From: Pseudomonadota bacterium
Lineage (GTDB): Bacteria; Pseudomonadota; Alphaproteobacteria; Acetobacterales; Acetobacteraceae
Direction of reading: 5' to 3'
Length of the DNA: 64,000 nt
Assembly: GCA_021805565.1 (NCBI GenBank)
Contig: JAJZFA010000013.1
Span: 124,001-188,000, forward strand
A program made the translations under genes and the position numbers. Below are positions 1 to 64,000 of this stretch, one piece after another (the first letter of the stretch is position 1; each line of letters begins with the position of its first letter). Below the pieces are notes generated by a model. That model searched no databases. It had not been told where the DNA came from and saw nothing but the letters and a program-made list of their open reading frames with translations.

Positions 1-77
1 CCGACTTCAATGAGGCTGAACTGGCGGCCAGACAATCGGCGGCACTGGTGCAAGCCGGCGTGCCAGTGGCCAGTTAG
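1..77 (+). CDS. C-terminal end of an unidentified protein (partial)
   Basis: An open frame enters from the left edge and ends at TAG (75-77). The last 24 residues (start DFNEAELAARQ, end VQAGVPVAS) are alanine-rich and could be a helix. Too little is present to name a family. A degenerate copy of the dispersed palindrome begins two bases after the stop, as it does behind other genes in this window, which supports this being a true gene end. Confidence 0.5.
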   Translation, partial: DFNEAELAARQSAALVQAGVPVAS

Positions 78-78
78 C

Positions 79-190
79 GCAGCATCGCCGATCGGTGCGG
101 TAGCGCCACACCGATAAAGCTACTCTTCCAATCGCAACCCGAGGATATGCCTTTCACGGCGGTCTGAAGCGTCAACTGCCGGACAAGCCG
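79..190 (+). repeat. Degenerate copy of dispersed palindromic element, modules A and B
   Basis: Positions 79-125 align by eye with the better copies at 3886, 10541 and 12773: a left arm like GCAGCATCGGC, a central GCGTCAGCAC-like stretch and a right arm ending CCGATAAAGCTAC. Downstream, CTGAAGCGTCAACTGCCGG followed by ACAAGC (164-188) resembles the second module seen at 10670-10714. Divergence suggests an old copy. It probably forms an RNA hairpin behind the upstream gene. Confidence 0.5.
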
Positions 191-228
191 CGGGGACCGG
201 TTATTTTGCGTTCTTAACCCGCCGGCAA

Positions 229-450
229 TCAGCTGGTGTCGCCCCACTGTTCCGGCATCAATCCGTTGTTAAGAGTACCGTCGGGTTTCACCATTCCGGG
301 CGTCAGCGAATCGGGAGTCGCGCCTTCATCGTTCAGGCGCTGCTGCAGGGTTTGCGGAGGCGGCGGCGAACACGCTGAAATCGCGATGCCCGCAAGGCCC
401 AAAACCACGATGGAAGCCGCCATGGGACGGAATCTTATGCTAACGGCCAC
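229..450 (-). CDS. Small predicted lipoprotein
   Basis: A 73-residue protein with an N-terminal hydrophobic segment ending in a lipobox (AISAC), then a Pro-rich stretch and a hydrophilic tail; it would be exported and lipid-anchored at the conserved Cys. I place the start at GTG 450, because AAGGAGG lies 7 bases upstream of it, whereas the in-frame ATG at 480 has no ribosome site. Family not recognised; alphaproteobacteria carry many such short lipoproteins. No partner gene is visible: the next gene, recQ, is divergent. Confidence 0.7.
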   Translation of the reverse strand: MAVSIRFRPMAASIVVLGLAGIAISACSPPPPQTLQQRLNDEGATPDSLTPGMVKPDGTLNNGLMPEQWGDTS

Positions 451-882
451 GGCTGGGCCTCCTTGATGTCTGACTGACATATATAGACTGGATCCGGGTT
501 GGCGAGAGCGCCCGCGATTATGAAGTTTTCATTGCACTGCCGATGCACCGGCGCGGCCTCGTCGTCGGCGGTGGGTCTGCTTGCAGCGACCGCTCCGGAT
601 TGCCGTGCTGAATAAATCCTTGGCCGATTTCTTGAGCTTAAACCTGTATCGCCGATCCGACATGCGCATGGCAGAGACTGCCCCTTGCCGCCGCCATTGC
701 CGCCAACAGCATCCGCGCCATCGACCTGTTGCCTCGTTTGCCGGGCATCCGCCGATTGGCGAACCCGGTCCAGTCAATCGCCTTGCCCCAGGTTCGGTAC
801 GGCTTTAGGTGAACTGGCGTGTTCCGGTGACAAGACCGAGTCGGTCATCGGGATCGGCACGTGAAACCGAGAGCAGATACGC
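451..882. other. Intergenic region between the lipoprotein gene and recQ
   Basis: About 430 bases between divergent genes. It must contain both promoters, but I see no clear sigma-70 boxes, terminator hairpin or conserved small gene. Several frames are open through it, as expected from high GC, but none has a ribosome site plus plausible composition. Confidence 0.4.
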
Positions 883-2742
883 ATGTTCGCCGAAGCCGTT
901 CTCAGCGATCCCGCCCAGGTCCTGCGCCAGGTGTTCGGCTTTTCCGGCTTTCGCGGACAGCAGGAACCGGCGGTCCGCCACATGGTCGCCGGCGGCGACG
1001 CCCTGGTGCTGATGCCGACGGGCGGTGGCAAGAGCATGTGCTATCAGGTCCCTGCACTGGTCCGCCGCGGCACCGCCGTGATTGTGTCGCCGCTGATCGC
1101 GCTGATGGACGATCAGGTGGCCGCATTGCGCCAGGTCGGGGTGAACGCCGGCGCACTGCACTCCGAAATCGATCCGTCCGAGGCGCGGACCATCGCCCGC
1201 GACCTGAACGATGGCCAACTGGACCTGCTGTACGTCTCCCCCGAACGGCTGCTGAGCAACGGCACGATGGACCGGCTGTCGCGGCTGCACCTGGCGTTGT
1301 TCGCGGTGGACGAAGCCCATTGCGTGTCCGCCTGGGGACACGAGTTCCGCCCGGAATACCGGGAACTGGCGCGTATCCCCGACATGTTTCCCGGCGTGCC
1401 GCGTATTGCCCTGACCGCGACCGCCGATCCGCGTACGCAACAGGATATTCTCAGCGCGTTGCGCATGGACACGGCGCGGGTCTTCGTTTCCAGCTTTCAC
1501 CGGCCCAACCTGCGCCTGTCCGCCGCGCCCAAAGCCGGCGAAACCGCGCAACTGTTCGACTTCCTGCGGCGTCATAAAGGCGAATGCGGCATCGTTTATT
1601 GCGGCAGCCGGAACAAGACCGAGCGCATGGCGGCGAAACTGACCGAGAAGGGGTTTCCCGCGCTGCCGTTTCATGCCGGACTCGATCCGTTGCACAAGCG
1701 CGAATCGTTGATGCGCTTCCGGTCGGGCGAACCGCTGGTTGTGGTGGCGACCATCGCGTTCGGGATGGGAATCGACCGGCCGGATGTGCGCTTCGTCGTG
1801 CATCTGGACATGCCGGACAGTCCCGAAGCGTATTACCAGCAGATCGGCCGCGCCGGCCGCGATGGCGATCCGGCCGACACGCTGTTGCTGTACGGTGGCC
1901 AGGATGTCGCCCAGGCCCGTCACTGGCTGACCCAGTCGTCGGCGCCGGATGCCCGCAAACGCACGATGCGGACCAAGCTCGAAGAAATGGTCGCGTTGAC
2001 CGAGGCGGTGACCTGCCGCACCACGTCGTTACTGAAATGTTTCGGCGAGGCGCTGGACGCGCCATGCGGCCACTGCGACAATTGCGAGGAACCGCCGGTC
2101 ACCGCCGATGCCACGACCGAGGCACGCATGGTGCTGTCGGCGGTCTATCGCACCGATCAGATATTCGGCGCCGCGCACATCGTCGCGGTCTTGCGCGGCG
2201 AGCGCACCGACGGCGTGATGCGCCACAACCACGATAAGCTGCGCACGTTCGGCGTCGGGGAAAAACATGCTGCCCCATACTGGCGCGGCCTGATCCGGCA
2301 GTTGATCGCGTTGCGGGCGCTGGACGTCGATACAGAAGGCCATGGCGGGCTGTTCCTGGTCGAGGAGGAAGCCCGCCCCATTCTGCGCGGCGAGGTGACG
2401 GTGATGCTGCGGCAGGATCGCCCGCGCCCCGGCCGCACCGAACGACCGGAACGGGCGCGAACCGCGGTCGCCAATCCGGCGGCGGGCGGCGGCCACGCGG
2501 ATGCGGCGCTTTACGAAGTGCTGCGGCTGTGGCGGCTGGCCGAGGCAAAGGGCCAGTCGATCCCGCCCTATGTGATCTTCCACGATTCGGTACTGCGGGA
2601 GATCGCGGCGCTGCGGCCCGCCACCCTGGACGAACTGGCCCAGATCAAAGGCGTCGGCGCGTCCAAGCTGGAGCGCTACGGGCGGCATGTGCTGGGTGTG
2701 TTGACCGCTCGGATTCCCGATGGACTGGCGAAGCGGGCCTGA
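883..2742 (+). CDS. recQ: ATP-dependent DNA helicase RecQ
   Basis: 619 residues, normal RecQ length. It unwinds DNA 3'-5' in recombination and stalled-fork repair. Visible motifs: Walker A TGGGKS (46-51), DEAH box (143-146) followed by the RecQ-specific CVSAWGHEFRPEY, SAT-like LTATAD, motif VI QQIGRAGRDG, a zinc-binding region with Cys spaced as in CFGEAL...CGHCDNC, a winged-helix region, and a C-terminal HRDC domain (about 545-610) with the helix-hairpin GVGASKLERYG. Starts at ATG 883; a small conserved-looking gene follows 64 bases after the stop. Confidence 0.97.
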   Translation: MFAEAVLSDPAQVLRQVFGFSGFRGQQEPAVRHMVAGGDALVLMPTGGGKSMCYQVPALVRRGTAVIVSPLIALMDDQVAALRQVGVNAGALHSEIDPSEARTIARDLNDGQLDLLYVSPERLLSNGTMDRLSRLHLALFAVDEAHCVSAWGHEFRPEYRELARIPDMFPGVPRIALTATADPRTQQDILSALRMDTARVFVSSFHRPNLRLSAAPKAGETAQLFDFLRRHKGECGIVYCGSRNKTERMAAKLTEKGFPALPFHAGLDPLHKRESLMRFRSGEPLVVVATIAFGMGIDRPDVRFVVHLDMPDSPEAYYQQIGRAGRDGDPADTLLLYGGQDVAQARHWLTQSSAPDARKRTMRTKLEEMVALTEAVTCRTTSLLKCFGEALDAPCGHCDNCEEPPVTADATTEARMVLSAVYRTDQIFGAAHIVAVLRGERTDGVMRHNHDKLRTFGVGEKHAAPYWRGLIRQLIALRALDVDTEGHGGLFLVEEEARPILRGEVTVMLRQDRPRPGRTERPERARTAVANPAAGGGHADAALYEVLRLWRLAEAKGQSIPPYVIFHDSVLREIAALRPATLDELAQIKGVGASKLERYGRHVLGVLTARIPDGLAKRA

Positions 2743-2806
2743 TCCTCTTACCGAAGATCGCATCCTGGCGTATCATGGCGTCCACCAGCAAACAAAAGGC
2801 AGTCCC

Positions 2807-3259
2807 ATGTTTTCGGCCGGCCAAACGGTCTATCACCGGACTCGGAACCACAGCGGCAAGGTGCTGGAAAGCGATTCCGCCACCACATACCTTGTTCAGG
2901 CAAATGGCGTGGAATGCGATTTTCCCACCGCCGACCTGACCGCCACGGCGCCGCCGGTCAAAGCCGGACCGGCGCCGCTTTCCCCCGTTCCCTCGCGGGT
3001 GTTGACCGCCGCCGATATCGGGCCGGAACACCAAAAGGTTCTGGCGATCGTGCCGCAACGAACGTTGCAGGCAGTGGCCCTGCTGCATGACCGAAACCCC
3101 AAGGCCGGCCGTTTCAGTGCGCTGGATACGGCCCGGAAGCTGAACTACATCGCCGAGGTCACGGCGGTGCCGTACCGCACGATGAAGGAATTCAGCGATC
3201 GTCCCGGCGAACTGGGGCTGATGATGGGGCGTGGACTCGCCATCGGGGCCGGTCGGTGA
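2807..3259 (+). CDS. Hypothetical protein, about 150 residues
   Basis: The N-terminal part (MFSAGQTVYHRTRNHSGKVL) reads like a small beta-barrel of KOW/SH3 type: it binds nothing identifiable but has the pattern hydrophobic-turn-GKV. A Pro/Ala linker follows (about 45-60), then a helical C-terminal half (QAVALLHDRNPKAGRFSALD...). No catalytic motif is seen. The ATG at 2807 fits the start of the folded region; longer upstream frames overlap recQ. The stop overlaps the next start as GTGA (3256-3259), so the two are probably co-translated. Confidence 0.7.
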   Translation: MFSAGQTVYHRTRNHSGKVLESDSATTYLVQANGVECDFPTADLTATAPPVKAGPAPLSPVPSRVLTAADIGPEHQKVLAIVPQRTLQAVALLHDRNPKAGRFSALDTARKLNYIAEVTAVPYRTMKEFSDRPGELGLMMGRGLAIGAGR

Positions 3260-3885
3260 CCGCCCAGCGCACCGTCGTGGTTTATACCGATTATAAAAGT
3301 CCGTACGCCTATCTGGCCAACGACCCCGCGTATGAACTGGAACGCGATTGCGACGTGCGGCTGGACTGGCGGCCGTATATTCTGGACGTCCCTAGCTACC
3401 TCGGATCCGCCCGCCTGGATGCCTCGGGCGCGGTCGCGGAGGAAAACCGCAACGCCCACCAATGGCGCCGCGTGCGCTACAGTTACATGGACTGCCGCCG
3501 TCAGGCCGCCAGGCGCGGACTGACGATCCGGGGAACGCAAAAAATCTGGGATTCAACGCTGGCCGCCGCCGGCATGCTGTTCGCGCAACGCGCCGGCGAC
3601 GCTGTCTTCCGCCGGTACCACGACGGGGTGTTCGCCCGGTTTTGGCAACGCGCGCTGGACATCGAAAATCCCGGTGCCATCGCGTTGGTGCTGTCCGAAG
3701 CCGGCGCGGACGGCGCACGGTTTAACGCCCAGGCCGCGGCGCTGGGTGCGGAGGTTGCCGCGATCAGCCGATCGGCCGAGGCAGATGGCATATTCGGCGT
3801 GCCGACGTTCGTGCTGGACGGGGAAATATACTGGGGCCGGGAGCATCTACCGGATATCCGCGAGCGGCTGAAAATCGCGGGTTAG
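3256..3885 (+). CDS. DsbA-family protein, 2-hydroxychromene-2-carboxylate isomerase-like
   Basis: 209 residues. The N-terminal TDYKSPYAYLAN and the C-terminal block GIFGVPTFVLDGEIYWGREH are typical of the DSBA-like thioredoxin fold branch that includes 2-hydroxychromene-2-carboxylate isomerase (naphthalene pathway) and kappa-class GST. There is no CxxC; SPY occupies the active-site turn as in the isomerases, so a glutathione-dependent isomerase or transferase is more likely than a disulfide oxidase. Cytoplasmic, no signal peptide. GTG start overlaps the preceding stop. No aromatic-degradation genes sit nearby, so the substrate is open. Confidence 0.85.
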   Translation: MTAQRTVVVYTDYKSPYAYLANDPAYELERDCDVRLDWRPYILDVPSYLGSARLDASGAVAEENRNAHQWRRVRYSYMDCRRQAARRGLTIRGTQKIWDSTLAAAGMLFAQRAGDAVFRRYHDGVFARFWQRALDIENPGAIALVLSEAGADGARFNAQAAALGAEVAAISRSAEADGIFGVPTFVLDGEIYWGREHLPDIRERLKIAG

Positions 3886-3992
3886 GGCTGCCTCGGCAAT
3901 AAGTGCGTCGGCACGCCGAAAAAGCTGCCCGCGCAAACAATGGCTTCGGACTTGTTCGACACCGCAACCCCGAGCGATACGTGTCGAACAAG
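3886..3992 (+). repeat. Dispersed palindromic element, modules A and B
   Basis: Module A (3886-3930): GGGCTGCCTCGGC pairs with GCCGAAAAAGCTGCCC across a GTGCGTCGGCAC-like loop. Module B: perfect 12-bp inverted repeat CTTGTTCGACAC (3951-3962) and GTGTCGAACAAG (3981-3992). It begins at the stop of the preceding gene and could serve as a transcript end. The rest of the gap to 4150 shows nothing further. Confidence 0.75.
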
Positions 3993-4150
3993 CCCTTAAT
4001 GAGCGCCAGAAAGCGCTTCGGACCGCCGCACAGGCGCGGACGGCAATTTTCGATACAGCCCCAAAGGCTCAGGTGCTGGACCGAATGAGCGGCCGGGTAT
4101 GAGGAAGGCCGGTGCCTGGCCGACTTGTCTGCTTTCAGGCGGCAGTACGT

Positions 4151-4573
4151 TTATGGCTCCGACGGATGGGCAGGTGGCATTTTCTGGAATGCCGGTAAAT
4201 CCGGGGGGATCGCGTGCCAGGGCGGCGCGGAGGAAACGTAAATGTGCATCCGGGGTCCTAAGTCCTGCGTATCGTCGAACGCGCCGGCCTTGATTGTCAT
4301 GAAGGGTGCGTGCCGCGGGATACTCCACAGCGGCGTCCCGCATTCCGGGCAGAAGGCGCGGGCGACATCGTCGCCGCTGTCGCCCTTCGTCTGATACAAC
4401 TTCGGCTCGCCCTGCGTGACCGCCAGCACACCCTTGGGGACCAGAGCAACATAGTTCGGCCCGCCCCCGGCCATTTTCTGGCAATCCGAACAGTGACAAG
4501 CCCCTGTTCCTAGCAACTCACCCGTAATGCAAAAGCGAATGGCCCCGCAGGCGCATCCTCCGGTTCGTTCCAT
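4151..4573 (-). CDS. GFA-family protein (glutathione-dependent formaldehyde-activating fold)
   Basis: 140 residues with the zinc-binding pattern of the GFA/CENP-V family: CAC (7-9), CHCSDCQ (26-32) and a later CPEC. The family type member (Gfa) was proposed to promote S-hydroxymethylglutathione formation; most homologues are uncharacterised. Start taken at ATG 4573, beginning MERTGGCACG. Divergent from the WYL regulator, sharing an 89-base intergenic region, so regulation by that neighbour is possible. Confidence 0.88.
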   Translation of the reverse strand: MERTGGCACGAIRFCITGELLGTGACHCSDCQKMAGGGPNYVALVPKGVLAVTQGEPKLYQTKGDSGDDVARAFCPECGTPLWSIPRHAPFMTIKAGAFDDTQDLGPRMHIYVSSAPPWHAIPPDLPAFQKMPPAHPSEP

Positions 4574-4662
4574 ACGATATCTCCTGGTTAATCGACGCCC
4601 GCAGCTTGCCACGGGGCTGCTGCCACCGGTATGGCAGCAATCTGGTAGTAGAAGCGACGGTC

Positions 4663-5418
4663 ATGCGGCGCACTGAAAGACTTTTCAGCATCATCCAGAT
4701 ACTGCGCGGCGCGCGGCGACCGCTGACCGGACGCGAAATAGCCTCGGAGTTGGAGATATCGCTGCGCACGCTGTACCGCGATATCGCCGAACTGGCCGCT
4801 CAGCGGGTGCCGGTGCGGGGCGAGGCGGGCACAGGCTATGTGCTCGACAAGGGCTATGACCTGCCGCCGCTGATGCTGACGGCGGACGAACTGGAGGCAG
4901 CCGTTCTCGGCGCGGCATGGGTGGCGATGCGCGGCGACGCACATCTTGCCAAAGGCGCGCGCGATCTGATTTCCAAGTTGACGGCGATACTCCCGGCGGA
5001 CCTGCGGCCTATCCTGCTTGACGCCGCGCTCAAGCCGATTTCCTTCGCCAACCCGCCGGTTGACCGCTTCGATAGCGCGACCTTGCGCCACGCGATCCGG
5101 CGCCGGCACAAGATCGCCATCGACTATGCCGACGCGCAAGGCGCCCAGACCACGCGCGTGATCTGGCCGATTTTCATCGGCTATATGGAATCGGTGCGCA
5201 TCATCGTTGCCTGGTGCGAGCAACGGCGGGACTTCCGGCATTTCCGCACAGACCGCGTCCAACGGATGACAGCCATCGGCGACCGCTATCCAGAACCACG
5301 CCAGCAGTTACTAAAGGACTGGAAAGCCCAGCTTGACCGAACCAAACCCGAACTCTTGCATTTCCCAGGCCCGCCACCCTTGGCGCGGCCGGGCAAAAGG
5401 CCGATAATCGCCGCATGA
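4663..5418 (+). CDS. YafY-type HTH/WYL-domain transcriptional regulator
   Basis: 251 residues. N-terminal HTH_11 domain (about 1-60: ERLFSIIQILRGARRPLTG, then SLRTLYRDIAEL as recognition helix) and a WYL domain beginning near residue 135 (IDYADAQGAQTTRVIWPIFI). WYL proteins bind ligands or nucleic acid and usually control neighbouring genes; the divergent GFA gene is the obvious target. I use ATG 4663; upstream TTG alternatives would extend into the shared promoter. The stop overlaps the bolA start as ATGA. Confidence 0.9.
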   Translation: MRRTERLFSIIQILRGARRPLTGREIASELEISLRTLYRDIAELAAQRVPVRGEAGTGYVLDKGYDLPPLMLTADELEAAVLGAAWVAMRGDAHLAKGARDLISKLTAILPADLRPILLDAALKPISFANPPVDRFDSATLRHAIRRRHKIAIDYADAQGAQTTRVIWPIFIGYMESVRIIVAWCEQRRDFRHFRTDRVQRMTAIGDRYPEPRQQLLKDWKAQLDRTKPELLHFPGPPPLARPGKRPIIAA

Positions 5419-5726
5419 CAAACCAACTCACCCGCGCCGATCGGCTGCACGCCATTCTTTCCGAGGCGTTCACGCCCGAGCTGCTGACGGTGCAGGATGA
5501 CAGCGCCCGCCACGCCGGCCATTCCGGTGCACAGCCGGGCGGACAAACCCATTTCAACGTGCTGATGGTCAGCGCCGCCTTTCACGGCGTCGGCCGGGTC
5601 GCCCGATCGCGCGCCGTCCACACCGCCCTGGAGGCGGAATTTGGACCAGCCGAGCAGGGGGGCATGCACGCTTTGGCGTTGACCTTGCGCACCCCTCAAG
5701 AACACGCGGCCCGCACCGACGGCTAG
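5415..5726 (+). CDS. BolA-family protein
   Basis: 103 residues with the BolA core: LLTVQDDSARHAGHSGAQPG, then THFNVLMVSAAFHGVGRVARSR and a C-terminal MHALALTLRTP. BolA proteins pair with monothiol glutaredoxins to handle [2Fe-2S] clusters, or act as small regulators. The HFxV/I and FxG..RV elements are intact. Overlaps the WYL regulator by four bases, which is unusual for bolA; usually it lies near grxD or a Trp-repeat gene. Confidence 0.93.
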   Translation: MTNQLTRADRLHAILSEAFTPELLTVQDDSARHAGHSGAQPGGQTHFNVLMVSAAFHGVGRVARSRAVHTALEAEFGPAEQGGMHALALTLRTPQEHAARTDG

Positions 5727-5796
5727 CGCCCAAAATCGCTTCTATCGGCCATCAAGAGTATTTTCTTCTCCCATGGAACCGGCTAAGCCTGACTGA

Positions 5797-5809
5797 CAGA
5801 AAAATTCTG
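5797..5809. promoter_or_regulatory. Short inverted repeat upstream of the Lrp/AsnC gene, candidate operator
   Basis: CAGAA-AAA-TTCTG, a perfect 5-bp inverted repeat with an A3 centre, lies 35 bases before the regulator start. Lrp/AsnC proteins are commonly autoregulated through AT-centred dyads like this. Inference only. Confidence 0.35.
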
Positions 5810-5843
5810 CCAACGGGTTCGCTTGAGAGAAGGACTACCCACA

Positions 5844-6308
5844 ATGTCCGCCGACAAAGACATCGATCGCCTGGATCGCGAAATCCTCCGGCTGATCTCG
5901 GCCGATGCCTCGCTGTCGCTGGCCGATATCGCGGCGAAAGTCGGTCTGACCCCGACGCCCTGCTGGAAACGCATCCGCCGGATGGAGCAGGACGGCATTA
6001 TCCGTCGGCGGGTCGCCGTGCTGGATGCCGACAAGATCGGCCTGCCCGTTTCCGTCTTCGTCGCCATCGAAACAGCCGATCATTCCGCCGACTGGCTCGG
6101 CCGATTTGCCAAGGTGATCGAGGATACGCCGGAAATCGTCGATGCGTGGCGCATGAGCGGCGATGTCGATTACCTGCTGCACGTCGTGGTCGCCGATATC
6201 GCGTCTTATGACCGGTTCTACCGCAAACTGATCGCCGCGGTCCCGCTGCGCAACGTCAGCAGCCGGTTCAGCATGGAGCGGATGAAGGACGCCCCGCTGC
6301 CGGTGTAG
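5844..6308 (+). CDS. Lrp/AsnC family transcriptional regulator
   Basis: 154 residues: N-terminal AsnC-type HTH (DREILRLISADASLSLADIA, then VGLTPTPCWKRIRRMEQDGII) and a C-terminal RAM/ligand domain (AFVxxE-like core, DVDYLLHVVVADIASYDRFYR). Such proteins sense amino acids as octamers and control amino-acid metabolism or export. ATG 5844 is preceded by AAGGA at good spacing; an upstream TTG adds only seven residues. Stands alone; target unknown. Confidence 0.93.
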   Translation: MSADKDIDRLDREILRLISADASLSLADIAAKVGLTPTPCWKRIRRMEQDGIIRRRVAVLDADKIGLPVSVFVAIETADHSADWLGRFAKVIEDTPEIVDAWRMSGDVDYLLHVVVADIASYDRFYRKLIAAVPLRNVSSRFSMERMKDAPLPV

Positions 6309-6310
6309 GC

Positions 6311-6372
6311 CAACCGATCATGGCGGTACCCGGCGCCGGCACGCCGTTAAAGCTGTCGGTTAGAACAAGCTC
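6311..6372 (+). repeat. Probable decayed copy of the dispersed palindrome
   Basis: GGCACGCCGTTAAAGCTGTCGG and then GAACAAGC recall the right arm of module A and the outer bases of module B, but pairing is poor. It occupies the whole 60-base gap between convergent genes. Confidence 0.3.
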
Positions 6373-7143
6373 CTAACGCCGGGCCTCGCCGATCGGGGGC
6401 AGCTCGTCCGTCATCCCCGCCAGCACCTCGGCCACATGGCGCACATGCACGGCGGATCCCTCGCGCTGCAAACGCCCGGCGATGTTCAGCAGGCAGCCCA
6501 AATCGCCCGCCAAAACCGTTCCAGCCCCCGTGGCCGCGATGTCCGTGGCCTTATCTGACACCATCCGAACCGAGATATCCGGGTATTTCACACAAAACGT
6601 CCCGCCGAAACCGCAGCAGATTTCCGGTTCGGTCATTTCCGTCACCGTCACCCCCGCCGCCGCCAGCAGGGTGCGTGGCTGCTGCTTGATACCCAGTTCG
6701 CGCAGTCCCGAACAACTGTCGTGATAGGTAACCGCCCCGGCGAACGGTGCGGTGCCGGTGTCGGTGACCCCCATGACGTCGGTCAGAAAACTGACCAGTT
6801 CATAGACACGGGATGCCATGGCATCGGCCACCGCCCGCAGGTTCGGATCGTCGTCGAACAAATGCGGCAAATGATGCTTCAGCATGCCCGCGCACGACCC
6901 GGACGGCGCGACAATGTAGTCATAGCCCCGGAACGCCTCGATCAGTCCCGCCGATAGATCGCGCGCGGTTTGCCGGTCGCCGGAATTATAGGCCGGCTGG
7001 CCGCAACAGGTTTGCGCGCGCGGAACCTCCACCTGGCATCCGGCACGCTCCAGCAGTGCGATCGCGGCAAAGCCGACGGACGGCCGGTGTAGATCGACCA
7101 GGCAGGTCACAAACAGGCCTACCCTGGGTTTCCTCGCGCTCAT
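6373..7143 (-). CDS. LldE/LutA-type (Fe-S)-binding oxidoreductase subunit
   Basis: 256 residues with two cysteine-rich CCG domains: TCCGQPAYNSGD (CCG 46-48) and EICCGFGGTFCVKYPDIS near residue 175, as in LutA/LldE of L-lactate oxidation and the GlpC/heterodisulfide-reductase superfamily. These proteins pass electrons from a flavin or Fe-S partner to quinone. The usual partners lutB and lutC are not adjacent; a lactate permease is 43 kb away. It sits 23 bases behind the Tim44-domain gene, so the two may be co-transcribed. Confidence 0.88.
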   Translation of the reverse strand: MSARKPRVGLFVTCLVDLHRPSVGFAAIALLERAGCQVEVPRAQTCCGQPAYNSGDRQTARDLSAGLIEAFRGYDYIVAPSGSCAGMLKHHLPHLFDDDPNLRAVADAMASRVYELVSFLTDVMGVTDTGTAPFAGAVTYHDSCSGLRELGIKQQPRTLLAAAGVTVTEMTEPEICCGFGGTFCVKYPDISVRMVSDKATDIAATGAGTVLAGDLGCLLNIAGRLQREGSAVHVRHVAEVLAGMTDELPPIGEARR

Positions 7144-7166
7144 ACGCTACCCCTTGCTTGCCGCAA

Positions 7167-7838
7167 TCAGCCGCTACGCGCAGCGGTCAGCCGCCAGGTT
7201 GGATCCTGCTGCGACAAATCCCGCTCGAACGTCCAGATATCGGTGATTTCCGTGACCGCATCCGCACCCGATAATGGCCGGCCGTTGTTATCATGGGAAT
7301 AGCTTATCTGATCCGATACGATTTTTACGGTCACCGATGCTGTACTTCCCTTCAGCGTCGCGGTGTCGATGGCGAGATGCTGCACGGATTTGATCTCGCT
7401 GACCTGGGTTTCGCCGGCTTTTTCCCGGGCGGCGATCGCCTGCTCGAACGCGTTGTAGGTGTCATCCGACAACAGGGCACGCAGGCCGACCCGGTCGCCG
7501 GCCGCGAACGCGGCGACGATCATGCGGAATGCCCGGACCGCGCCGGCCAGGAATCGCGCCGGGTCGAACGTCCGGTCCAGCGCATGCATCTGTTCCAGCG
7601 CCTGACCGGCGGGCGAAACCGGATCCGGCACGGTCTGCGCCACCGGCGCCATGGGCGGCTCTGCCTTGGCCTCGATAACGGGGCCCGCGACGGGCCGAAC
7701 CGGTGCCGTTTGCACAGGGGGCGCTGGACGCTCGAATCCTGTCCGTTTGCCCAGAATGCTCCGCAGCCGCAGAACAAGAAATGCCGCGATCATCCCAAAC
7801 AGGACCAGATCGATTGGAAAACCGCCACTCGCACCCAT
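7167..7838 (-). CDS. Tim44-like domain protein
   Basis: 223 residues: a single N-terminal membrane segment (IDLVLFGMIAAFLVLRLRSI), a Pro/Ala-rich linker, and a C-terminal Tim44-like NTF2 fold (about 100-223; FLAGAVRAFRMIVAAFAAGD... DIWTFERD...WRLTA). Bacterial homologues are inner-membrane proteins of unsettled role and in alphaproteobacteria commonly lie close to secB, as here (secB 0.9 kb away, other strand). Start at ATG 7838, with GGAG spaced correctly before it. Confidence 0.88.
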   Translation of the reverse strand: MGASGGFPIDLVLFGMIAAFLVLRLRSILGKRTGFERPAPPVQTAPVRPVAGPVIEAKAEPPMAPVAQTVPDPVSPAGQALEQMHALDRTFDPARFLAGAVRAFRMIVAAFAAGDRVGLRALLSDDTYNAFEQAIAAREKAGETQVSEIKSVQHLAIDTATLKGSTASVTVKIVSDQISYSHDNNGRPLSGADAVTEITDIWTFERDLSQQDPTWRLTAARSG

Positions 7839-7949
7839 ACCGGATACTCCTTCACAGCCAACAGATAGGCGCGCCTCCGGGTGATGACAAACGAAACCCG
7901 GACGAATTCCGCGATTGCCCGCCGCCGCCGGTCCCGGTATGCCCAGCCC

Positions 7950-8504
7950 ATGATCTTGCTGCGCCACGGACAAAGCGAATTCAACCTGCATTTCAGCGCC
8001 ACTCGCCGCGACCCTGGCATCGCCGATCCGAAGCTGACCCCGTTGGGTCATGCCCAGGCGGAAGACGCCGCCCGACAGTTGACGCACCAGGAACTCCGGC
8101 GGATCGTCGTGTCGCCGTACACGCGGGCGCTGCAAACCGCCCGCCCCATCGCCGCCGCGCTGGGACTGCCGGTTGTCATCGACCCGATCGTGCGCGAACG
8201 CTTTGCGTATGCCTGCGACATCGGCTCGCCCCGGCACGACCTGGAGCGCGACTGGCCGGAACACGATTTTTCCGGCGTCGAGACCAACTGGTGGCCGGCC
8301 CGAGAAGAAACCGAATCGTCCATCGTCGATCGCGCCGCACGCTTCCGCACAGCGCTGGCAGGCCAGTCGGACTGGGCGCACACGCTGGTCGTCAGCCATT
8401 GGGGGTTTATCCTGAGCATGACCGGACATAGCGTGGCGAATGGCCAGTGGCTGCGCTGCGATCCGCGCGAACCCGCCCCCGAACACCTGGTTTGGCAGGC
8501 CTGA
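7950..8504 (+). CDS. Histidine phosphatase superfamily protein (phosphoglycerate-mutase fold)
   Basis: 184 residues. The RHG signature (LLRHGQSEFN, phospho-acceptor His 6), an Arg in SPYTRALQTA and a second catalytic His in VVSHWGFIL are present. Substrate not predictable; members dephosphorylate sugars, nucleotides or proteins. I start at ATG 7950 directly before the RHG strand; in-frame ATG codons at 7881/7884 would add a basic 23-residue leader and cannot be excluded. Divergent from the Tim44-domain gene. Confidence 0.85.
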   Translation: MILLRHGQSEFNLHFSATRRDPGIADPKLTPLGHAQAEDAARQLTHQELRRIVVSPYTRALQTARPIAAALGLPVVIDPIVRERFAYACDIGSPRHDLERDWPEHDFSGVETNWWPAREETESSIVDRAARFRTALAGQSDWAHTLVVSHWGFILSMTGHSVANGQWLRCDPREPAPEHLVWQA

Positions 8505-8587
8505 TCCGCCGGTTCCTCCTTGGAGCATGTCAGCCACTCAGCGCCCGGAGTTGCGGCGGCGGTCGTGGCCTGGGCTTTTGTTCGCGC

Positions 8588-8629
8588 GGGCAACAGTAAG
8601 ACATGCCGGCGCATCGGGTGCTGTTGCCC
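8588..8629. other. Long-armed hairpin upstream of secB
   Basis: Perfect 9-bp inverted repeat GGGCAACAG (8588-8596) and CTGTTGCCC (8621-8629), with a smaller ATGC/GCAT stem inside the loop. It lies in the 240-base gap before secB. It has no T-tract, so it is not an intrinsic terminator; it may be an mRNA leader fold or a relic repeat. Confidence 0.45.
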
Positions 8630-8707
8630 TAATCGCGGTGGCAATCGCGCACCAGCCGTGCTACCGGCCCCGGCTTACAGATCGCCTGTCGCGGCGTGTC
8701 GAATGAT

Positions 8708-8729
8708 TTGCCGGAACCGGCAGTGTTTT
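8708..8729 (+). terminator. Terminator-like hairpin just before secB
   Basis: TGCCGG-AA-CCGGCA (8709-8721, tight loop) followed by GTGTTTTT. It ends 17 bases before the secB ATG, so it either stops read-through from the phosphatase gene or attenuates secB. The stem is short. Confidence 0.4.
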
Positions 8730-8745
8730 TGAAACGGAGTTTGTA

Positions 8746-9285
8746 ATGTCCGAGACCACACCCGCCCCACAAGGAACCGGCGTTCCGGTTCAGCCGCTGG
8801 TGGTCAATATTCAGTATGTGAAGGATTTATCCTTCGAGGTGCCGGGTGCGCCGCAAATCTACAGCCAGATCAAGGCCCCACCGCAGGTGAACATCAACCT
8901 GGACGTGCAGGCTCGGCGGATCGCCGAAGGCCAAAGCGTGTTCGAGGTCGCCATCGTCATTCGCGCCGAGGCCCACGATACGGCCGGCCAGACCAATGGC
9001 CAGACCAATGGCCAGACGAATGGCCAGACCGCGCCGGCGACGGTTTTCGTTGCCGAACTGACCTACGCCGGGGTCTTCACGCTGACCGGGTTGCCGGACA
9101 ACTCGGTCGAGCCGGTGCTGCTGGTGGAATGTCCGCGTATTTTGTTCCCGTTCGCGCGCAATATCCTGGCGGACGTAACCCGCGACGGCGGTTTTCCGCC
9201 GGTGCTGTTGCAACCGATCGATTTCGTGTCGCTTTGGCAGTCCCGCCGCGCCCAGGCCGGTTCGGCCAACCCGATCGTGGCCTGA
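8746..9285 (+). CDS. secB: Protein-export chaperone SecB
   Basis: 179 residues. SecB tetramers hold preproteins unfolded and deliver them to SecA. Recognisable: VNIQYVKDLSFEVPGAP at the N terminus, NINLDVQARRI, and the C-terminal block PRILFPFARNILADVTRDGGFPP, then LLQPIDF, essential for SecA contact and folding. Odd feature: in the loop before FVAELTYAGVF it carries GQTN repeated (about residues 82-95), encoded by a 12-bp tandem repeat, making the protein longer than most alphaproteobacterial SecB (about 160). Start ATG 8746 with CGGAG upstream. Confidence 0.97.
   Translation: MSETTPAPQGTGVPVQPLVVNIQYVKDLSFEVPGAPQIYSQIKAPPQVNINLDVQARRIAEGQSVFEVAIVIRAEAHDTAGQTNGQTNGQTNGQTAPATVFVAELTYAGVFTLTGLPDNSVEPVLLVECPRILFPFARNILADVTRDGGFPPVLLQPIDFVSLWQSRRAQAGSANPIVA
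8986..9030 (+). repeat. 12-bp tandem repeat inside secB
   Basis: Units GGCCAGACCAAT at 8986-8997 and 8998-9009, GGCCAGACGAAT at 9010-9021 and a partial GGCCAGACC at 9022-9030. In frame, each unit encodes GQTN. Near-identity of units points to recent slippage. Confidence 0.9.
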
Positions 9286-9326
9286 CGGGCCGGTCCCGGC
9301 AGCGCGCACCGAACCGGCGCGCGCTG

Positions 9327-10472
9327 TCAGTTCCGCTGGAACGCCTGATCGGAAATATCCGTCGCGGACACGTCCCCGGCGCTGGACGAAACCGCCAGAT
9401 GGCGGTCGTTCGGCACGGTCAGCAGTGTCTCCTGACGCCGGGCCCGCATACCGGCGACGAATGTTTTGCAGCCCCGGCTCCAGAGTTCGCCGATCGCGAA
9501 CTCCGCCTGGTACTGACCGTCCGGCAGGCCTCCGAACAACGCATGACCGCCCGGGGCCAGAAACACCGAAAGAGCGATACCGCCGCCGGTTCCCCGCAGG
9601 TTTACAACGGCGGGTTGGACTGTCTGGTTCTCGATTTCCAGCGACCCGTTGCCAGACCCGTGGCGTTCGAGCACTTCGCCATCGGCAGGGGTCGGACCCG
9701 CATTATAGCCGCAATAGGCCACCCGCGCGGCGGCAGCGTTGCCGGGAGTCAGCCGATCGGCGCTGACGAAGCCGTTGCCGCGATCGTCGGACAGGACCTC
9801 CAGCATCCCGTTTTGGCGGATCAGGCGGATCGCCTGAACCTGGCTGAAGGACGGAAGCTGGCCGGCCGGAACCAGCGTGCCGCGTGTGGGATCCAGGCGC
9901 CACAGCAAGGCCGGGGCAGCCGCTTGGGTCACATAGAAATTGGGCACGCCCGCAAGCCGTACCGGGGCCGGTCCATACAGCGCGGTGCGGTGTTCGGCGG
10001 CCGACAGCGGTGGCACGCTGGCGGCATTGGCCGTGACAGCTTCCTGGAGCCCCCGCGCGGGGGCCAGCAGATGCGATGCCGCCTCATAGACGCACAGGCA
10101 CAGAAAAGCAGCCAGCCCGGTCCACAGCATCGCCGGCAGAGTGAAGTAGCCGGGCGGCCGTACTGGTCCCGAACCGGGCCAGCCGGTTTGCGGCCGGACG
10201 GCGGCGTTGTGGACATCGGGCGGATTCGGGTCCGGCCCGACGGTCTGGGCCATACGATCATAAGCGTCTCGTCCGACCTGGTTCGACAGCACGTCGTAGG
10301 CTTGCTTTACGCCGACGAATGCGCCGGCATTGCCGGTCCCTGGTACATCCGGATGCAACAGCCGCGCCTTGGTCCGGAAAGCCGCGACAACCTCGGCCCG
10401 CGTCGCCGCCGGATTTAGCCCGAGCCGGGCATAATACCCCTCGGGGTCCAGTCTTGTTCGCGATGGCTCCAT
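9327..10472 (-). CDS. Membrane-anchored J-domain protein
   Basis: 381 residues. N-terminal J domain (about 12-75: GYYARLGLNPAATRAEV..., HPD in LLHPDVPGTG, then YDVLSNQVGRDAYDR) that would stimulate a DnaK-type ATPase. One membrane segment near 130-150 (LPAMLWTGLAAFLCLCVYEA), then a long periplasmic or membrane-distal region of beta strands ending in VPNDRHLAVSSSAGDVSATD. No Gly/Phe or zinc domain, so not DnaJ itself. The J domain being N-terminal puts it on the cytoplasmic face. Role unknown; monocistronic, divergent from the downstream MFS gene. Confidence 0.8.
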   Translation of the reverse strand: MEPSRTRLDPEGYYARLGLNPAATRAEVVAAFRTKARLLHPDVPGTGNAGAFVGVKQAYDVLSNQVGRDAYDRMAQTVGPDPNPPDVHNAAVRPQTGWPGSGPVRPPGYFTLPAMLWTGLAAFLCLCVYEAASHLLAPARGLQEAVTANAASVPPLSAAEHRTALYGPAPVRLAGVPNFYVTQAAAPALLWRLDPTRGTLVPAGQLPSFSQVQAIRLIRQNGMLEVLSDDRGNGFVSADRLTPGNAAAARVAYCGYNAGPTPADGEVLERHGSGNGSLEIENQTVQPAVVNLRGTGGGIALSVFLAPGGHALFGGLPDGQYQAEFAIGELWSRGCKTFVAGMRARRQETLLTVPNDRHLAVSSSAGDVSATDISDQAFQRN

Positions 10473-10540
10473 GGCGACCGGACGTTAGTCTATCGTCGCG
10501 CCGGGCGGAACGGTCAAAGCGGGCTAACGAGGCTAACTGA

Positions 10541-10714
10541 GGGCAGCTTCGGCCATGAATGCGTCAGCATGCCGAAAAAGCTGCCCGGTCAGACAAAGGC
10601 TTATCGCAGCTTCGGCCATGAATGCGTCAGCATGCCGAAAAAGCTGCCTGGTCAGGCAAAGGCCCCGGGGCTTGTCCGACGCGGTCGTCCGAAGCGATAG
10701 TTTGCCGGACAAGC
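10541..10714 (+). repeat. Dispersed palindromic element: two tandem module A copies plus module B
   Basis: Copy 1 at 10541-10586 (GGGCAGCTTCGGC ... GCCGAAAAAGCTGCCC) and copy 2 at 10606-10648 are nearly identical with a period of about 63 bases. Module B is the 9-bp inverted repeat GCTTGTCCG (10670-10678)/CGGACAAGC (10706-10714). It ends 7 bases before the Shine-Dalgarno of the MFS gene, so the hairpin would lie in its 5' leader. Confidence 0.85.
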
Positions 10715-10729
10715 GATCATGGAGAAAAC

Positions 10730-12139
10730 GTGCCCACGCACCGGACGGACGCCCTGCGTTGGGTGGCGCTGATTGTGTTGCTGGCCGGCGGCTTTTTGCC
10801 ACCGCTGGATTTCTTCATCGTTAACATCGCCCTGTCATCGATTCACGACAATCTCGGCGCCAGTCCTGCCGAACTGCAACTGGTGATTTCGGGCTATGCA
10901 AGCGGTTATGGCGTCTTTCTGATCACGGGCGGGCGCCTGGGCGACCTGTACGGACGCAAGCGTTGTTTCCTCGCGGGCATGGCCGGTTTCTCCCTGGCGA
11001 GCCTGGTGTGCGGTATTGCCGCCACCCCCACCCATCTGGTGATCGCCCGCATTGTGCAGGGATCTGCCGCTGCGGTACTGTTGCCACAGGTTCTGGGTTC
11101 CATCCGAGCACTGTTTCCAAACGAGCGCGAACTGGCCCGAGCCATGAGCGCCTATGGCATTATGATGGGCATGGCGGCTGCGACCGGGCAGTTCTGCGGC
11201 GGTGCGCTGATCCAGTGGAACCCGTTCGATCTGGGATGGCGGGCGGTATTCCTACTAACCCTGCCGGTGTGTGCGGCGACACTGTTCCTGGGCTGGAAGG
11301 TGGTGCCCGAAACCGGCGGCGGCAGTGCGGTGCGGCTCGATCTTGGCGGCGCGGCACTTGTGTCGCTGACCCTGGCCGCAACCGTGGTCCCGCTGTCGGA
11401 AGGCCGCGAACAGGGCTGGCCGGCCTGGGTGTTTGTCTGCCTTGCCTGCGTGCCGCTTCTGACCGCTGCGTTTTTTCGGTATGAATCCCGGCTGGCTCGG
11501 CTTGGTGGGATGCCGCTGGTGGATATGGCGTTGCTGCGAATCCCCAGCTTCCGCCGGGGTGTGCTGGTTGCCGCACTGTTTTTCTTTACCACCAGTTTCT
11601 ATTTGCTCTTCGGATTCTATCTGCAGGAGGGACGCGGAATGACGCCACTACAGGCCGGCCTCGCCATCGTGCCGTACGGGGGTGGGCTGTTCGTGGGGCC
11701 ACTGATCAGCGCTCCGATGGTTCGCCTGCGGCCGAAACTGCTGGCAATCGGCATGGCTGTTCAGGTTACTTTCTACACCGTTGTTGGGCTGCTGGTCGCC
11801 CGCGACATCGGCGGTGCGGCGCTGACCGGGTCGGTTTTTCTCGCCGGCCTGGGGCAGGGAATCGCGTTTCCCCGGCTGTTCGCCACCGTGCTGGGCGACG
11901 TGCCCCCGGCGCAGGGCGGGGTCGCGGCCGGAATTACCAACTCGGCGATGCAGATTGGTGCGGCGGTCAGCGTCGCCGCTATCGGCGGCCTGTTCTTCAT
12001 GGTGCTGGGAAACGGCAGCGGGGAACGTGCGTACGCTCATGCGTTTGCTATCGCCCAGTGGACCGCGACGGCCGGCCTGTTCGTGGCGATGCTGATCGCG
12101 ATCCCGCCCCGCCGGCAAATCGCCGCGCGGTTGCGCTGA
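10730..12139 (+). CDS. MFS transporter, DHA2 (EmrB/QacA-like) drug-efflux type
   Basis: 469 residues with about 14 hydrophobic segments, as in the DHA2 branch. Motif A GGRLGDLYGRKR lies between segments 2 and 3; the motif-C-like Pro/Gly segment follows (MGMAAATGQFCGGALI). It probably exports lipophilic compounds with protons. The start is GTG 10730, with GGAG five bases upstream; a longer frame reads through the repeat and is rejected. No membrane-fusion partner (EmrA type) is adjacent. Confidence 0.88.
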   Translation: MPTHRTDALRWVALIVLLAGGFLPPLDFFIVNIALSSIHDNLGASPAELQLVISGYASGYGVFLITGGRLGDLYGRKRCFLAGMAGFSLASLVCGIAATPTHLVIARIVQGSAAAVLLPQVLGSIRALFPNERELARAMSAYGIMMGMAAATGQFCGGALIQWNPFDLGWRAVFLLTLPVCAATLFLGWKVVPETGGGSAVRLDLGGAALVSLTLAATVVPLSEGREQGWPAWVFVCLACVPLLTAAFFRYESRLARLGGMPLVDMALLRIPSFRRGVLVAALFFFTTSFYLLFGFYLQEGRGMTPLQAGLAIVPYGGGLFVGPLISAPMVRLRPKLLAIGMAVQVTFYTVVGLLVARDIGGAALTGSVFLAGLGQGIAFPRLFATVLGDVPPAQGGVAAGITNSAMQIGAAVSVAAIGGLFFMVLGNGSGERAYAHAFAIAQWTATAGLFVAMLIAIPPRRQIAARLR

Positions 12140-12190
12140 GGCGGCGCTTCATACTTGCGGCACTGGCCGGTGAATGGGTATGGACAAACC

Positions 12191-12772
12191 ATGCGAACCC
12201 TATCCTCCGGCTATCGGATTCACCGCTATCTTGTGTTGTGTTGCGCGCTGGCCCTGCTGGGCGGCTGTAGCGCCGAAAATTTGGTCCGCACCTTCGGACT
12301 GACCCGCGACACACCCGACGAATTTACGGTGACAACGCGCGCGCCGCTGTCGATGCCGCCGGATTACAATCTACGCGCGCCCCGGCCAGGGATCTCGCGC
12401 CCGCAGGAAGAAAGCGAGCGCAAGCAGGCCGAGGAGACGCTGGCGCCGCAAACCGCGCTGAACGGCACGGTTGGCACAGCGAGCCCGGGTCAGGCCGCAT
12501 TGGTCGAAGCGGCCGGTCCGTCCGCACCGAAAAACATTCGGCGGGAGGTCGATCAGGACGCCCGCGCCGCCGCCGATGCCGACGCCAGCTTCGTCGATAA
12601 GGTTCTGTTCTGGCGCAGGCCACCTCCGGCCGACGTGCAGGTCGATGCCAAGGCGGAGGCGCAGCGGCTGCGCAAGGATGCGGCGTTGGGCCAGACGCCG
12701 AACACCGGCACAACCCCGATTATTCAACCCGCCAAACCGGGCTGGTTCAGCAGCCTGTTTTCCTGGCTTTAA
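12191..12772 (+). CDS. DUF3035-type lipoprotein
   Basis: 193 residues. Signal sequence with lipobox LLGGC (Cys 26), then the conserved alphaproteobacterial segment GLTRDTPDEFTVTTRAPLSM and PPDYNLRAPRPG that defines the DUF3035 group, a charged helical region and a C-terminal WFSSLFSWL. The group is sometimes likened to BamC/BamF outer-membrane assembly lipoproteins, but function is unproven. ATG 12191 is the last start before the signal peptide. A module A palindrome follows immediately. Confidence 0.8.
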   Translation: MRTLSSGYRIHRYLVLCCALALLGGCSAENLVRTFGLTRDTPDEFTVTTRAPLSMPPDYNLRAPRPGISRPQEESERKQAEETLAPQTALNGTVGTASPGQAALVEAAGPSAPKNIRREVDQDARAAADADASFVDKVLFWRRPPPADVQVDAKAEAQRLRKDAALGQTPNTGTTPIIQPAKPGWFSSLFSWL

Positions 12773-12817
12773 GGTAGCATCGGCAATCGCCGCGTCAGCA
12801 CGCCGATAAAGCTGCCC
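12773..12817 (+). repeat. Dispersed palindromic element, module A
   Basis: GGTAGCATCGGC (12773-12784) pairs with GCCGATAAAGCTGCC (12802-12816) around a GCGTCAGCAC-type centre. It begins at the base after the stop codon of the lipoprotein gene. The following 12818-13091 holds a GGGG/CCCC hairpin (near 12916-12938) and the A7/T7 dyad described separately. Confidence 0.75.
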
Positions 12818-13007
12818 GTCCGGACCGGCACGTAGAAGACCGGCTATCGGTAGCCGTTGGGTTCGCTTCCTCGCCATCCCTTGTACATGCGTCCTTCCGG
12901 CGACAATGGGTGAATAACCCCTGATCGCCGGGGGTTCAGGCGTCCCGCTTTCCCGGTGAAAAACTTAATCCATCGGTATTTCCGGCGGGTCGATTACATG
13001 CGCGTGC

Positions 13008-13026
13008 AAAAAAACCGAATTTTTTT
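13008..13026. promoter_or_regulatory. A7/T7 dyad upstream of the ribbon-helix-helix gene
   Basis: AAAAAAA-CCGAA-TTTTTTT stands out in GC-rich surroundings, 65 bases before the start. It may be bent promoter DNA or a weak hairpin with U-tract; no clear -35/-10 pair could be fixed. Confidence 0.3.
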
Positions 13027-13091
13027 CGCGTTGTGAACCTTCTCTTAATAAATTCCTGTTCTTCTCCCCTCCGGCAATTAGGAGGTGGCCA

Positions 13092-13391
13092 ATGACTGTC
13101 AGTCGTCTAGTCAACCGAAACGTGGTCGCGGAGCGCGGCCGGACCAGCATGCGGCTGGAACCCGAGCTCTGGGATTTGCTGAATGAGATATGCGAACGCG
13201 AAGCGCAGGATATCAGTGCCCTGGTCCGCCAGATCGAAGCCGCTGGGCACACAGGAGGCCGTACCAGCGCGGTTCGGGTCTATATCGCCTCTTACTTCTA
13301 CGCGGCGGTGACGGAAGTCGGCCATGCGGGGGCCGGTCACGGTCCGCTTCTGCGCCGGCTTCCCCAGGAACTGGCCCGTTCCGCCGCCTGA
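13092..13391 (+). CDS. Ribbon-helix-helix domain protein
   Basis: 99 residues resembling the RHH_4 family: a basic N-terminal strand (LVNRNVVAERGRTSMRLEPE), then two helices (WDLLNEICEREAQDISALVR). Such proteins bind DNA as dimers; the alphaproteobacterial group is otherwise uncharacterised. ATG 13092 has an excellent GGAGG seven bases upstream. Stands alone, convergent to ccmI; no antitoxin-toxin partner is visible. Confidence 0.78.
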   Translation: MTVSRLVNRNVVAERGRTSMRLEPELWDLLNEICEREAQDISALVRQIEAAGHTGGRTSAVRVYIASYFYAAVTEVGHAGAGHGPLLRRLPQELARSAA

Positions 13392-13468
13392 ATTCTGTCC
13401 CGCGGAAAAATCCGCGTTTCGTCCGGCCGACCCCGCAAGTGCCAGCAAAATGATGGTCTTGCGGCCCC

Positions 13469-14851
13469 TTACGGTTTGGACAGCGGCTTGGGCAGCGTAT
13501 CCAGCGCCGACTGTATCGCTTTCGCCTCGTCGCCGCCGGGCGGCACCTTCGCCAGCAGTCTGCCCCAGTATAGCCTCGCCTCATCGGCGTGCGCATCCTG
13601 TGCCGCAACCATTCCAAGATACCACAATACCAAAGGCTGCTCCGGATCGATTGCCTCTACCCGCTTGAGCAAGGCGATCGCCCGAGGCGGCACTTGAGCG
13701 GATGGCGTTTGGTTGCCTAGCAGCGCTCCGATTTCTTGCAATGGGATCGACATGTCGTCCGGTTTCAGCCTCGCAGCCCGGTCATAAGCATCCGCCGCGT
13801 CATCTGGCCGGTGTAGCACCGCATAGGCTTTGCCCAGCCGTAGCCAGCCTTCCAGATTAGACGGATCGGCGGCCTGTTTTGCCGCTAACTGCGCCACCAT
13901 GCCTTCGATCATCGCCTGTTTCCGGTCGTCCGGCATGGCGGCGGCGTCGGCCATGGCCTTCGCGTCAGGACCGGGCGTCTGTAGGGGCGGTGTTCCTGGC
14001 GCCAGCGCGGGCACCGGAACGCCGGCGGCCTTCGCGGCTTCGGCAATTTTCTGTCCAAGCTGGGCGCGCAGCGGCGAATCGGCGGGCATCTGCGCCAGCA
14101 CGGCCTGAAATCCGGCGATGGCCTTGTCCGGCTCGCCTGCCTGCATGGCGGCGACGGCGAGATAATAATGCGCGATGCCGCTGTTGGGATCGGCTTTCAG
14201 CACCTGTTGGAAGGCAGCTTCGGCTGCCGGGGTGACGGTGCCTGCGGCGGCCATGACCATGATCTCGCCATGGTCGCCCAGAACGTCCGGGTCTGACTGT
14301 CCGAGGTCGATGGCATGACGGTAGGCGTTTTCTGCCTTGTCCCACTGCCGCAACGTCGCCAGGCTGCGGCCATACAGCAGCCAGCCCGACGCATCCGATG
14401 GGTTTTGCTTCAGCTTCGCGGCCAGGGTGTCCGCCGCCTGCTGTAACGACGACTCCCCGGTGTCGCCGGCCATTGCCGCGGTTTGTGCCGAATAGGGCTC
14501 ATCCGGGATGCCCGGCGCACCGAGCCAGAGGTAGCCGGAGACCGATCCGGCGGCGATGACGACGAAGACGATCGCGGCCACGACCGGGCTGCGCGATAAC
14601 CGAACCGGCGCGGCGGCCTGCCTGCCGGCGGCCAACAGGCGGCGCTGGATTTCCAACCGGGCGGCATCGGCCTCGGTTGGGGTGATCAGGCCGCGGGCAA
14701 CGTCGCGGTCGAGTTCCTCCAGTTGATCGCGATACACCGCTCGGTCGAACACCGCCCGTTCGGGGACGGGCCGGCTGCCGCGCAGCAGCGGCGACAGGAT
14801 CGGCAGCAGCGCGAGGAACGCGAGCAGCGCCAGCAAAAACGGCAGGATCAA
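13469..14851 (-). CDS. ccmI: Cytochrome c-type biogenesis protein CcmI (CycH-like)
   Basis: 460 residues. Two membrane segments (residues 2-20 and about 100-120) enclose a cytoplasmic helical domain (RAVYRDQLEELDRDVARGLI); the C-terminal periplasmic part has TPR units (GWLLYGRSLATLRQWDKAE; GWLRLGKAYAVLHRPDDAA) and binds apocytochrome c for delivery to CcmF/H. I take TTG 14851 as start because it overlaps the ccmH stop as TTGA and directly opens the first membrane segment. Confidence 0.9.
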   Translation of the reverse strand: MILPFLLALLAFLALLPILSPLLRGSRPVPERAVFDRAVYRDQLEELDRDVARGLITPTEADAARLEIQRRLLAAGRQAAAPVRLSRSPVVAAIVFVVIAAGSVSGYLWLGAPGIPDEPYSAQTAAMAGDTGESSLQQAADTLAAKLKQNPSDASGWLLYGRSLATLRQWDKAENAYRHAIDLGQSDPDVLGDHGEIMVMAAAGTVTPAAEAAFQQVLKADPNSGIAHYYLAVAAMQAGEPDKAIAGFQAVLAQMPADSPLRAQLGQKIAEAAKAAGVPVPALAPGTPPLQTPGPDAKAMADAAAMPDDRKQAMIEGMVAQLAAKQAADPSNLEGWLRLGKAYAVLHRPDDAADAYDRAARLKPDDMSIPLQEIGALLGNQTPSAQVPPRAIALLKRVEAIDPEQPLVLWYLGMVAAQDAHADEARLYWGRLLAKVPPGGDEAKAIQSALDTLPKPLSKP

Positions 14852-15327
14852 CCGTCTGTCTCCCGCATCAGGCGTTGCAGGCGGCTGGTTTCCTCGGCGT
14901 TGAGCGGGGCGGTTTCGGATTCCGGCGCGGTTTGGCGCCGCCGCAGCCAGAGCAGGGAACCGGCCAGAGCGGCCACGACGAGCAACGGCGGGCCATACCA
15001 CAGGACATAGGTCGCCGGTTCGACGGGGGGCCGCAGCAGGACGAAGGCTCCGTACCGGTTCACCACGGATTGGACGGTTTGGGCGTCGGTGTCGCCGGCG
15101 GTCAGGCGCTGGCGGACGAAAATACGGATGTCGTGGGCCAGATCGGCGCCGGATTCGTCGATGGACTCGTTCTGGCACACGAGGCAGCGGAGTTGTCCGC
15201 TAATGCCGCGGGCGCGCGCTTCCAGCGTTGGGTCGGCAAGGCGTTCGCGCGGTTCGACCGCCCAGGCGGCGCATCCGGCGAACACCAGCAGGAGGGTTAT
15301 AAGCGCAATCCGGGTTCGCATTTTCAT
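14848..15327 (-). CDS. ccmH: Cytochrome c-type biogenesis protein CcmH
   Basis: 159 residues. Signal/anchor at the N terminus, the redox motif LRCLVCQN (Cys 48 and 51) that reduces apocytochrome heme-binding cysteines, a three-helix domain, and a C-terminal membrane anchor followed by RRRQ. Works with CcmF and CcmG in the periplasm. ATG 15327 overlaps the ccmG stop as ATGA; the stop overlaps ccmI. Confidence 0.95.
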   Translation of the reverse strand: MKMRTRIALITLLLVFAGCAAWAVEPRERLADPTLEARARGISGQLRCLVCQNESIDESGADLAHDIRIFVRQRLTAGDTDAQTVQSVVNRYGAFVLLRPPVEPATYVLWYGPPLLVVAALAGSLLWLRRRQTAPESETAPLNAEETSRLQRLMRETDG

Positions 15328-15860
15328 GACTGGCCGAGCTGCTTGAGCAGGGGGAGCAGTTCCTGGTCCACGGTTTCGGCGGTCAAGGGGCCGACGAAGC
15401 GCTTGCGGATAATGCCGCCGGCGTCGATCACGTAGGTTTCCGGGACGCCATAAACGCCGAAATCGAGTCCGGTTCGTCCATCGCGATCCATACCGGCCAG
15501 ACGATACGGATCGCCGTAGGTGGCCAGCAGGCGGGTTCCGTCCTCCGGCTTGTCTTTGTAGTCGATCCCGTACAGCGGTATGCGGTTTTGCTGTGCCAGC
15601 CGCATCAGCAACGGATGTTCGATCCGGCAGGGCACGCACCAGGACGCAAAAAAATTGATAACGACGGGATGACCCTTCAGGGCGTTCAGCGCCAGAGGCG
15701 CGCTGTCGCCCAGGCCTGGCAGCTCGAACGCCGGGGCGGGTTTTTCGATCATGGCCGAGGGCAGTTCGTGGATGTCGCGGCCGGGGCGCAGGGACAAGGC
15801 GAAATACGCCGCCAGCACCAGGAACAGCGCCAGCGGCAGAAGATAGAAGATGCGTTTCAC
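15324..15860 (-). CDS. ccmG: Thiol:disulfide interchange protein CcmG/DsbE
   Basis: 178 residues. N-terminal anchor, then a periplasmic thioredoxin fold with WCVPC (74-78) and the cis-Pro loop GVPETYVID. It keeps CcmH and apocytochrome c reduced, fed by a DsbD/CcdA protein not in the window. GTG start at 15860; 47 bases separate it from ccmF, containing short GGCGAATA/GGCGAACA iterations. Confidence 0.95.
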   Translation of the reverse strand: MKRIFYLLPLALFLVLAAYFALSLRPGRDIHELPSAMIEKPAPAFELPGLGDSAPLALNALKGHPVVINFFASWCVPCRIEHPLLMRLAQQNRIPLYGIDYKDKPEDGTRLLATYGDPYRLAGMDRDGRTGLDFGVYGVPETYVIDAGGIIRKRFVGPLTAETVDQELLPLLKQLGQS

Positions 15861-15907
15861 TGTGTGTTTGCCCGCCGCCTGTTCGCCAGCCGTCTATTCG
15901 CCGCCAC

Positions 15908-17896
15908 TTATTCGCCGGGCGCTGGAACAGCCTGGGCATCGCGCCGTCCGGCCCGAGCCGCCGCACCGACTCGCCAGCGGCGGTCGCTCAGGCTGACCAC
16001 GCCGCCGAATGCCATGATTATCGCGCCGATCCAAATCCAGGGTACCAGCGGCTTCCAATAGACCCGTACCGTCCAATCCCCCGCCGTGTCGGAATCACCC
16101 AGCGCGACGTAAAGATCGGAGAGGAAATTGGTGCGGATGGCGGTTTCGCCTGTCGTTTGTTGCTGCAACGGGAAGAACCGCCGCTGTGGGTGCATGATTT
16201 TTACCAGCGCCCCGTCGCGGGTCACGCGGATCGTGGCGTCGTCGGCCACATAGTTGGGGCCGTTCAGCTTCGTCACGCTGTCGAGTGTCAGGTGGAAGCC
16301 GGCGATGTCGATCGAACCGCCGGGTTTAAGAATCTCGATTGCTTCTTGCGCATAGGCGGACGCGGCGAATCCGGCGACGGACACCGCGAGGCCCAGATGC
16401 GCGAAGGTCATGCCGTAGGCCGAACGGGGCAGGTGGATCGCGCGCCGCAGGCTGTCGCCGAACGGAACGCGGAACAGGCGGATTCGTTCGGCCAGTTCTG
16501 TCAGCACGGCGGCGAACAGCCATGCGGCCAGTCCGAGGCCCAATACCGCCAGAACCGGGCCGCCATAGGTGACATAGAACGCGATCAGCATGGTCAGGCC
16601 GGTGGCGATATAAGCAACCCAGAGGCGTTGCAGGGCGCCCAAAAGGTCTCCGCGTTTCCAGGCCAGCATCGGGCCGATGCCCACGGCGACGATCATCGGC
16701 GCCATCATCGGCGCGAATGTGCGGTTGAAGAACGGAAACCCGACCGACAGTTTCGGGCCGCCCACCGCGTCCAGGAACAGCGGATACAGCGTCCCCAAAA
16801 ACACGGTCGCGCAGCCGCAGGACAGCAGCACGTTGTTCAGCACCAGGGCGCCTTCCCGCGAGATGGGCGCGAACAGGCCGCCTCCCTTCAGCGCCGGCGC
16901 CCGGATGGCATACAGCGTCAGCGATCCGCCGATGGCCGCGATCAGCAGCAACAGGATGAACGTGCCGCGTTCCGGATCGGTGGCGAAGGCATGCACCGAG
17001 GTCAGCACGCCGGATCGCACCAGGAACGTGCCCACCAGGGACAGCGAGAAGGTGACGATCGCGAGCAAAATGGTCCAGGATTTCAGCGTGTCGCGCTTTT
17101 CCACCACGATGGACGAATGGATCAGCGCGGTGCCGACAAGCCATGGCATGAAGGAGGCGTTTTCCACCGGGTCCCAAAACCACCAGCCGCCCCAGCCGAG
17201 GGTATAATAGGCCCACCACGATCCCATGGCGATACCGACGGTCAGCGCGCACCACGAAGCCAGGGTCCACGGCCTGACCCAGCGTGCCCAGGCGGCATCG
17301 ACCCGGCCTTCTATCAGGGCGGCGACCGCGAACGAGAACGCGACCGAGAATCCGACATAGCCCAGGTACAGAAAGGGCGGATGGAACGCCAAACCGGGGT
17401 CCTGCAGGACCGGGTTCAATCCGTGGCCGTTCGCGGCGGGCGGAAAGGTGCGCAGGAACGGGTTCGACGTGAGCAGAATGAACAGCAGAAAGCCGGTCGC
17501 GATCATGCCCTGCACCGCCAGCACGCGGGCGCGCAAAGCGGGGGGCAGATTGTCGCTGAACAGGGCCACGGCGGCGGCGCACAGCGACAGCATGAACACC
17601 CAGAGCAGCATGGAGCCTTCATGATTGCCCCAGACTCCGGTAATTTTGTACAGCAGCGGTTTGTCGGTGTGGCTGTTCTCGATCACGTTGATGACGGTAA
17701 AGTCCGAGGTGACGTAGGCGTGCATCAGCGCCAGCATCGCCAGGGCGGTCAGCGCGAAGCCAGTCAGCGCGCAGGGCCGGCCGGCCGCCATCCAGCCCTG
17801 GTGCCGGCGCGCGGCGCCGATCAGCGGCACGGTGGATTGGACGATCGCCACGAACAGCGCCAGAATCAGGGCGAAATGGCCGAGTTCGGTAATCAT
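15908..17896 (-). CDS. ccmF: Heme lyase CcmF
   Basis: 662 residues, a polytopic membrane protein with about 14-15 segments. The WWD heme-handling motif GGWWFWDPVEN and conserved periplasmic His residues (ELGHFA at the start, NHEGSMLLWVF) are present. It transfers heme from holo-CcmE to apocytochrome c with CcmH. First gene of the ccmF-G-H-I block; ccmA-E are not in the window, and hemA lies 96 bases upstream where ccmE often is. Confidence 0.96.
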   Translation of the reverse strand: MITELGHFALILALFVAIVQSTVPLIGAARRHQGWMAAGRPCALTGFALTALAMLALMHAYVTSDFTVINVIENSHTDKPLLYKITGVWGNHEGSMLLWVFMLSLCAAAVALFSDNLPPALRARVLAVQGMIATGFLLFILLTSNPFLRTFPPAANGHGLNPVLQDPGLAFHPPFLYLGYVGFSVAFSFAVAALIEGRVDAAWARWVRPWTLASWCALTVGIAMGSWWAYYTLGWGGWWFWDPVENASFMPWLVGTALIHSSIVVEKRDTLKSWTILLAIVTFSLSLVGTFLVRSGVLTSVHAFATDPERGTFILLLLIAAIGGSLTLYAIRAPALKGGGLFAPISREGALVLNNVLLSCGCATVFLGTLYPLFLDAVGGPKLSVGFPFFNRTFAPMMAPMIVAVGIGPMLAWKRGDLLGALQRLWVAYIATGLTMLIAFYVTYGGPVLAVLGLGLAAWLFAAVLTELAERIRLFRVPFGDSLRRAIHLPRSAYGMTFAHLGLAVSVAGFAASAYAQEAIEILKPGGSIDIAGFHLTLDSVTKLNGPNYVADDATIRVTRDGALVKIMHPQRRFFPLQQQTTGETAIRTNFLSDLYVALGDSDTAGDWTVRVYWKPLVPWIWIGAIIMAFGGVVSLSDRRWRVGAAARAGRRDAQAVPAPGE

Positions 17897-17992
17897 GACT
17901 GAGCCTTTGGGGCCATCGGCTTACTGAACGCTCCCGTTTGTGATGGCCATTCCGCTTTCATGCGCTTTGGCCGGGTCGATGCCGATCGTTTT

Positions 17993-19210
17993 TCAGGCGG
18001 CTTGCCGGCGCTCCAGCGGGATGATCGCGGTCAGGGCCTGGACCAGTTCGTCCATCATCGCATCCGTATGCAGCGGCCCCGGCGTGAAGCGCAGCCGTTC
18101 CTCGCCACGGGCGACGGTGGGGTAGTTGATCGGTGTGGCGTACATCGCGAATTCGTTCAGCAGGCGCTGGCTGACCTGCATGCACAGCGTGGCGTCGCCT
18201 ACATGCAATGGCACGATGTGGCTGACCGAGTCGATCCGCGGCAACCCGGCGGCGTCGAACCGGGCCTTCAGTGCGGACGCGCGTTCGAACAGTTTGGTTC
18301 GGCGAGCGTGATCGCTGCGTACGTGGCGCACGCTGGCGAGCGCGGCGGCGGCGACCATCGGCGGCAACGACGTGGTGAAGATGAAGCCCGGGGCGGTGCA
18401 GCGGATGAAATCCACGATTTCGGTATCGCCGGCGATGTAGCCGCCGTGGCATCCGAAGGCCTTGGCCAGCGTTCCCTCGATAATATGGACGCGATGCGCG
18501 ACGCCGTCGCGTTCGGAGACGCCGCCGCCGTTGGGGCCGTACATGCCGACCGCGTGAACCTCATCCAGGTAGGTCATCGCGTCGTATTTTTCCGCCACAT
18601 CGCAGATCGCGCCGATGGGGGCGATGTCGGCGTCCATGGAATAGACGGATTCGAACGCGATCAGCTTAGGCGCGCCCGGCGGCGCGGCGCGCAACAGGGT
18701 TTCCAGGTGGCCTACGTCGTTGTGGCGGAAAATATGGACGACGGCGCGCGATCCCTTGATGCCGGCAATCATCGATGCGTGGTTTTTGGCGTCCGAAAAC
18801 ACATGAAACGGATGGGCCGGCCCGTTCGGCAAACTATTCAGGATCGCCGCCAGGGTTGCCTGATTGGACACATAGCCCGACGTGAACAACAGCCCGGCCT
18901 GCTTGCCGTGCAGGCTCGCGAGTTCCGCTTCCAGATCGTCATGCACGGGGCTGGTGCCGCTTATGTTGCGGGTTCCGCCCGCGCCCGCACCCATGGACCG
19001 GGCGGCCTCGCACGCCGCGTTGACCGGCACCGGATGACCGCCCATGGCCAGGTAGTCGTTGGACGACCACACCAGAACCCGCGATCCGTCGGGACGCGCA
19101 TAATAAGGGAAGCCGTCGGCGCGTTTGCGCAGCGGCGTGAAAACACGATAGCGCCCCTGCTCGCGGATGGAACCAAGGGTCTGGCGGCAGTGATCCTTAA
19201 ACGCATTCAT
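17993..19210 (-). CDS. hemA: 5-aminolevulinate synthase
   Basis: 405 residues, the usual size. Condenses glycine and succinyl-CoA to 5-aminolevulinate, first step of the alphaproteobacterial (Shemin) heme pathway; PLP enzyme, cytoplasmic. Visible: glycine-loop [21 protein letters not shown]-binding DEVHAVG (216-222) and the Schiff-base Lys 250 in [13 protein letters not shown]. Same strand and directly upstream of ccmF, so heme synthesis and its delivery to cytochrome c are co-located. A perfect FNR-type box lies about 99 bases upstream of the start. Confidence 0.97.
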
Positions 19211-19302
19211 CCTACGAAAGTCCCCGTTTCGCCGAACCCGGCGCTTCGCCCATCCCGGCGAGCAGCCGATTGGCCGTCTCGCAGACCGGTTACCGGAAAT
19301 GA

Positions 19303-19316
19303 TTGATCCCGATCAA
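19303..19316. promoter_or_regulatory. FNR/FnrL-type binding site upstream of hemA
   Basis: TTGAT-CCCG-ATCAA matches the FNR consensus TTGAT-N4-ATCAA at all ten defined positions. It is centred about 99 bases before the hemA start and 205 before the DUF2889 start. FnrL control of hemA is known in Rhodobacter. Oxygen-dependent control of this hemA is an inference. Confidence 0.75.
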
Positions 19317-19514
19317 CATCGTATTCTCCGGCGTAGCGTTGGGAACATGCGCCGTTTGGCATGCACGTCAACCAAGCGTTATCCGGTTGAGCATGAATTT
19401 ACCCCGCATCGGCGCATATCGCTCTGGCTGGCCATGCCGTCCAGCGCTTTGCAAACTACCGTCGGCTCGCATAGCCTATGCTGCAATGCAATACCAACAA
19501 CCGAGGAGCCACGC

Positions 19515-20135
19515 ATGCCGTTAAGTCCGCCCGCCGAACGCGAGCGCCTGCATACGCGCGCCATTGAGATCGCCGGATACCGCCGGCAGGACGGCCTTTA
19601 CGACATCGAAGCCCACTTGACGGATCGCAAAAGCTTCGGACAGACCAATTTCGATCGCGGATATATCGCGGCAGGCGAACCGGTTCACGACATGTGGGTG
19701 CGCCTGACCGTCGATGAAACGCTGGTCATCCATGGCGCCGAGGCGGTCAGCGACAAGACGCCCTATGCGTTGTGTCCGTCCGCCGCGCCGAACTTCGTTC
19801 GACTGGCCGGCATGCGGATCAAGTCCGGCTTCTTGCGGGAGGCCAACCAGGCCGTGGGCGGAGCGGCGGGTTGCACCCATCTGCGCGAACTGCTGCAGCA
19901 ACTGGCGACGACGGCGTTTCAGACCGTCAATCCGTCCAGGGCGCGCCGGGAGATGGTGGCCGAGGGCAAGTCGGTCGAAAAGCCCGGCAGCGATGCGTTC
20001 GACGACCGGATCGCCGAGACATGGGGCGGCGGGGAGAAATTTCTCAACACATGCCTCGCCTACGACGAGAAAGGTCCGCTGGTGAAGCGCCGCTGGCCGC
20101 ATCTTTATACCGGCGTCGATGCGCCTGCCGGTTAG
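19515..20135 (+). CDS. DUF2889 domain-containing protein
   Basis: 206 residues. Conserved features of the family: LHTRAIEIAGYRRQDGLYDI, EAHLTDRKSF, PVHDMWVRLTVDETLVIH and a C-terminal block ending WPHLYTG. Function is not established; in some proteobacteria DUF2889 genes sit among aromatic-acid or feruloyl-type pathways, but no such genes are here. ATG 19515 follows GAGGAG at proper spacing; the long in-frame upstream extension lacks coding character. A good terminator follows. Confidence 0.82.
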   Translation: MPLSPPAERERLHTRAIEIAGYRRQDGLYDIEAHLTDRKSFGQTNFDRGYIAAGEPVHDMWVRLTVDETLVIHGAEAVSDKTPYALCPSAAPNFVRLAGMRIKSGFLREANQAVGGAAGCTHLRELLQQLATTAFQTVNPSRARREMVAEGKSVEKPGSDAFDDRIAETWGGGEKFLNTCLAYDEKGPLVKRRWPHLYTGVDAPAG

Positions 20136-20181
20136 GCGCGCCGATATACCGATCACTTTGAAGTGCGGCCCCCGGCACGCC

Positions 20182-20207
20182 CCGGGCAGTTAAAGTGCCC
20201 GGTTTTT
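20182..20207 (+). terminator. Intrinsic terminator after the DUF2889 gene
   Basis: CCGGGCA-GTTAAAG-TGCCCGG (20182-20202) is a perfect 7-bp GC-rich stem, followed directly by TTTTT (20203-20207). 46 bases after the stop codon. Confidence 0.8.
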
Positions 20208-20233
20208 ACCATCGGTGCGACGGATTGTCCGCG

Positions 20234-20515
20234 TTACTGCCTTTGGTAACGGCGCGGTTGTGCCGGATCGACGATGCCTGCACAGACGGTCTTGTGGATC
20301 GTGACCATCGACCGTTGCACGGTGGTGAGGAAAGGCAGCACTGGCGTTTTCCATGAGGTTTCATCGGTCAGCCATCCCGTCGCCGTCGCGGCTTCCCGAT
20401 CCGGCGGAATGTCGATGACGCACCGCCGTTCCAGGTCGCGGACGATGGTTCCGTAGCGGTGACCGCGCTTCCCGGCAAAGTCATCGATACCGATCACCCG
20501 CGGTTGCTTAGGGCA
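20234..20515 (-). pseudogene. Remnant of an ISL3-family transposase
   Basis: Reading leftward, PKQPRVIGIDDFAGKRG followed by HRYGTIVRDLERR and VIDIPPDREAAT is the characteristic catalytic-core segment of ISL3 transposases (DDE fold; the first Asp pair is in IDDFA). Similarity stops around 20350 after GWL, and the rest of the frame to 20234 is unrelated. Upstream transposase sequence is missing: a palindromic element starts about 20 bases away. So it is a truncated, dead insertion-sequence relic. Confidence 0.7.
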
Positions 20516-20536
20516 GGCCCTAAGTCTTTGTTCGAG

Positions 20537-20584
20537 CGGGCAGCTTTATCGGCGTGCTGACGCACTTATCGCCGATGCCGCCCG
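20537..20584 (-). repeat. Dispersed palindromic element, module A, inverted orientation
   Basis: On the minus strand it reads CGGGCGGCATCGGCGATAAG, then GCGTCAGCACGCCGATAAAG and CTGCCCG, among the best preserved copies. It abuts the transposase remnant, as if inserted into it or marking a recombination joint. Confidence 0.8.
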
Positions 20585-20669
20585 CAGGTGGCTGCCCCGT
20601 GGGTCTTGGCCAGAGCGGACCCCATAAGCAGCGGATCCGCGGGGAGGCCGGGCGGACAATCCCGCGTGC

Positions 20670-20699
20670 CGGTTCGCGCCCCGGACCAAGCGCGAACCG
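20670..20699. other. 10-bp perfect inverted repeat before the tetR promoter
   Basis: CGGTTCGCGC (20670-20679) and GCGCGAACCG (20690-20699) with a 10-base loop. No T-tract. It lies just upstream of a TTGACA sequence (20707-20712) that may be the -35 box of tetR. It could be an insertion-sequence end or a stem blocking read-through. Confidence 0.4.
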
Positions 20700-20742
20700 A
20701 TATGCCTTGACAGCCAAGGAATGCGATGGCCAAGTGTATCTA

Positions 20743-20754
20743 ACGAACGTTCGT
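20743..20754. promoter_or_regulatory. Probable TetR-family operator
   Basis: ACGAACGTTCGT is a perfect 12-bp palindrome 11 bases before the tetR GTG. TetR-type repressors typically bind such dyads over their own promoter, so this suggests autoregulation of the tetR-aas pair. Confidence 0.6.
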
Positions 20755-20765
20755 AAGGAAACCTT

Positions 20766-21329
20766 GTGCCGCCATCTCTTGCCCCGAAAGACCGGATAAA
20801 GCGCGAGGCGATGCGCCTGTTCGTCGCACACGGCGTCGATGCGGTGTCCATGCGCGACATCGCCGCCGCGGTGGGGATGAAAGCCCCCAGCCTGTATGCC
20901 CATTTCAGCAGCCGCGAAGACCTGATCGGTGCCCTGTTCCACGCGAGCTACGCCGAATACGGGCGCCAACTGGCGGAAGCGGCCGCGGGGCCGGGTGGAT
21001 TTCGCGGGCGGCTGGAAGCCATGGTTCGCGTGGTTTGCGCCCTGCATGCCAGCGACGAACTGCTGTTCGACTTTCTGCTTTTGACCCAGCACGGGTTCCT
21101 GCGCGACGTGCCGATGGACCAACACAACCCGGTCGAGGTGATCTGCCGATCGGTCGCCGCCGCGATGGCGGCCGGGGACATTCCGACCGGGAATCCAACG
21201 CTGCTCGCCGCCGCGATTATCGGCATTATCGTTCAGCCCGCCACCTTCAAGCTCTATGGACGCCTGAGCCAGGGGCTTGGCGAGATGACGGACGAGATCG
21301 TCGTGCTCTGCCTGAAACTCGTGTCATGA
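20766..21329 (+). CDS. TetR/AcrR family transcriptional regulator
   Basis: 187 residues. N-terminal HTH (DRIKREAMRLFVAHGVDAVS, then MRDIAAAVGMKAPSLYAHF) with recognition helix ending SLYAHFSSRE; the C-terminal ligand domain is all-helical. GTG start with AAGGA just upstream. Its stop overlaps the start of the following lipid gene (ATGA, 21326-21329), so it very likely regulates phospholipid remodelling through the palindrome before its start; a fatty-acid or acyl-CoA ligand is a reasonable guess. Confidence 0.92.
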   Translation: MPPSLAPKDRIKREAMRLFVAHGVDAVSMRDIAAAVGMKAPSLYAHFSSREDLIGALFHASYAEYGRQLAEAAAGPGGFRGRLEAMVRVVCALHASDELLFDFLLLTQHGFLRDVPMDQHNPVEVICRSVAAAMAAGDIPTGNPTLLAAAIIGIIVQPATFKLYGRLSQGLGEMTDEIVVLCLKLVS

Positions 21330-24300
21330 ACGTGCAAAGCAAGGCTGGAACCATGTCGCTGTTATTGTCGCGCCGCCTCGGCCCGCTGTGTCTTGCGCAG
21401 ACCTGCGGGGCCTTCAACGACAATCTGGTCAAGAACGCCATGATCGTATTGGCGCTGTTCAAACTGGGCGCGGGCGGCGGCGCCGGCCTTGCCGCCCTGG
21501 CTGGCGCCTTGTTCGTCGCGCCTTATGCGCTGCTGTCGGCGACCGCCGGCCAACTGGCCGACCGGTTCGACAAATCCCGCCTGATCCAGGCCACCAAGGC
21601 GGCCGAGGTACTGCTGATGGGTGCGGCGGCCTACGCCTTCATGCTGAACAGTATTCCCGGCCTGATGGGTATCCTGTTCGGCCTGGGCGTACAGGCGACC
21701 ATGTTCGGCCCGCTGAAATACGGGATTCTGCCAGACCATTTGCGCGACGGCGAACTTGTTGCCGGCAACGGACTGATCGAGGCCACCACCTTCATCGCGA
21801 TCCTGACGGGTACCGTGGCCGGCGGCGCGCTTGTCTTACTGAACGACGGTCCGGTCATCGTCGGCGTGACGGGTGTCGCTGTATCGCTGAGCGGCCTGGT
21901 TTCGGCATTCGGCGTCCCCCGCGCGCCGGCGGCCGACCGGACGCTGCGGATCGGCTGGAATATCGTCCGCGAAACCATCGCGGTCACGCGCCAGGCGGCG
22001 TCGGTTCGTCCGGTGTGGCTATCCATCCTTGGGCTCAGCTGGTTTTGGGCGATCGGTGCGACGCTGCTGTCGGAATTCCCCTCGGTCGCCAAGGAGTCGC
22101 TGGGCGCGGACGGCCATGTCGTTACCCTGTTGCTGACGATGTTCGCGGTGGGCATCGGCGTGGGATCGATGCTGTGCGCCCGGCTTCTGCATGGCGAGGT
22201 CAGCGCTCGGTTTGTCCCGTTTGCCGCGTTCGGTATCACGGTCTTCACATGGGATTTCGGATCCGCCGTCAGCGGCGCCAGCGGCCTGACGACGGTTGCC
22301 GCGATCCTGCATGCCCCGGCTGGCTGGCGCATGCTGGCCGATCTTCTGCTGCTGGCGGTGTGCGGCGGGCTGTATTCGGTGCCGCTGTATGCGATTCTGC
22401 AAGAGCAAGCGCACCCGTCGCACCGAGCCCGCACCATCGCCGCCAATAATATCGTCAATGCGGTCTTCATGGTCCTAGCGGCGGCGGCGGTGGCGGGCTT
22501 CGCGGCAGCGGGACTGTCTGCCCCGCACGTGCTGCAAATTGCCGCCGTGGCGAATTTCGGTGTCGCCCTTTGGATCGTTCGCCTGCTGCCGCAAGCTGTG
22601 TTCCGGCCGGTGTTCCGGTGGTACTTCCGGATCTTCCATGCCGTTCGCATCGAGGGGATTGGCAATCTTCCATCGCCGGCGGAACGATCGGTTTTGATGA
22701 TCAACCACCAGTCGTTCCTGGACGGCTGCCTGGTGGCGGCATTTCTGCCGGGCGATATCGTTTTCGCGATCGACACCGGACAGGCCAAGCGATTCTGGTT
22801 TTTGAAGTATATCCTCGATGTTTTTCCGGTCGATCCGGCCAGCCCGATGGCGATCCGGTCGATGGTCAAGGCGGTGCGCGACGGTCGCCGTCTGGCGGTC
22901 TTTCCGGAGGGCCGCATTACGCTGACCGGTGCGCTGATGAAAATCTACGATGGCCCTGGCATGATCGCCGACCGGGCCGGAGCGACCATTGTTCCGGTGC
23001 GGGTGGACGGGTTGCAGTTTCACAAGACATCGCGGATGCAAGGCAAGCTGAGGCTGCGCTGGTGTCCAGCCGTCAGCCTGACCGTTCTTCCGCCTGTGCG
23101 TCCCGATGTGTCGCCGGCTTTGAAGGGTCGCGCCCGCCGAACCGCACTGGGACAGATCGTGCAGGACATCATGACGAATGCGGCGTTCCGTCCCGAACAG
23201 GTGCGCGACAGCCTGTTTGGCGCGTTGCTGAACGCCCGCGCCTTGTATGACAAGGGTCTGCCGGTCATCGCCGATATCGTACCCAACGATGCCGGCGGCA
23301 CGACGCCGAACGAACTGACCTATCGCCGCCTGATCCTGGCCAGTACGGTGCTGGGCCGGAAGCTGGCGGCGTTCACCCGTCCTGGCGAGCATGTCGGCGT
23401 GATGCTGCCGAACGCGGCCGGCACCGTGGTAACCTTCTTCGCGCTGCAGTCGCAGGGCCGCGTGCCGGCGATGATGAACTTCACCGCCGGCGCCGATGCC
23501 ATGCTGTCCGGCTGCGCCGCGGCGTGTATCGAAACGATCCTGACCTCGCGCCGTGCGGTGCAAAAAGGCAAGCTGGAACGGCTGGTCGAAACCGTCGGTG
23601 CAAGGGTTCGTTTCGTTTACCTGGAAGACGTCCGCGCGTCGGTCGGCCCGATGGATCGGCTGCGCGGATTGCTGGCGGCGCGCCGTCCGCACCGTCTGCC
23701 GGGCGCGGGCCTGGACGCCGGTTCGCCTGCGCTGGTACTGTTCACTTCGGGGTCGGAGGGCACGCCCAAGGGCGTTGTTCACAGTCACCGGTCGCTTCTG
23801 GCAAACTGCGCGCAAATCCGTTCAGTGGTGGATTTCAATCCCGCGGACAGGGTTTTCAATGCATTGCCGATGTTTCATTCGTTCGGCATGACCGCGACAC
23901 TGTTGCCGTTGTTGTATGGGGTGCGCGGGTTTCTGTATCCGTCGCCGCTGCATTACCGGATCGTGCCGGAAATGGTGTATGCGGAACAATCCACTATCCT
24001 GTTTGGTACCGATACGTTTTTGGCCGGTTATGCCCGCAAGGGCAACGCGCTGGATTTTCAGTCGTTACGCTATATATTCGCCGGTGCCGAGAAAGTGCGG
24101 CCGGAAACCCGGATGGCGTACATGGACCACTTCAAGAAGCCGGTTTTCGAGGGGTATGGCGTCACCGAGACAGCGCCGGTGCTGGCGCTCAATACGTGGG
24201 CACACGCCCGCAATGGCGCCGCCGGCCGTTTGCTGCCGGGAATCGAGGTCAGGCTGGATGCCGTGCCTGGCATCGCCGAAGGCGGCCGGTTGTCGGTGCG

Positions 24301-24766
24301 CGGCCCGAACACGATGCTGGGCTATCTGCGCGCGGAGGCACCCGGCGTGCTGGAACCGCCGCCGGACGGCTGGCACGATACCGGCGATATCGTAACGATA
24401 GACCGTGCCGGTTTCATAACTATCGCCGGACGGGCAAAGCGGTTCGCCAAGATTGGCGGCGAAATGGTCTCGCTGGCTGCCGCCGAGGGTCTGGCCAGTG
24501 CTGTCTGGACCGATGCCGTTCATGCGGTGGTCACGGTCGCGGATGCCCGCAAGGGCGAGAAACTGCTGCTGGTCACCACCCAACCCGGCGCCGGGCCGCA
24601 CGCCTTGCTGGCGGCCGCCCGTGATCGCGGTATGGCCGGGATTCAGGTGCCGCGCGAAATCATGGTGGTGGACAAAATACCGCTACTGGGGACCGGAAAG
24701 ACCGATTATCCGGCCGTACAGCGGCTGGCCGAAGCGTGGGCGGAACGCGCCGGTGCCGCGGCGTAA
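21326..24766 (+). CDS. Acyl-ACP--phospholipid acyltransferase / acyl-ACP ligase fused to an LplT-like MFS domain (Aas-type)
   Basis: 1146 residues with three domains. Residues 1-410: twelve-segment MFS of LplT type (lysophospholipid flippase; GAFNDNLVKN at the start). 430-620: PlsC acyltransferase with HX4D (NHQSFLDG, about 459-465) and FPEGR (about 526). 700-1140: AMP-binding ligase with VLFTSGSEGTPKGVVHSH (about 805) and GYGVTETAP. Together they would import lysophospholipid, activate a fatty acid and re-acylate the lipid. In E. coli LplT and Aas are separate proteins. Translationally coupled to tetR. Confidence 0.93.
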   Translation: MNVQSKAGTMSLLLSRRLGPLCLAQTCGAFNDNLVKNAMIVLALFKLGAGGGAGLAALAGALFVAPYALLSATAGQLADRFDKSRLIQATKAAEVLLMGAAAYAFMLNSIPGLMGILFGLGVQATMFGPLKYGILPDHLRDGELVAGNGLIEATTFIAILTGTVAGGALVLLNDGPVIVGVTGVAVSLSGLVSAFGVPRAPAADRTLRIGWNIVRETIAVTRQAASVRPVWLSILGLSWFWAIGATLLSEFPSVAKESLGADGHVVTLLLTMFAVGIGVGSMLCARLLHGEVSARFVPFAAFGITVFTWDFGSAVSGASGLTTVAAILHAPAGWRMLADLLLLAVCGGLYSVPLYAILQEQAHPSHRARTIAANNIVNAVFMVLAAAAVAGFAAAGLSAPHVLQIAAVANFGVALWIVRLLPQAVFRPVFRWYFRIFHAVRIEGIGNLPSPAERSVLMINHQSFLDGCLVAAFLPGDIVFAIDTGQAKRFWFLKYILDVFPVDPASPMAIRSMVKAVRDGRRLAVFPEGRITLTGALMKIYDGPGMIADRAGATIVPVRVDGLQFHKTSRMQGKLRLRWCPAVSLTVLPPVRPDVSPALKGRARRTALGQIVQDIMTNAAFRPEQVRDSLFGALLNARALYDKGLPVIADIVPNDAGGTTPNELTYRRLILASTVLGRKLAAFTRPGEHVGVMLPNAAGTVVTFFALQSQGRVPAMMNFTAGADAMLSGCAAACIETILTSRRAVQKGKLERLVETVGARVRFVYLEDVRASVGPMDRLRGLLAARRPHRLPGAGLDAGSPALVLFTSGSEGTPKGVVHSHRSLLANCAQIRSVVDFNPADRVFNALPMFHSFGMTATLLPLLYGVRGFLYPSPLHYRIVPEMVYAEQSTILFGTDTFLAGYARKGNALDFQSLRYIFAGAEKVRPETRMAYMDHFKKPVFEGYGVTETAPVLALNTWAHARNGAAGRLLPGIEVRLDAVPGIAEGGRLSVRGPNTMLGYLRAEAPGVLEPPPDGWHDTGDIVTIDRAGFITIAGRAKRFAKIGGEMVSLAAAEGLASAVWTDAVHAVVTVADARKGEKLLLVTTQPGAGPHALLAAARDRGMAGIQVPREIMVVDKIPLLGTGKTDYPAVQRLAEAWAERAGAAA

Positions 24767-24852
24767 AGCCAGATCGCGTCCCACCCAGCCGACGGTACCA
24801 GGCGGCGGATCGGACGGAAAAATCGTGCCGTCCGCTGACTGGTATAACGGCG

Positions 24853-25590
24853 TTACTCCGCCGCGAGCGGCAGCTTTTCATCGTCGGGATTGACCGGGCC
24901 CGGCGGAATAGTGCCCGACGGCTTCGGATCGTTTTCAAAGCGGAATAGCGGTGCCTGGTTCCATGGGCCGCGATGATCGTCGCCTTTCGACAGATTGAAC
25001 ACCAGATCGACCGTCTCGTCCGGCTTGATAGTGCCAAAATACGGATCGTCCAGCTTGCCCATCCGGTCCAGCGCCGCCATGAACATCTGTGCGTGAGTGA
25101 TCTCGCGCGTCAGAAGATGCGTCAGCGCCTTCGTGGTGTTCTCATCGGTGCTTGCATGGATCAGGGCCTCATAAGTCTGCCGGGCCCCTGCTTCCGACGC
25201 GATATTGGCGCGAAGATCGCGCACCACGTTGCCGCCTTCGTTGATATAGGATGCTGTCCAGGCGCTGCCCTGGCTATCGACGAAATGCGGCCCGACGCCA
25301 CGCACCCGGAACAAAGGCGCTGCATAGACATCGGTCTGATCGAGCTTGCTTGTGTGCTGTTCGATCAGCTTGCCCACGACTTCCAGATGGCTGAATTCCT
25401 CCAGTGCGATGTCTTGCAGCATGTCGCGGATCGACGGGTCGGTAATATGGAACGATTGCACCCAGTATTGCAGTGCAGCGGTCAATTCTCCGGTCGCGCC
25501 GCCAAACTGTTCCAACAGGAAAGTACCGAAGCGCGGGTCGGGTTTTTTAACATCCACCGGGATGATGGTTTCCTTACGATGATAAAACAT
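24853..25590 (-). CDS. Manganese (di-Mn) catalase family protein
   Basis: 245 residues, ferritin-like fold. Predicted metal ligands are in place: Glu in GATGELTAAL, E-x2-H in LEEFSHLE, Glu in ASEAGARQTYEA, and E-x2-H in TREITHAQMF. Would dismute hydrogen peroxide without heme. Shorter than Lactobacillus or Thermus enzymes (about 265-300), missing part of the C-terminal arm. Starts 3 bases after the comEC stop with GGGGAG within the comEC end, so it is probably read from the same mRNA. Confidence 0.9.
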   Translation of the reverse strand: MFYHRKETIIPVDVKKPDPRFGTFLLEQFGGATGELTAALQYWVQSFHITDPSIRDMLQDIALEEFSHLEVVGKLIEQHTSKLDQTDVYAAPLFRVRGVGPHFVDSQGSAWTASYINEGGNVVRDLRANIASEAGARQTYEALIHASTDENTTKALTHLLTREITHAQMFMAALDRMGKLDDPYFGTIKPDETVDLVFNLSKGDDHRGPWNQAPLFRFENDPKPSGTIPPGPVNPDDEKLPLAAE

Positions 25591-25593
25591 AGG

Positions 25594-27780
25594 CTACTCC
25601 CCGTTTGTGTTGTCCGCGACGGGAACGCGGGGTGCCGCATCGGGTTCCCTTGCCCGGTCCGCTCCGGCGGGCGGCAGCGACGGCGCGGCCACTTGCCTGG
25701 CTGGCGGCAACGGCGCCACCCAGGGCCGGTCGCCGCGATTCCCGCGGTCGGTCAGGATGCTGGCCCCATCCTTGTTCAGCCATATCGCCGCACTGCCGAA
25801 CCGCCAGACGGTGAAACGGTCCACCAGCCGCGGCCAGGGCTTCGCGCACAGCCCGCGCGCGGGTTCGGCGGACACGATGACCGAAATGTCCTGGCAGCCA
25901 GCCGGATGCCCGGTGCCCCGCACAAGCATCGCGCCCGGACGGTCGGCGTAGGGCCGCGATAGACATATATCGTTGTCGCATGAAACTATCCCGGACGGAA
26001 TCGGCTGAAACGACTCGATGCCCCAATACTGCGCCCAGGCGTCGCGGGTGAAGTTCGATCCGCCCTGGATCTGCTGCAAGTAAGCGCCCTGTTGCGTGCG
26101 TACCGCGATCAGCCGGGCGTCGGCGGAAACCAGCAGATCGGGTGGCCGGTCGGCCAGCGGCGACGCCAGTCCGGCCAGCATCAGCACCGGCCCGGCCAGC
26201 CGCCGCCGCGTTCGCCACAACCCCAGCCAGGCCAAGCCGAATGAGAACACGCATAACCCCCAAACCGGGATATGCGGTACCGCGATCTTGGCGTCCGGCA
26301 GGGCGGCCGTCGTGCGCGCCACAAACAGGATCGCCCGGGCACCCCAGCCCATTGGCACAAGGGCCAGCGCCTCCAGATGCAGCGGCATCAGCACCAGCGC
26401 GAGCAAACCGGCCGGCATCGTCCACATCGCCGTCAACGGCACGGCGATCATGTTCGCCAGCACGAAGTAAATCTGCACGTGGCCGAAATGATATGCGCCG
26501 TACGGCGCCGACGCCGAACCGGCCAGCGCGCTGGTCAGCGCCAGCGCGGCGAGATGCGATGCGAAGCGGCGCGGCAGATTTTTGCCGTGCAGCCGCCGCA
26601 ACCACGGACGCAGCGCCTCATACCCCGCGATCAGCGCCAGCACGGCGGAGAAGCTCATTTGAAACGAAACGTCCGGCACTTCCTGCGGTGCGATCAGCAT
26701 CAGCGCCGCCGCCGCCAGTGCCAGCCCACGCAGCGAGAACGGCCGCCGGTCCGCCATCAGCGCCACCGTGAACAGGCATGCCATGACGAAGCTGCGGACA
26801 ATCGGCACATGCATACCTGTCAGCACCATATAAGCGCCGCCCGCCGCCAGGGCGCCGATCGCGGACAATTTCTTCGTTGGCCAGAACAGGCTGGCGCGCT
26901 CGCTCAGCGCGAAGCCGAACCGACACACCGAAAGCGCGAAACCCATGACGATGCCGATATGCAGCCCCGCCACCGCCAGCAAATGCGCCAGGCCGGAATC
27001 GCGGAACGCGGCATGATCCGCCGCCGGAATCGCCATCGATGCACCAGTCAGCAGCGTGACCGACACCGCCCCCGCGGCACCCGGTATGACCGCGCCGACC
27101 CGCCGGGCGATCGTTTCCCGCAATCGTTGCACCAGCCGCATTGGGTTTGGCGGGGGGGCCTGGGCAGAACGTTCCGCCCTGCCCAGTGCGTACCCCGTCG
27201 CACCAAGGCCGCTATAGAACGCATCGCGTTGCAAATCCCAGCCGCCCGGATATGACGGCGAGGCCGGCGGCCGCACCAGCGCCCGGATGCGGATCTGGTC
27301 GCCGCTATCCAGCGCGCCGTCGTCGGCTCTTTGCAGCCGCACCCGCACCGATCGCCGCAGCGGGTTGGCCGCGGCGTCCAGCCAGGCCGGCAGAATGGTG
27401 ATCCGGCGACCGTCCGGCAGCGCCTCGACCGCCCGGATCGTTCCGGTCACGATCGTTGCGTGCGCGGGAAGGCCAGTTTCCAGCGGCGGCGCGCGCGCGG
27501 TGGCCATTTGCGCCGATGCGAACCCCAACGCGGCCGCCGCCAGCGGTGCGAACAGCCAGCGAGGCCCCGGCCAACGCACCGCGATGCACACCGCCGGAAT
27601 CGCCACGGCTGGGCCCAGCCAGATGGCAGGCTCGAACCGCAGCGCATAATACCAGAGAACCCCGGTTCCCATGAACACCGGCAGCCACGCCGCCAGCCTC
27701 TCCCGCTCCGCATCGAGCCAGGAGTCCCACGCCGCTTGCAGGACCGCGATCCGCCTCATGGATGCCAGATTAGCCGGCAA
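25594..27780 (-). CDS. ComEC/Rec2-family DNA-uptake channel protein
   Basis: 728 residues. N-terminal DUF4131 region with paired membrane segments, then the competence core of about ten membrane helices (AVSVTLLTGASMAIPAADHA, then FRDSGLAHLLAVAGLHIGIV is the family signature). In natural transformation it moves single-stranded DNA across the inner membrane. The C-terminal soluble part lacks an HxHxDH metallo-beta-lactamase site, common for alphaproteobacterial members. Head-to-head with gltX (40-base gap). Whether the host is competent cannot be judged from this. Confidence 0.92.
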   Translation of the reverse strand: MPANLASMRRIAVLQAAWDSWLDAERERLAAWLPVFMGTGVLWYYALRFEPAIWLGPAVAIPAVCIAVRWPGPRWLFAPLAAAALGFASAQMATARAPPLETGLPAHATIVTGTIRAVEALPDGRRITILPAWLDAAANPLRRSVRVRLQRADDGALDSGDQIRIRALVRPPASPSYPGGWDLQRDAFYSGLGATGYALGRAERSAQAPPPNPMRLVQRLRETIARRVGAVIPGAAGAVSVTLLTGASMAIPAADHAAFRDSGLAHLLAVAGLHIGIVMGFALSVCRFGFALSERASLFWPTKKLSAIGALAAGGAYMVLTGMHVPIVRSFVMACLFTVALMADRRPFSLRGLALAAAALMLIAPQEVPDVSFQMSFSAVLALIAGYEALRPWLRRLHGKNLPRRFASHLAALALTSALAGSASAPYGAYHFGHVQIYFVLANMIAVPLTAMWTMPAGLLALVLMPLHLEALALVPMGWGARAILFVARTTAALPDAKIAVPHIPVWGLCVFSFGLAWLGLWRTRRRLAGPVLMLAGLASPLADRPPDLLVSADARLIAVRTQQGAYLQQIQGGSNFTRDAWAQYWGIESFQPIPSGIVSCDNDICLSRPYADRPGAMLVRGTGHPAGCQDISVIVSAEPARGLCAKPWPRLVDRFTVWRFGSAAIWLNKDGASILTDRGNRGDRPWVAPLPPARQVAAPSLPPAGADRAREPDAAPRVPVADNTNGE

Positions 27781-27820
27781 AGTCTCTACAAAGAGTGAAC
27801 GGCCGTGCTACAGCGCGCGG

Positions 27821-29233
27821 ATGACCATTCGCACCCGCTTCGCCCCCAGCCCGACCGGCCCGCTGCATATCGGCGGGATCCGCACCGCCTTGTTCAACTA
27901 TCTGTACAGCCGCCATTTCGGTGGCCAGTTCCTGCTGCGGATCGAAGACACCGACCGCGAACGCAGCACCGCCGAAGCCACGAAAGGCATTATCGACAGC
28001 CTGGACTGGATCGGTCTGGACCGCGATGAACCCACCGTCTTCCAGTCAGGCCGTATGGATCGGCACGCCGCGGTGGCGCGCGCTCTGCTGGCGGCCGGTA
28101 AAGCGTATCGATGCTACTGCACGGCGGACGAACTGGCGGCGGAACGTGCCCAGGCCACGCTGGAAAAGCGTGTCTGGCGCTATGACGGGCGCTGGCGCGA
28201 CCGCGATCCGGCCGAGGCACCCGACGGGGTAACGCCGGTCATCCGGCTGAAAAGCGAGCGTTCGGGGGAAACCGTGCTGGACGATCTGGTTCAGGGTCCG
28301 GTGCGCGTCGCCAACGCCGAACTGGACGACATGATCATCCTGCGCGGCGACGGCACGCCGATGTACAATCATTCGGTGGTGGTTGACGACCGCGATATGG
28401 CGATCACCCATGTGATCCGTGGCGACGACCACCTGACTAATACGTTCCGGCAGCTTCAGGTCTATCGGGCACTGGGCTGGGAACCGCCCCGGTTCGCGCA
28501 TATTCCGCTGATCCACGGGCCGGACGGCAAAAAATTGTCGAAGCGGCACGGTGCCCAGTTCGCGCTGGAATTCCGCGATATGGGATTTTTGCCGGAAGCC
28601 TTGTGTAACTACCTGATGCGGTTGGGCTGGTCGCATGGCGATCTGGAAGTACTGGGGCGGGACGAAGCGATCCGGCTGTTCGACGTGACCGATGTCAATC
28701 GCGGCCCGTCGAGGATGGATTACGTCAAGCTGACCAATCTGAACGGCGTCTATATCCGTCAGGCCGACGACGGCCGGTTGACCGGCGATGTCGTGGAACG
28801 GTTGGCAAACGAGCATGGCCTGTCCGCCGGACCGGATGCCGTCGCTCGGATTCGCACCCTGATGCCTGCCTTGAAGGAGCGCGCCAAAACGCTGGTGGAA
28901 CTGGCGCATGCCGCCGCGTTCCTGGTCCGGACGGTCCCGCTGCCGATGGACACCAAGGCCGCCGCCGTTCTGGGGCCGGACGCAGGGCCCATGCTGCGCG
29001 CGGTTGCCGCTGAACTGGCTGGGACAGATTTTTCCGCCCCGGCGATCGACGCCGCATTGCACGCTTTCGCCGAACGCGCCGGCCTGAAAATGGGACAGGT
29101 CGCGCAGCCGCTGCGCGCGGCGCTGACCGGCAGTACTGTCAGTCCCGGCATCGACGCTACGCTGGCGGCGCTCGGTCGCGACGAATCGTTGCACCGGATC
29201 GCCGTCGCCGTGGCTGACGTTAACGGTCCATAA
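27821..29233 (+). CDS. gltX: Glutamate--tRNA ligase
   Basis: 470 residues. Charges tRNA-Glu (and often tRNA-Gln in alphaproteobacteria, later amidated by GatCAB). Class I motifs: HIGH as SPTGPLHIGGIRTA and KMSKS as KKLSKRHG. Rossmann half, then a discriminating helical anticodon-binding half. The start ATG 27821 precedes TIRTRFAPSPTG; an in-frame extension overlaps comEC and is not credible. Followed by a small membrane protein rather than the citrate synthase gene often found here. Confidence 0.97.
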   Translation: MTIRTRFAPSPTGPLHIGGIRTALFNYLYSRHFGGQFLLRIEDTDRERSTAEATKGIIDSLDWIGLDRDEPTVFQSGRMDRHAAVARALLAAGKAYRCYCTADELAAERAQATLEKRVWRYDGRWRDRDPAEAPDGVTPVIRLKSERSGETVLDDLVQGPVRVANAELDDMIILRGDGTPMYNHSVVVDDRDMAITHVIRGDDHLTNTFRQLQVYRALGWEPPRFAHIPLIHGPDGKKLSKRHGAQFALEFRDMGFLPEALCNYLMRLGWSHGDLEVLGRDEAIRLFDVTDVNRGPSRMDYVKLTNLNGVYIRQADDGRLTGDVVERLANEHGLSAGPDAVARIRTLMPALKERAKTLVELAHAAAFLVRTVPLPMDTKAAAVLGPDAGPMLRAVAAELAGTDFSAPAIDAALHAFAERAGLKMGQVAQPLRAALTGSTVSPGIDATLAALGRDESLHRIAVAVADVNGP

Positions 29234-29277
29234 AGAAATTCCGTGTAACCCGGCCGCTTCACGATCAGGGCAAGCGG

Positions 29278-29772
29278 ATGCGGAGCATCGATAAAAATAC
29301 GGTTCGGATCCTGCGTCCGGCGGTCTGGCTTGCTGGGTGCGGACTGGCCGCGATCTGCATGATCGGCACAGTCGCGGCACTGACCGCAGCGGTACCGCGG
29401 ATCGGCGATATCGTTGCTTTTCCGCCTGTCTCGTCCGACTCGGTTGACGCCGGAATCCGCCTGTTGGTCCACAGACAGGACCGGTTCGGTTGCGTACTCG
29501 ATCTGGGCGTCCTTCGCCGTTCGGGCGGCAGTCTGGTCGTGGAAACGGCGGCTCCCGGCGATGCGGGACACTTCCGCGTCCATTGGGCCGGCGCCCGTAC
29601 AAGCGCGGATCAGGCAAATTGCGGGCCGGACGCCGATCTGATGGTCGATCGCCGCGATCTGGCGATCCTGGCGCTCGCAGCGGGCGGCAATGGCGCCGAT
29701 GCCAGGCGCATGCCGATGGAGATGCCGATGGAGATGCCGATGCTGGGGGCGATCGGCGTCATCGGCAATTGA
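29278..29772 (+). CDS. Hypothetical secreted or membrane-anchored protein with a PME-repeat tail
   Basis: 164 residues. Basic N terminus and one hydrophobic segment (about 13-38) that could be a signal anchor, followed by a globular region with two cysteines (FGCVLDLG, ANCGPDADL) and the strand-like FRVHWAGARTS. The tail contains MPMEMPMEMPM from a 12-bp tandem repeat. Family not recognised. ATG 29278, no strong ribosome site. Precedes the M20 peptidase gene by 133 bases. Confidence 0.6.
   Translation: MRSIDKNTVRILRPAVWLAGCGLAAICMIGTVAALTAAVPRIGDIVAFPPVSSDSVDAGIRLLVHRQDRFGCVLDLGVLRRSGGSLVVETAAPGDAGHFRVHWAGARTSADQANCGPDADLMVDRRDLAILALAAGGNGADARRMPMEMPMEMPMLGAIGVIGN
29710..29742 (+). repeat. 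12-bp tandem repeat in the preceding gene's 3' end
   Basis: ATGCCGATGGAG repeated at 29710-29721 and 29722-29733 with a partial third unit. In frame, it encodes the Met-Pro-Met-Glu iteration. Confidence 0.8.
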
Positions 29773-29905
29773 CCCGCACCGGCAGGGGCACCGACAGGGG
29801 CACGCGGCATCCGGCTGCTGCCGTGGGGATGCGGCCTGCGAACGCCGCCGATTTGGGGACTGTCCGGCTGGTCGTGTAGGATTGTGCGGCAATCGCGGCA
29901 AAGGC

Positions 29906-31042
29906 ATGACCATGAACCCCAACGCGCTTCCATTCGATTCCGACGCCATGCTGGCCGGACTGAAGGAGTGGATCGAGTGCGAAAGCCCAACCTTCGACCC
30001 AGGCGCTGTCAATCGCATGATGGATATCGCCTCGCGCGCCCTGATCGTGGCCGGCGCGCGCATCGAACGGGTGGCCGGCCGGCTGGGCTTCGGCGACTGC
30101 GTCCGGGCGACCTTTCCGCATGCCACCCCAAACGAACCCGGCATTCTGGTCATGGGTCACCTCGACACCGTGCATCCGGTTGGCACGCTGGCGAAACTGC
30201 CGTTCCGGCGCGACGGAAACCGAGCCTGGGGGCCGGGAATTTTCGACATGAAGGGCGGCAATTACCTGTCGCTGGAAGCCATCCGGCAGATCGCGCGCGC
30301 GGGATTGCGCACCGGGCTGCCGGTGACGGTGCTGTTCACCAGCGATGAGGAAGTGGGCAGTCCGTCCACCCGCGATCTGATCGAGGCCGAAGCCGCCCGC
30401 CATAAATACGTTCTGGTGCCGGAACCGGCGCGCGCCGATGGCGGCGTGGTCACGGGCCGTTACGCGATCGCCCGGTTCAACCTGGAAGCGACCGGGCGAC
30501 CGAGCCATGCGGGGATAGCGTTGGCGGCTGGGCGGTCGGCGATCAAGGAGATGGCGCGCAAGCTGATCGAAATCGAGGACATGACAACGGACGACTGCAC
30601 CTTCAGCGTCGGCGTTATCCACGGCGGGCAGTGGGTCAACTGCGTGACCACGACCTGCACCGGGGAGGCATTGTCGATGGCCAAGCGGCAAGAGGATCTG
30701 GATCGCGGGGTGGCCGCGATGCTGGGGCTGCGCGCGTCGTCGAACGAGGTCCAGTTTGCGGTAACGCGCGGCGTTACGCGGCCGGTATGGGAACCGGATG
30801 CCAAGGGGATAGCGCTGTATGAGACAGCGCGGGAGATCGCGGGCGGGCTTGGCTACGCAATTAGTTCGCAAAGTTCCGGCGGTGGATCGGACGGCAATTT
30901 TACCGGCGCGATGGGGATTGCCACGCTCGATGGGCTGGGCGTGGCCGGTGCCGGTGCGCACACGCTGGACGAACACATACTGATCGACAGCCTGGCATAT
31001 CGCGGCAAACTGATGGCGGGACTGTTGCTGAATCTGGCGTAG
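29906..31042 (+). CDS. M20 family metallopeptidase (carboxypeptidase G2/ArgE-like)
   Basis: 378 residues, di-zinc hydrolase. Ligand motifs: HLDTVHPVG (His plus catalytic Asp), bridging Asp in GIFDMKGG, catalytic Glu pair in TSDEEVGS, Glu in VPEPARADG, and the C-terminal His in AGAHTLDEHI. Dimerisation domain between about 180 and 290. Likely removes a C-terminal amino acid or deacylates an amino acid; there is no signal peptide, so it is cytoplasmic. ATG 29906 (or 29912) after AAGG. Confidence 0.92.
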   Translation: MTMNPNALPFDSDAMLAGLKEWIECESPTFDPGAVNRMMDIASRALIVAGARIERVAGRLGFGDCVRATFPHATPNEPGILVMGHLDTVHPVGTLAKLPFRRDGNRAWGPGIFDMKGGNYLSLEAIRQIARAGLRTGLPVTVLFTSDEEVGSPSTRDLIEAEAARHKYVLVPEPARADGGVVTGRYAIARFNLEATGRPSHAGIALAAGRSAIKEMARKLIEIEDMTTDDCTFSVGVIHGGQWVNCVTTTCTGEALSMAKRQEDLDRGVAAMLGLRASSNEVQFAVTRGVTRPVWEPDAKGIALYETAREIAGGLGYAISSQSSGGGSDGNFTGAMGIATLDGLGVAGAGAHTLDEHILIDSLAYRGKLMAGLLLNLA

Positions 31043-31186
31043 GACTGGACCGTTATCCGCCGGTCAACCGGGGTGCGCTCCGGGACGGGATGGCTGACGC
31101 CGATGACGGCGAGCGGGATGTCCGCGCCGGGGCACCGTAGTGCGCGGTGGCCGGAACCAAGGCCAGCACGCGGTGCCGGATGGACG

Positions 31187-31393
31187 CTACCTGGCCTGGA
31201 CCACACTTTTTTGCCGGCCTTTGTCGTCGTAGATGTAGATCGAACTGCCTCGCTGGACGCTGACGGTCGTGCCCGTGTAGCCGCGGAGTCCATCCTTGGG
31301 GCCTGACCCCGCACTCACGACCCCGGTCTGACGGCCATTTTCATCATAGATGTAAATGCTGGAACCTCTTTGAACAGCACTGCCAATGGCCAT
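31187..31393 (-). CDS. Small protein with internally duplicated VQRGSSIYIYD unit
   Basis: 68 residues. Two near-identical units, VQRGSSIYIYDENGRQTGVV and VQRGSSIYIYDDKGRQKSVV, separated by a Gly-rich linker (SAGSGPKDGLRGYTG). Each looks like a beta-hairpin; the pattern recalls short anonymous proteins widespread in proteobacteria. No signal sequence. ATG 31393 preceded by GGGGAAA. Downstream of the divergent tetR gene on the same strand; function unknown. Confidence 0.7.
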   Translation of the reverse strand: MAIGSAVQRGSSIYIYDENGRQTGVVSAGSGPKDGLRGYTGTTVSVQRGSSIYIYDDKGRQKSVVQAR

Positions 31394-31478
31394 CGTCGCG
31401 TTTCCCCTGAGCGCTATTCGTCCCTGCTACTTGTTCAGCCGGACGATGATTTCAATCGAAGCGGTGTCGCTCGCGACT

Positions 31479-32183
31479 TTATAGTTTGCCATCCGGTGCC
31501 AGAAACCTCAGTACCGCGTCAACCAGCATCGCGCGCTGTCGCGCGGCGTCGTCCGGCGCGCCGGTATCGCGTTCGAAGATAACACGCCAGGTGTACCGGT
31601 TCGATACGCGGTAAAAACTGAATGACGCCATCAGCATATGCAGGTGCAGCGGATCGATGCCGGAACGGAACACGCCGGCCCGGACGCCGCGTGCCAGCAG
31701 ATCCCGAAGGATACCCACAACGGCGGCATTTTGCCCGGCGATCGTCGGCGATCCCAGGATCGGTTCCGCTTCATGGATATTGGCAACCGCGATCAGCCGG
31801 ATCCAGTCCGGGTGGTCCGCGTGATAGTCGAACGTGACCTCCACCAATCGCCGCATGGCGTCGGCGGGCGGCATATTGCCCAAATCCGGGGCGCTTTCGA
31901 TTTCCCGCATCCCGGCATAGACCGCTTCCAGGACGGCCGCGAACAGATTTTTTTTGCTACCGAAATGATAGTACAGCATCGGTTTGGTCGTGCCGGCCAG
32001 TGCCACGATCTCATTGACGTTGGCACCGCTGTATCCCTTGCCGGCAAACACCGCGCCGGCTGCATCCAGAATGTTCTGGCGCGTCCGCTTGCCGTTTGGC
32101 GCCAGGGTAGGTGACATCGTTGGTGGCATCTCAGATGGCATCGCGGGCAGGTCCAGGGCAGGGGGGGTATGGGGCATCGGCAT
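31479..32183 (-). CDS. TetR/AcrR family transcriptional regulator
   Basis: 234 residues: a Pro/Met-rich leader (1-27), the TetR HTH (RQNILDAAGAVFAGKGYSGA, then NVNEIVALAGTTKPMLYYHF) and a helical ligand domain typical of the RutR/AcrR branch. The first ATG is used; the folded domain only begins near residue 30, so an internal start (32117 or nearby) is possible. Divergent from the MHS transporter gene, with a dyad ACCGACCGGTAGGT between them, so it probably represses the catabolic cluster until the substrate is present. Confidence 0.9.
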   Translation of the reverse strand: MPMPHTPPALDLPAMPSEMPPTMSPTLAPNGKRTRQNILDAAGAVFAGKGYSGANVNEIVALAGTTKPMLYYHFGSKKNLFAAVLEAVYAGMREIESAPDLGNMPPADAMRRLVEVTFDYHADHPDWIRLIAVANIHEAEPILGSPTIAGQNAAVVGILRDLLARGVRAGVFRSGIDPLHLHMLMASFSFYRVSNRYTWRVIFERDTGAPDDAARQRAMLVDAVLRFLAPDGKL

Positions 32184-32283
32184 TCAGATCGCTTTCGTCG
32201 CCGCGGGGTGTAGCGGAGGCAGGCTTGCCTGTCTGTCCTTTCGCCAACGGAGTGGGTTGACCGTATGCGGAGTTATATATTAA

Positions 32284-32297
32284 ACCGACCGGTAGGT
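32284..32297. promoter_or_regulatory. TetR-type operator between the divergent tetR and transporter genes
   Basis: ACCGACCGGTAGGT: ACCGGT core with outer ACC/GGT arms, one mismatched pair. It sits in an AT-rich island (TATATATTAAA on one side, TATATATAATC on the other), immediately upstream of the -10 box of the transporter promoter, where bound repressor would block polymerase in both directions. Confidence 0.65.
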
Positions 32298-32300
32298 ATA

Positions 32301-32306
32301 TATAAT
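32301..32306 (+). promoter_or_regulatory. -10 box of the MHS transporter promoter
   Basis: TATAAT, a perfect sigma-70 -10 hexamer, 92 bases before the transporter start and directly after the operator dyad. A -35 is less clear (TTAAAC at 32280-32285, 15-base spacing), so activation or a weak -35 is possible. Confidence 0.5.
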
Positions 32307-32397
32307 CCGTCGGCGAACCGCGCCAGTGCGGAGAAACCGGGGTACGACGGCCGAACGACGAAAACCGGCCGACGAATGGAAAAGGGAGGACTCGCAC

Positions 32398-33801
32398 ATG
32401 GCTGGATCTGGGGACCATGAACCGTCCGGCACGCACCAAACCCGCAAGGCGACTGCCAGCGGCTGGATTGGGTCGGCGCTGGAATACTACGATTTTTTTA
32501 TCTATGCCTCGGCGGCGGCCCTGGTGTTTCCGCAGATATTCTTTCCATCGGGCAATCCCCGTGTTGCCATCGTCGCGTCGTTGGCGACGTATGGCGTCGG
32601 CTACGTTGCCCGCCCGGTCGGGGCGTTCGTGCTGGGGCATTGGGGCGATACCCATGGGCGCAAGACGGTGCTGCTGGTGTGCATGTTCCTGATGGGGTTC
32701 TCCACCATGGCGGTCGGGTTTCTGCCGACGTATCGGCAGGTGGGGCTGCTGGCCCCGGCACTGCTGGTGCTGTTCCGGCTGATCCAGGGTTTCGCGGTGG
32801 CCGGGGAGATTTCGGGCGCCAGTTCGATGATCCTGGAACATGCGCCGTTCGGACGCCGCGGCTATTTCGCCAGTTATACGCTGCAAGGGGTGCAGGCGGG
32901 GCAGATTTTGGCGGCCGCGGTGTTCCTGCCGCTGGCGTATTACCTGCCCACGGCAGCGTTCAACAACTGGGGCTGGCGGGTGCCGTTTCTGCTGAGTTCG
33001 CTGGTGATCGTCGCGGGCTATGTCATCCGTCGCGAGGTCGCGGAAACCCCCGCCTTTGCCGAAGAAGGCCAACAGGGCGGAACACCGCGGGCGCCGATTG
33101 TCGAAGCGTTCAGGCATCACTGGGCGGACATGCTGCGGGTCGTGTGCATGGCGCTGATGAATGTCGTGCCGGTCGTTGCCACTGTGTTCGGCGGTGCCTA
33201 TGCGGTGCAGGCGGCTTACGGCATCGGCTTTCCCAAAGCGGTCTATCTGTGGATTCCGGTGCTGGGCAACATCGTGGCCGTGGTGGTTATCCCGTATGTG
33301 GGCAACCTGTCGGATCGGATCGGCCGCCGCCCTCCGATTATTCTGGGTGCGCTGGCCTCGGGTGCGCTGTCATTTGGCTATTTGTATGCCATCAGCATCG
33401 CCAGCGTTCCGCTGGCCGTGGTCATGTCGCTGCTCATGTGGGGCATTATCTATCAGGGGTATAACGCGGTCTTTCCCAGTTTCTTTCCGGAACTGTTTCC
33501 GACGCGCGCCCGGGTAACGGCGATGGCGATCGCGCAAAACACCGGCACGACGATTACGGCACTGCTGCCTGCGCTGTTCGCAAGTGTGGCACCCCCGGGT
33601 TCGGCCAACGTGCCGCTGACCGTGGGTGCGATTACATTTGGAATTACCGCGATCGCCGCTCTGGGTGCCTGGACAGCCAGGGAAACCCACCGCGTTCACC
33701 TGAACGACCTGGGCGACCCGGACGCGGTTGGCGTTGACAAGCAAGACTACGATCGCATGCGATCTGGGACGATCGCACGTAGCCGGACGGCTGCGCGGTG
33801 A
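32398..33801 (+). CDS. MFS transporter, metabolite:H+ symporter (MHS) family
   Basis: 467 residues, 12 hydrophobic segments. MHS signatures: GSALEYYDFFIYASAAALVF near the start, GHWGDTHGRKTVL (motif A) and the large loop after segment 6; a second motif-A copy GNLSDRIGRRPPI. Relatives carry shikimate, citrate, proline, alpha-ketoglutarate or aromatic acids with protons. The next gene encodes a shikimate-dehydrogenase-like enzyme, so a cyclic carboxylic acid is a plausible cargo. ATG 32398 after GGGAGGA; a longer in-frame start is unnecessary. Confidence 0.9.
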   Translation: MAGSGDHEPSGTHQTRKATASGWIGSALEYYDFFIYASAAALVFPQIFFPSGNPRVAIVASLATYGVGYVARPVGAFVLGHWGDTHGRKTVLLVCMFLMGFSTMAVGFLPTYRQVGLLAPALLVLFRLIQGFAVAGEISGASSMILEHAPFGRRGYFASYTLQGVQAGQILAAAVFLPLAYYLPTAAFNNWGWRVPFLLSSLVIVAGYVIRREVAETPAFAEEGQQGGTPRAPIVEAFRHHWADMLRVVCMALMNVVPVVATVFGGAYAVQAAYGIGFPKAVYLWIPVLGNIVAVVVIPYVGNLSDRIGRRPPIILGALASGALSFGYLYAISIASVPLAVVMSLLMWGIIYQGYNAVFPSFFPELFPTRARVTAMAIAQNTGTTITALLPALFASVAPPGSANVPLTVGAITFGITAIAALGAWTARETHRVHLNDLGDPDAVGVDKQDYDRMRSGTIARSRTAAR

Positions 33802-33817
33802 ACAGGGACGTGTCGCC

Positions 33818-34651
33818 ATGATCTCCGGCAAGACCAGACTTATCGCCCATCTCGGCTATCCGACCGAGGCGTTCAAGGCACCAATGATTTACAATCCGTG
33901 GTTCGCCAGCAAGGGCATCGATGCCGCTGTCGTGCCCATGGGCGTGAAGCCGGAGGACTATCCGGCGACGCTCCGGGCAGTGTTCCGTATGAGCAACGTC
34001 ATGGGTGCGCTGGTGACGATGCCGCACAAGGCGACGACGACTCGGCTTGTGGATTCTCTGACAACAACAGCGAAAATCGCCGGAGCCGCGAACGCCGTGC
34101 TGGCGCGGCCCGACGGATCGCTGCTTGCCGATATGTTCGACGGATCGGGCTTCGTGCGCGGCGTCGAACGCAAGGGCCGCACGATTGCCGGCACGCGGTG
34201 CCTGGTGGTCGGCTGCGGCGGCGTCGGGTCGGCTATCGCGGCTTCGCTGGCGGCGGCCGGTCCGGCGGCGATCGGGCTGTTCGATCCGGTAGAGGCATCC
34301 GCCGGCGCGCTGGCCGGGCGGCTGCGCGCGCATTATCCGGCGATCGAGGTGCGGACGGGATCGAAAGACCCCGCCGGCTACGACATCGTTGTCAACGCGA
34401 CACCGCTGGGCATGAAGGACGGCGATCCATTGCCATTCGATATCGCCAGGGTCGCGGCGACGACGTTTGTGGGCGAGGTGGTGATGAAGGAAGAATTTAC
34501 GCCGCTGCTGCGCGCGGCGATGGCAAAAGGGTGCCAGGTGCAGGTCGGCACCGATATGCTGTTCGAGCAGATACCGGCCTATCTGGAATTTTTTGGGTTT
34601 GGCACCAGTACACCGGAAGAATTGCGAGGCGTGGCAAAGCTGAAATACTAA
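33818..34651 (+). CDS. AroE-like shikimate/quinate dehydrogenase family protein
   Basis: 277 residues, normal AroE size. N-terminal substrate domain with catalytic Lys in VTMPHKATTT and Asp in DGSGFVRG; NAD(P)-binding Rossmann loop GCGGVGSA, and VNATPLGM. The usual SxS substrate clamp near the N terminus is replaced (GYPTEAFKAP) and the canonical NTDG reads MFDG, so it may not act on shikimate itself. Located 16 bases after the MHS transporter and before a Mo-hydroxylase, suggesting catabolism rather than aromatic amino-acid synthesis. Confidence 0.82.
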   Translation: MISGKTRLIAHLGYPTEAFKAPMIYNPWFASKGIDAAVVPMGVKPEDYPATLRAVFRMSNVMGALVTMPHKATTTRLVDSLTTTAKIAGAANAVLARPDGSLLADMFDGSGFVRGVERKGRTIAGTRCLVVGCGGVGSAIAASLAAAGPAAIGLFDPVEASAGALAGRLRAHYPAIEVRTGSKDPAGYDIVVNATPLGMKDGDPLPFDIARVAATTFVGEVVMKEEFTPLLRAAMAKGCQVQVGTDMLFEQIPAYLEFFGFGTSTPEELRGVAKLKY

Positions 34652-34791
34652 ATAAAGCCCGTTCAGCGGCGTCCGCCGCATCCTGTCCAGGCCGCCCCTC
34701 TCGACCGTTTGGCTTCTATCGCCTAACGTGGCGATCGACCGTCCTGGGTCTGCGATCCGGGAGAGCCAAATGCGCAATATCGGGAGCGACG

Positions 34792-35679
34792 ATGACAAGT
34801 CTCAGCTATGCCGCACCCACTTCGGTGGACGATGCGGTGAAACTTCTGGCCGGTGCGTCCGGTCTGGCGAAGGTTCTCTCGGGGGGAACCGACCTTCTGG
34901 TGCAGCTCCGGTCCGGCCGTTTGAAGCCGGACCTGATCGTCGATACGAAGAAAATTCCCGGAATTATCGGCATCCGCCAGGAAAATGGCGGCTTCGTGAT
35001 CGGCGCGGCAACGCCCGGCGCCGTGGTCGAAGCCCATGCCGGGCTGACCGCCGCGTGGCCGGGACTGGTGGAAGCCCTCGATCTGATCGGTTCGACGCAG
35101 GTGCAGGGGCGGTGTTCGCTCGCCGGCAATCTATGCAATGCCTCTCCGGCCGCCGACAGCGTGCCGGCCCTGTTCGCCGCCGGCGCCATCGCCGTGGTGG
35201 TGGGCGGCAAGGGACGGCGGGAGGTTCCGGTGGAGCAAATCCCCACCGCCCCTGGCCGCACATCGCTGGCGAAAGACGAATTCATTCTGGAATTCAAATT
35301 GCCGCCGCGCCCCGCGCGGTCCAGCGATGCGTATCTGCGGTTCATTCCGCGAACGGAAATGGATATCGCCGTGGTCGGCTGCGGCATCAGCGTGACGCTG
35401 GATGAAAAGGGCGTCTGCCTTGCCGCTCGGGTGGCGCTGGGTGCCGTCTCGCCGACGGTTATCCTGGTGCCGGCGGCGGCGGCCGTGCTGATCGGGCATA
35501 CGCTGGATGCCGATACGCTGGCGAAACTGGATGCCACGGCGCAGGCGGCGGCGAAACCGATCGCCGACAAGCGCGGCACGATCGAATATCGCACCAAGAT
35601 CGCGGGCGTCCTGGCCCGCCGCACAGCCACGATCGCGTTCAATCGCGCGCAAGGCATCACGAACGGAAAGGCCCATTAA
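34792..35679 (+). CDS. Mo-hydroxylase FAD-binding subunit (CoxM/xanthine dehydrogenase family)
   Basis: 295 residues. FAD-binding PCMH domain with SGGTDLLVQLRSG (pyrophosphate loop) and the second flavin motif GNLCNASPAADS; C-terminal CO-dehydrogenase flavoprotein domain. It passes electrons from the Fe-S subunit to an acceptor. Begins a three-subunit operon, order FAD / 2Fe-2S / Mo as in coxMSL-type enzymes. ATG 34792 after GGGAG. The 140-base gap to the AroE-like gene has no evident terminator. Confidence 0.93.
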   Translation: MTSLSYAAPTSVDDAVKLLAGASGLAKVLSGGTDLLVQLRSGRLKPDLIVDTKKIPGIIGIRQENGGFVIGAATPGAVVEAHAGLTAAWPGLVEALDLIGSTQVQGRCSLAGNLCNASPAADSVPALFAAGAIAVVVGGKGRREVPVEQIPTAPGRTSLAKDEFILEFKLPPRPARSSDAYLRFIPRTEMDIAVVGCGISVTLDEKGVCLAARVALGAVSPTVILVPAAAAVLIGHTLDADTLAKLDATAQAAAKPIADKRGTIEYRTKIAGVLARRTATIAFNRAQGITNGKAH

Positions 35680-35680
35680 G

Positions 35681-36163
35681 ATGGCGAAGACTTACGTATC
35701 GGCCACCATCAACGGCGAATCGTCGGAGTTCCTGTGCGAGACGCAGCAAACGCTGCTGGACGTGCTGCGCGATGTGGTGGGCCTGACGGGCAGCAAGGAA
35801 GGCTGCGCATCGGGCGATTGCGGCGCCTGTTCGGTCATCATGGACGGACGTCTGGTGTGTTCGTGCCTGGTGCTGGGTGTCGAGGCCGAGGGTCAATCGA
35901 TCACCACGATCGAAGGCATCGCCCAGGGCGAAAAACTGCATCCGGTGCAGCAGAAATTCCTCGAACACGCCGCCCTGCAATGCGGGTTCTGCACGCCCGG
36001 CCTGATCGTCGCCACCAAGGCGTTGCTGGACGAAAATCCCAACCCGACCGAAACCGAAGCGCGCTACTGGCTGGCGGGCAACCTCTGCCGTTGCACGGGT
36101 TATGACAAGGTGATCCGGGCCGTCATGGACGCGGCCGCCGAAATGCGAGGGGAGACGGTTTGA
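35681..36163 (+). CDS. Mo-hydroxylase [2Fe-2S] subunit (CoxS-like)
   Basis: 160 residues, two clusters. Plant-type ferredoxin cluster: GCASGDCGACSV plus a distal Cys in LVCSCLV. All-helical second cluster: CGFCTPG and NLCRCTGY. Electrons pass from molybdopterin through these clusters to FAD. Starts one base after the FAD-subunit stop; its own stop overlaps the next start (TGATG). Confidence 0.95.
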   Translation: MAKTYVSATINGESSEFLCETQQTLLDVLRDVVGLTGSKEGCASGDCGACSVIMDGRLVCSCLVLGVEAEGQSITTIEGIAQGEKLHPVQQKFLEHAALQCGFCTPGLIVATKALLDENPNPTETEARYWLAGNLCRCTGYDKVIRAVMDAAAEMRGETV

Positions 36164-38430
36164 TGAATTATATCGATTCCAGCCTTAAAGTCGTCGGCAC
36201 CCGTCCCATCCGTCCGGATGGGGTCGATAAGGTGACCGGCCGGGCCGTGTTCGCGGCGGATACGCGGGCGTCGGGGATGCTGTGGGGCAAAATACTGCGG
36301 TCGCCGCATGCGCATGCCCGGATTGTATCGATCGATACGGCGAAGGCCGAGGCGTTGAAGGGCGTGTTCGCGGTCGTTACGGCGGCCGACTTTCCGGATA
36401 TCCCCTCGGAGGAGGCGTTTGTCGGCGAGGGGCCGGTGAACTTCCGCGACCTGGCGCTAAACTGCATGGCACGCGGGAAAGTGCTGTACGAAGGTCATGC
36501 GCTGGCGGCGGTCGCCGCGTCCACTCAGGCCATCGCCGATGCGGCGCTGGCGCTGATCGACGTGAAATACGAAGTCCTGCCGCATGTTATCGACGTGGAA
36601 GCGGCGATGGCGCCGGGTGCGCCGGTGCTGCACGACGATATGTTCACGTCCGGGGTTAACCCCAAGCCCACCAAGGCATCGAACATCGCCAAGGTGGTAA
36701 CGTTCAAGAAAGGCGATGCGGACGCGGGGTTCAAGGACGCCGACGTCATCGTCGAGGGCGTCTATACGACCCAGCCGGTGCATCAGGCCTATATAGAACC
36801 GCATGCCTGCATGGCGACCTATGCGCCGGACGGGCAGGTGCAGTTGCACAGCTCCAGCCAGGGCCATTTCATGGTCCGAGCCTATACGGCGAAGCTTTTG
36901 GACATGAACATGTCCAACATCCGGGTGAACCCAGCCGAAATCGGCGGCGGGTTCGGCGGCAAGACGCTGGTGTATCTGGAGCCGGTGGCGGTGATGCTGT
37001 CGAAAAAATCCGGCCGCACGGTGAAGATGCAGATGACGCGGGAAGACGTGTTCCGCGCGTCCGGTCCGACCTCGGGCGCGTGGATGGAAGTCAAGATCGG
37101 CGCCAAAAAAGACGGCACCATCGTCGCCGCCAAGCAGGTGCTGAAGTATCAGGCCGGCGCGTTCGCCGGATCGCCGATCGGGCCGGGCTGCATGTGCGGG
37201 TTCGCGATGTATGATCTGCCGAACGTCGATGTGGTCGGCTACGACGTGGTGAGCAACCGCCCGAAAGTCGCGGCCTATCGCGCGCCGGGCGCGCCGATCA
37301 CGTCGTTCGCGGTGGAAAGCCTGATGGATGAGCTGGCGCTGAAGCTGGGCATCGACGCGCTGACCTTGCGGCAGAAGAACGCCGCCACCAACGGCACCAA
37401 GACGCATTACGGCCCAACCCATGTCAACATCGGGTTTACCGCCGTGCTGGACGCCGTGAAGGCGCATCCGCACTGGAAAGCACCGTTGAAGGAAGGCCAT
37501 GGCCGCGGGCTGGCCACCGGCTTCTGGTTCAACATCGGCGGTGAATCCACCGCGCAGGTGCATGTCAATGAAGACGGATCGGTGACGGCGGCGACCGGCA
37601 GTCCGGATATCGGCGGGTCTCGCGCATCCATCGGCATGATGGTGGCCGAAGTGCTGGGCGTGCCGGCAACCGCCGTTCGAACCATCGTGGCCGATACGGC
37701 GTCGATCGGCTTCACCCATGTCACCGGCGGGTCGCGGGTGACCTTCGCCACCGGCATGGCAGCCACGCAGGCGGCCGAGAAAGTGGTGGACGATCTGAAG
37801 AAGCGCGCCGCGCTGACCTGGGACATCCCGGTCGAGGCGGTGGAATGGAAGGACGGCAAGGCCTATCCGGCCGGGTCTAACGCCGGTGCGTTCGAGCCGC
37901 TCGATCTCGCCACGCTGGCGCTGAAGGCGGCCCGCACGGGCGGCCCGCTGATCGCCGAGGTTTCGGTGAACGCGCAGGGCGCGGGCGCGGGCTTCGGCGC
38001 GCACATCGCCGACGTGTCGGTCGATAAAGAAACCGGTCACGTGAAGATCGAGCGCTACACCGCGATCCAGGACGTGGGCAAGGCGATCCATCCCAGCTAT
38101 GTGGAAGGCCAGATCCAGGGCGGCGCGGCACAGGGCATCGGCTGGGCGTTGAACGAGGAATACATCTACAACGCCAAGGGCCTGATGGAGAATGCCGGCT
38201 TCCTCGATTACCGCGTGCCGGTTGCGTCCGACGTGCCGATGATCGAGGCCGTGCTGGTGGAAGTGCCCAACCCGCGCCATCCGTTCGGCGCGCGCGGCGT
38301 GGGCGAGGTCCCGATCGTGCCTCCGATGGCGGCGATCGCCAATGCCATCCGCAGCGCGACGGGGTTGCGTATGGCCGATCTGCCGATGTCTCCGCCGAAA
38401 GTGCGGGCCGCGTTCGACGCGGCCGGCTGA
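36163..38430 (+). CDS. Mo-hydroxylase molybdopterin-binding catalytic subunit (CoxL/XdhB-like)
   Basis: 755 residues. Contains GGGFGGKTLVYLEPVA (Mo-cofactor contact), the active-site loop KVAAYRAPGAP and the catalytic Glu in GARGVGEVPIVPP. The loop is not the AYxCSFR of true CO dehydrogenase form I, nor AYRGAGR of form II, so CO oxidation is unlikely; hydroxylation of an aromatic, N-heterocyclic or aldehyde substrate is expected. Starts at the second of two overlapping codons (ATG 36163) in TGATG; the stop overlaps the moaD-like gene in the same way. Confidence 0.93.
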   Translation: MNYIDSSLKVVGTRPIRPDGVDKVTGRAVFAADTRASGMLWGKILRSPHAHARIVSIDTAKAEALKGVFAVVTAADFPDIPSEEAFVGEGPVNFRDLALNCMARGKVLYEGHALAAVAASTQAIADAALALIDVKYEVLPHVIDVEAAMAPGAPVLHDDMFTSGVNPKPTKASNIAKVVTFKKGDADAGFKDADVIVEGVYTTQPVHQAYIEPHACMATYAPDGQVQLHSSSQGHFMVRAYTAKLLDMNMSNIRVNPAEIGGGFGGKTLVYLEPVAVMLSKKSGRTVKMQMTREDVFRASGPTSGAWMEVKIGAKKDGTIVAAKQVLKYQAGAFAGSPIGPGCMCGFAMYDLPNVDVVGYDVVSNRPKVAAYRAPGAPITSFAVESLMDELALKLGIDALTLRQKNAATNGTKTHYGPTHVNIGFTAVLDAVKAHPHWKAPLKEGHGRGLATGFWFNIGGESTAQVHVNEDGSVTAATGSPDIGGSRASIGMMVAEVLGVPATAVRTIVADTASIGFTHVTGGSRVTFATGMAATQAAEKVVDDLKKRAALTWDIPVEAVEWKDGKAYPAGSNAGAFEPLDLATLALKAARTGGPLIAEVSVNAQGAGAGFGAHIADVSVDKETGHVKIERYTAIQDVGKAIHPSYVEGQIQGGAAQGIGWALNEEYIYNAKGLMENAGFLDYRVPVASDVPMIEAVLVEVPNPRHPFGARGVGEVPIVPPMAAIANAIRSATGLRMADLPMSPPKVRAAFDAAG

Positions 38431-38681
38431 TGCCGACGGTCGTTCTCTCCTCGGGTTCCGCCGGCCAGCAGTTTACCGCCGGCCAGACGGAATTCGAGGT
38501 TGAGGCGACTAATTTCCGCCGGCTGGTGCTGGAGTTGGAGCGGCGTTTTCCCGGCCTGGGGCGGCAGGTCGAGGACTGTATGGCGATTGCCATCGACGGC
38601 GAGATATTTCAGGACGCCTATGCGGCGGAATTGAAGCCGGGCAGCGAGATTGTTCTGATTCCAAAAATTGGCGGCGGTTGA
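38430..38681 (+). CDS. MoaD/ThiS-family sulfur-carrier-like protein
   Basis: 83 residues, beta-grasp fold. FEVEATNFRRLVLELERRFP and a C-terminal IPKIGGG ending in the Gly-Gly needed for thiocarboxylate formation. MoaD donates sulfur for the molybdopterin dithiolene. Overlaps the catalytic Mo subunit gene by one base (TGATG), so it is produced with the enzyme and may serve its cofactor or its sulfido-ligand maturation. A general housekeeping MoaD would usually sit with moaE. Confidence 0.85.
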   Translation: MPTVVLSSGSAGQQFTAGQTEFEVEATNFRRLVLELERRFPGLGRQVEDCMAIAIDGEIFQDAYAAELKPGSEIVLIPKIGGG

Positions 38682-38715
38682 GGCTGGCGGCGGTTTGTCC
38701 GCGGGGTCCTAGGCC

Positions 38716-38853
38716 ATGGCGGATTTGTCCAAGGGCGACCGTGATTATGCCGCCAGCATCCTTTGGGAACACCGACAACACTACGGACACGTCATTAACG
38801 CATACCGGCGGCATGGCGGAATGCCGGTGCGGGCTGCCCATATCGGCGCATGA
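38716..38853 (+). CDS. Possible small protein, 45 residues
   Basis: ATG 38716 opens MADLSKGDRDYAASILWEHR, then QHYGHVINAYRRHGGMPV and ends at TGA 38853. Composition is balanced rather than shadow-like, with an amphipathic helix (YAASILWEHRQHYGHVI). The ribosome site is weak (GGTCCTAGG). It lies in the 278-base gap between moaD-like and the convergent malic enzyme gene; the rest of the gap shows nothing else. It could be a fragment of a larger lost gene. Confidence 0.3.
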   Translation: MADLSKGDRDYAASILWEHRQHYGHVINAYRRHGGMPVRAAHIGA

Positions 38854-38959
38854 GCATGGGCCGTGGCCACCCCGGCTCTGGGAGCCGTGCCCTCGCCATT
38901 TGTTATGACGGCAACGCCGCCGCCGAGCGCGTTCAGGCTCCGGGTATCGGCCAACGCGC

Positions 38960-41245
38960 CTACTGGCTGATGGCCTGATACGCCGCCAGACACGCCAGAT
39001 CGACAATCTGACTGGACGATGCGTCCATCGGCACGATCTGCACGGGCTTTTCCATCCCGATCAGCAGCGGCCCGATCGTCATGCCGCCACCCAGATGATG
39101 CGCCAGCCGGGCCGCGATATGGGCCGAGTGCAAGCCCGGCACCACCATCACATTGGCATCCCCGGTCAGCCGGCAGAACGGATACAGCGCCCGGATCGAC
39201 GGTTCCAGCGCCACATCCGGACTCATTTCCCCATCATACTCGAAATCCACTTTGCGGGCGTCAAGGATCGCCACCGCGTCGCGCATCGGCACAGCCCGGT
39301 CGTGCGGCGGATCGCCGAAGGTGGAATGCGACAGCAACGCCACCCGAGGCTCATGCCCCAAACGCCGCGCCGCCGCGGCCGCCCCGATCGCGATATCGGC
39401 CAACTGCGCCGCGTCGGGCCGAAAATTCACCAGCGAATCGGTCAGGAAGATCGTCTTGCCGCGCATGCCCACCAACAGGGTCAGCCCAAACGGAATCCCG
39501 CCCTCGGCGGCCCCGATCGCATGGCGGATATCGTGCAGGCACACCGACGCGGAACGGGTCAGGCCGGTGACCATCGCGTCGGCGTCGCCGGTTGCCACCA
39601 TACACGCGGCGAACACGTTCCGGTCCTGGTTGACCATGCGCTGCACATCGCGGTGCAGATGGCCCTGGCGCTGTAGCCGGCCGTACAGGAAGTCCACATA
39701 TTTCGCGTTGTTGCCGGACAGCCTTGCATTGTGGATTTCGATGCCGTCGATATCGCCCAGCCCCAGGCTGGCCAGCGTATTCCGCACCCGGTCCTCCCGT
39801 CCGATCAAAATCGGATGCCCGTAACCGGCATTGCGGAACGCCACCGCCGCTCGGACAACCTTCTGCTCCTCGCCCTCGGCGAAGACCACGCGGCGGGGGT
39901 TTTCCCGCACCGCTTCCATCGTCGCGTCCAGCGCGTCCGCGGTCGGATCGAGCCGCCCCGACAAGCTGCGGGCATAGCGCCGCAAATCTTCCAGCGGCTT
40001 GCGAGCGACGCCGGAGTCCATCGCCGCCTTCGCGACAGCGGGCGGAATCCGGGCGATCAGGCGCGGGTCGAAGGCGTTGGGAATGATGTATTCCGGGCCG
40101 AACGCCAGCCGCCGCCCGGCGGAGGCCGAGTGAACCTCATCGGGCACGTCCTCTCGCGCCAGCTTCGCCAGCGCCTCGGCCGCCGCGATTTTCATGCTAT
40201 CGTTGATCGTGCTGGCCCGCACGTCCAGCGCGCCACGGAAAATATACGGAAATCCCAGGACGTTGTTGACCTGGTTGGGATAGTCGCTGCGTCCGGTGGC
40301 GATAATCGCGTGCGGGCTGGCCGCCCTGGCTTCCTCCGGCGTGATTTCCGGATCGGGGTTGGCCATGGCGAAGATGATCGGCTTATCGGCCATCGACGCA
40401 ACCATGACCTGCGTCAGCGCGCCCTTCACCGAAAGGCCGAAGAAAACGTCGGTTCCTTCCATCGCCTCGCTGAGCGTCCGCGCCCGGGTCATGGCGGCAT
40501 GGGCGGACTTCCACTGGTTCATGCCTTCTGTCCGGCCCTGATAGACCACGCCCTTGGTGTCGCACAGAATAACGTGGTCTGGCCGCACGCCCATCGCCTT
40601 CAGCAGTTCCACACAGGCGATCGCCGCCGCGCCGGCGCCGTTGACCACGAGCTTTGTTTCCCGCAGGGATCGGCCGGTCAGATGGCAGGCGTTGATCAGG
40701 CCGGCGGCGGCGACGATTGCCGTGCCGTGCTGGTCGTCATGGAACACCGGGATGTCCATCAGTTCGCGCAGCCGCTGCTCGATCACGAAGCATTCGGGGG
40801 CCTTGATGTCCTCCAGATTGATGCCGCCGAATCCCGGCCCCAGAAAGCGAACGGCGTTGACGAATTCCTCGACGTCCTCGGTACCGATTTCCAGGTCTAT
40901 CCCGTCCACGTCGGCGAACCGCTTGAACAGCGCGATCTTGCCTTCCATCACCGGCTTGGACGCCAGCGCACCCAGATTGCCCAGTCCGAGGACGGCCGTG
41001 CCGTTCGAGATAACCGCCACCATGTTGCCCTTGGTGGTATAATCGTAGGCCAGAGACGGATTCCGCGCGATTTCCAGACAGGGGGCGGCCACACCCGGCG
41101 AGTAGGCGAGCGACAAATCCCGCGCGGTGGCGATGGGCTTGCTGATACGTGTTTCCAGCTTTCCTGGCCGGCCGGAGGCGTGCATGTGCAGCGCTTCCTC
41201 CGCGGTCACCCGAGCGGTGCGTGTGTCGATGGCACTATCGGCCAT
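38960..41245 (-). CDS. maeB: NADP-dependent malic enzyme, MaeB type (malic enzyme-phosphotransacetylase fusion)
   Basis: 761 residues. N-terminal malic enzyme (about 1-430) oxidatively decarboxylates malate to pyruvate: [55 protein letters not shown]. The C-terminal phosphotransacetylase-like domain (about 450-761) is thought regulatory (acetyl-CoA) in this family. Start set at ATG 41245, since GGGGGA lies 7 bases upstream; ATG 41260 would add five residues without a ribosome site. Divergent from mnmG. Confidence 0.95.
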
Positions 41246-41379
41246 GGCCGGATCCCCCATTGATTGGTCGCGCCCTGAACGGGCTGTTGCGATTCCACCA
41301 TGGGCTTGCGGCGGTCCCGGCGAAAGGGGCAGCGTTAAGGCATGGCGAGAGGGCGGGCTTCTATGTCAGAAAGCCGGAT

Positions 41380-43236
41380 ATGAGCAACCAGTTCGATGTC
41401 ATTGTTGTCGGCGGCGGGCACGCCGGGTGCGAGGCCGCCGCCGCCGCCGCGCGGATTGGCGCGCGCACCCTGCTGCTGACCCATTCGGTTGGCACGGTCG
41501 GGGCGATGTCGTGCAACCCGTCGATCGGCGGCATCGGCAAGGGCCATCTGGTGCGGGAAATCGATGCGCTGGACGGGCTGATGGGCCGTGCGGCCGACGC
41601 GGCGGGCATTCATTTCAAGCTGCTGAATCGCAGCAAGGGGCCGGCGGTGCGCGGCCCACGGGCGCAGGCGGATCGATCGCTGTATCGCCGCGCGATGCTC
41701 CGCCTCCTGGAAGACACGCCCAATCTGACGATGCGAGCCGGATCGGCCGAAGACCTGGAAACCAACGCGGACGGCCATATCGCGGCGGTGATCGCCGCCG
41801 GTGGCGAGCGGATTGCCTGCCGCGCCGCGGTGCTGACGGCCGGGACGTTCTTGCGCGGCATCATCCATATCGGGGATCGCCAGACCCCTGCCGGCCGCAT
41901 GGGCGAGGCGCCCTCGGTGGGTTTGGCCCAGACCCTGAGCCGGCTGGGGTTGCCATTGGGGCGCCTGAAGACCGGCACGCCGCCGCGGCTGGACCGGCGA
42001 ACCATCGACTGGAACGGACTGGCCGCCGACCCAGGCGACGACGCGCCGCAGCCGTTCAGCACCATGACGTCTCGCCTGTTGAACCGCCAGATCGAATGCC
42101 GGGTCACCGGCACGACGGCGGCGACGCACGCGGTCATCCAGGCGAACCTGCATAAATCGGCGGTGTATTCGGGCCAGATTGCCGGCCGGGGGCCGCGCTA
42201 TTGCCCGTCGATCGAAGACAAGATCGTGCGTTTCGCCGGCAAGGACCGTCATAATATCTTTCTGGAACCGGAAGGTCTCGACGATCCCCTGGTGTATCCG
42301 AACGGCATCTCCACCAGCCTGCCGGAAGACGTGCAGCAGGCGATCCTGCAGACGATCCCCGGCCTGGAACACGCGCGGATGGTCAGGCCCGGCTACGCGG
42401 TCGAATACGATTACATCGATCCCCGTGCGCTGACCCGCGGGCTGGAACTGCGGGCCATGCCTGGGCTGTTCCTGGCCGGTCAGATCAACGGCACCACGGG
42501 GTATGAGGAAGCCGCCGCACAGGGCGTGCTGGCCGGCATTAATGCCGGGCGGCTGGCGGGCGGCCAGGCGCCCGTTTGGTTCGGACGGACGGAATCGTAC
42601 CTGGGGGTCATGGTCGATGACCTGACAACTGGCGGTGTGGCCGAACCGTACCGGATGTTCACCTCGCGCGCGGAGTTCCGGCTGAGTCTGCGGGCCGACA
42701 ACGCCGATTTGCGGCTGACCGCCAAGGGCGTCGCCTGGGGCTGTGTCGGACGGACACGGGCAGCGGCGTTCGATGCGTATCGCACGTTGCTGCTGGCGGC
42801 ACTGGAACGGGCCGGGCAAGACAGTCTGCCGGCCGCGGCGATGGACCGGCTGGGGATCGTGCCCGCCACCGACGGGCGCCGGCGAACGGTGCGGGAACTC
42901 GCGGGCAACGGCAACGTTGCGTGGTCGGCGTTGTGCGCCTCGTTTCCGTGGCTGGCCTTCCTGCCGGAACGGGTGGCGGAACAACTGCGTACCGATTCGC
43001 TTTATGCCGGCTATCTGCATCGCCAGCAGGCCGAGGTGCATCTTAGCCGGCGGGAAGACAGCGTGGACCTGGACAGTATCCGGTTTGACGACATCGGCGG
43101 GCTATCCACCGAAATCCGCGAAAAACTGAACTTCGCCCGGCCGGATTCGCTAGGTGCGGCCGCGCGCATTCAGGGCATGACACCCGCCGCGCTGGCGTCC
43201 ATCGCCGCTTTTGTCCGCAAACGAGCGGCGGCCTAG
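41380..43236 (+). CDS. mnmG: tRNA uridine-5-carboxymethylaminomethyl modification enzyme MnmG (GidA)
   Basis: 618 residues. FAD enzyme that with MnmE installs cmnm5 at U34 of several tRNAs. Dinucleotide-binding [13 protein letters not shown], the signature [15 protein letters not shown], the second signature [16 protein letters not shown] and the helical C-terminal tRNA domain are all present. Often in alphaproteobacteria it stands between mnmE and rsmG-parAB; here mutS follows 7 bases later instead, so the usual origin-proximal cluster is rearranged. Confidence 0.97.
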
Positions 43237-43243
43237 CAAACCG

Positions 43244-45886
43244 GTGGACCTTATTTCCGGAGCGTCCGCCGCAACCCCGCCGGCCGCTGGCGCGACTCCG
43301 GCCATGGCACAGTGGTTCGCCTGCAAGGCCGAACAGCCGGACGCACTGTTGTTCTTCCGCATGGGCGACTTCTACGAATTGTTCTTCGCCGATGCCGAAG
43401 CCGCCGCCGCCGCGTTGGACATCGCCTTGTCTCATCGGGGCGAGCATGCCGGCACGCCCATTCCGATGTGCGGTGTGCCGCACCATGCATCCGACGTCTA
43501 TCTGTCGCGACTGATCCGCCGGGGCTTTAGGGTCGCCATCGTCGAGCAGATGGAGGACCCGAAAGCCCGGACCGGGAAGGCACCGATCAAGCGGGAGATC
43601 GTTCGCGTCATCACCCCTGGCACGATTACCGAAGACGCGCTGCTGGAAGCCGGGCGCCCGAACCTGCTGATGGCCCTGGCGCATGACGGGGACGGCATCG
43701 GGGCCGCCTGGGTCGATGTCTCGACCGGCCTGTTCGAGACCACGGCCCTGACGAAACCGGAATTGTCCGCCCTGTTCGGGCGGCTGGAGCCGGCGGAAAT
43801 CCTGGCGCCGGACACGCTCGATCTAGGCGAATGGACCCCCAGGCGCGCACCGGAAACGGTGCCCTCCACCCCGCTGATCGCCCGCCGCCGCCTGGCCGGG
43901 ACGTTCGGAACCGCCAGCCTGGATGCGTTCGGTGCCTTCACCGATGGCGAGGCGGTCGCCGCCGCCATGGCGGTGGACTACATCCGCAGTACCCAATCCG
44001 GCTCGCTGCCCCGACTGGGCCGGCCGGAACCGCGCGGACAGGCCGGTGCGCTGCTGATGGATGCGGCCACGCGGGCGAGTCTGGAAATCTTGCGATCCCG
44101 GGACGGCACTACGCAGCACACGCTGTTCGCGGCGGTGCAGCGCACGCTGACGGCGGCGGGCGCGCGAACTCTGGCTGCCTGGCTTTCGGCGCCGCTGACC
44201 GATCGAACCGCGATCGAGGCCCGCCAGGACGCCTGGTCGTGGTGCCTTGGCAACCCCGATGCGGCCAACCAGCTTCGTTCCGTCCTCCGCACCGCCCCCG
44301 ACATGGCCCGAGCGCTCGGGCGGCTGTCGCTGGACCGGGGCACTCCGCGCGATCTTGCGGCCATCCGCGACGGGCTGAACGCGGCAGCCGCGATAACGGG
44401 CATTCTGCGCGCGCCGCTTCCCGCCGGTTTGGCGGCCGCACGCGCCGCTCTGCCGGCCGAGGCCGCACTGGCAGGCGAACTTGCCCGCGCCCTGGCCGAT
44501 CCGGTTCCGGCCCGCCTGGACGATGGCGGGGCGATCCGCACCGGTTACGACGGCGAACTCGACGCGTACCGCACGCTGCGCGACGAAAGCCGGCAGGTTA
44601 TCGTTCGGATGCAACTCGATTTCGCTCAGCGGTTCGGCGTCGCCAGCCTGAAAATCAAGCATCACGCACAGCTTGGCTACGTGATCGAGGCGCCGTCCGC
44701 CGCGGTGGAACAACTGCGCGATCGTCCCGAACTGACGCTGCGCCAGGGCATGGCGAACGGGGCTCGATTTACGATCGCGGAACTATCGGAACTGGACCGG
44801 CGCATCCGCGAAGCGGCTGAAAAGGCGGCGGCGCGGGAGCGGGCGGTGTTCGCCCATCTGGTGCGTTCGGTGCAGGCCCAGCCGGACGAACTGGCCGCCT
44901 GCGCGGAAGGACTGGCGTTTGTGGATGCGGTGCAATCCGCAGCGCAACTGGCCAAAAGCGGAACCTGGGTGCGGCCAGTACTAACCGATGCGGATGAATT
45001 CCGCATCGGTGCGGGGCGCCATCCGGTGGTGGAAAGCGCGCTCGCCGGCCATGCCGCCTTCGTGCCGAATCGCTGCGATTTGTCGGCCGACCGGCGGGTC
45101 ATGCTGCTCACCGGGCCGAACATGGCGGGCAAATCGACCTTTCTGCGACAGAACGCCTTGTTCGTGGTGCTGGCGCAGGCTGGGTTGCCGCTGCCCGCCG
45201 AAACCGCCGAACTGGGTATCGTGGACCGGTTGTTCAGCCGGGTCGGCGCATCGGACGACCTGGCGCGCGGCCGGTCCACCTTCATGGTGGAGATGACGGA
45301 AACCGCCGCCATCCTGCATCAGGCGGGACCGAAATCGCTGGTCGTGGTGGATGAAATCGGCCGCGGTACCGCGACGCTGGACGGTCTGGCGATTGCCTGG
45401 TCGGTACTGGAGGCGCTGCATTCGGCGATTCGCTGCCGCACTATTTTCGCCACACATTTCCATGAACTTGCGGAACTGGCGGATCGGTTGCCACGGCTCA
45501 AGCCGCACACGATGCGGGTCAAGGAATGGAAGGGTACGGTTGTGTTCCTGCACGAAGTCGCCGAGGGCGCGGCCGGCCGGTCCTGGGGTGTTCATGTCGC
45601 CGAACTCGCCGGCGTGCCCGCGCCGGTGGTGCGCCGGGCGGCATCGCTGATGGCGGCGATGGAAAAACAGGGCGGGCCGCTGGGAAAATCGGCATCGCTG
45701 CGGGCGTTGCCGTTGTTCGCGGCGACCGCCGTCCCGGACGAGGCCCTGGCGCCGGCGGTGGAACCCGAACCGCTGCGGGAGGCGCTGCAGGCGATCGATC
45801 CGGACACATTGTCGCCGAAAGACGCGCTGGATATCTTATATCGTCTGAAGGCGCTTGTTGCGGGTTGCGCGGATCGAGCCACATAG
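43244..45886 (+). CDS. mutS: DNA mismatch repair protein MutS
   Basis: About 880 residues. Mismatch-recognition domain with MGDFYELFFADAE (Phe-x-Glu nearby), connector, clamp and ATPase domain: Walker A GPNMAGKST, DEIGRGTATLDG, ATHFHEL. C-terminal dimer helix present. Start ambiguous: GTG 43244 is the first after the mnmG stop; TTG 43211 would overlap mnmG, and ATG 43304 (MAQWFACKAEQ) is the conserved core. Followed by glnD 13 bases after the stop. Confidence 0.96.
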   Translation: MDLISGASAATPPAAGATPAMAQWFACKAEQPDALLFFRMGDFYELFFADAEAAAAALDIALSHRGEHAGTPIPMCGVPHHASDVYLSRLIRRGFRVAIVEQMEDPKARTGKAPIKREIVRVITPGTITEDALLEAGRPNLLMALAHDGDGIGAAWVDVSTGLFETTALTKPELSALFGRLEPAEILAPDTLDLGEWTPRRAPETVPSTPLIARRRLAGTFGTASLDAFGAFTDGEAVAAAMAVDYIRSTQSGSLPRLGRPEPRGQAGALLMDAATRASLEILRSRDGTTQHTLFAAVQRTLTAAGARTLAAWLSAPLTDRTAIEARQDAWSWCLGNPDAANQLRSVLRTAPDMARALGRLSLDRGTPRDLAAIRDGLNAAAAITGILRAPLPAGLAAARAALPAEAALAGELARALADPVPARLDDGGAIRTGYDGELDAYRTLRDESRQVIVRMQLDFAQRFGVASLKIKHHAQLGYVIEAPSAAVEQLRDRPELTLRQGMANGARFTIAELSELDRRIREAAEKAAARERAVFAHLVRSVQAQPDELAACAEGLAFVDAVQSAAQLAKSGTWVRPVLTDADEFRIGAGRHPVVESALAGHAAFVPNRCDLSADRRVMLLTGPNMAGKSTFLRQNALFVVLAQAGLPLPAETAELGIVDRLFSRVGASDDLARGRSTFMVEMTETAAILHQAGPKSLVVVDEIGRGTATLDGLAIAWSVLEALHSAIRCRTIFATHFHELAELADRLPRLKPHTMRVKEWKGTVVFLHEVAEGAAGRSWGVHVAELAGVPAPVVRRAASLMAAMEKQGGPLGKSASLRALPLFAATAVPDEALAPAVEPEPLREALQAIDPDTLSPKDALDILYRLKALVAGCADRAT

Positions 45887-45899
45887 TACCATTAAACAG

Positions 45900-48716
45900 A
45901 TGTTAACCCCAATCCCCTTGCCGCGTGCCCCTGAAGCCGCGGCGTCCCTGCTGTCGGACGCGCTGGCCGGCATCGCGGAAGAAAGCGGAACCGTCTCGCG
46001 CGAAGCCGCTGTCGGCGCATTCCGCCGCCACCTCGCCCGCATTCAGTCCTATGTGCAGCATGCGTTCGAGCACGAACAGATCACCGGCCTTCAGGCGGCG
46101 CGTCTGCTTGGCGCGCTGATCGACGGCGTGGTCGCTGCCCTGTTCGAGCATAGCACCGCGAACGCCGGACCGGAGGTTGCCGGAAACCTCAGCATCGCCG
46201 CGACGGGGGGGTACGGACGCGGGGTGCTGGCACCGTTCAGCGATATCGATCTGTTGTTCCTGACCGACGAGGACCCGGTACCGGAAACGCTGCGAGTTGT
46301 CGAATACATGCTGTACTTCCTGTGGGATTTGGGGCTGAAGGTCGGCCACGCCACGCGGTCGATCGGCGATTGCCTGATCGAGGGCGGCAAGGATACGACG
46401 ATCCGCACGGCCCTGCTGGATGCCCGGTATCTGGCGGGCAACAACGGCCTGTTCGGCGACTTCCACCTGCGTTTCCGGGCGGCGTGCAAGGAAGCGGGCG
46501 CGGCCGACTATATCGTCGCGAAGCAGGCCGAACGCGCCGTGCGCCACCGCCGCTACGGAGATAGCCCGTTCGTCGTCGAACCGAATGTCAAGGAAGGGCG
46601 CGGCGGCCTGCGCGATCTGCAAACCCTGTATTGGATCGCGCGCTACGTGTTCGATACCCAGACGATGGGCGAACTCGCCGATCTGGGCGGCATTCTGTCG
46701 CAGCAGGAAGCCCGTCACGGGCGCCGCGCGTGGGAATTTCTGTGGACCGTCCGGTTCCATCTGCACTACGTCGCCGGCCGGGCGGAGGAGCGTCTGACAT
46801 TCGATCTTCAACCGGTCGTGGGCGCACGGATGGGATACACCCGTCATGGCAGGCAGGACGGCGTGGAACGGTTTATGCGCCATTACTTCCTGACCGCCCG
46901 CGAAATCGCTCGCCTGACCCGCATTCTGGAACCGGCGATCCTGCGGTCCGCGCTGGGTCCGCCGGCGCTGGAAGCCGAAACCGACGACGCGCTGCTGGCG
47001 GCCGGGTTCGTTCTGGCGGAAGGGCAGTTGCTGCCGGTGTCCGGCCGGGATTTCGATGCGGAACCAATCCAGATGCTGCGCATTCTGCAAGTGGCGCGCG
47101 ACCGGGGCCTGGACCTGCACCCGCTGGCAATCCGGTCGTTCATCCAGAACGAACGGCGGGCGGTTTCGCTGCGTGGCGACCTGAAGGCGGCGGCGATCTT
47201 CATGGACCTGCTGTGCGGCAGGGAAGCCGACCGGCACCGGCCGAACGGAACGCATCCCGACGGCGCCCGATGGTTGGCGATCTTGAACGAAACAGGGTTT
47301 TTCGGCCGCTATTTGCCCGACTGGGCGCGCATCGTCGGCCAGATGCAATTCGATACCTATCACATCTTTACCGTGGACGAACATACGATCGAGGCGGTGC
47401 GCGTTCTCAACACACTCGAACGCGGCGAACTGTCCGAAGTCGCGCCGATCGCGTCGGAACTGGTCGATAACGTCCAGTCGCGGCGGTCGCTTTACCTGGC
47501 GATGCTGCTGCACGACATCGCCAAGGGACGCGGCGGCGATCATTCCGCGCTGGGCGCCGAGGTTGCGCTGGAAGTCGGCCCCGCGCTGGGTCTGTCCGAC
47601 GAAGAAACGGAAACCGTTTCGTGGCTGGTACTGCATCATTTGCTGATGAGCGCGACGGCGTTCAAGCGCGACATCGACGATCCCAAAACCATTCTCGATC
47701 TGGCCGACACCATCCAATCCCCCGAACGGCTGCGCCTGCTGCTGATCCTGACCGTGGCCGATATGCGAGCGGTGTCCTCCAAGGTGTGGAACGGCTGGAA
47801 GGCAACGCTGCTGCGTGAACTGTATTCGCGGGTCGCGGAAGTGCTGGCGGGCGGTCTGGCCACCACCGAACGCGACGTGCGCGTCACCCGGGCGCGGCAG
47901 GCGGTGGCGGCGTTGCTGCCCGACTGGACCGCGGCGGAACTGGAGCAATTTACCGGACTGGGCTACCCAGGGTACTGGCTGTCGTTCGATCCGGAAACCC
48001 ATGCGCGCCATGCCAGCCTGATGCGTGACGCCGAATACCGCAAAGCGCCGCTGACGGTCGATACCCAGCCGCTGCCGGCGCGCGCGGTCACCGAGGTGAC
48101 GGTCTATTGCGCCGATTATGCCGGCCTGTTCAGCAAAATTTCCGGGGCGCTCGCGGTCGCCGGGGCGTCGATCGTCGATGCCCGGATTCATACCATGACC
48201 AACGGGATGGCGCTGGATACGTTCTGGATTCAGGACGCGGCGGGCGGTGCGTTCGACTCCCCGCACCGGCTGGCCAGGCTTTCGGTGCTGGTTGAGCAGG
48301 CGTTATCGGGGCGGCTGCGCCTGTCTTCCGAAATCCGCCGTGTTTCCAAGGTATTGCTGGGCCGTCGGATGCAGGCCATCCATGTGCCGCCGCGCGTGGT
48401 CATCGACAATCGCGCGTCGAACACTCATACGGTGCTGGAACTGAACGGGCGGGACCGGCCCGGCCTGCTGCACGACGTAACCGCGACGATCAGCGATCAG
48501 GGGCTGCAGATCGCGTCCGCCCATGTAACGACCTACGGCGTTCGCGCGGTGGACGTGTTCTATGTCAAGGACGTGTTTGGGCTGAAAGTGGAAAACGAGC
48601 GAAAATTGTCCCAGCTCCGGGAAGCCTTGCTACTGGCGCTGAAAAACCCAGACGATGTAACGCCGCCGGTCAGTTTGCCGCCGGCGCGGAAGGTCAGGCG
48701 GGCGGCGTCGGCCTAA
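45900..48716 (+). CDS. glnD: [Protein-PII] uridylyltransferase/uridylyl-removing enzyme
   Basis: 938 residues. Senses glutamine and (de)uridylylates PII proteins, setting glutamine synthetase and NtrBC activity. Nucleotidyltransferase GGYGRGVLAPFSDIDLLFL; HD hydrolase MLLHDIAKGRGGDHS; two C-terminal ACT domains (VTVYCADYAGLFSKISGAL and VLELNGRDRPGLLHDVTA). ATG 45900 begins 14 bases after mutS. Relevant to the sigma-54-promoted nitrate genes at 61-63 kb. The transposable element follows at the stop codon. Confidence 0.97.
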   Translation: MLTPIPLPRAPEAAASLLSDALAGIAEESGTVSREAAVGAFRRHLARIQSYVQHAFEHEQITGLQAARLLGALIDGVVAALFEHSTANAGPEVAGNLSIAATGGYGRGVLAPFSDIDLLFLTDEDPVPETLRVVEYMLYFLWDLGLKVGHATRSIGDCLIEGGKDTTIRTALLDARYLAGNNGLFGDFHLRFRAACKEAGAADYIVAKQAERAVRHRRYGDSPFVVEPNVKEGRGGLRDLQTLYWIARYVFDTQTMGELADLGGILSQQEARHGRRAWEFLWTVRFHLHYVAGRAEERLTFDLQPVVGARMGYTRHGRQDGVERFMRHYFLTAREIARLTRILEPAILRSALGPPALEAETDDALLAAGFVLAEGQLLPVSGRDFDAEPIQMLRILQVARDRGLDLHPLAIRSFIQNERRAVSLRGDLKAAAIFMDLLCGREADRHRPNGTHPDGARWLAILNETGFFGRYLPDWARIVGQMQFDTYHIFTVDEHTIEAVRVLNTLERGELSEVAPIASELVDNVQSRRSLYLAMLLHDIAKGRGGDHSALGAEVALEVGPALGLSDEETETVSWLVLHHLLMSATAFKRDIDDPKTILDLADTIQSPERLRLLLILTVADMRAVSSKVWNGWKATLLRELYSRVAEVLAGGLATTERDVRVTRARQAVAALLPDWTAAELEQFTGLGYPGYWLSFDPETHARHASLMRDAEYRKAPLTVDTQPLPARAVTEVTVYCADYAGLFSKISGALAVAGASIVDARIHTMTNGMALDTFWIQDAAGGAFDSPHRLARLSVLVEQALSGRLRLSSEIRRVSKVLLGRRMQAIHVPPRVVIDNRASNTHTVLELNGRDRPGLLHDVTATISDQGLQIASAHVTTYGVRAVDVFYVKDVFGLKVENERKLSQLREALLLALKNPDDVTPPVSLPPARKVRRAASA

Positions 48717-48730
48717 TACCATAGGAGTTC

Positions 48731-48747
48731 CCCCGGCTCTGCCGGGG
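48731..48747 (+). repeat. Left-end hairpin of the IS200-type element
   Basis: CCCCGGC-TCT-GCCGGGG, perfect 7-bp stem with 3-base loop, about 100 bases before tnpA. IS200-family left ends carry such a hairpin, which is bound by the HUH transposase and also limits tnpA translation and impinging transcription. Confidence 0.75.
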
Positions 48748-48849
48748 AGGCAGTCGCAGTTTGACAATTCCGGGGGTGTTCTCCGGCGATCCATCGATGA
48801 AACTTCGGTTCGTGAGCCGCCAAAGCACACGCACAATGGAGTTCCATCG

Positions 48850-49479
48850 ATGGACGAGCAGCAGAGCCTAAATCAAAGCAAGTGGGAGTGCGAATACCGC
48901 GTGGTGTTCATTCCAAAATGCCGGCGAAAGACGTTGTACGCGCAGTTGCGTCGCTACCTCGGGGAGGTGTTCCGGAAACTGGCCGAGCAAAAGGAAAGCC
49001 GGATCGAGGAGGGGCATTTAATGCCGGACCATGTCCACATGATGATATCGATCCCGCCGAAATATGCCGTTTCCCAGGTGGTGGGCTTCATCAAGGGGAA
49101 AAGCGCGATACATCTTGCACGGACGTATGGGGAGAACCGCCGGAATTTCGTCGGGCAGAGCTTTTGGGCGCGTGGGTATTTCGTGTCGACGGTTGGCCGG
49201 GACGAGGAGGTGATCCGGAACTACATCCGCGATCAGGAAGCGGAAGACCAGCGATTGGATCAGATGAACCTCTGGCGTTTTAGCAACCCGCTTAAAGGCG
49301 GACCCATGAAGAATGGGTCCGCGCGGCTCGGTATCGGTCTTTTTTTTGGCGCGCCGTCGCCCTCCAACCCGGCGCGCGATACCAACCGGCGGAAAGGATG
49401 GAAAGGTCATCCTTTCCGCCGGTTGGTATTACAGGCCGCGGACGGGCGGATTATTGGCGCCGCTCGGTTGAGTAGCTGA
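48850..49479 (+). CDS. IS200-type HUH transposase TnpA, with abnormal C-terminal extension
   Basis: Frame of 209 residues. The first ~145 are a complete IS200 TnpA: YRVVFIPKCRRKTLY, the HUH metal site DHVHMMISIP, FIKGKSAIHLA, FWARGYFVSTVGRDEEVI and the catalytic Tyr in IRNYIRDQEAEDQ. It cuts and rejoins single-stranded DNA at subterminal hairpins. Normal relatives end near residue 145-150; here the frame continues through the right-end hairpins for about 60 residues of no family character, probably because the original stop was lost. Confidence 0.85.
   Translation: MDEQQSLNQSKWECEYRVVFIPKCRRKTLYAQLRRYLGEVFRKLAEQKESRIEEGHLMPDHVHMMISIPPKYAVSQVVGFIKGKSAIHLARTYGENRRNFVGQSFWARGYFVSTVGRDEEVIRNYIRDQEAEDQRLDQMNLWRFSNPLKGGPMKNGSARLGIGLFFGAPSPSNPARDTNRRKGWKGHPFRRLVLQAADGRIIGAARLSS
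49298..49322 (+). repeat. 10-bp hairpin at the right side of the IS200-type element
   Basis: GCGGACCCAT-GAAGA-ATGGGTCCGC, perfect stem, lying just after the conserved transposase region; T8 follows at 49339-49347 (16 bases away). Likely part of the element's right end. Confidence 0.7.
49379..49429. repeat. 22-bp perfect hairpin right of the transposase
   Basis: Arms 49379-49400 and 49408-49429 are exact reverse complements (ATACCAACCGGCGGAAAG followed by GATG, and the complement) with a 7-base loop GAAAGGT. A very strong cruciform/hairpin. The following 49432-49694 holds a CCCCGGCCGGGG palindrome and the lactate permease promoter region, nothing else identifiable. Confidence 0.85.
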
Positions 49480-49694
49480 GGCGGGGCGGCGGTCCCCGGC
49501 CGGGGCACACAGCACGCGCCGCCGGTTGCCGGCACCCGCTGCCCAGTCCGGCGCGGCGGAACGAAGCACGCCTGTCGCCATGCCGGATTACGTATTTTCG
49601 CTACCTTGCAGCTACGAAATTAAACCCGTATCCCTCGCGCGCTCGGTCAAGGCGAAAAGCCATCCGAGCCGTCTGTCATAGTTCTGGGGGTACC

Positions 49695-51296
49695 ATGTTT
49701 CATCAACTGCTGACACCGGTCGGCGACAGCCTGCCGCTGTCATTTCTGGTCGCGGTGTTGCCGATCCTGGTGGTGCTGGTCATGCTGGGGGTGCTGCGCC
49801 GGCCAGCCTGGCAGGCCTCGCTCGCCGGCCTGATCGTCGCGTTCATTATCGCCGTGACAAGCTGGCAACTGCCCGTTTCCCTGGCGCTGGACAGCGCCGC
49901 CGCTGGGGCGGTGTTCGCGTTGTGGCCGGTCATGTGGATCGTGGTCAACGCGCTGCTGCTGTATAACATCGCGGTCGCCTCCGGCCGCTTCGATGCGTTC
50001 CGCGATTGGGTGCTTGATCATTTGCCGAACGATCGCCGCATCGTGCTGGTGGTGATCGGCTTCTGTTTCGGCTGTCTGCTGGAAGGCATCGCCGGCTTCG
50101 GTACGCCGGTGGCGATCACCAGCGCGTTGCTGATCCTGGTGGGTTTCCCGCCGCTGGAGGCACTGACCTTCACGCTGATTTTCAACACCGCACCGGTCGC
50201 GTTTGGCGCACTGGGTGCGCCCGTGACGGTGTTGGGACAGGTCACCGGCCTGCCGGCGGTGCAACTCGGCGCCATGGTCGGCCGGCAATTGCCGTTCCTG
50301 GCGATGCTGCTGCCATTTTACGTCATGGCGATCTATGGCGGCATGCGATCGGTCAAGGCGCTTTGGCCGGTGCTGGCCGTATCCGGCGTCAGCTTCGCGG
50401 CGGGGCAGTTCGTGACCTCCAACTATCTGGATTATGCGCTGACGGACGTGCTGTCGTCGATGACCGCGCTGGTCGTCACGCTGTTGTTCCTGCAGGTTTG
50501 GAAGCCCGCCGCCGACCCCGCGTTTATCATGAGCGCCAAGATCACCGCCGCCGCCCGCCAGACGGCGGTGCCGCCCTGGCAAGGCTGGCTGCCATGGGTC
50601 GTGGTGTCGGTGCTGGTCATCGCCTGGACCCACCTGAAAATATTCGCGATCGGCGCGCAGGCGATCCAGTGGCCCGGCCTGCACAACAAGATCGCGATCA
50701 CCCTGTATAACGACAAAGCCTATGGCGCGATCTGGACGTTCCAGCCGCTGGCGACCGGCACCGCGATCCTGGTGGCCGCGGTCATCACGGCGGCGCTGGT
50801 CGGGGTGGGGCCGGTCCGGTTTCTGACCGCCGTCCGCGCGACATGGGTGCAAAGCCGCATCGCCATCCTGACGGTGGCGCTGATCGTCGCGCTGGCCTTC
50901 CTGATGAATTATGCGGGCATGACCTACACGCTGGGCAAGGGCGTCGCGTCCATGGGCTTCATCTTCCCGCTGGTGTCGCCGTTCCTGGGCTGGGTCGCGG
51001 TGTTCCTGTCGGGCAGCGATACATCCGGTAACGCGCTGTTCGGTAACCTTCAGGTGGTGGCCGCGAATCAACTCGGACTGAACCCGGTGCTGATCGCGGC
51101 GACGAACTCCTCCGGCGGGGTGATGGGCAAGATGATCTCGCCGCAGAACATCGCCACCGGGGTGTCGGTGACCGCGCTGAAGGGCCAGGAAGGGGTGGTC
51201 TTCGCCCGCACCTTCAAGCACAGCATCGTGTTAACCCTGCTGCTCGGGCTGCTGGTCTGCCTGCAACAATACGTGCTGCCTTGGATGATTCCCTGA
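49695..51296 (+). CDS. L-lactate permease (LctP/LldP family)
   Basis: 533 residues, about 12-13 membrane segments. Family features: GCLLEGIAGFGTPVAITSAL, APVAFGALGAPVTVLGQVTG, and the C-terminal FLSGSDTSGNALFGNLQ and GVMGKMISPQNIATG. Proton-coupled uptake of lactate, possibly glycolate. ATG 49695 directly after GGGGGTACC. No lactate dehydrogenase adjoins it; the LldE-like protein is 43 kb away. Convergent with an MFS gene. Confidence 0.93.
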   Translation: MFHQLLTPVGDSLPLSFLVAVLPILVVLVMLGVLRRPAWQASLAGLIVAFIIAVTSWQLPVSLALDSAAAGAVFALWPVMWIVVNALLLYNIAVASGRFDAFRDWVLDHLPNDRRIVLVVIGFCFGCLLEGIAGFGTPVAITSALLILVGFPPLEALTFTLIFNTAPVAFGALGAPVTVLGQVTGLPAVQLGAMVGRQLPFLAMLLPFYVMAIYGGMRSVKALWPVLAVSGVSFAAGQFVTSNYLDYALTDVLSSMTALVVTLLFLQVWKPAADPAFIMSAKITAAARQTAVPPWQGWLPWVVVSVLVIAWTHLKIFAIGAQAIQWPGLHNKIAITLYNDKAYGAIWTFQPLATGTAILVAAVITAALVGVGPVRFLTAVRATWVQSRIAILTVALIVALAFLMNYAGMTYTLGKGVASMGFIFPLVSPFLGWVAVFLSGSDTSGNALFGNLQVVAANQLGLNPVLIAATNSSGGVMGKMISPQNIATGVSVTALKGQEGVVFARTFKHSIVLTLLLGLLVCLQQYVLPWMIP

Positions 51297-51327
51297 CGGC
51301 GGCCCGCTGGTCCGGTTCGCGGCGCCG

Positions 51328-52563
51328 CTATGCCGCGACCGGCGCCAGCGCGGATTTTGGAACCTGCCCAATGCGCCTGACCAGGAACAGGACCACCGCC
51401 AGATTGACCACGTTGAACAGAACGCCAAAGGCAAACGCCGGTTCATAGGACAGAAACCGGTCGAACAACGCGCCGCCGAACCAGCTTCCGAATGCCATCC
51501 CGGCCATCGCCGTCATCAATACGGTGGGAATGCGCCAGGATGCGTCCGTCGACGGATAAAGATCGCGAATCGTTACTGAATACGACGGAATAATGCCCGA
51601 AAATCCCAGCCCGAACGCGCCGGCAACCGCGAACAACGCGGCCTCGTTCCGGGTCAGCATGAACGCACCGATCGTCAGCGCCTGGAACGCCGAACCGGTC
51701 ATCACGGTGCGCAGGCCGCCGAAGCGATCGGCGAACGCACCCCAGAACTGCCGGGACAGAAAGGCGCAGCCAAGCATGACCGACAGCATCGCCGCGCCAT
51801 GGGCGGGCGCAATGCCCAGATCGCCGCAAAATGCGACCAGATGCGACGCCGGCAACGCCATCGGCACGCAACAGCAGAACGCGGCGGCACCAATCAGCAC
51901 CATCGCGACATTGGGGTGCAAACCGAGTACGGGTTGGCCGATCGGGAGGCGGGCGTGGCCGGGGGCGGGACGTGGCGAGTCGGGGGCCGGCCGCAGCAGC
52001 ATCGCAAGCGGCAGGATCGCCAGAACGATAACGGCGAACGCCAGCATGACCGGTTGCCAGCCGAGGCGCTTTATCCCGGCTTCAAGCGCCGACGGCCAAA
52101 TGATACCGGCGATATACTGCCCGGATGAAATCAGCGCGATGGCGGTGCCGCGCCGACGATCGAACCAGCGGCTGACATAAATCAGAAGCGGCGCGTAGAT
52201 CGCGCCGTTGCCCAGAAATCCGATGAACAGCCCATGACCGACATACAGCGCCCACACAGACCCCCGCGTGGACAGTACCAGTCCCACGGCCATCGCCAGC
52301 GTGCCCATCGCGACGGTTTTGCGGATGCCGATCCGGTCTGCCAGCCAGCCCATGGGGATACCGCCGACCCCTGTGCCGACCCACACCAGGGCGTTCGCCA
52401 TCGACAGCACCGACCGGTCCGTGTGCATCGCGGCCTGTATTTCACGCAAGCCCACCACCGCCAGCAGCGGCGCGCCGAAGGACAGCGACAGGATGGCCAG
52501 AGTCAGGAACGCCGCCTGCCAGGACCGTGGCGATTCAATACTATAGGCGGCATCTGTTTGCAT
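51328..52563 (-). CDS. MFS transporter, monocarboxylate/oxalate-formate-like
   Basis: 411 residues, 12 hydrophobic segments. Begins with a short cytoplasmic tail then LTLAILSLSFGAPLLAVVGL; motif A WLADRIGIRKTV. The pattern fits the OFA/MCT-like group that carries oxalate/formate or other small organic acids; the exact substrate cannot be read from sequence. GGGGAGAA before ATG 52563. Divergent from the CoA-transferase gene, with which it may form an organic-acid utilisation unit. Confidence 0.85.
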   Translation of the reverse strand: MQTDAAYSIESPRSWQAAFLTLAILSLSFGAPLLAVVGLREIQAAMHTDRSVLSMANALVWVGTGVGGIPMGWLADRIGIRKTVAMGTLAMAVGLVLSTRGSVWALYVGHGLFIGFLGNGAIYAPLLIYVSRWFDRRRGTAIALISSGQYIAGIIWPSALEAGIKRLGWQPVMLAFAVIVLAILPLAMLLRPAPDSPRPAPGHARLPIGQPVLGLHPNVAMVLIGAAAFCCCVPMALPASHLVAFCGDLGIAPAHGAAMLSVMLGCAFLSRQFWGAFADRFGGLRTVMTGSAFQALTIGAFMLTRNEAALFAVAGAFGLGFSGIIPSYSVTIRDLYPSTDASWRIPTVLMTAMAGMAFGSWFGGALFDRFLSYEPAFAFGVLFNVVNLAVVLFLVRRIGQVPKSALAPVAA

Positions 52564-52682
52564 CGATGCGTTCTCCCCGTGCCCGCCCTGGCCAGACCGG
52601 TCGTTTGCGTGTGCCGGACGGCGATCTATAACGCATTACCGAGGAACCGCCGGTCAGATCAACCGGCATCGTGGAGACCGAC

Positions 52683-53888
52683 ATGACAGAACCGACCGGC
52701 CCATTGAAAGGGCTGCGCGTATTCGATCTGACCCGTGTGCTGGCGGGACCGACCTGCGCGCAGATGCTGGCGGACCTCGGTGCGGACGTGATCAAGATCG
52801 AGCGGCCCGGTGCCGGCGACGACACGCGCGGCTTCGCGCCGCCGGTCATGCCGGGCACCGGGGAAAGCGCCTATTTCGTCGGGGTGAATCGCAACAAGCG
52901 GTCGGTCACGCTGGATATCGGCCAGCAGGAAGGCCAGGACATCGCGCTGAAGCTGATCGCCGGCTGCGATATCCTGGTGGAAAACTTCAAGGTCGGCGCA
53001 CTCGCCAAATACGGTCTGGGCTACGAACAGTTGCATGCCAGATTTCCCCGGCTGGTGTACTGCTCCATCACCGGGTTCGGGCAGACCGGACCCTATGCGC
53101 CGCGACCCGGCTACGACAGCCTGATCCAGGCCATGGGCGGGGTCATGAGCCTGACCGGCGAGCCGGACGGCCTGCCGCAGAAAGTCGGCGTGCCGGTGGC
53201 CGATTTGTTCGCCGGTCTGTATGGCTGCATCGGTATCCTGGCGGCGCTGCGCCATCGCGACCTGACGGGACAGGGCCAGCAGATCGACATCGGCATGCTC
53301 GACACCCATGTCGCGTGGCTGGCCAATCAGGGCATGAATTATCTGGCGACAGGGGAAAACCCGGCGCGTTTGGGCAACCAACATCCAAATATCGCGCCGT
53401 ATCAGGTGTTCCCCACCCAGGATGGCCATATCGTGCTGTCGGTCGCCAACGACCCGACGTTCAAACGGTTTTGCGAAGCGTTCGGGCTGTCCCACATGCT
53501 GGACGACGCCCGGTTCGTTACAAATGCGGCGCGCGTTGGCAACCGTCAGCTTGTTACCGATACGCTGACCCCGGTGATGCAGGCACACCCGACCGGCTGG
53601 TGGATCGAGCGGCTGGAGGCGTTGAAAATCGGCTGCGGTCCGATCAACAAACTGTCCGAGGTGTTCGCCGACCCGCACGTGGTGGCGCGCGGCATGGTGC
53701 TGGAGATGCCGCATGCATCGGGACAGACGGTGAAGGTGATCGCCAATCCGGTGAAGCTGTCGGAAACGCCGGCCGATTACCGGTTGCCGCCGCCGTTGCT
53801 GGGCGAGCATACGGACGCGGTGCTGGCCGAACGGCTGGGGCTGGATGCGGTCGCACTGGCGGCGTTGCGCGAGAAGAACGTTATCTGA
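52683..53888 (+). CDS. Family III CoA-transferase (CaiB/BaiF type)
   Basis: 401 residues. Interlocked-dimer fold with the N-terminal LKGLRVFDLTRVLAGPTC, ADVIKIERPGAGDDTRGF, NRNKRSVTLD, and the catalytic Asp region RPGYDSLIQAMGG. It moves CoA between carboxylic acids. It resembles the broad succinyl/formyl-CoA transferase group; specificity unknown. ATG 52683 with GGAGA upstream. Its stop overlaps the hydrolase start (TGATG). Confidence 0.92.
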   Translation: MTEPTGPLKGLRVFDLTRVLAGPTCAQMLADLGADVIKIERPGAGDDTRGFAPPVMPGTGESAYFVGVNRNKRSVTLDIGQQEGQDIALKLIAGCDILVENFKVGALAKYGLGYEQLHARFPRLVYCSITGFGQTGPYAPRPGYDSLIQAMGGVMSLTGEPDGLPQKVGVPVADLFAGLYGCIGILAALRHRDLTGQGQQIDIGMLDTHVAWLANQGMNYLATGENPARLGNQHPNIAPYQVFPTQDGHIVLSVANDPTFKRFCEAFGLSHMLDDARFVTNAARVGNRQLVTDTLTPVMQAHPTGWWIERLEALKIGCGPINKLSEVFADPHVVARGMVLEMPHASGQTVKVIANPVKLSETPADYRLPPPLLGEHTDAVLAERLGLDAVALAALREKNVI

Positions 53889-54742
53889 TGCGGCCAGTTT
53901 CCGGTTCGATCCGCTATCTGCTGGCCGGGTCGTTTCATCGCATGGCGTTCGATGAATGGGGCGATCCCGGCGCGCCGCCCGTCGTGTGCGTCCATGGCCT
54001 GACCCGTAACGGGCGGGATTTCGATGCGCTGGCGGCGGCACTGGCAGGGTCTTACCGGGTAATCTGCCCCGACCTGCCTGGGCGCGGCCATTCGGACTGG
54101 CTGGACGATCCGATTCTGTATCAGGCACAGCATTACGTGACGGCGCTGGCGCATTTGCTGGCCTGGATCGGGCGGGACGTCGCCTGGGTGGGCACGTCGC
54201 TGGGCGGTATTTGCGGCATGATCGTCGCCGCGATGGACGGCTCGCCGGTCAACCGGCTGGTGCTGAACGATATCGGGCCGTTCATGCCGGCGCCCGCGCT
54301 GGCTCGCATCCGCGACTACATGGTGGCGTCGGGCGATTCCCCGCTTATGCAGCGGTTCCCCGATATCGAAGCGATCGAACGACATGTGCGGTTCATTCAC
54401 GCGCCGTTCGGCCCGTTATCGGACGCGCAATGGGCGCAACTCGCGACAAGCTCCGCCCGCGCGCTTCCGGACGGCCGGTTCGCGATGCACTACGATCCGC
54501 GGATCGCCGAACCGTTACGCGGCCACGAGCCGGCCGATGTCGATATGTGGGCGTTCTGGGAGCGAATCCGCGTGCCCCGTATGGTCATCAGGGGCGAGAC
54601 CAGCGACATCCTGCTGCCGGAAACGCTGGCCCGTATGGAAGCCTCGGGCGCCGAAGCCTTCGAGGTTCCGCTGACCGGGCATGCGCCCGCGCTGATCGAT
54701 CCGTTGCAGATCGAGGCGATCCGAACGTTTCTGGACGGCTGA
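53888..54742 (+). CDS. Alpha/beta-fold hydrolase
   Basis: 284 residues. Oxyanion-hole HGLTRNGRDF, nucleophile elbow GTSLGGICG, acid in GETSDILLPETL and His in LTGHAPALIDP give a complete triad. A helical lid lies at about 130-200. Likely hydrolyses an ester, thioester or C-C bond. One-base overlap with the CoA-transferase gene argues for a shared pathway, such as removal or release of an acyl group. Confidence 0.9.
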   Translation: MRPVSGSIRYLLAGSFHRMAFDEWGDPGAPPVVCVHGLTRNGRDFDALAAALAGSYRVICPDLPGRGHSDWLDDPILYQAQHYVTALAHLLAWIGRDVAWVGTSLGGICGMIVAAMDGSPVNRLVLNDIGPFMPAPALARIRDYMVASGDSPLMQRFPDIEAIERHVRFIHAPFGPLSDAQWAQLATSSARALPDGRFAMHYDPRIAEPLRGHEPADVDMWAFWERIRVPRMVIRGETSDILLPETLARMEASGAEAFEVPLTGHAPALIDPLQIEAIRTFLDG

Positions 54743-54802
54743 TCGAGTGTCAGCATTGCACCCGCAAGGGTGCACGGGTCATTCGATCCGGTACTCGACC
54801 GG

Positions 54803-54985
54803 ATGGCGATGGATCTGATCAGCGTAGGCGAGGCCGGCTGGTGGCATCCGGCGAGCATTATCTTCGAGACTGGCCGAAAGACGGCTGCTGCCTGGCGCGA
54901 CGCGGGCCCGTCCCGCCTTCTGCCGAACGGCGAAATCCGCTATCACCCATTTGTATCGGCTAAAAACGGACACCAACCGGCATGA
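54803..54985 (+). CDS. Small protein of about 60 residues, coupled to the next gene
   Basis: ATG 54803 (or 54809; a GTG at 54770 is also in frame) opens MAMDLISVGEAGWWHPASII, then FETGRKTAAAWRDAGPSRLL and NGEIRYHP. The TGA overlaps the next gene's ATG (54982-54985), a coupling seen for real operons here. The RKTAAAW...LLPNGEIRY pattern faintly recalls small excisionase-type HTH proteins; this is only a guess. Composition is natural. Confidence 0.45.
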   Translation: MAMDLISVGEAGWWHPASIIFETGRKTAAAWRDAGPSRLLPNGEIRYHPFVSAKNGHQPA

Positions 54986-55239
54986 CGAACACGACATCTT
55001 TCCTTCTCGCGCCGTTTATCCTGGCGTTTTTTCTGTTCGTCTTCCGGTTCTATAGCCGGGAAGGTGCCGCATCGGTGAAAAATCCAAGCTTTATACTGGC
55101 GATTCTGACGGTGGCGCTGGCGGGAAGTTACCTGGTGCTGGGGGTAACGGACTCGTTGCCGCCCCATGCCGCGATCGGCTATGCCGCCTTGGGCATCGTG
55201 CTGTTCGCGGTCGCGTCGATCCGCATTTTCATGATCTGA
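54982..55239 (+). CDS. Small membrane protein, three predicted segments
   Basis: 85 residues. Hydrophobic stretches at about 7-24 (LLAPFILAFFLFVFRFY), 37-55 (FILAILTVALAGSYLVLGV) and 64-84 (IGYAALGIVLFAVASIRIFM), with a basic loop after the first. No family recognised. Overlaps the preceding small gene as ATGA. Confidence 0.65.
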   Translation: MTNTTSFLLAPFILAFFLFVFRFYSREGAASVKNPSFILAILTVALAGSYLVLGVTDSLPPHAAIGYAALGIVLFAVASIRIFMI

Positions 55240-55444
55240 CCGGTCAGAGCACCGTCCGCATCAGGCGTGGCCAGAACCCAGCCTTGGCGCGCCTGCCATG
55301 CGATACGTGTGGCGAATGGGCGGGCGGCGGCAATGCGCTGCTAATCGAATGTCGCCCGCTGTCGCGATCGGCGAACCTGGCGCGCTGAAATCGTAAGATC
55401 GATCGCGTCGCCTCATCGTCCTGGCGTTCTGTCAGCACCGACGC

Positions 55445-55618
55445 TCACGCCGCGGCGGCTTCGAACAACCCCGCCCGGCGCAGCACGTCCAGGCGCCGCA
55501 GGCCGAGCATCACGTCGGCGGTGCCGTCCCACAATGCGGCCGCATATCCAGATCGGGTGGGCTTTCCGCTCGCGGCCTCCGGAACGACGGGCGTGCCGGC
55601 GCGCCGCAACTGCCGCAT
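55445..55618 (-). CDS. Possible small protein, 57 residues
   Basis: Minus-strand frame MRQLRRAGTPVVPEAASGKP ending with LWDGTADVMLGLRRLDVLRR and AGLFEAAAA. The C-terminal half looks like a natural amphipathic helix. GGAG lies 17 bases before this ATG but fits a different, out-of-frame ATG better (55624), so a frameshifted longer gene is possible. It sits in the 434-base gap 55240-55673, in which I see nothing else. Confidence 0.3.
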   Translation of the reverse strand: MRQLRRAGTPVVPEAASGKPTRSGYAAALWDGTADVMLGLRRLDVLRRAGLFEAAAA

Positions 55619-55673
55619 TGGCTCATGATCCTGTCTCCGCCCGCGTCTGGTTCAACCCGGCCACCGGCCGGTA

Positions 55674-56588
55674 TTACACGCGGCGCGCCCTTCGCCTGAG
55701 ATACCGGTGGACGTAAAAGAACAGCGAAATCGCGCCGATGGCCGCGACCAGGCCTCCCGCAAGTGGAATAACCCGATCTCCCGATAGAAAAGTATCTCCC
55801 GAGACCGCTTTATGCAGGCTGTCGATGCCCATTGCCGCCGCCAGGCCGCCGACCGCCCGGCGATCGGAGGGCACCGCATCGCCATACGCATGGCCGGGCC
55901 GGAACGTCAGCCCGGCCAGGAAACCGGTCACTATTTGTCCGACGTCGTCGGCTTTTTCCAGGCTGGTGACGATACCGATTTCCACATAGCCATCCCGCCC
56001 GAAAGCAATCGCATGATAGCGGATTTCACCGTCGGCTTCACGCGGTGCGGATTTGGGGACGATCAGCGCGGACCATGCGATTTGGTGAGTTTCGGGGTTG
56101 TAGTGCGGGGGCACCACCCATCGCCGCGCTTCCTGTTCTTCCAACCGCTGCTGCGTCCGATCTTTGTTGGTTCGGGACAGCGTGTCGTTCAGGCTGGCCA
56201 GCATGTCGTCGTCCGTCCAGGCCAGCGCGGCATCCGAATCGACAAATCCGGCGGGCACGAAGCGTACCGTGCCCTGCGCGTCCATGCCGTCGGGGCCAAC
56301 CAGGATGCCCTCGAAATCGGACGGAACCGACTGATTCCGCACGGCGAGCAAGCGGATAGCCGGTGCCCTCGGTATGAACGCCAAACCGTCCGCGAGACGC
56401 AACGTTGCCCGATCGCCGATATCCGTCTTGGCTGGGGCTCCGACGGCCTGCAGCAGTGCCGATCGGTAAACCTGATCCGGCGTTTCCAGCAGGCCCGTCG
56501 CCGCTGCTTCGTCCGACGACGTGGCGGCCATGGTAACCGACCCGGTCATACCGCATAAAATGATCGCCAACAGAAAACGCGGCAACAT
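55674..56588 (-). CDS. DUF2167 domain-containing membrane protein
   Basis: 304 residues. Signal peptide (about 1-21, ends TMAA), then the DUF2167 pattern: DRATLRLADGLAFIP, TVRFVPAGFVDSD, RWVVPPHYNPETHQIAWSAL, HAIAFGRDGYVEIGIVTSLE, a glycine/alanine hinge and a C-terminal membrane helix followed by RRRARR. Periplasmic body with the tail inside. Function unknown, widespread in proteobacteria. GGAGG precedes ATG 56588; 36 bases after the lipoprotein gene on the same strand. Confidence 0.85.
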   Translation of the reverse strand: MLPRFLLAIILCGMTGSVTMAATSSDEAAATGLLETPDQVYRSALLQAVGAPAKTDIGDRATLRLADGLAFIPRAPAIRLLAVRNQSVPSDFEGILVGPDGMDAQGTVRFVPAGFVDSDAALAWTDDDMLASLNDTLSRTNKDRTQQRLEEQEARRWVVPPHYNPETHQIAWSALIVPKSAPREADGEIRYHAIAFGRDGYVEIGIVTSLEKADDVGQIVTGFLAGLTFRPGHAYGDAVPSDRRAVGGLAAAMGIDSLHKAVSGDTFLSGDRVIPLAGGLVAAIGAISLFFYVHRYLRRRARRV

Positions 56589-56624
56589 GTCCTCCGATTT
56601 TGGGCCGTTCGGCCGGCGGCACTG

Positions 56625-56957
56625 CTAGTTGTCTGGCGGCGGCGGCGGCGGCGGCGGCCCGCTGGAGCGGGCGATGGAATTATTCACGCAATCGCTGACC
56701 ATCCGGTCGTGCGCGAACAGGCCCGGCAGGCCGCGCGTGGTATCGCCGATCACGAAATTCGAGGCAAACGGTGTGTTGACCGACGATGCCGGACCGAAAA
56801 TATCTTTCCGGTTCTGTTCTTCGTAAACCTGTTCGGCGCGCTTTTCGCAGGCCATCCGCGTCTGGGCGTCCACCTGACCCTGTCTGCCGGACGATTGGCT
56901 TGAGCAGCCGCCCAACGTCAACGCGGCTGCCAGGAAAGCGAAGCTAAGGCGACTCAT
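56625..56957 (-). CDS. Small lipoprotein with polyproline C terminus
   Basis: 110 residues. Signal peptide with lipobox LGGC (Cys 18), two further cysteines (MACEKRAEQVYEEQNR and VSDCVNNSI) that may form a disulfide, and a tail of eight prolines before DN. ATG 56957 preceded by AGGAG. Overlaps the upstream gene (ATGA). Family not recognised. Confidence 0.72.
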   Translation of the reverse strand: MSRLSFAFLAAALTLGGCSSQSSGRQGQVDAQTRMACEKRAEQVYEEQNRKDIFGPASSVNTPFASNFVIGDTTRGLPGLFAHDRMVSDCVNNSIARSSGPPPPPPPPDN

Positions 56958-57523
56958 GAATTGGCTCCTGACAGGCGCTGTACGGCCCGCGGGGCTTCGA
57001 TTGCGAAGCCGTTGATAAAACCCGACAGCCGCACCTGAAACCCTGCTTCGTCGAATCGGGCATCCTGGGTCAGCGGCTGACTCGCGGCGGCTTTTAGCAG
57101 GGCCGGATGAAATTCGGCACCATCGCGGGCCAGATGACACAGCGGCCGCGCCCAGGGTGCCCGGGCGAGAAGATCGACCAGCGCAAGCAGCCGCAACACC
57201 AGCGACAGGCCGGACGGGTTGGCGATCCCGACGCTGCGGTCGATCGCCCCGGCCCAGCAGCGCGCATCGCGATCGGCAAGGGCAAGGTCGGTGTGGCTGC
57301 CATCCGGACGGTTGAAGCGGAAGCCGCGCACCGCGCCCCCTTGCTCCGCCAAAGCGGCTTCCCGCGCGGTGTGCCACGCTCGCGCGAGATCGCGCTCGCG
57401 GACGCTGGGCAGGGCTTCCGGGGGCAGGTCAATCAGATAGGTCATCGGACCGCCGGGCTCGCCACCGATACGGATGGTTTTGCCGGATGGGTCCGTGTCT
57501 TCGGGGTGTCTGTGTGCGCTCAT
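56954..57523 (-). CDS. Hypothetical protein, 189 residues
   Basis: Cytoplasmic, no signal. After a short polar leader (SAHRHPEDTDPSGKTIRIGG) the body is Ala/Leu/Arg-rich and helical (LPSVRERDLARAWHTAREAA; SLVLRLLALVDLLARAP). No motif recognised. Start at ATG 57523 is uncertain; ATG 57445 (MTYLIDLPPEALP) is an alternative. The stop overlaps the lipoprotein start, and a 23-bp tandem repeat lies upstream in its promoter region. Confidence 0.6.
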   Translation of the reverse strand: MSAHRHPEDTDPSGKTIRIGGEPGGPMTYLIDLPPEALPSVRERDLARAWHTAREAALAEQGGAVRGFRFNRPDGSHTDLALADRDARCWAGAIDRSVGIANPSGLSLVLRLLALVDLLARAPWARPLCHLARDGAEFHPALLKAAASQPLTQDARFDEAGFQVRLSGFINGFAIEAPRAVQRLSGANS

Positions 57524-57560
57524 TCGTATCAGAATGGACCCTTGGACGGCGACGCGCCAG

Positions 57561-57650
57561 TGTCGTGCGATGCACGCGGGGAGGGTCGTGCGATGCACGC
57601 GGGGAGGGTCGTGCGATGCACGCGGGGGATGGTCTTGCGATGCACGCACG
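57561..57650. repeat. Four tandem copies of a 23-bp repeat with an internal dyad
   Basis: Units GGTCGTGCGATGCACGCGGG plus GAG at 57561-57583, 57584-57606 and 57607-57630, and a partial, changed unit at 57631-57650. Each contains GTGC-GAT-GCAC. They lie 38-127 bases before the hypothetical gene starting at 57523 and beyond the cofC stop (57747). Confidence 0.85.
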
Positions 57651-57746
57651 CGGCTGGCAAAGCGATGCCGTCGCCTTGGCCGCACTCGCTGGGAACATTT
57701 CTGAACGACAGCCAACGCCTGGCCTGCGTGGTGGGTTTCGCCGCCC

Positions 57747-58394
57747 CTAAAGCCCAAACCCTTCCAGCAGCGCCAGCGTTCGCGTTGGCATGCGCGGCCG
57801 GACCGCCATGAACGCCCGCAAATCCGCCGGATGATCGATATCCAGTCCGATCCCGTGCAACCGGACCACGGTTGGTTCGATCCCGAGCGCTCGCGCCGCC
57901 ATCAGATGCGGAAAATAGCTATCGTCGCCGAACCGCAAAGGCACGGAAAACGGCGGCGCGCACAATACCGCGTTGGACCCTAGCGCGTCGTGCGCCGGCG
58001 CGATGGTAAACGACGGTGGTGCCAGGCAGGATGAAACCACCGCATCGATCTCCCGCGACGTCACACGCGGAATATCCCCCGGCACCGTCAGCAGGGCGCC
58101 TTTGCCTTCCGCGGTCAACACCTGGGCCATTCCGTTGACGGCGCCGGTATGCCCGTCCAGCGCACCCAGGGTCACAACCCTGGCGCCGTAACGATATGCC
58201 AGGTCGGCGGCCACCGGATCGACGGTATTGACCAAAATTCCAGCCAGCCGTGTGGCTCCGGCCAATGCCGCCAGAACGTCTTCCAGCATCGTCGCCGCCA
58301 GAACCTCCCGCTGGTTCGGCGTCAGGATCGAACCGGTTCGCGACTTCGCCCCGGTAAAGGCCTTCACCGGCACGCACGCCCACACATCGGTCAT
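57747..58394 (-). CDS. cofC: Phospholactate/phosphoenolpyruvate guanylyltransferase (CofC/FbiD), F420 biosynthesis
   Basis: 215 residues. Uses GTP to activate 2-phospholactate, PEP or 3-phosphoglycerate for coupling to Fo. Family features: VPVKAFTGAKSRTGSIL at the N terminus, MLEDVLAALAGA, LLTVPGDIPRVTSREI (metal-binding Asp) and NAVLCAPP, with FGDDSYFPHLMAA. Last gene of the operon; ATG 58394 overlaps the cofD stop as ATGA. Which three-carbon acid is used cannot be decided by eye. Confidence 0.92.
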   Translation of the reverse strand: MTDVWACVPVKAFTGAKSRTGSILTPNQREVLAATMLEDVLAALAGATRLAGILVNTVDPVAADLAYRYGARVVTLGALDGHTGAVNGMAQVLTAEGKGALLTVPGDIPRVTSREIDAVVSSCLAPPSFTIAPAHDALGSNAVLCAPPFSVPLRFGDDSYFPHLMAARALGIEPTVVRLHGIGLDIDHPADLRAFMAVRPRMPTRTLALLEGFGL

Positions 58395-59359
58395 GGCACG
58401 CGACGATGCCGTAAGCCGTGCATTTCCCGCCTTCGCAAGGTCGCGGCGGCCTCGACGACGATCTTCGCCAGGGCCTCCCGGTCTTCCATTGTCGTCATCA
58501 GGGTTTGCGCCAACGTCACGCGCGCATCGATCGAGACAACTTCCGCCATATCGGCGTGATCGATCACATACCCGTCCAGCAGGTCGGCATAGCGTTGTGC
58601 CACCGTGCCGGCCGATGGATCCATTCCCAGTTCCGTCATCATTTTCGCCGTCGGTCCCTTCACCGCTCGGCCCGCGATGATCGGAGAAACCGCGATGATC
58701 GGTGCTTTGCAGGCCATCAGCGCGTCCCGCACGCCGGGAATCGCCAGGATCGGTTCCACGCTGATGAACGGGTTGGACGGGCAGATGACCACCGCTTCCA
58801 ACGCCGGATCGGCCAGCGCGGCGATAAAGGCCGGATGTGGCTTCGCGGCCCCCGCACCCTGGAATTGCAACTGCGATACCACCGGCTCGCACCGCCGATG
58901 AACAAAATACTCCTGGAAATCGAGCCACCCCAGATCGGTCAGCAGTCGCGTCCGCACCGGATCGTCCGTCATCGGCACCACGCGCGGGCCAACGCCCATG
59001 CGCCGGCACAAATCGGCGGTTACGGCGGACAGGCTTTCGCCGTTCCGCAGCCGCCGTGTTCGCTCCACATGCAAGGCCAGATCGCGGTCGCCCAGACGGA
59101 ACCATGTATCGCCGCCCAGCGCCTCCATCGTTTCCATGAAAGACCAGGTTTCGTCGTGCCGGCCCCACCCGACTTCGCGATTTGCCAGCCCGGACAAAGT
59201 GTAGGCCACGGTGTCGATATCGGGGGAGATCGACAGGCCCAGATGCTCGAAATCGTCGCCGGTATTAACAACGACAAGCAGGTCTTCGGGCGGCATGATT
59301 CGCGACAGGCCGAGGGCCAGTTTCGCGCCCCCCACCCCGCCGGACAAGGCGATGATCAC
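58391..59359 (-). CDS. cofD: 2-phospho-L-lactate transferase (CofD/FbiA), F420 biosynthesis
   Basis: 322 residues. Transfers the phospho-three-carbon-acid moiety from the GDP-activated precursor to 7,8-didemethyl-8-hydroxy-5-deazariboflavin (Fo). Signature N terminus ALSGGVGGAKLALGLS, NTGDDFEHLGLSISPDIDT, and later CPSNPFISVEPILAIPG and GPTAKMM. GTG start at 59359 overlaps the cofE stop (GTGA). Full length relative to mycobacterial FbiA. Confidence 0.95.
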   Translation of the reverse strand: MIIALSGGVGGAKLALGLSRIMPPEDLLVVVNTGDDFEHLGLSISPDIDTVAYTLSGLANREVGWGRHDETWSFMETMEALGGDTWFRLGDRDLALHVERTRRLRNGESLSAVTADLCRRMGVGPRVVPMTDDPVRTRLLTDLGWLDFQEYFVHRRCEPVVSQLQFQGAGAAKPHPAFIAALADPALEAVVICPSNPFISVEPILAIPGVRDALMACKAPIIAVSPIIAGRAVKGPTAKMMTELGMDPSAGTVAQRYADLLDGYVIDHADMAEVVSIDARVTLAQTLMTTMEDREALAKIVVEAAATLRRREMHGLRHRRVP

Positions 59360-60117
59360 TGGAACAAATCCTCCTCAGGCGGACGTATCATCTCCGCCAC
59401 CGGCATATCCGGTGCGTGCCACGTCAGGCCGCGCACCACAACAACGGGTTGGCCTTCCGCCGCCTGACCCTGCAACAACGACGCGGCGGCGGCAATCTCA
59501 TCGGCGAAACCGATGATGCTGACCTCCAGCGTCCGGCCGAATAAATCGGGCTGGCCGCGCAAGTCGATAACGGATGGCAGGCCGGCCGACCCGATCGCCA
59601 CGCCCGCGGTGCCGCGCCGCCAGGCGCGTCCGAAACTGTCGCTGATCACCACGCCCACATCGGCGTACGGGGCCAGTGCGGTACGGATCGCGGCGGCCGA
59701 ACCGTCCGGGTCCAGCGGCAGCAGCAGCGCGCGCTGCCGTCCGTCCGCCGCCGCCACGTTGGACTGGTCCACCCCCGCGTTGGCCATCACGAACCCCAGC
59801 CGGTGCTGCATGATCATCAGGTTGGGCCGGCTGCGCACCACCTTGACCGATTCGGACAGCACGATCTGCACGATGCGCGGATCCTTGCCGGTTTCCGCCG
59901 CGAGTCCGACGGCTTCGTCCGACGGCACGATATCCGCCAGATCGACGGTGCGGCCCTCGGCTTTGGAGACGATTTTCTGCGCGATCACCACAACGTCGCG
60001 GTTCCGCAATTGCTGGCCGGCGCGCGCGAGGCCGGCCAGGATCAGGGCGACCAGATCGTCCCCTTCCCGCACCATGGGCAGGCCGGGTAGGGCAAACAGT
60101 TCCAGGCGGGCGGTCAT
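59356..60117 (-). CDS. cofE: Coenzyme F420-0:L-glutamate ligase (CofE), F420 biosynthesis
   Basis: 253 residues. GTP-dependent addition of the glutamate tail. Recognisable: LFALPGLPMVREGDDL, VVIAQKIVSKAEGR, RIVQIVLSESVKVVRSRPN, LGFVMANAGVDQSNVA, ADVGVVISDSFGRAWRRGTA and VSIIGFADEIAAAASLL. Length equals archaeal CofE; the C-terminal nitroreductase-like domain of mycobacterial FbiB, which reduces dehydro-F420, is absent. Begins one base after the fgd stop. Confidence 0.94.
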   Translation of the reverse strand: MTARLELFALPGLPMVREGDDLVALILAGLARAGQQLRNRDVVVIAQKIVSKAEGRTVDLADIVPSDEAVGLAAETGKDPRIVQIVLSESVKVVRSRPNLMIMQHRLGFVMANAGVDQSNVAAADGRQRALLLPLDPDGSAAAIRTALAPYADVGVVISDSFGRAWRRGTAGVAIGSAGLPSVIDLRGQPDLFGRTLEVSIIGFADEIAAAASLLQGQAAEGQPVVVVRGLTWHAPDMPVAEMIRPPEEDLFQ

Positions 60118-60118
60118 A

Positions 60119-61126
60119 TTACCCGAACTGTTTCCGCAACTTCGGCAGCACCAGTTCGCCGTAGATTTTCAAAAAGCGGGCCTGATCGTTGCCTGGGGCG
60201 TGGAAGACGAGGTGGCGGAATCCCATATCGATATAGGGCTTGATCTTTTCGATATGCTCGTCTGGGTCGGATGACACGATCCAGCGGCTGGCGGCGCGTT
60301 CGATCGGAAGGGCGTCGGCGAGGCGCTCCATTTCCTTCGGATCGTGTACCGTCATTTTTTCTTCCGGGGTCAGCGCCAGCGCGGCCCAGATGCGCGTGTC
60401 GTCCAGCGCGCGCTGCCTGTCGGTGTCGAAGGACACCTTCATCTCGATCATCCGGTCGAAGTCCGGCTTGGGCGTGGACGACAGGGCCAACCCCTCGGCG
60501 ACGTTCGGCAGCAGGGTTTCGGTGTACAGGTCCCATTTCTTGCCGCTGGTGCAGATGAATCCGTCCGCCATCCGGCCGGCATATTTGGCAACCTGCGGGC
60601 CGGCGCCGGCCACATAGATCGGCAGGAACGCGCCGGGTTTGTCGTAGATCGTGGCACCTTGGGTTTTGTAGTATTCGCCCTGGAACGTAAGGTCGTCCTC
60701 GGACCAAAGCTTGCGGATCAGTCCGATCGCCTCCCGCAGCCGAGCGAAGCGTTCCTTCATTTCGGGCCAGACCATGCCGGTGGAGGGAACCTCGTTCAGG
60801 CCCTCGCCGGTGCCGACACCCAGGATGACGCGGCCGGGGAACATGGACCCCAGCGTGCCGAACACCTGGGCAACCACGGACGGATGATACCGGAAGGTCG
60901 GCGTGAGTACGCTGGTACCCATCACGATGTGCTGGGTGCTCGCGCCCAGTGCGCCCAGCCATGCGAGTGCGGACGGGGCGTGGCCGTCCGTGTGCCGCCA
61001 GGGCTGGAAATGGTCGCTGACGAAGACAGAATCGAAGCCTGCCTGTTCGGCCGCCACCGAGAAATCCAACAACAGCCGGGGCGCGAACTGCTCCGCCGAC
61101 GCCTTATAGCCGAGTTTCAAGGTCAT
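60119..61126 (-). CDS. fgd: F420-dependent glucose-6-phosphate dehydrogenase
   Basis: 335 residues, luciferase-like TIM barrel, virtually the length of M. tuberculosis FGD1 (336). Oxidises glucose-6-phosphate to 6-phosphogluconolactone with F420. Compared from memory with FGD1: F420 contacts Glu12, Asp38-His39, Trp43 and Glu108, and sugar-phosphate contacts Lys196, Lys257 and Arg281 are all in place; [13 protein letters not shown] and VFHAPGNDQ are also FGD-like. ATG 61126 follows AAGGAAG. First gene of the F420 operon, divergent from nasT. Confidence 0.92.
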
Positions 61127-61302
61127 TGATCTGCTTCCTTCATTTGGCCGCAGGCTACCGCCGACCCGGTGCCGGGGCAATCCGGGTCCGGTTCGTTGCC
61201 GATGCGGGATGTGCATGCGTTTCGCGCATCGGTTGGCGCATGTTTGGGCGGCTATGCGTCGCGTGCCGCGATTTGGGTCGTGCCGCCGCCAATGCGGTGC
61301 CG

Positions 61303-61318
61303 CGGCACGGACCTTGCG
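61303..61318 (+). promoter_or_regulatory. Sigma-54 (RpoN) promoter of nasTS
   Basis: CGGCACGGACCTTGCG: GG (61304-61305), ten bases, GC (61316-61317). It matches TGGCACG-N4-TTGC at all but the first base. Transcription should start near 61329, 25 bases before the nasT GTG. Upstream, ATGCG-N5-CGCAT dyads (around 61215-61230) might be activator sites. Confidence 0.8.
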
Positions 61319-61353
61319 TTCAACCTGTCCATGCCTGGCGGAAATGTACACCG

Positions 61354-61929
61354 GTGAAAGTCCTGCTGGCCGACGACGACGCCGAACGGGCCAGCGCCGT
61401 CGCGCGCATTCTGGCCGCGGACGCCGGGCTGTCCGTGCTGCGGCTGAAGCCGGGCGAATCGCTGGCGGGCGCGGTCGCTGCCCTCGCGCCCGATGTCGTG
61501 CTGGTGGATATGGCGCGTCCGGATCGCGACGCGCTGGATGGCATAAGACAGGTGGCGGCGCTGAATTCCCGTCCCGTGGTGCTGTTCGTGGACGAAGACG
61601 ATCCAGCGTTCATGGAGGAAGCAATCGTCGCCGGGGTGTCCTCGTACAATGCCATCGGCATGCCGCCGCCTGACGTGAAGCCTATCCTGCGCGCCGCCGT
61701 CGCCCTGTTCCGCCGCCATCAACAAGCACGATCCGATCTGCAACAGGCTGAAAACCGCCTGAATGAACGCTCCACGATCGACCGGGCCAAGGCGATCCTG
61801 ATCAAGCAGCGCCGCATGAGCGAGCCGGACGCCTATAAATATCTGCGCCGTACCGCCATGAGCAGTGCCAGGCGGATCGTCGATGTCGCGGGCGACGTGA
61901 TCGAAAATCTGGAAGGACATCCCCGATGA
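61354..61929 (+). CDS. nasT: ANTAR-domain response regulator NasT (nitrate-responsive antiterminator)
   Basis: 191 residues. Receiver-like domain ([17 protein letters not shown]; Asp in [12 protein letters not shown]) and C-terminal ANTAR RNA-binding domain ([20 protein letters not shown], then [13 protein letters not shown]). NasT binds leader hairpins to prevent termination ahead of nitrate assimilation genes and is held by NasS in the absence of nitrate. GTG start 61354 with GGCGGAAA upstream; no nearer ATG is in frame. Overlaps nasS (ATGA, 61926-61929). Confidence 0.92.
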
Positions 61930-63017
61930 CCCAGCCGATCCGCATCGGTCTGCTAAGACTGGTCGATAGTGCCCCCATCGTCGTTGCCAAGGCCCGCGGC
62001 CTGTTCCGCGATCAGGGCATCGACGTGCAAATCGTCATCGAACCCTCGTGGGCGAATATCGCCGATAAACTGACATATGGGCTGCTGGACGCGGCGGTCA
62101 TGCTGCCGCCGCTGGCCCTGGCTGCCTGTGCCGGATTGCGCGGCCCGAAGGCGCGAATGGTGGTGCCGATGTCGCTCAGCCGGGGCGGCAACGCCATTGT
62201 GGTCAGCAACGCGATCGCCGCCAGCCTGGCCGATGGCGACCCGCGTCCCAGGCCGCGACTGCTGAACTGGCTGCGGTCGCAACCGACCCGCCCGCGTTTC
62301 GCGGTAGTGCACGCGTTCTCGACCCATAATCTGCTGCTGCGATACTGGCTGGCATCGGGCGGCGCGGATCCCGATCGCGACATCGAAACCGTTGTGATCC
62401 CTCCGGAAACCGTGGTCGCCGCACTGGCCGAGGGCAGCATCGCCGGATTTTGCGCCGGCGCACCCTGGGGAGACGTCGCGGAGCGGGAAGCCGCCGGTCG
62501 GGTGCTGATCGGCACGTCGGCGATCTGGCCGTTCCACCCGGAGAAATGCCTTTGCTTTCATGAAGGTTGGGCCAACGCCAACCCGAGGTCGCTGCATCGC
62601 TTGCTGCGTGCGGTGCTGCTGGCCCAAATCCGCTGCGACCTGCCCGAAGAAGCGCCGGCGATCGCCGCGCTTTTAGCCGATCCGGATGGGTTGCGGCTGC
62701 CGGTGGACTCCAGCCTGGCAGCATTGCCCGGCGGATCGGGGATTGAATCGATCCGGTTCCATACGCGCGAGGCGTGGTTTCCGGCGCACGCGCATGCGGT
62801 CTGGTTCCTGGGTCAGATGGTACGATGGGGCTGGCTGGACGGCCGGACCGACCTGAACGGCTTGGCGGCGGCGGTTTACCGGCCGGATTTGCTTGCCCCG
62901 GCCGTGGAACGGGAGGGCGTTTACCCTGCCGCTGGCTTGCCCGCGCTTGAAGGGACCGCGATGCTGCCATTGCCTGGAGACGATGCATTTTCTTCAAACG
63001 GCCGCGATCGGCGTTAG
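61926..63017 (+). CDS. nasS: Nitrate-sensing NasS (NrtA/CmpA-type periplasmic-fold protein without signal peptide)
   Basis: 363 residues, CmpA/NrtA-like fold. IRIGLLRLVDSAPIVVAKAR, EPSWANIADKLTYGLLDAAV, VVPMSLSRGGNAIVVSN, HAFSTHNLLLRYWLASGG, and GFCAGAPWGDVA, then HPEKCLCFHEGWA are typical. No export signal, so it works in the cytoplasm as the nitrate/nitrite sensor that sequesters NasT. Order nasT-nasS with overlap is as in Paracoccus. Confidence 0.9.
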   Translation: MTQPIRIGLLRLVDSAPIVVAKARGLFRDQGIDVQIVIEPSWANIADKLTYGLLDAAVMLPPLALAACAGLRGPKARMVVPMSLSRGGNAIVVSNAIAASLADGDPRPRPRLLNWLRSQPTRPRFAVVHAFSTHNLLLRYWLASGGADPDRDIETVVIPPETVVAALAEGSIAGFCAGAPWGDVAEREAAGRVLIGTSAIWPFHPEKCLCFHEGWANANPRSLHRLLRAVLLAQIRCDLPEEAPAIAALLADPDGLRLPVDSSLAALPGGSGIESIRFHTREAWFPAHAHAVWFLGQMVRWGWLDGRTDLNGLAAAVYRPDLLAPAVEREGVYPAAGLPALEGTAMLPLPGDDAFSSNGRDRR

Positions 63018-63140
63018 TGGAGACCAAATATTGAACATAAAATGCCCAAATTGAATTATTTCGGTCAAAAATTGTCTGTTTTTTATTCAATCTGTCCTGG
63101 CCGATTAGATTAAATTGTAATCATATCATCGATCCGCCAC

Positions 63141-63157
63141 TTGGCATCGATCTTGCT
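63141..63157 (+). promoter_or_regulatory. Sigma-54 (RpoN) promoter of the nitrate transporter gene
   Basis: TTGGCATCGATCTTGCT: GG (63143-63144), ten bases, GC (63155-63156), with the TTGCT -12 element. Start expected near 63168, giving a leader of about 120 bases before ATG 63289. AT-rich DNA just upstream (63030-63125) is where activators and IHF usually act. Confidence 0.78.
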
Positions 63158-63167
63158 GCATGTGCTC

Positions 63168-63288
63168 ATAGAGTTTCTGGACTCCGCGGCGCAGCCCAAC
63201 GATGGACTAGCACCGATCCCGAAGCGCCCGCGCTTCACGCAATCGACCGGCATGCCAACGACGGCTTGCCTCCGCGAGTGATCCGATA
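63168..63288 (+). promoter_or_regulatory. Probable NasT-responsive leader of the nitrate transporter mRNA
   Basis: About 120-base leader downstream of the sigma-54 promoter, directly after the nasTS pair. It contains the perfect stem GAAGCG-CCCG-CGCTTC (63221-63236), the best terminator-like element, though without a following T-tract. ANTAR targets are paired hairpins with hexaloops; I cannot assign both with confidence by eye. Confidence 0.45.
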
Positions 63289-64000
63289 ATGCACAAGGGC
63301 TTCCTCAAGGCCGGTCATCTGCCGACCCTCTTTGCGTCCTTCCTCTATTTCGATCTCAGCTTCATGGTCTGGGTCCTGCTCGGTCCGCTCGGTGTGGCCA
63401 TCGCCAGGGCGCTGCATCTCGACCCAGCCCATAAAGGTTTGATGGTCGCGACACCGGTCCTCGCCGGAGCGGCCCTGCGAGTCGTGCTCGGGTTGCTGGT
63501 CGATCGGTTCAAGGCCCGGCGCGTCGGCATCGGGGCGCAAATCGTCGTCATCGTCGGACTTCTGACAGCCTGGGCGATCGGGATCGACAGTTTTCCCGCC
63601 ACCCTGTTGCTGGGCTGCGTGCTGGGCCTTGCCGGCGCGTCGTTCGCGGTGGCGCTGCCGCTGGCATCGGCCTGGTATCCCCCCGAATATCAAGGCACCG
63701 CGCTGGGCATCGCCGGGGCCGGCAATTCAGGCACCGTTCTGGCGGCTTTGTTCGCGCCCACCCTGGCCATCGCGTTCGGCTGGCAGAACGTCATCGGACT
63801 GGCGGCAATCCCGCTGACTGTTGTGCTGGCCATCTTCTTTTGGGTGGCCAAGGACAGCCCCAGCACGCCGGCACCCAAGCCGCTTGCCGCATACTTCGCC
63901 TTGCTCAGGATCGGCGATTGCTGGTGGTTCATGTTTTTCTACAGCGTGACCTTCGGCGGATTCGTCGGCCTGGCGTCATCGCTGACCATCTACTTCAACG
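63289..64000 (+). CDS. Nitrate/nitrite MFS transporter, NarK/NasA type (partial)
   Basis: First 237 residues; continues past the right edge. MFS of the NNP family: FASFLYFDLSFMVWVLLGPL, then DRFKARRVG as motif A, and the nitrate signature GIAGAGNSGTVLAALFAP in segment 5. Conserved Arg in AALRVVLGLLVD would contact nitrate. ATG 63289 opens MHKGFLKAGHLPTLFASF. Position behind nasTS and a sigma-54 promoter indicates an assimilatory role; nitrate and nitrite reductase genes presumably follow outside the window. Confidence 0.9.
   Translation, partial: MHKGFLKAGHLPTLFASFLYFDLSFMVWVLLGPLGVAIARALHLDPAHKGLMVATPVLAGAALRVVLGLLVDRFKARRVGIGAQIVVIVGLLTAWAIGIDSFPATLLLGCVLGLAGASFAVALPLASAWYPPEYQGTALGIAGAGNSGTVLAALFAPTLAIAFGWQNVIGLAAIPLTVVLAIFFWVAKDSPSTPAPKPLAAYFALLRIGDCWWFMFFYSVTFGGFVGLASSLTIYFN

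What the first reader, a model, noticed from the sequence alone, without database searches (positions are those of the whole stretch)
57747..61126. Complete, tightly coupled F420 operon with FGD in a proteobacterium
fgd-cofE-cofD-cofC are consecutive with 1-base spacing or 4-base overlaps, so they are made together. F420 is best known from archaea and actinobacteria and is sporadic in proteobacteria. Here the operon carries its own reducing enzyme: the FGD-like protein keeps the residues that FGD1 uses for F420 and for glucose-6-phosphate. That implies F420H2 made from sugar phosphate and an F420-dependent metabolism not visible in the window.
Basis: partly seen in the sequence, partly recalled or inferred. 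Interest (0 to 1): 0.85.

Follow-up and report, generated by a model that had tools for sequence, protein, structure and literature searches.

The report
F420 cofactor operon in acetic-acid-bacteria relatives
The genes really do form a compact operon that makes the redox cofactor F420 together with an enzyme likely to charge it from sugar phosphate, but the same operon runs through many relatives and was already predicted for alphaproteobacteria, so it is a good example of a known system rather than a new one.

Summary
In detail: fgd-cofE-cofD-cofC lie on the minus strand at 57747-61126, one base apart or overlapping by four, each over its NCBIfam cut-off. "Complete" is too strong: FO synthase (FbiC) is on another contig and no FbiB-type dehydro-F420 reductase reached cut-off. 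Nearest relatives are Rhodopila/Acetobacteraceae. Of 299 genomes of the order, 48 have cofD and 45 FGD over cut-off, FGD always with cofD; 41 of 80 named loci keep all four genes in order. A 2021 review already predicts Fgd in alphaproteobacteria.

New detail: Fno reaches cut-off only where FGD is absent (3 of 4 FGD-lacking, 0 of 45 FGD-bearing cofD genomes), in fgd's slot. Own genome has 49 LLM matches; LLM number tracks cofD. Catalytic and phosphate residues are invariant, but Gly177, which marks G6P-specific FGD, is Ala here and in 93 of 110 relatives, so strict G6P use is open. 28 of 45 FGD genomes show no ordinary G6P dehydrogenase, but the window's own has two.

The parts
60119..61126 (-). 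[quoted passage not shown]
   Evidence: TIGR03554 479 bits over cut-off 420; 59-60% identical to Mtb 3b4y and R. jostii 5lxe; catalytic and phosphate residues invariant, Ala at Mtb Gly177
59356..60117 (-). cofE: F420-0:L-glutamate ligase, 253 aa
   Evidence: TIGR01916 270 bits over 181; one base after fgd
58391..59359 (-). cofD: 2-phospho-L-lactate (or PEP-derived) transferase, GTG start, 322 aa
   Evidence: TIGR01819 304 bits over 257; GTGA overlap with cofE
57747..58394 (-). cofC: guanylyltransferase for the tail precursor, 215 aa
   Evidence: TIGR03552 115 bits over 105; ATGA overlap with cofD; Gly at the 3-PG-diagnostic position

Best explanation
The four genes are one transcription unit. 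CofC activates a three-carbon phospho-acid (PEP or 2-phospho-lactate by its pocket, not 3-phosphoglycerate), CofD joins it to FO made by FbiC elsewhere in the genome, CofE adds glutamates, and the FGD-family enzyme reduces the finished F420 with a sugar 6-phosphate, most likely glucose 6-phosphate. F420H2 then serves part of a large set of luciferase-like (LLM) oxidoreductases. Shown here: gene identity, arrangement, conservation, presence of FbiC and many LLM genes, conserved catalytic residues. Inferred: co-transcription, activities, substrate, that F420 is made, and that LLM enzymes use it.
For: Family scores; arrangement; FbiC as an 814-aa open frame, NF006687 1133 bits over 1018, with an LLM gene starting 10-31 bases after it (by choice of start) and two more LLM genes divergent from it. 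In 299 genomes of the order FGD (45 over cut-off) never occurs without cofD (49 with a match, 48 over cut-off); both are on one contig in 43 of 45. fgd-cofE in 69 of 80 and all four genes in 41 of 80 named loci. LLM first-look counts: median 39 in 49 cofD+ against 11 in 229 cofD- genomes, and higher per Mb in each of three genome-size classes from 3 Mb up. FGD residues D39, H40, W44, E109, T195, K198, K259, R283 are the same in 110 of 110 aligned relatives.
Against: No F420 has been measured in this group, as far as I saw. No dehydro-F420 reductase of FbiB type over cut-off in 30 of 30 cofD+ genomes tested, own included, so the last reduction of the tail is unexplained. The specificity-correlated residue is Ala, neither Gly of FGD nor Ser of FSD. 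The two alphaproteobacteria that were measured (Paracoccus, Oligotropha) held only traces (review passage). NCBIfam 'F420' LLM names are themselves predictions, and 12 of 25 scanned LLMs did not reach one. The LLM comparison does not correct for descent and uses loose counts.
Confidence: 0.82

Rival explanations
1. The FGD-family enzyme is not a strict G6P dehydrogenase but a broader sugar-6-phosphate dehydrogenase (FSD-like), so F420 is charged from several hexose phosphates.
For: Position 177 is Ala in own and 93 of 110 relatives, Ser in 4 including two of the actinobacterium Herbiconiux, Gly in 13; Mascotti 2018 links Gly/Ser here to FGD/FSD (passages). TIGR03554 does not separate them: four S177 proteins score 469-478, own 479, one Rhodococcus FGD 690. 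Mtb, Rhodococcus and Nocardia FGDs form their own group, 100/100, on a long stem.
Against: No characterised FSD sequence could be fetched; outgroups were too long to root the tree and its bootstrap had not settled; phosphate residues do not differ between FGD and FSD, so they speak for neither. That Herbiconiux S177 proteins are FSDs is my inference.
Confidence: 0.35
2. The operon makes the 3-phosphoglycerate variant 3PG-F420 known from Mycetohabitans.
For: CofC's best solved relative is the 3-PG enzyme 7p97 (E 6e-25 against 6e-12 for FbiD); no FbiB-type reductase over cut-off, which 3PG-F420 would not need (PMC8764529 passage).
Against: The diagnostic Ser of 3-PG enzymes (Mrhiz S162, PMC8764529, passages) is Gly in own CofC and in 46 of 46 aligned relatives.
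Confidence: 0.1
3. The operon is kept but F420 is made only in traces and matters little.
For: Trace F420 in two other alphaproteobacteria (review passage).
Against: All 9 sampled genomes of the genus, own included, have fgd and cofD over cut-off; the genus is among the richest of the sample in LLM candidates (59-125).
Confidence: 0.12
4. Recent transfer of the whole operon from an actinobacterium.
For: FbiC is the fused form thought to have arisen in actinobacteria (review passage).
Against: Own FGD sits with Rhodopila and other Acetobacteraceae in a supported group (100/92) of 87 rows that also holds Reyranella, Bradyrhizobium and Devosia and no actinobacterium; gene order is shared over many genera. 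Only FGD was treed, and few actinobacterial rows were at hand.
Confidence: 0.05

Closest known systems
FGD1 of Mycobacterium tuberculosis (3b4y) and Rhodococcus jostii (5lxe)
   Same: 59-60% identity over the full length; same catalytic and phosphate-binding residues
   Different: Ala instead of Gly at Mtb position 177; separate group in the trees; here fgd heads the cof operon
F420 sugar-6-phosphate dehydrogenases (FSD) of a Nocardioidaceae bacterium and Cryptosporangium (PMC6279831)
   Same: Same family of dehydrogenases, same phosphate residues by that paper (passages)
   Different: FSD has Ser where this has Ala; FSD sequences themselves not available here
Alphaproteobacterial F420 producers (Paracoccus denitrificans, Oligotropha carboxidovorans; review PMC8498797)
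   Same: F420 made in traces by these two; Fgd predicted for alphaproteobacterial producers (passages)
   Different: Review says Fgd in addition to Fno; in the sampled cofD genomes of this order no genome has both over cut-off
Mycetohabitans 3PG-F420 CofC (7p97)
   Same: Closest solved relative of the window's CofC
   Different: Lacks the diagnostic Ser; Gly instead

Membership tests
F420 biosynthesis operon (cofC/D/E) | CofE, CofD and CofC over curated cut-offs | tested here: met
F420 biosynthesis operon (cofC/D/E) | FO synthase (FbiC or CofG+CofH) in the same genome | tested here: met
   FbiC, 814-aa frame on contig C17; not in the operon
F420 biosynthesis operon (cofC/D/E) | Dehydro-F420 reductase (FbiB C-terminal type), needed if PEP is the precursor | tested here: inconclusive
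   TIGR03553 over cut-off in 0 of 30 genomes; weak matches only, in 23 of 30; stand-alone NTR enzymes or 2-PL use not excluded
[quoted passage not shown]
   479 against 420, but the model also takes four Ser177 proteins at 469-478
[quoted passage not shown]
   role of Lys/Arg; roles of His40, Trp44, Glu109 recalled
[quoted passage not shown]
   Ala175 in own
[quoted passage not shown]
   needs purified enzyme
FSD (F420 sugar-6-phosphate dehydrogenase) | Ser at position 177 | tested here: not met
   Ala
3PG-F420 type CofC | Ser at Mrhiz position 162 | tested here: not met
   Gly in own and 46 of 46 aligned relatives

The most novel reading that the evidence does not exclude
In this group of alphaproteobacteria a distinct Ala177 subtype of F420 sugar-6-phosphate dehydrogenase is the main electron entry to F420 (no Fno over cut-off; other F420 reducers such as Adf were not searched), feeds an unusually large LLM network, and in the 28 of 45 FGD genomes without a zwf match is the sole enzyme opening the oxidative pentose phosphate route, making that route F420-dependent there.
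Probability: 0.2. Interest if true: 0.68.

Novelty: new member of a known kind. Interest (0 to 1): 0.4.

Why it matters
F420 work rests mainly on methanogens and actinobacteria (recalled). Named gram-negative carriers (Dankookia rubra, Siccirubricoccus deserti, Bradyrhizobium, Ancylobacter strains) with an operon that couples F420 synthesis to its reduction would offer new hosts and enzymes. The Fgd/Fno exclusivity and the genomes without zwf make 'what reduces F420, and at what cost to NADPH supply' directly testable. For the window itself it mainly extends a predicted trait to one more genome.

Tried and rejected
Replacement of zwf by FGD: FGD genomes lack zwf more often (28 of 45 against 53 of 254 without FGD), but genera that hold both kinds, such as g20, lack zwf with and without FGD, and 6-phosphogluconate dehydrogenase (PF00393) is kept in 28 of 28 zwf-/FGD+ and also in 39 of 53 zwf-/FGD- genomes. 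So the association is confounded by descent and is not evidence of replacement; the window's own genome has two zwf genes. zwf was counted at any match (218 of 299; 217 over cut-off).

Simple gene swap of fgd by npdG: in the three Fno genomes the other genes are diverged from own (CofE 51-52%, CofD 56-57%, CofC 31% in two; the G269 contig ends after cofD), so a different operon version is likelier than an exchange of one gene. The fourth FGD-lacking genome, G090, shows only partial npdG and cofD matches side by side. Against a clean rule: weak npdG matches below cut-off (up to 50 bits) occur in some FGD genomes, for example G191 and G258.

Rooting FGD against FSD: outgroup branches of 6-10 changes per column made the root and fHMAD's place meaningless. 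Rfam on the window: nothing at gathering threshold. Plasmid searches: with own FGD at E 1e-80 only Rhodococcus (16) and Nocardia (1) records; with a Herbiconiux FGD at E 1e-45, 40 records, the rest distant relatives at 34-41%, many annotated TIGR03557 or other LLM class; no FSD was recognised among them. Literature searches: (listings); Ney et al. 2017 was not held and is known only through the review. I saw no experiment on F420 in Acetobacteraceae in the listings.
Full report
What is there. On the minus strand of the window, 61126 to 57747, four open frames follow each other with one base between the first two and four-base overlaps (GTGA, ATGA) at the next two junctions. [quoted passage not shown] Pfam agrees.

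What is missing from it. FO, the chromophore, is made by FbiC. In the search of the own genome the FbiC frame (814 aa) lies on contig C17, not in the window. An LLM gene begins 10 to 31 bases after it, by choice of start, and two more LLM genes run divergently before it; these three fall over cut-off in NCBIfam F420 subfamilies TIGR03560, TIGR03619 and TIGR03559. So the known steps are present in the genome up to the tail reduction, not in the operon alone. A dehydro-F420 reductase of FbiB type did not reach cut-off in any of 30 cofD-bearing genomes tested, own included; 23 of 30 had weak matches.

Where it comes from. The window lies in a 4.49 Mb assembly of 64 contigs. An FGD tree of 113 rows (107 different) puts the protein with Acidisphaera/Rhodopila in a supported group (100/92) of 87 rows holding Acetobacteraceae, Reyranella, Bradyrhizobium and Devosia; branching inside that group is partly open. 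Other alphaproteobacteria (Ancylobacter, Bosea, Roseibium, Mesorhizobium) and the two Herbiconiux fall outside it, and the Mtb and R. jostii enzymes sit on a long branch.

How common. Of 299 genomes drawn from the order, CofD matches in 49 (48 over cut-off; 20 of 65 genera) and FGD is over cut-off in 45. All 45 have cofD; 4 cofD genomes lack FGD. All 9 sampled genomes of the genus have both. Of 30 FGD loci of the order that were fetched (of 45), 27 show cofE then cofD downstream of fgd on the same strand; L030 has no cofE in the stretch held, L048 ends at the contig edge, L056 has cofE 0.65 kb on and then the end of the stretch. Of the 80 best named loci, 69 have cofE directly after fgd, 46 cofE-cofD, 41 all four genes; 11 have no cofE there, and a few others stop at a contig edge (L059, L086, L134). 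Carriers of all or part include Bradyrhizobium, Reyranella, Ancylobacter and Bosea; in Devosia a distant cofE follows fgd and no cofD or cofC is found nearby. The trait is patchy across the order but regular within some lineages.

What reduces F420. [quoted passage not shown] In the 49 cofD genomes here, Fno (npdG) reaches cut-off in 3: G069, G235 and G269 (30 tested, 19). These are three of the four genomes without FGD, and in all three npdG lies immediately before cofE-cofD, the place fgd takes elsewhere. None of the 45 FGD genomes has Fno over cut-off, though some have weak matches up to 50 bits. Within this sample no genome has both. The Fno-type operons are diverged in their other genes, so these are probably two operon versions. 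Other F420 reducers such as Adf were not searched.

Substrate of the FGD. At positions D39, H40, W44, S73, E109, T195, K198, K259 and R283 (Mtb numbering) own and all 110 aligned relatives agree with FGD1. The phosphate pocket Lys198/Lys259/Arg283 is from PMC5352752 (one passage); the catalytic roles of His40, Trp44 and Glu109 are recalled. Mascotti et al. (PMC6279831, passages) report that the phosphate residues do not separate FGD from the broader FSD, but that Gly177 of FGD is Ser in FSD and Met in Adf. Own has Ala, as have 93 of 110 relatives; 13 have Gly (Devosia and near kin) and 4 Ser, among them two Herbiconiux. TIGR03554 gives the four Ser177 proteins 469-478 bits, own 479, and one Rhodococcus FGD 690. 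So oxidation of glucose 6-phosphate is likely; exclusive use of it is open.

Tail of the cofactor. CofC resembles the 3-PG enzyme 7p97 most among solved structures, but the residue diagnostic for 3-PG use (Ser162 of M. rhizoxinica CofC; PMC8764529, passages) is Gly in own and in the 46 of 46 relatives that gave a long enough CofC alignment, of 80 loci. The PEP-contact residues K17, D116, G163, S166, D188 and D190 of FbiD are kept in own and all 46. L92 is His in own and 37 of 46 (the alignment is gapped there, so this is less sure), T148 is Ser in own and 38 of 46. PEP or 2-phospho-lactate is therefore the likelier precursor. If PEP, an unidentified reductase is needed.

What F420 is for. The own genome has 49 LLM (PF00296) matches, two of which look like parts of one gene. 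Of 25 scanned besides FGD, 13 exceed the cut-off of a subfamily that NCBIfam names F420-dependent; of the other 12, three are RutA, one is an LLM monooxygenase family and eight reached no cut-off. The remaining matches were not scanned. Across genomes the first-look LLM count has median 39 in 49 cofD+ and 11 in 229 cofD- genomes (278 of 299 genomes had a listed count). Per Mb it is higher in each of three size classes (3-4, 4-5, 5-7.3 Mb) and, from 4 Mb up, also without the window's genus. The first-look count overstates (59-60 against 49 confirmed in own), and the comparison does not correct for descent.

Pentose phosphate route. Own has two zwf genes. Of 45 FGD genomes 28 have no zwf match, of 254 without FGD 53. 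Whole genera explain much of this, and 6-phosphogluconate dehydrogenase persists with or without FGD, so the figures do not show that FGD replaces Zwf. They do name 28 genomes in which FGD is the only G6P dehydrogenase that I recognised; other G6P dehydrogenase types were not searched.

Verdict. A real, well-conserved operon of a known kind in a class where Fgd was already predicted. The additions are the Fgd/Fno exclusivity in this sample, the Ala177 subtype, the absence of an FbiB-type tail reductase and the link with LLM number. None is experimentally shown.

Noticed in passing
window 61126-63017 (+): Divergent from fgd: a response-regulator/ANTAR protein followed by an NMT1-like binding protein, an arrangement like the nitrate regulators NasT-NasS (that name is recalled).
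   Followed up: partly
window 57562-57647: Between cofC and the next gene, a tandem repeat of 23 bases, 3.7 copies, 95% matches.
   Followed up: partly
window 55674-56588 (-): A DUF2167 protein downstream of cofC.
   Followed up: no
L152:3867-9302 (own genome contig C17): FbiC framed by three LLM genes, one starting 10-31 bases after its stop; candidates for the first F420 users to assay.
   Followed up: partly
L160 (G090:C74:1500-7500): Partial npdG and partial cofD matches side by side in a genome without FGD over cut-off; looks like a remnant of a Fno-type operon.
   Followed up: no
L111, L114, L115, L117, L118, L123-L126, L129, L135-L137 (Devosia and near kin): These FGDs keep Gly177 and are followed by a distant cofE (37-42%) with no cofD or cofC found nearby.
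   Followed up: no
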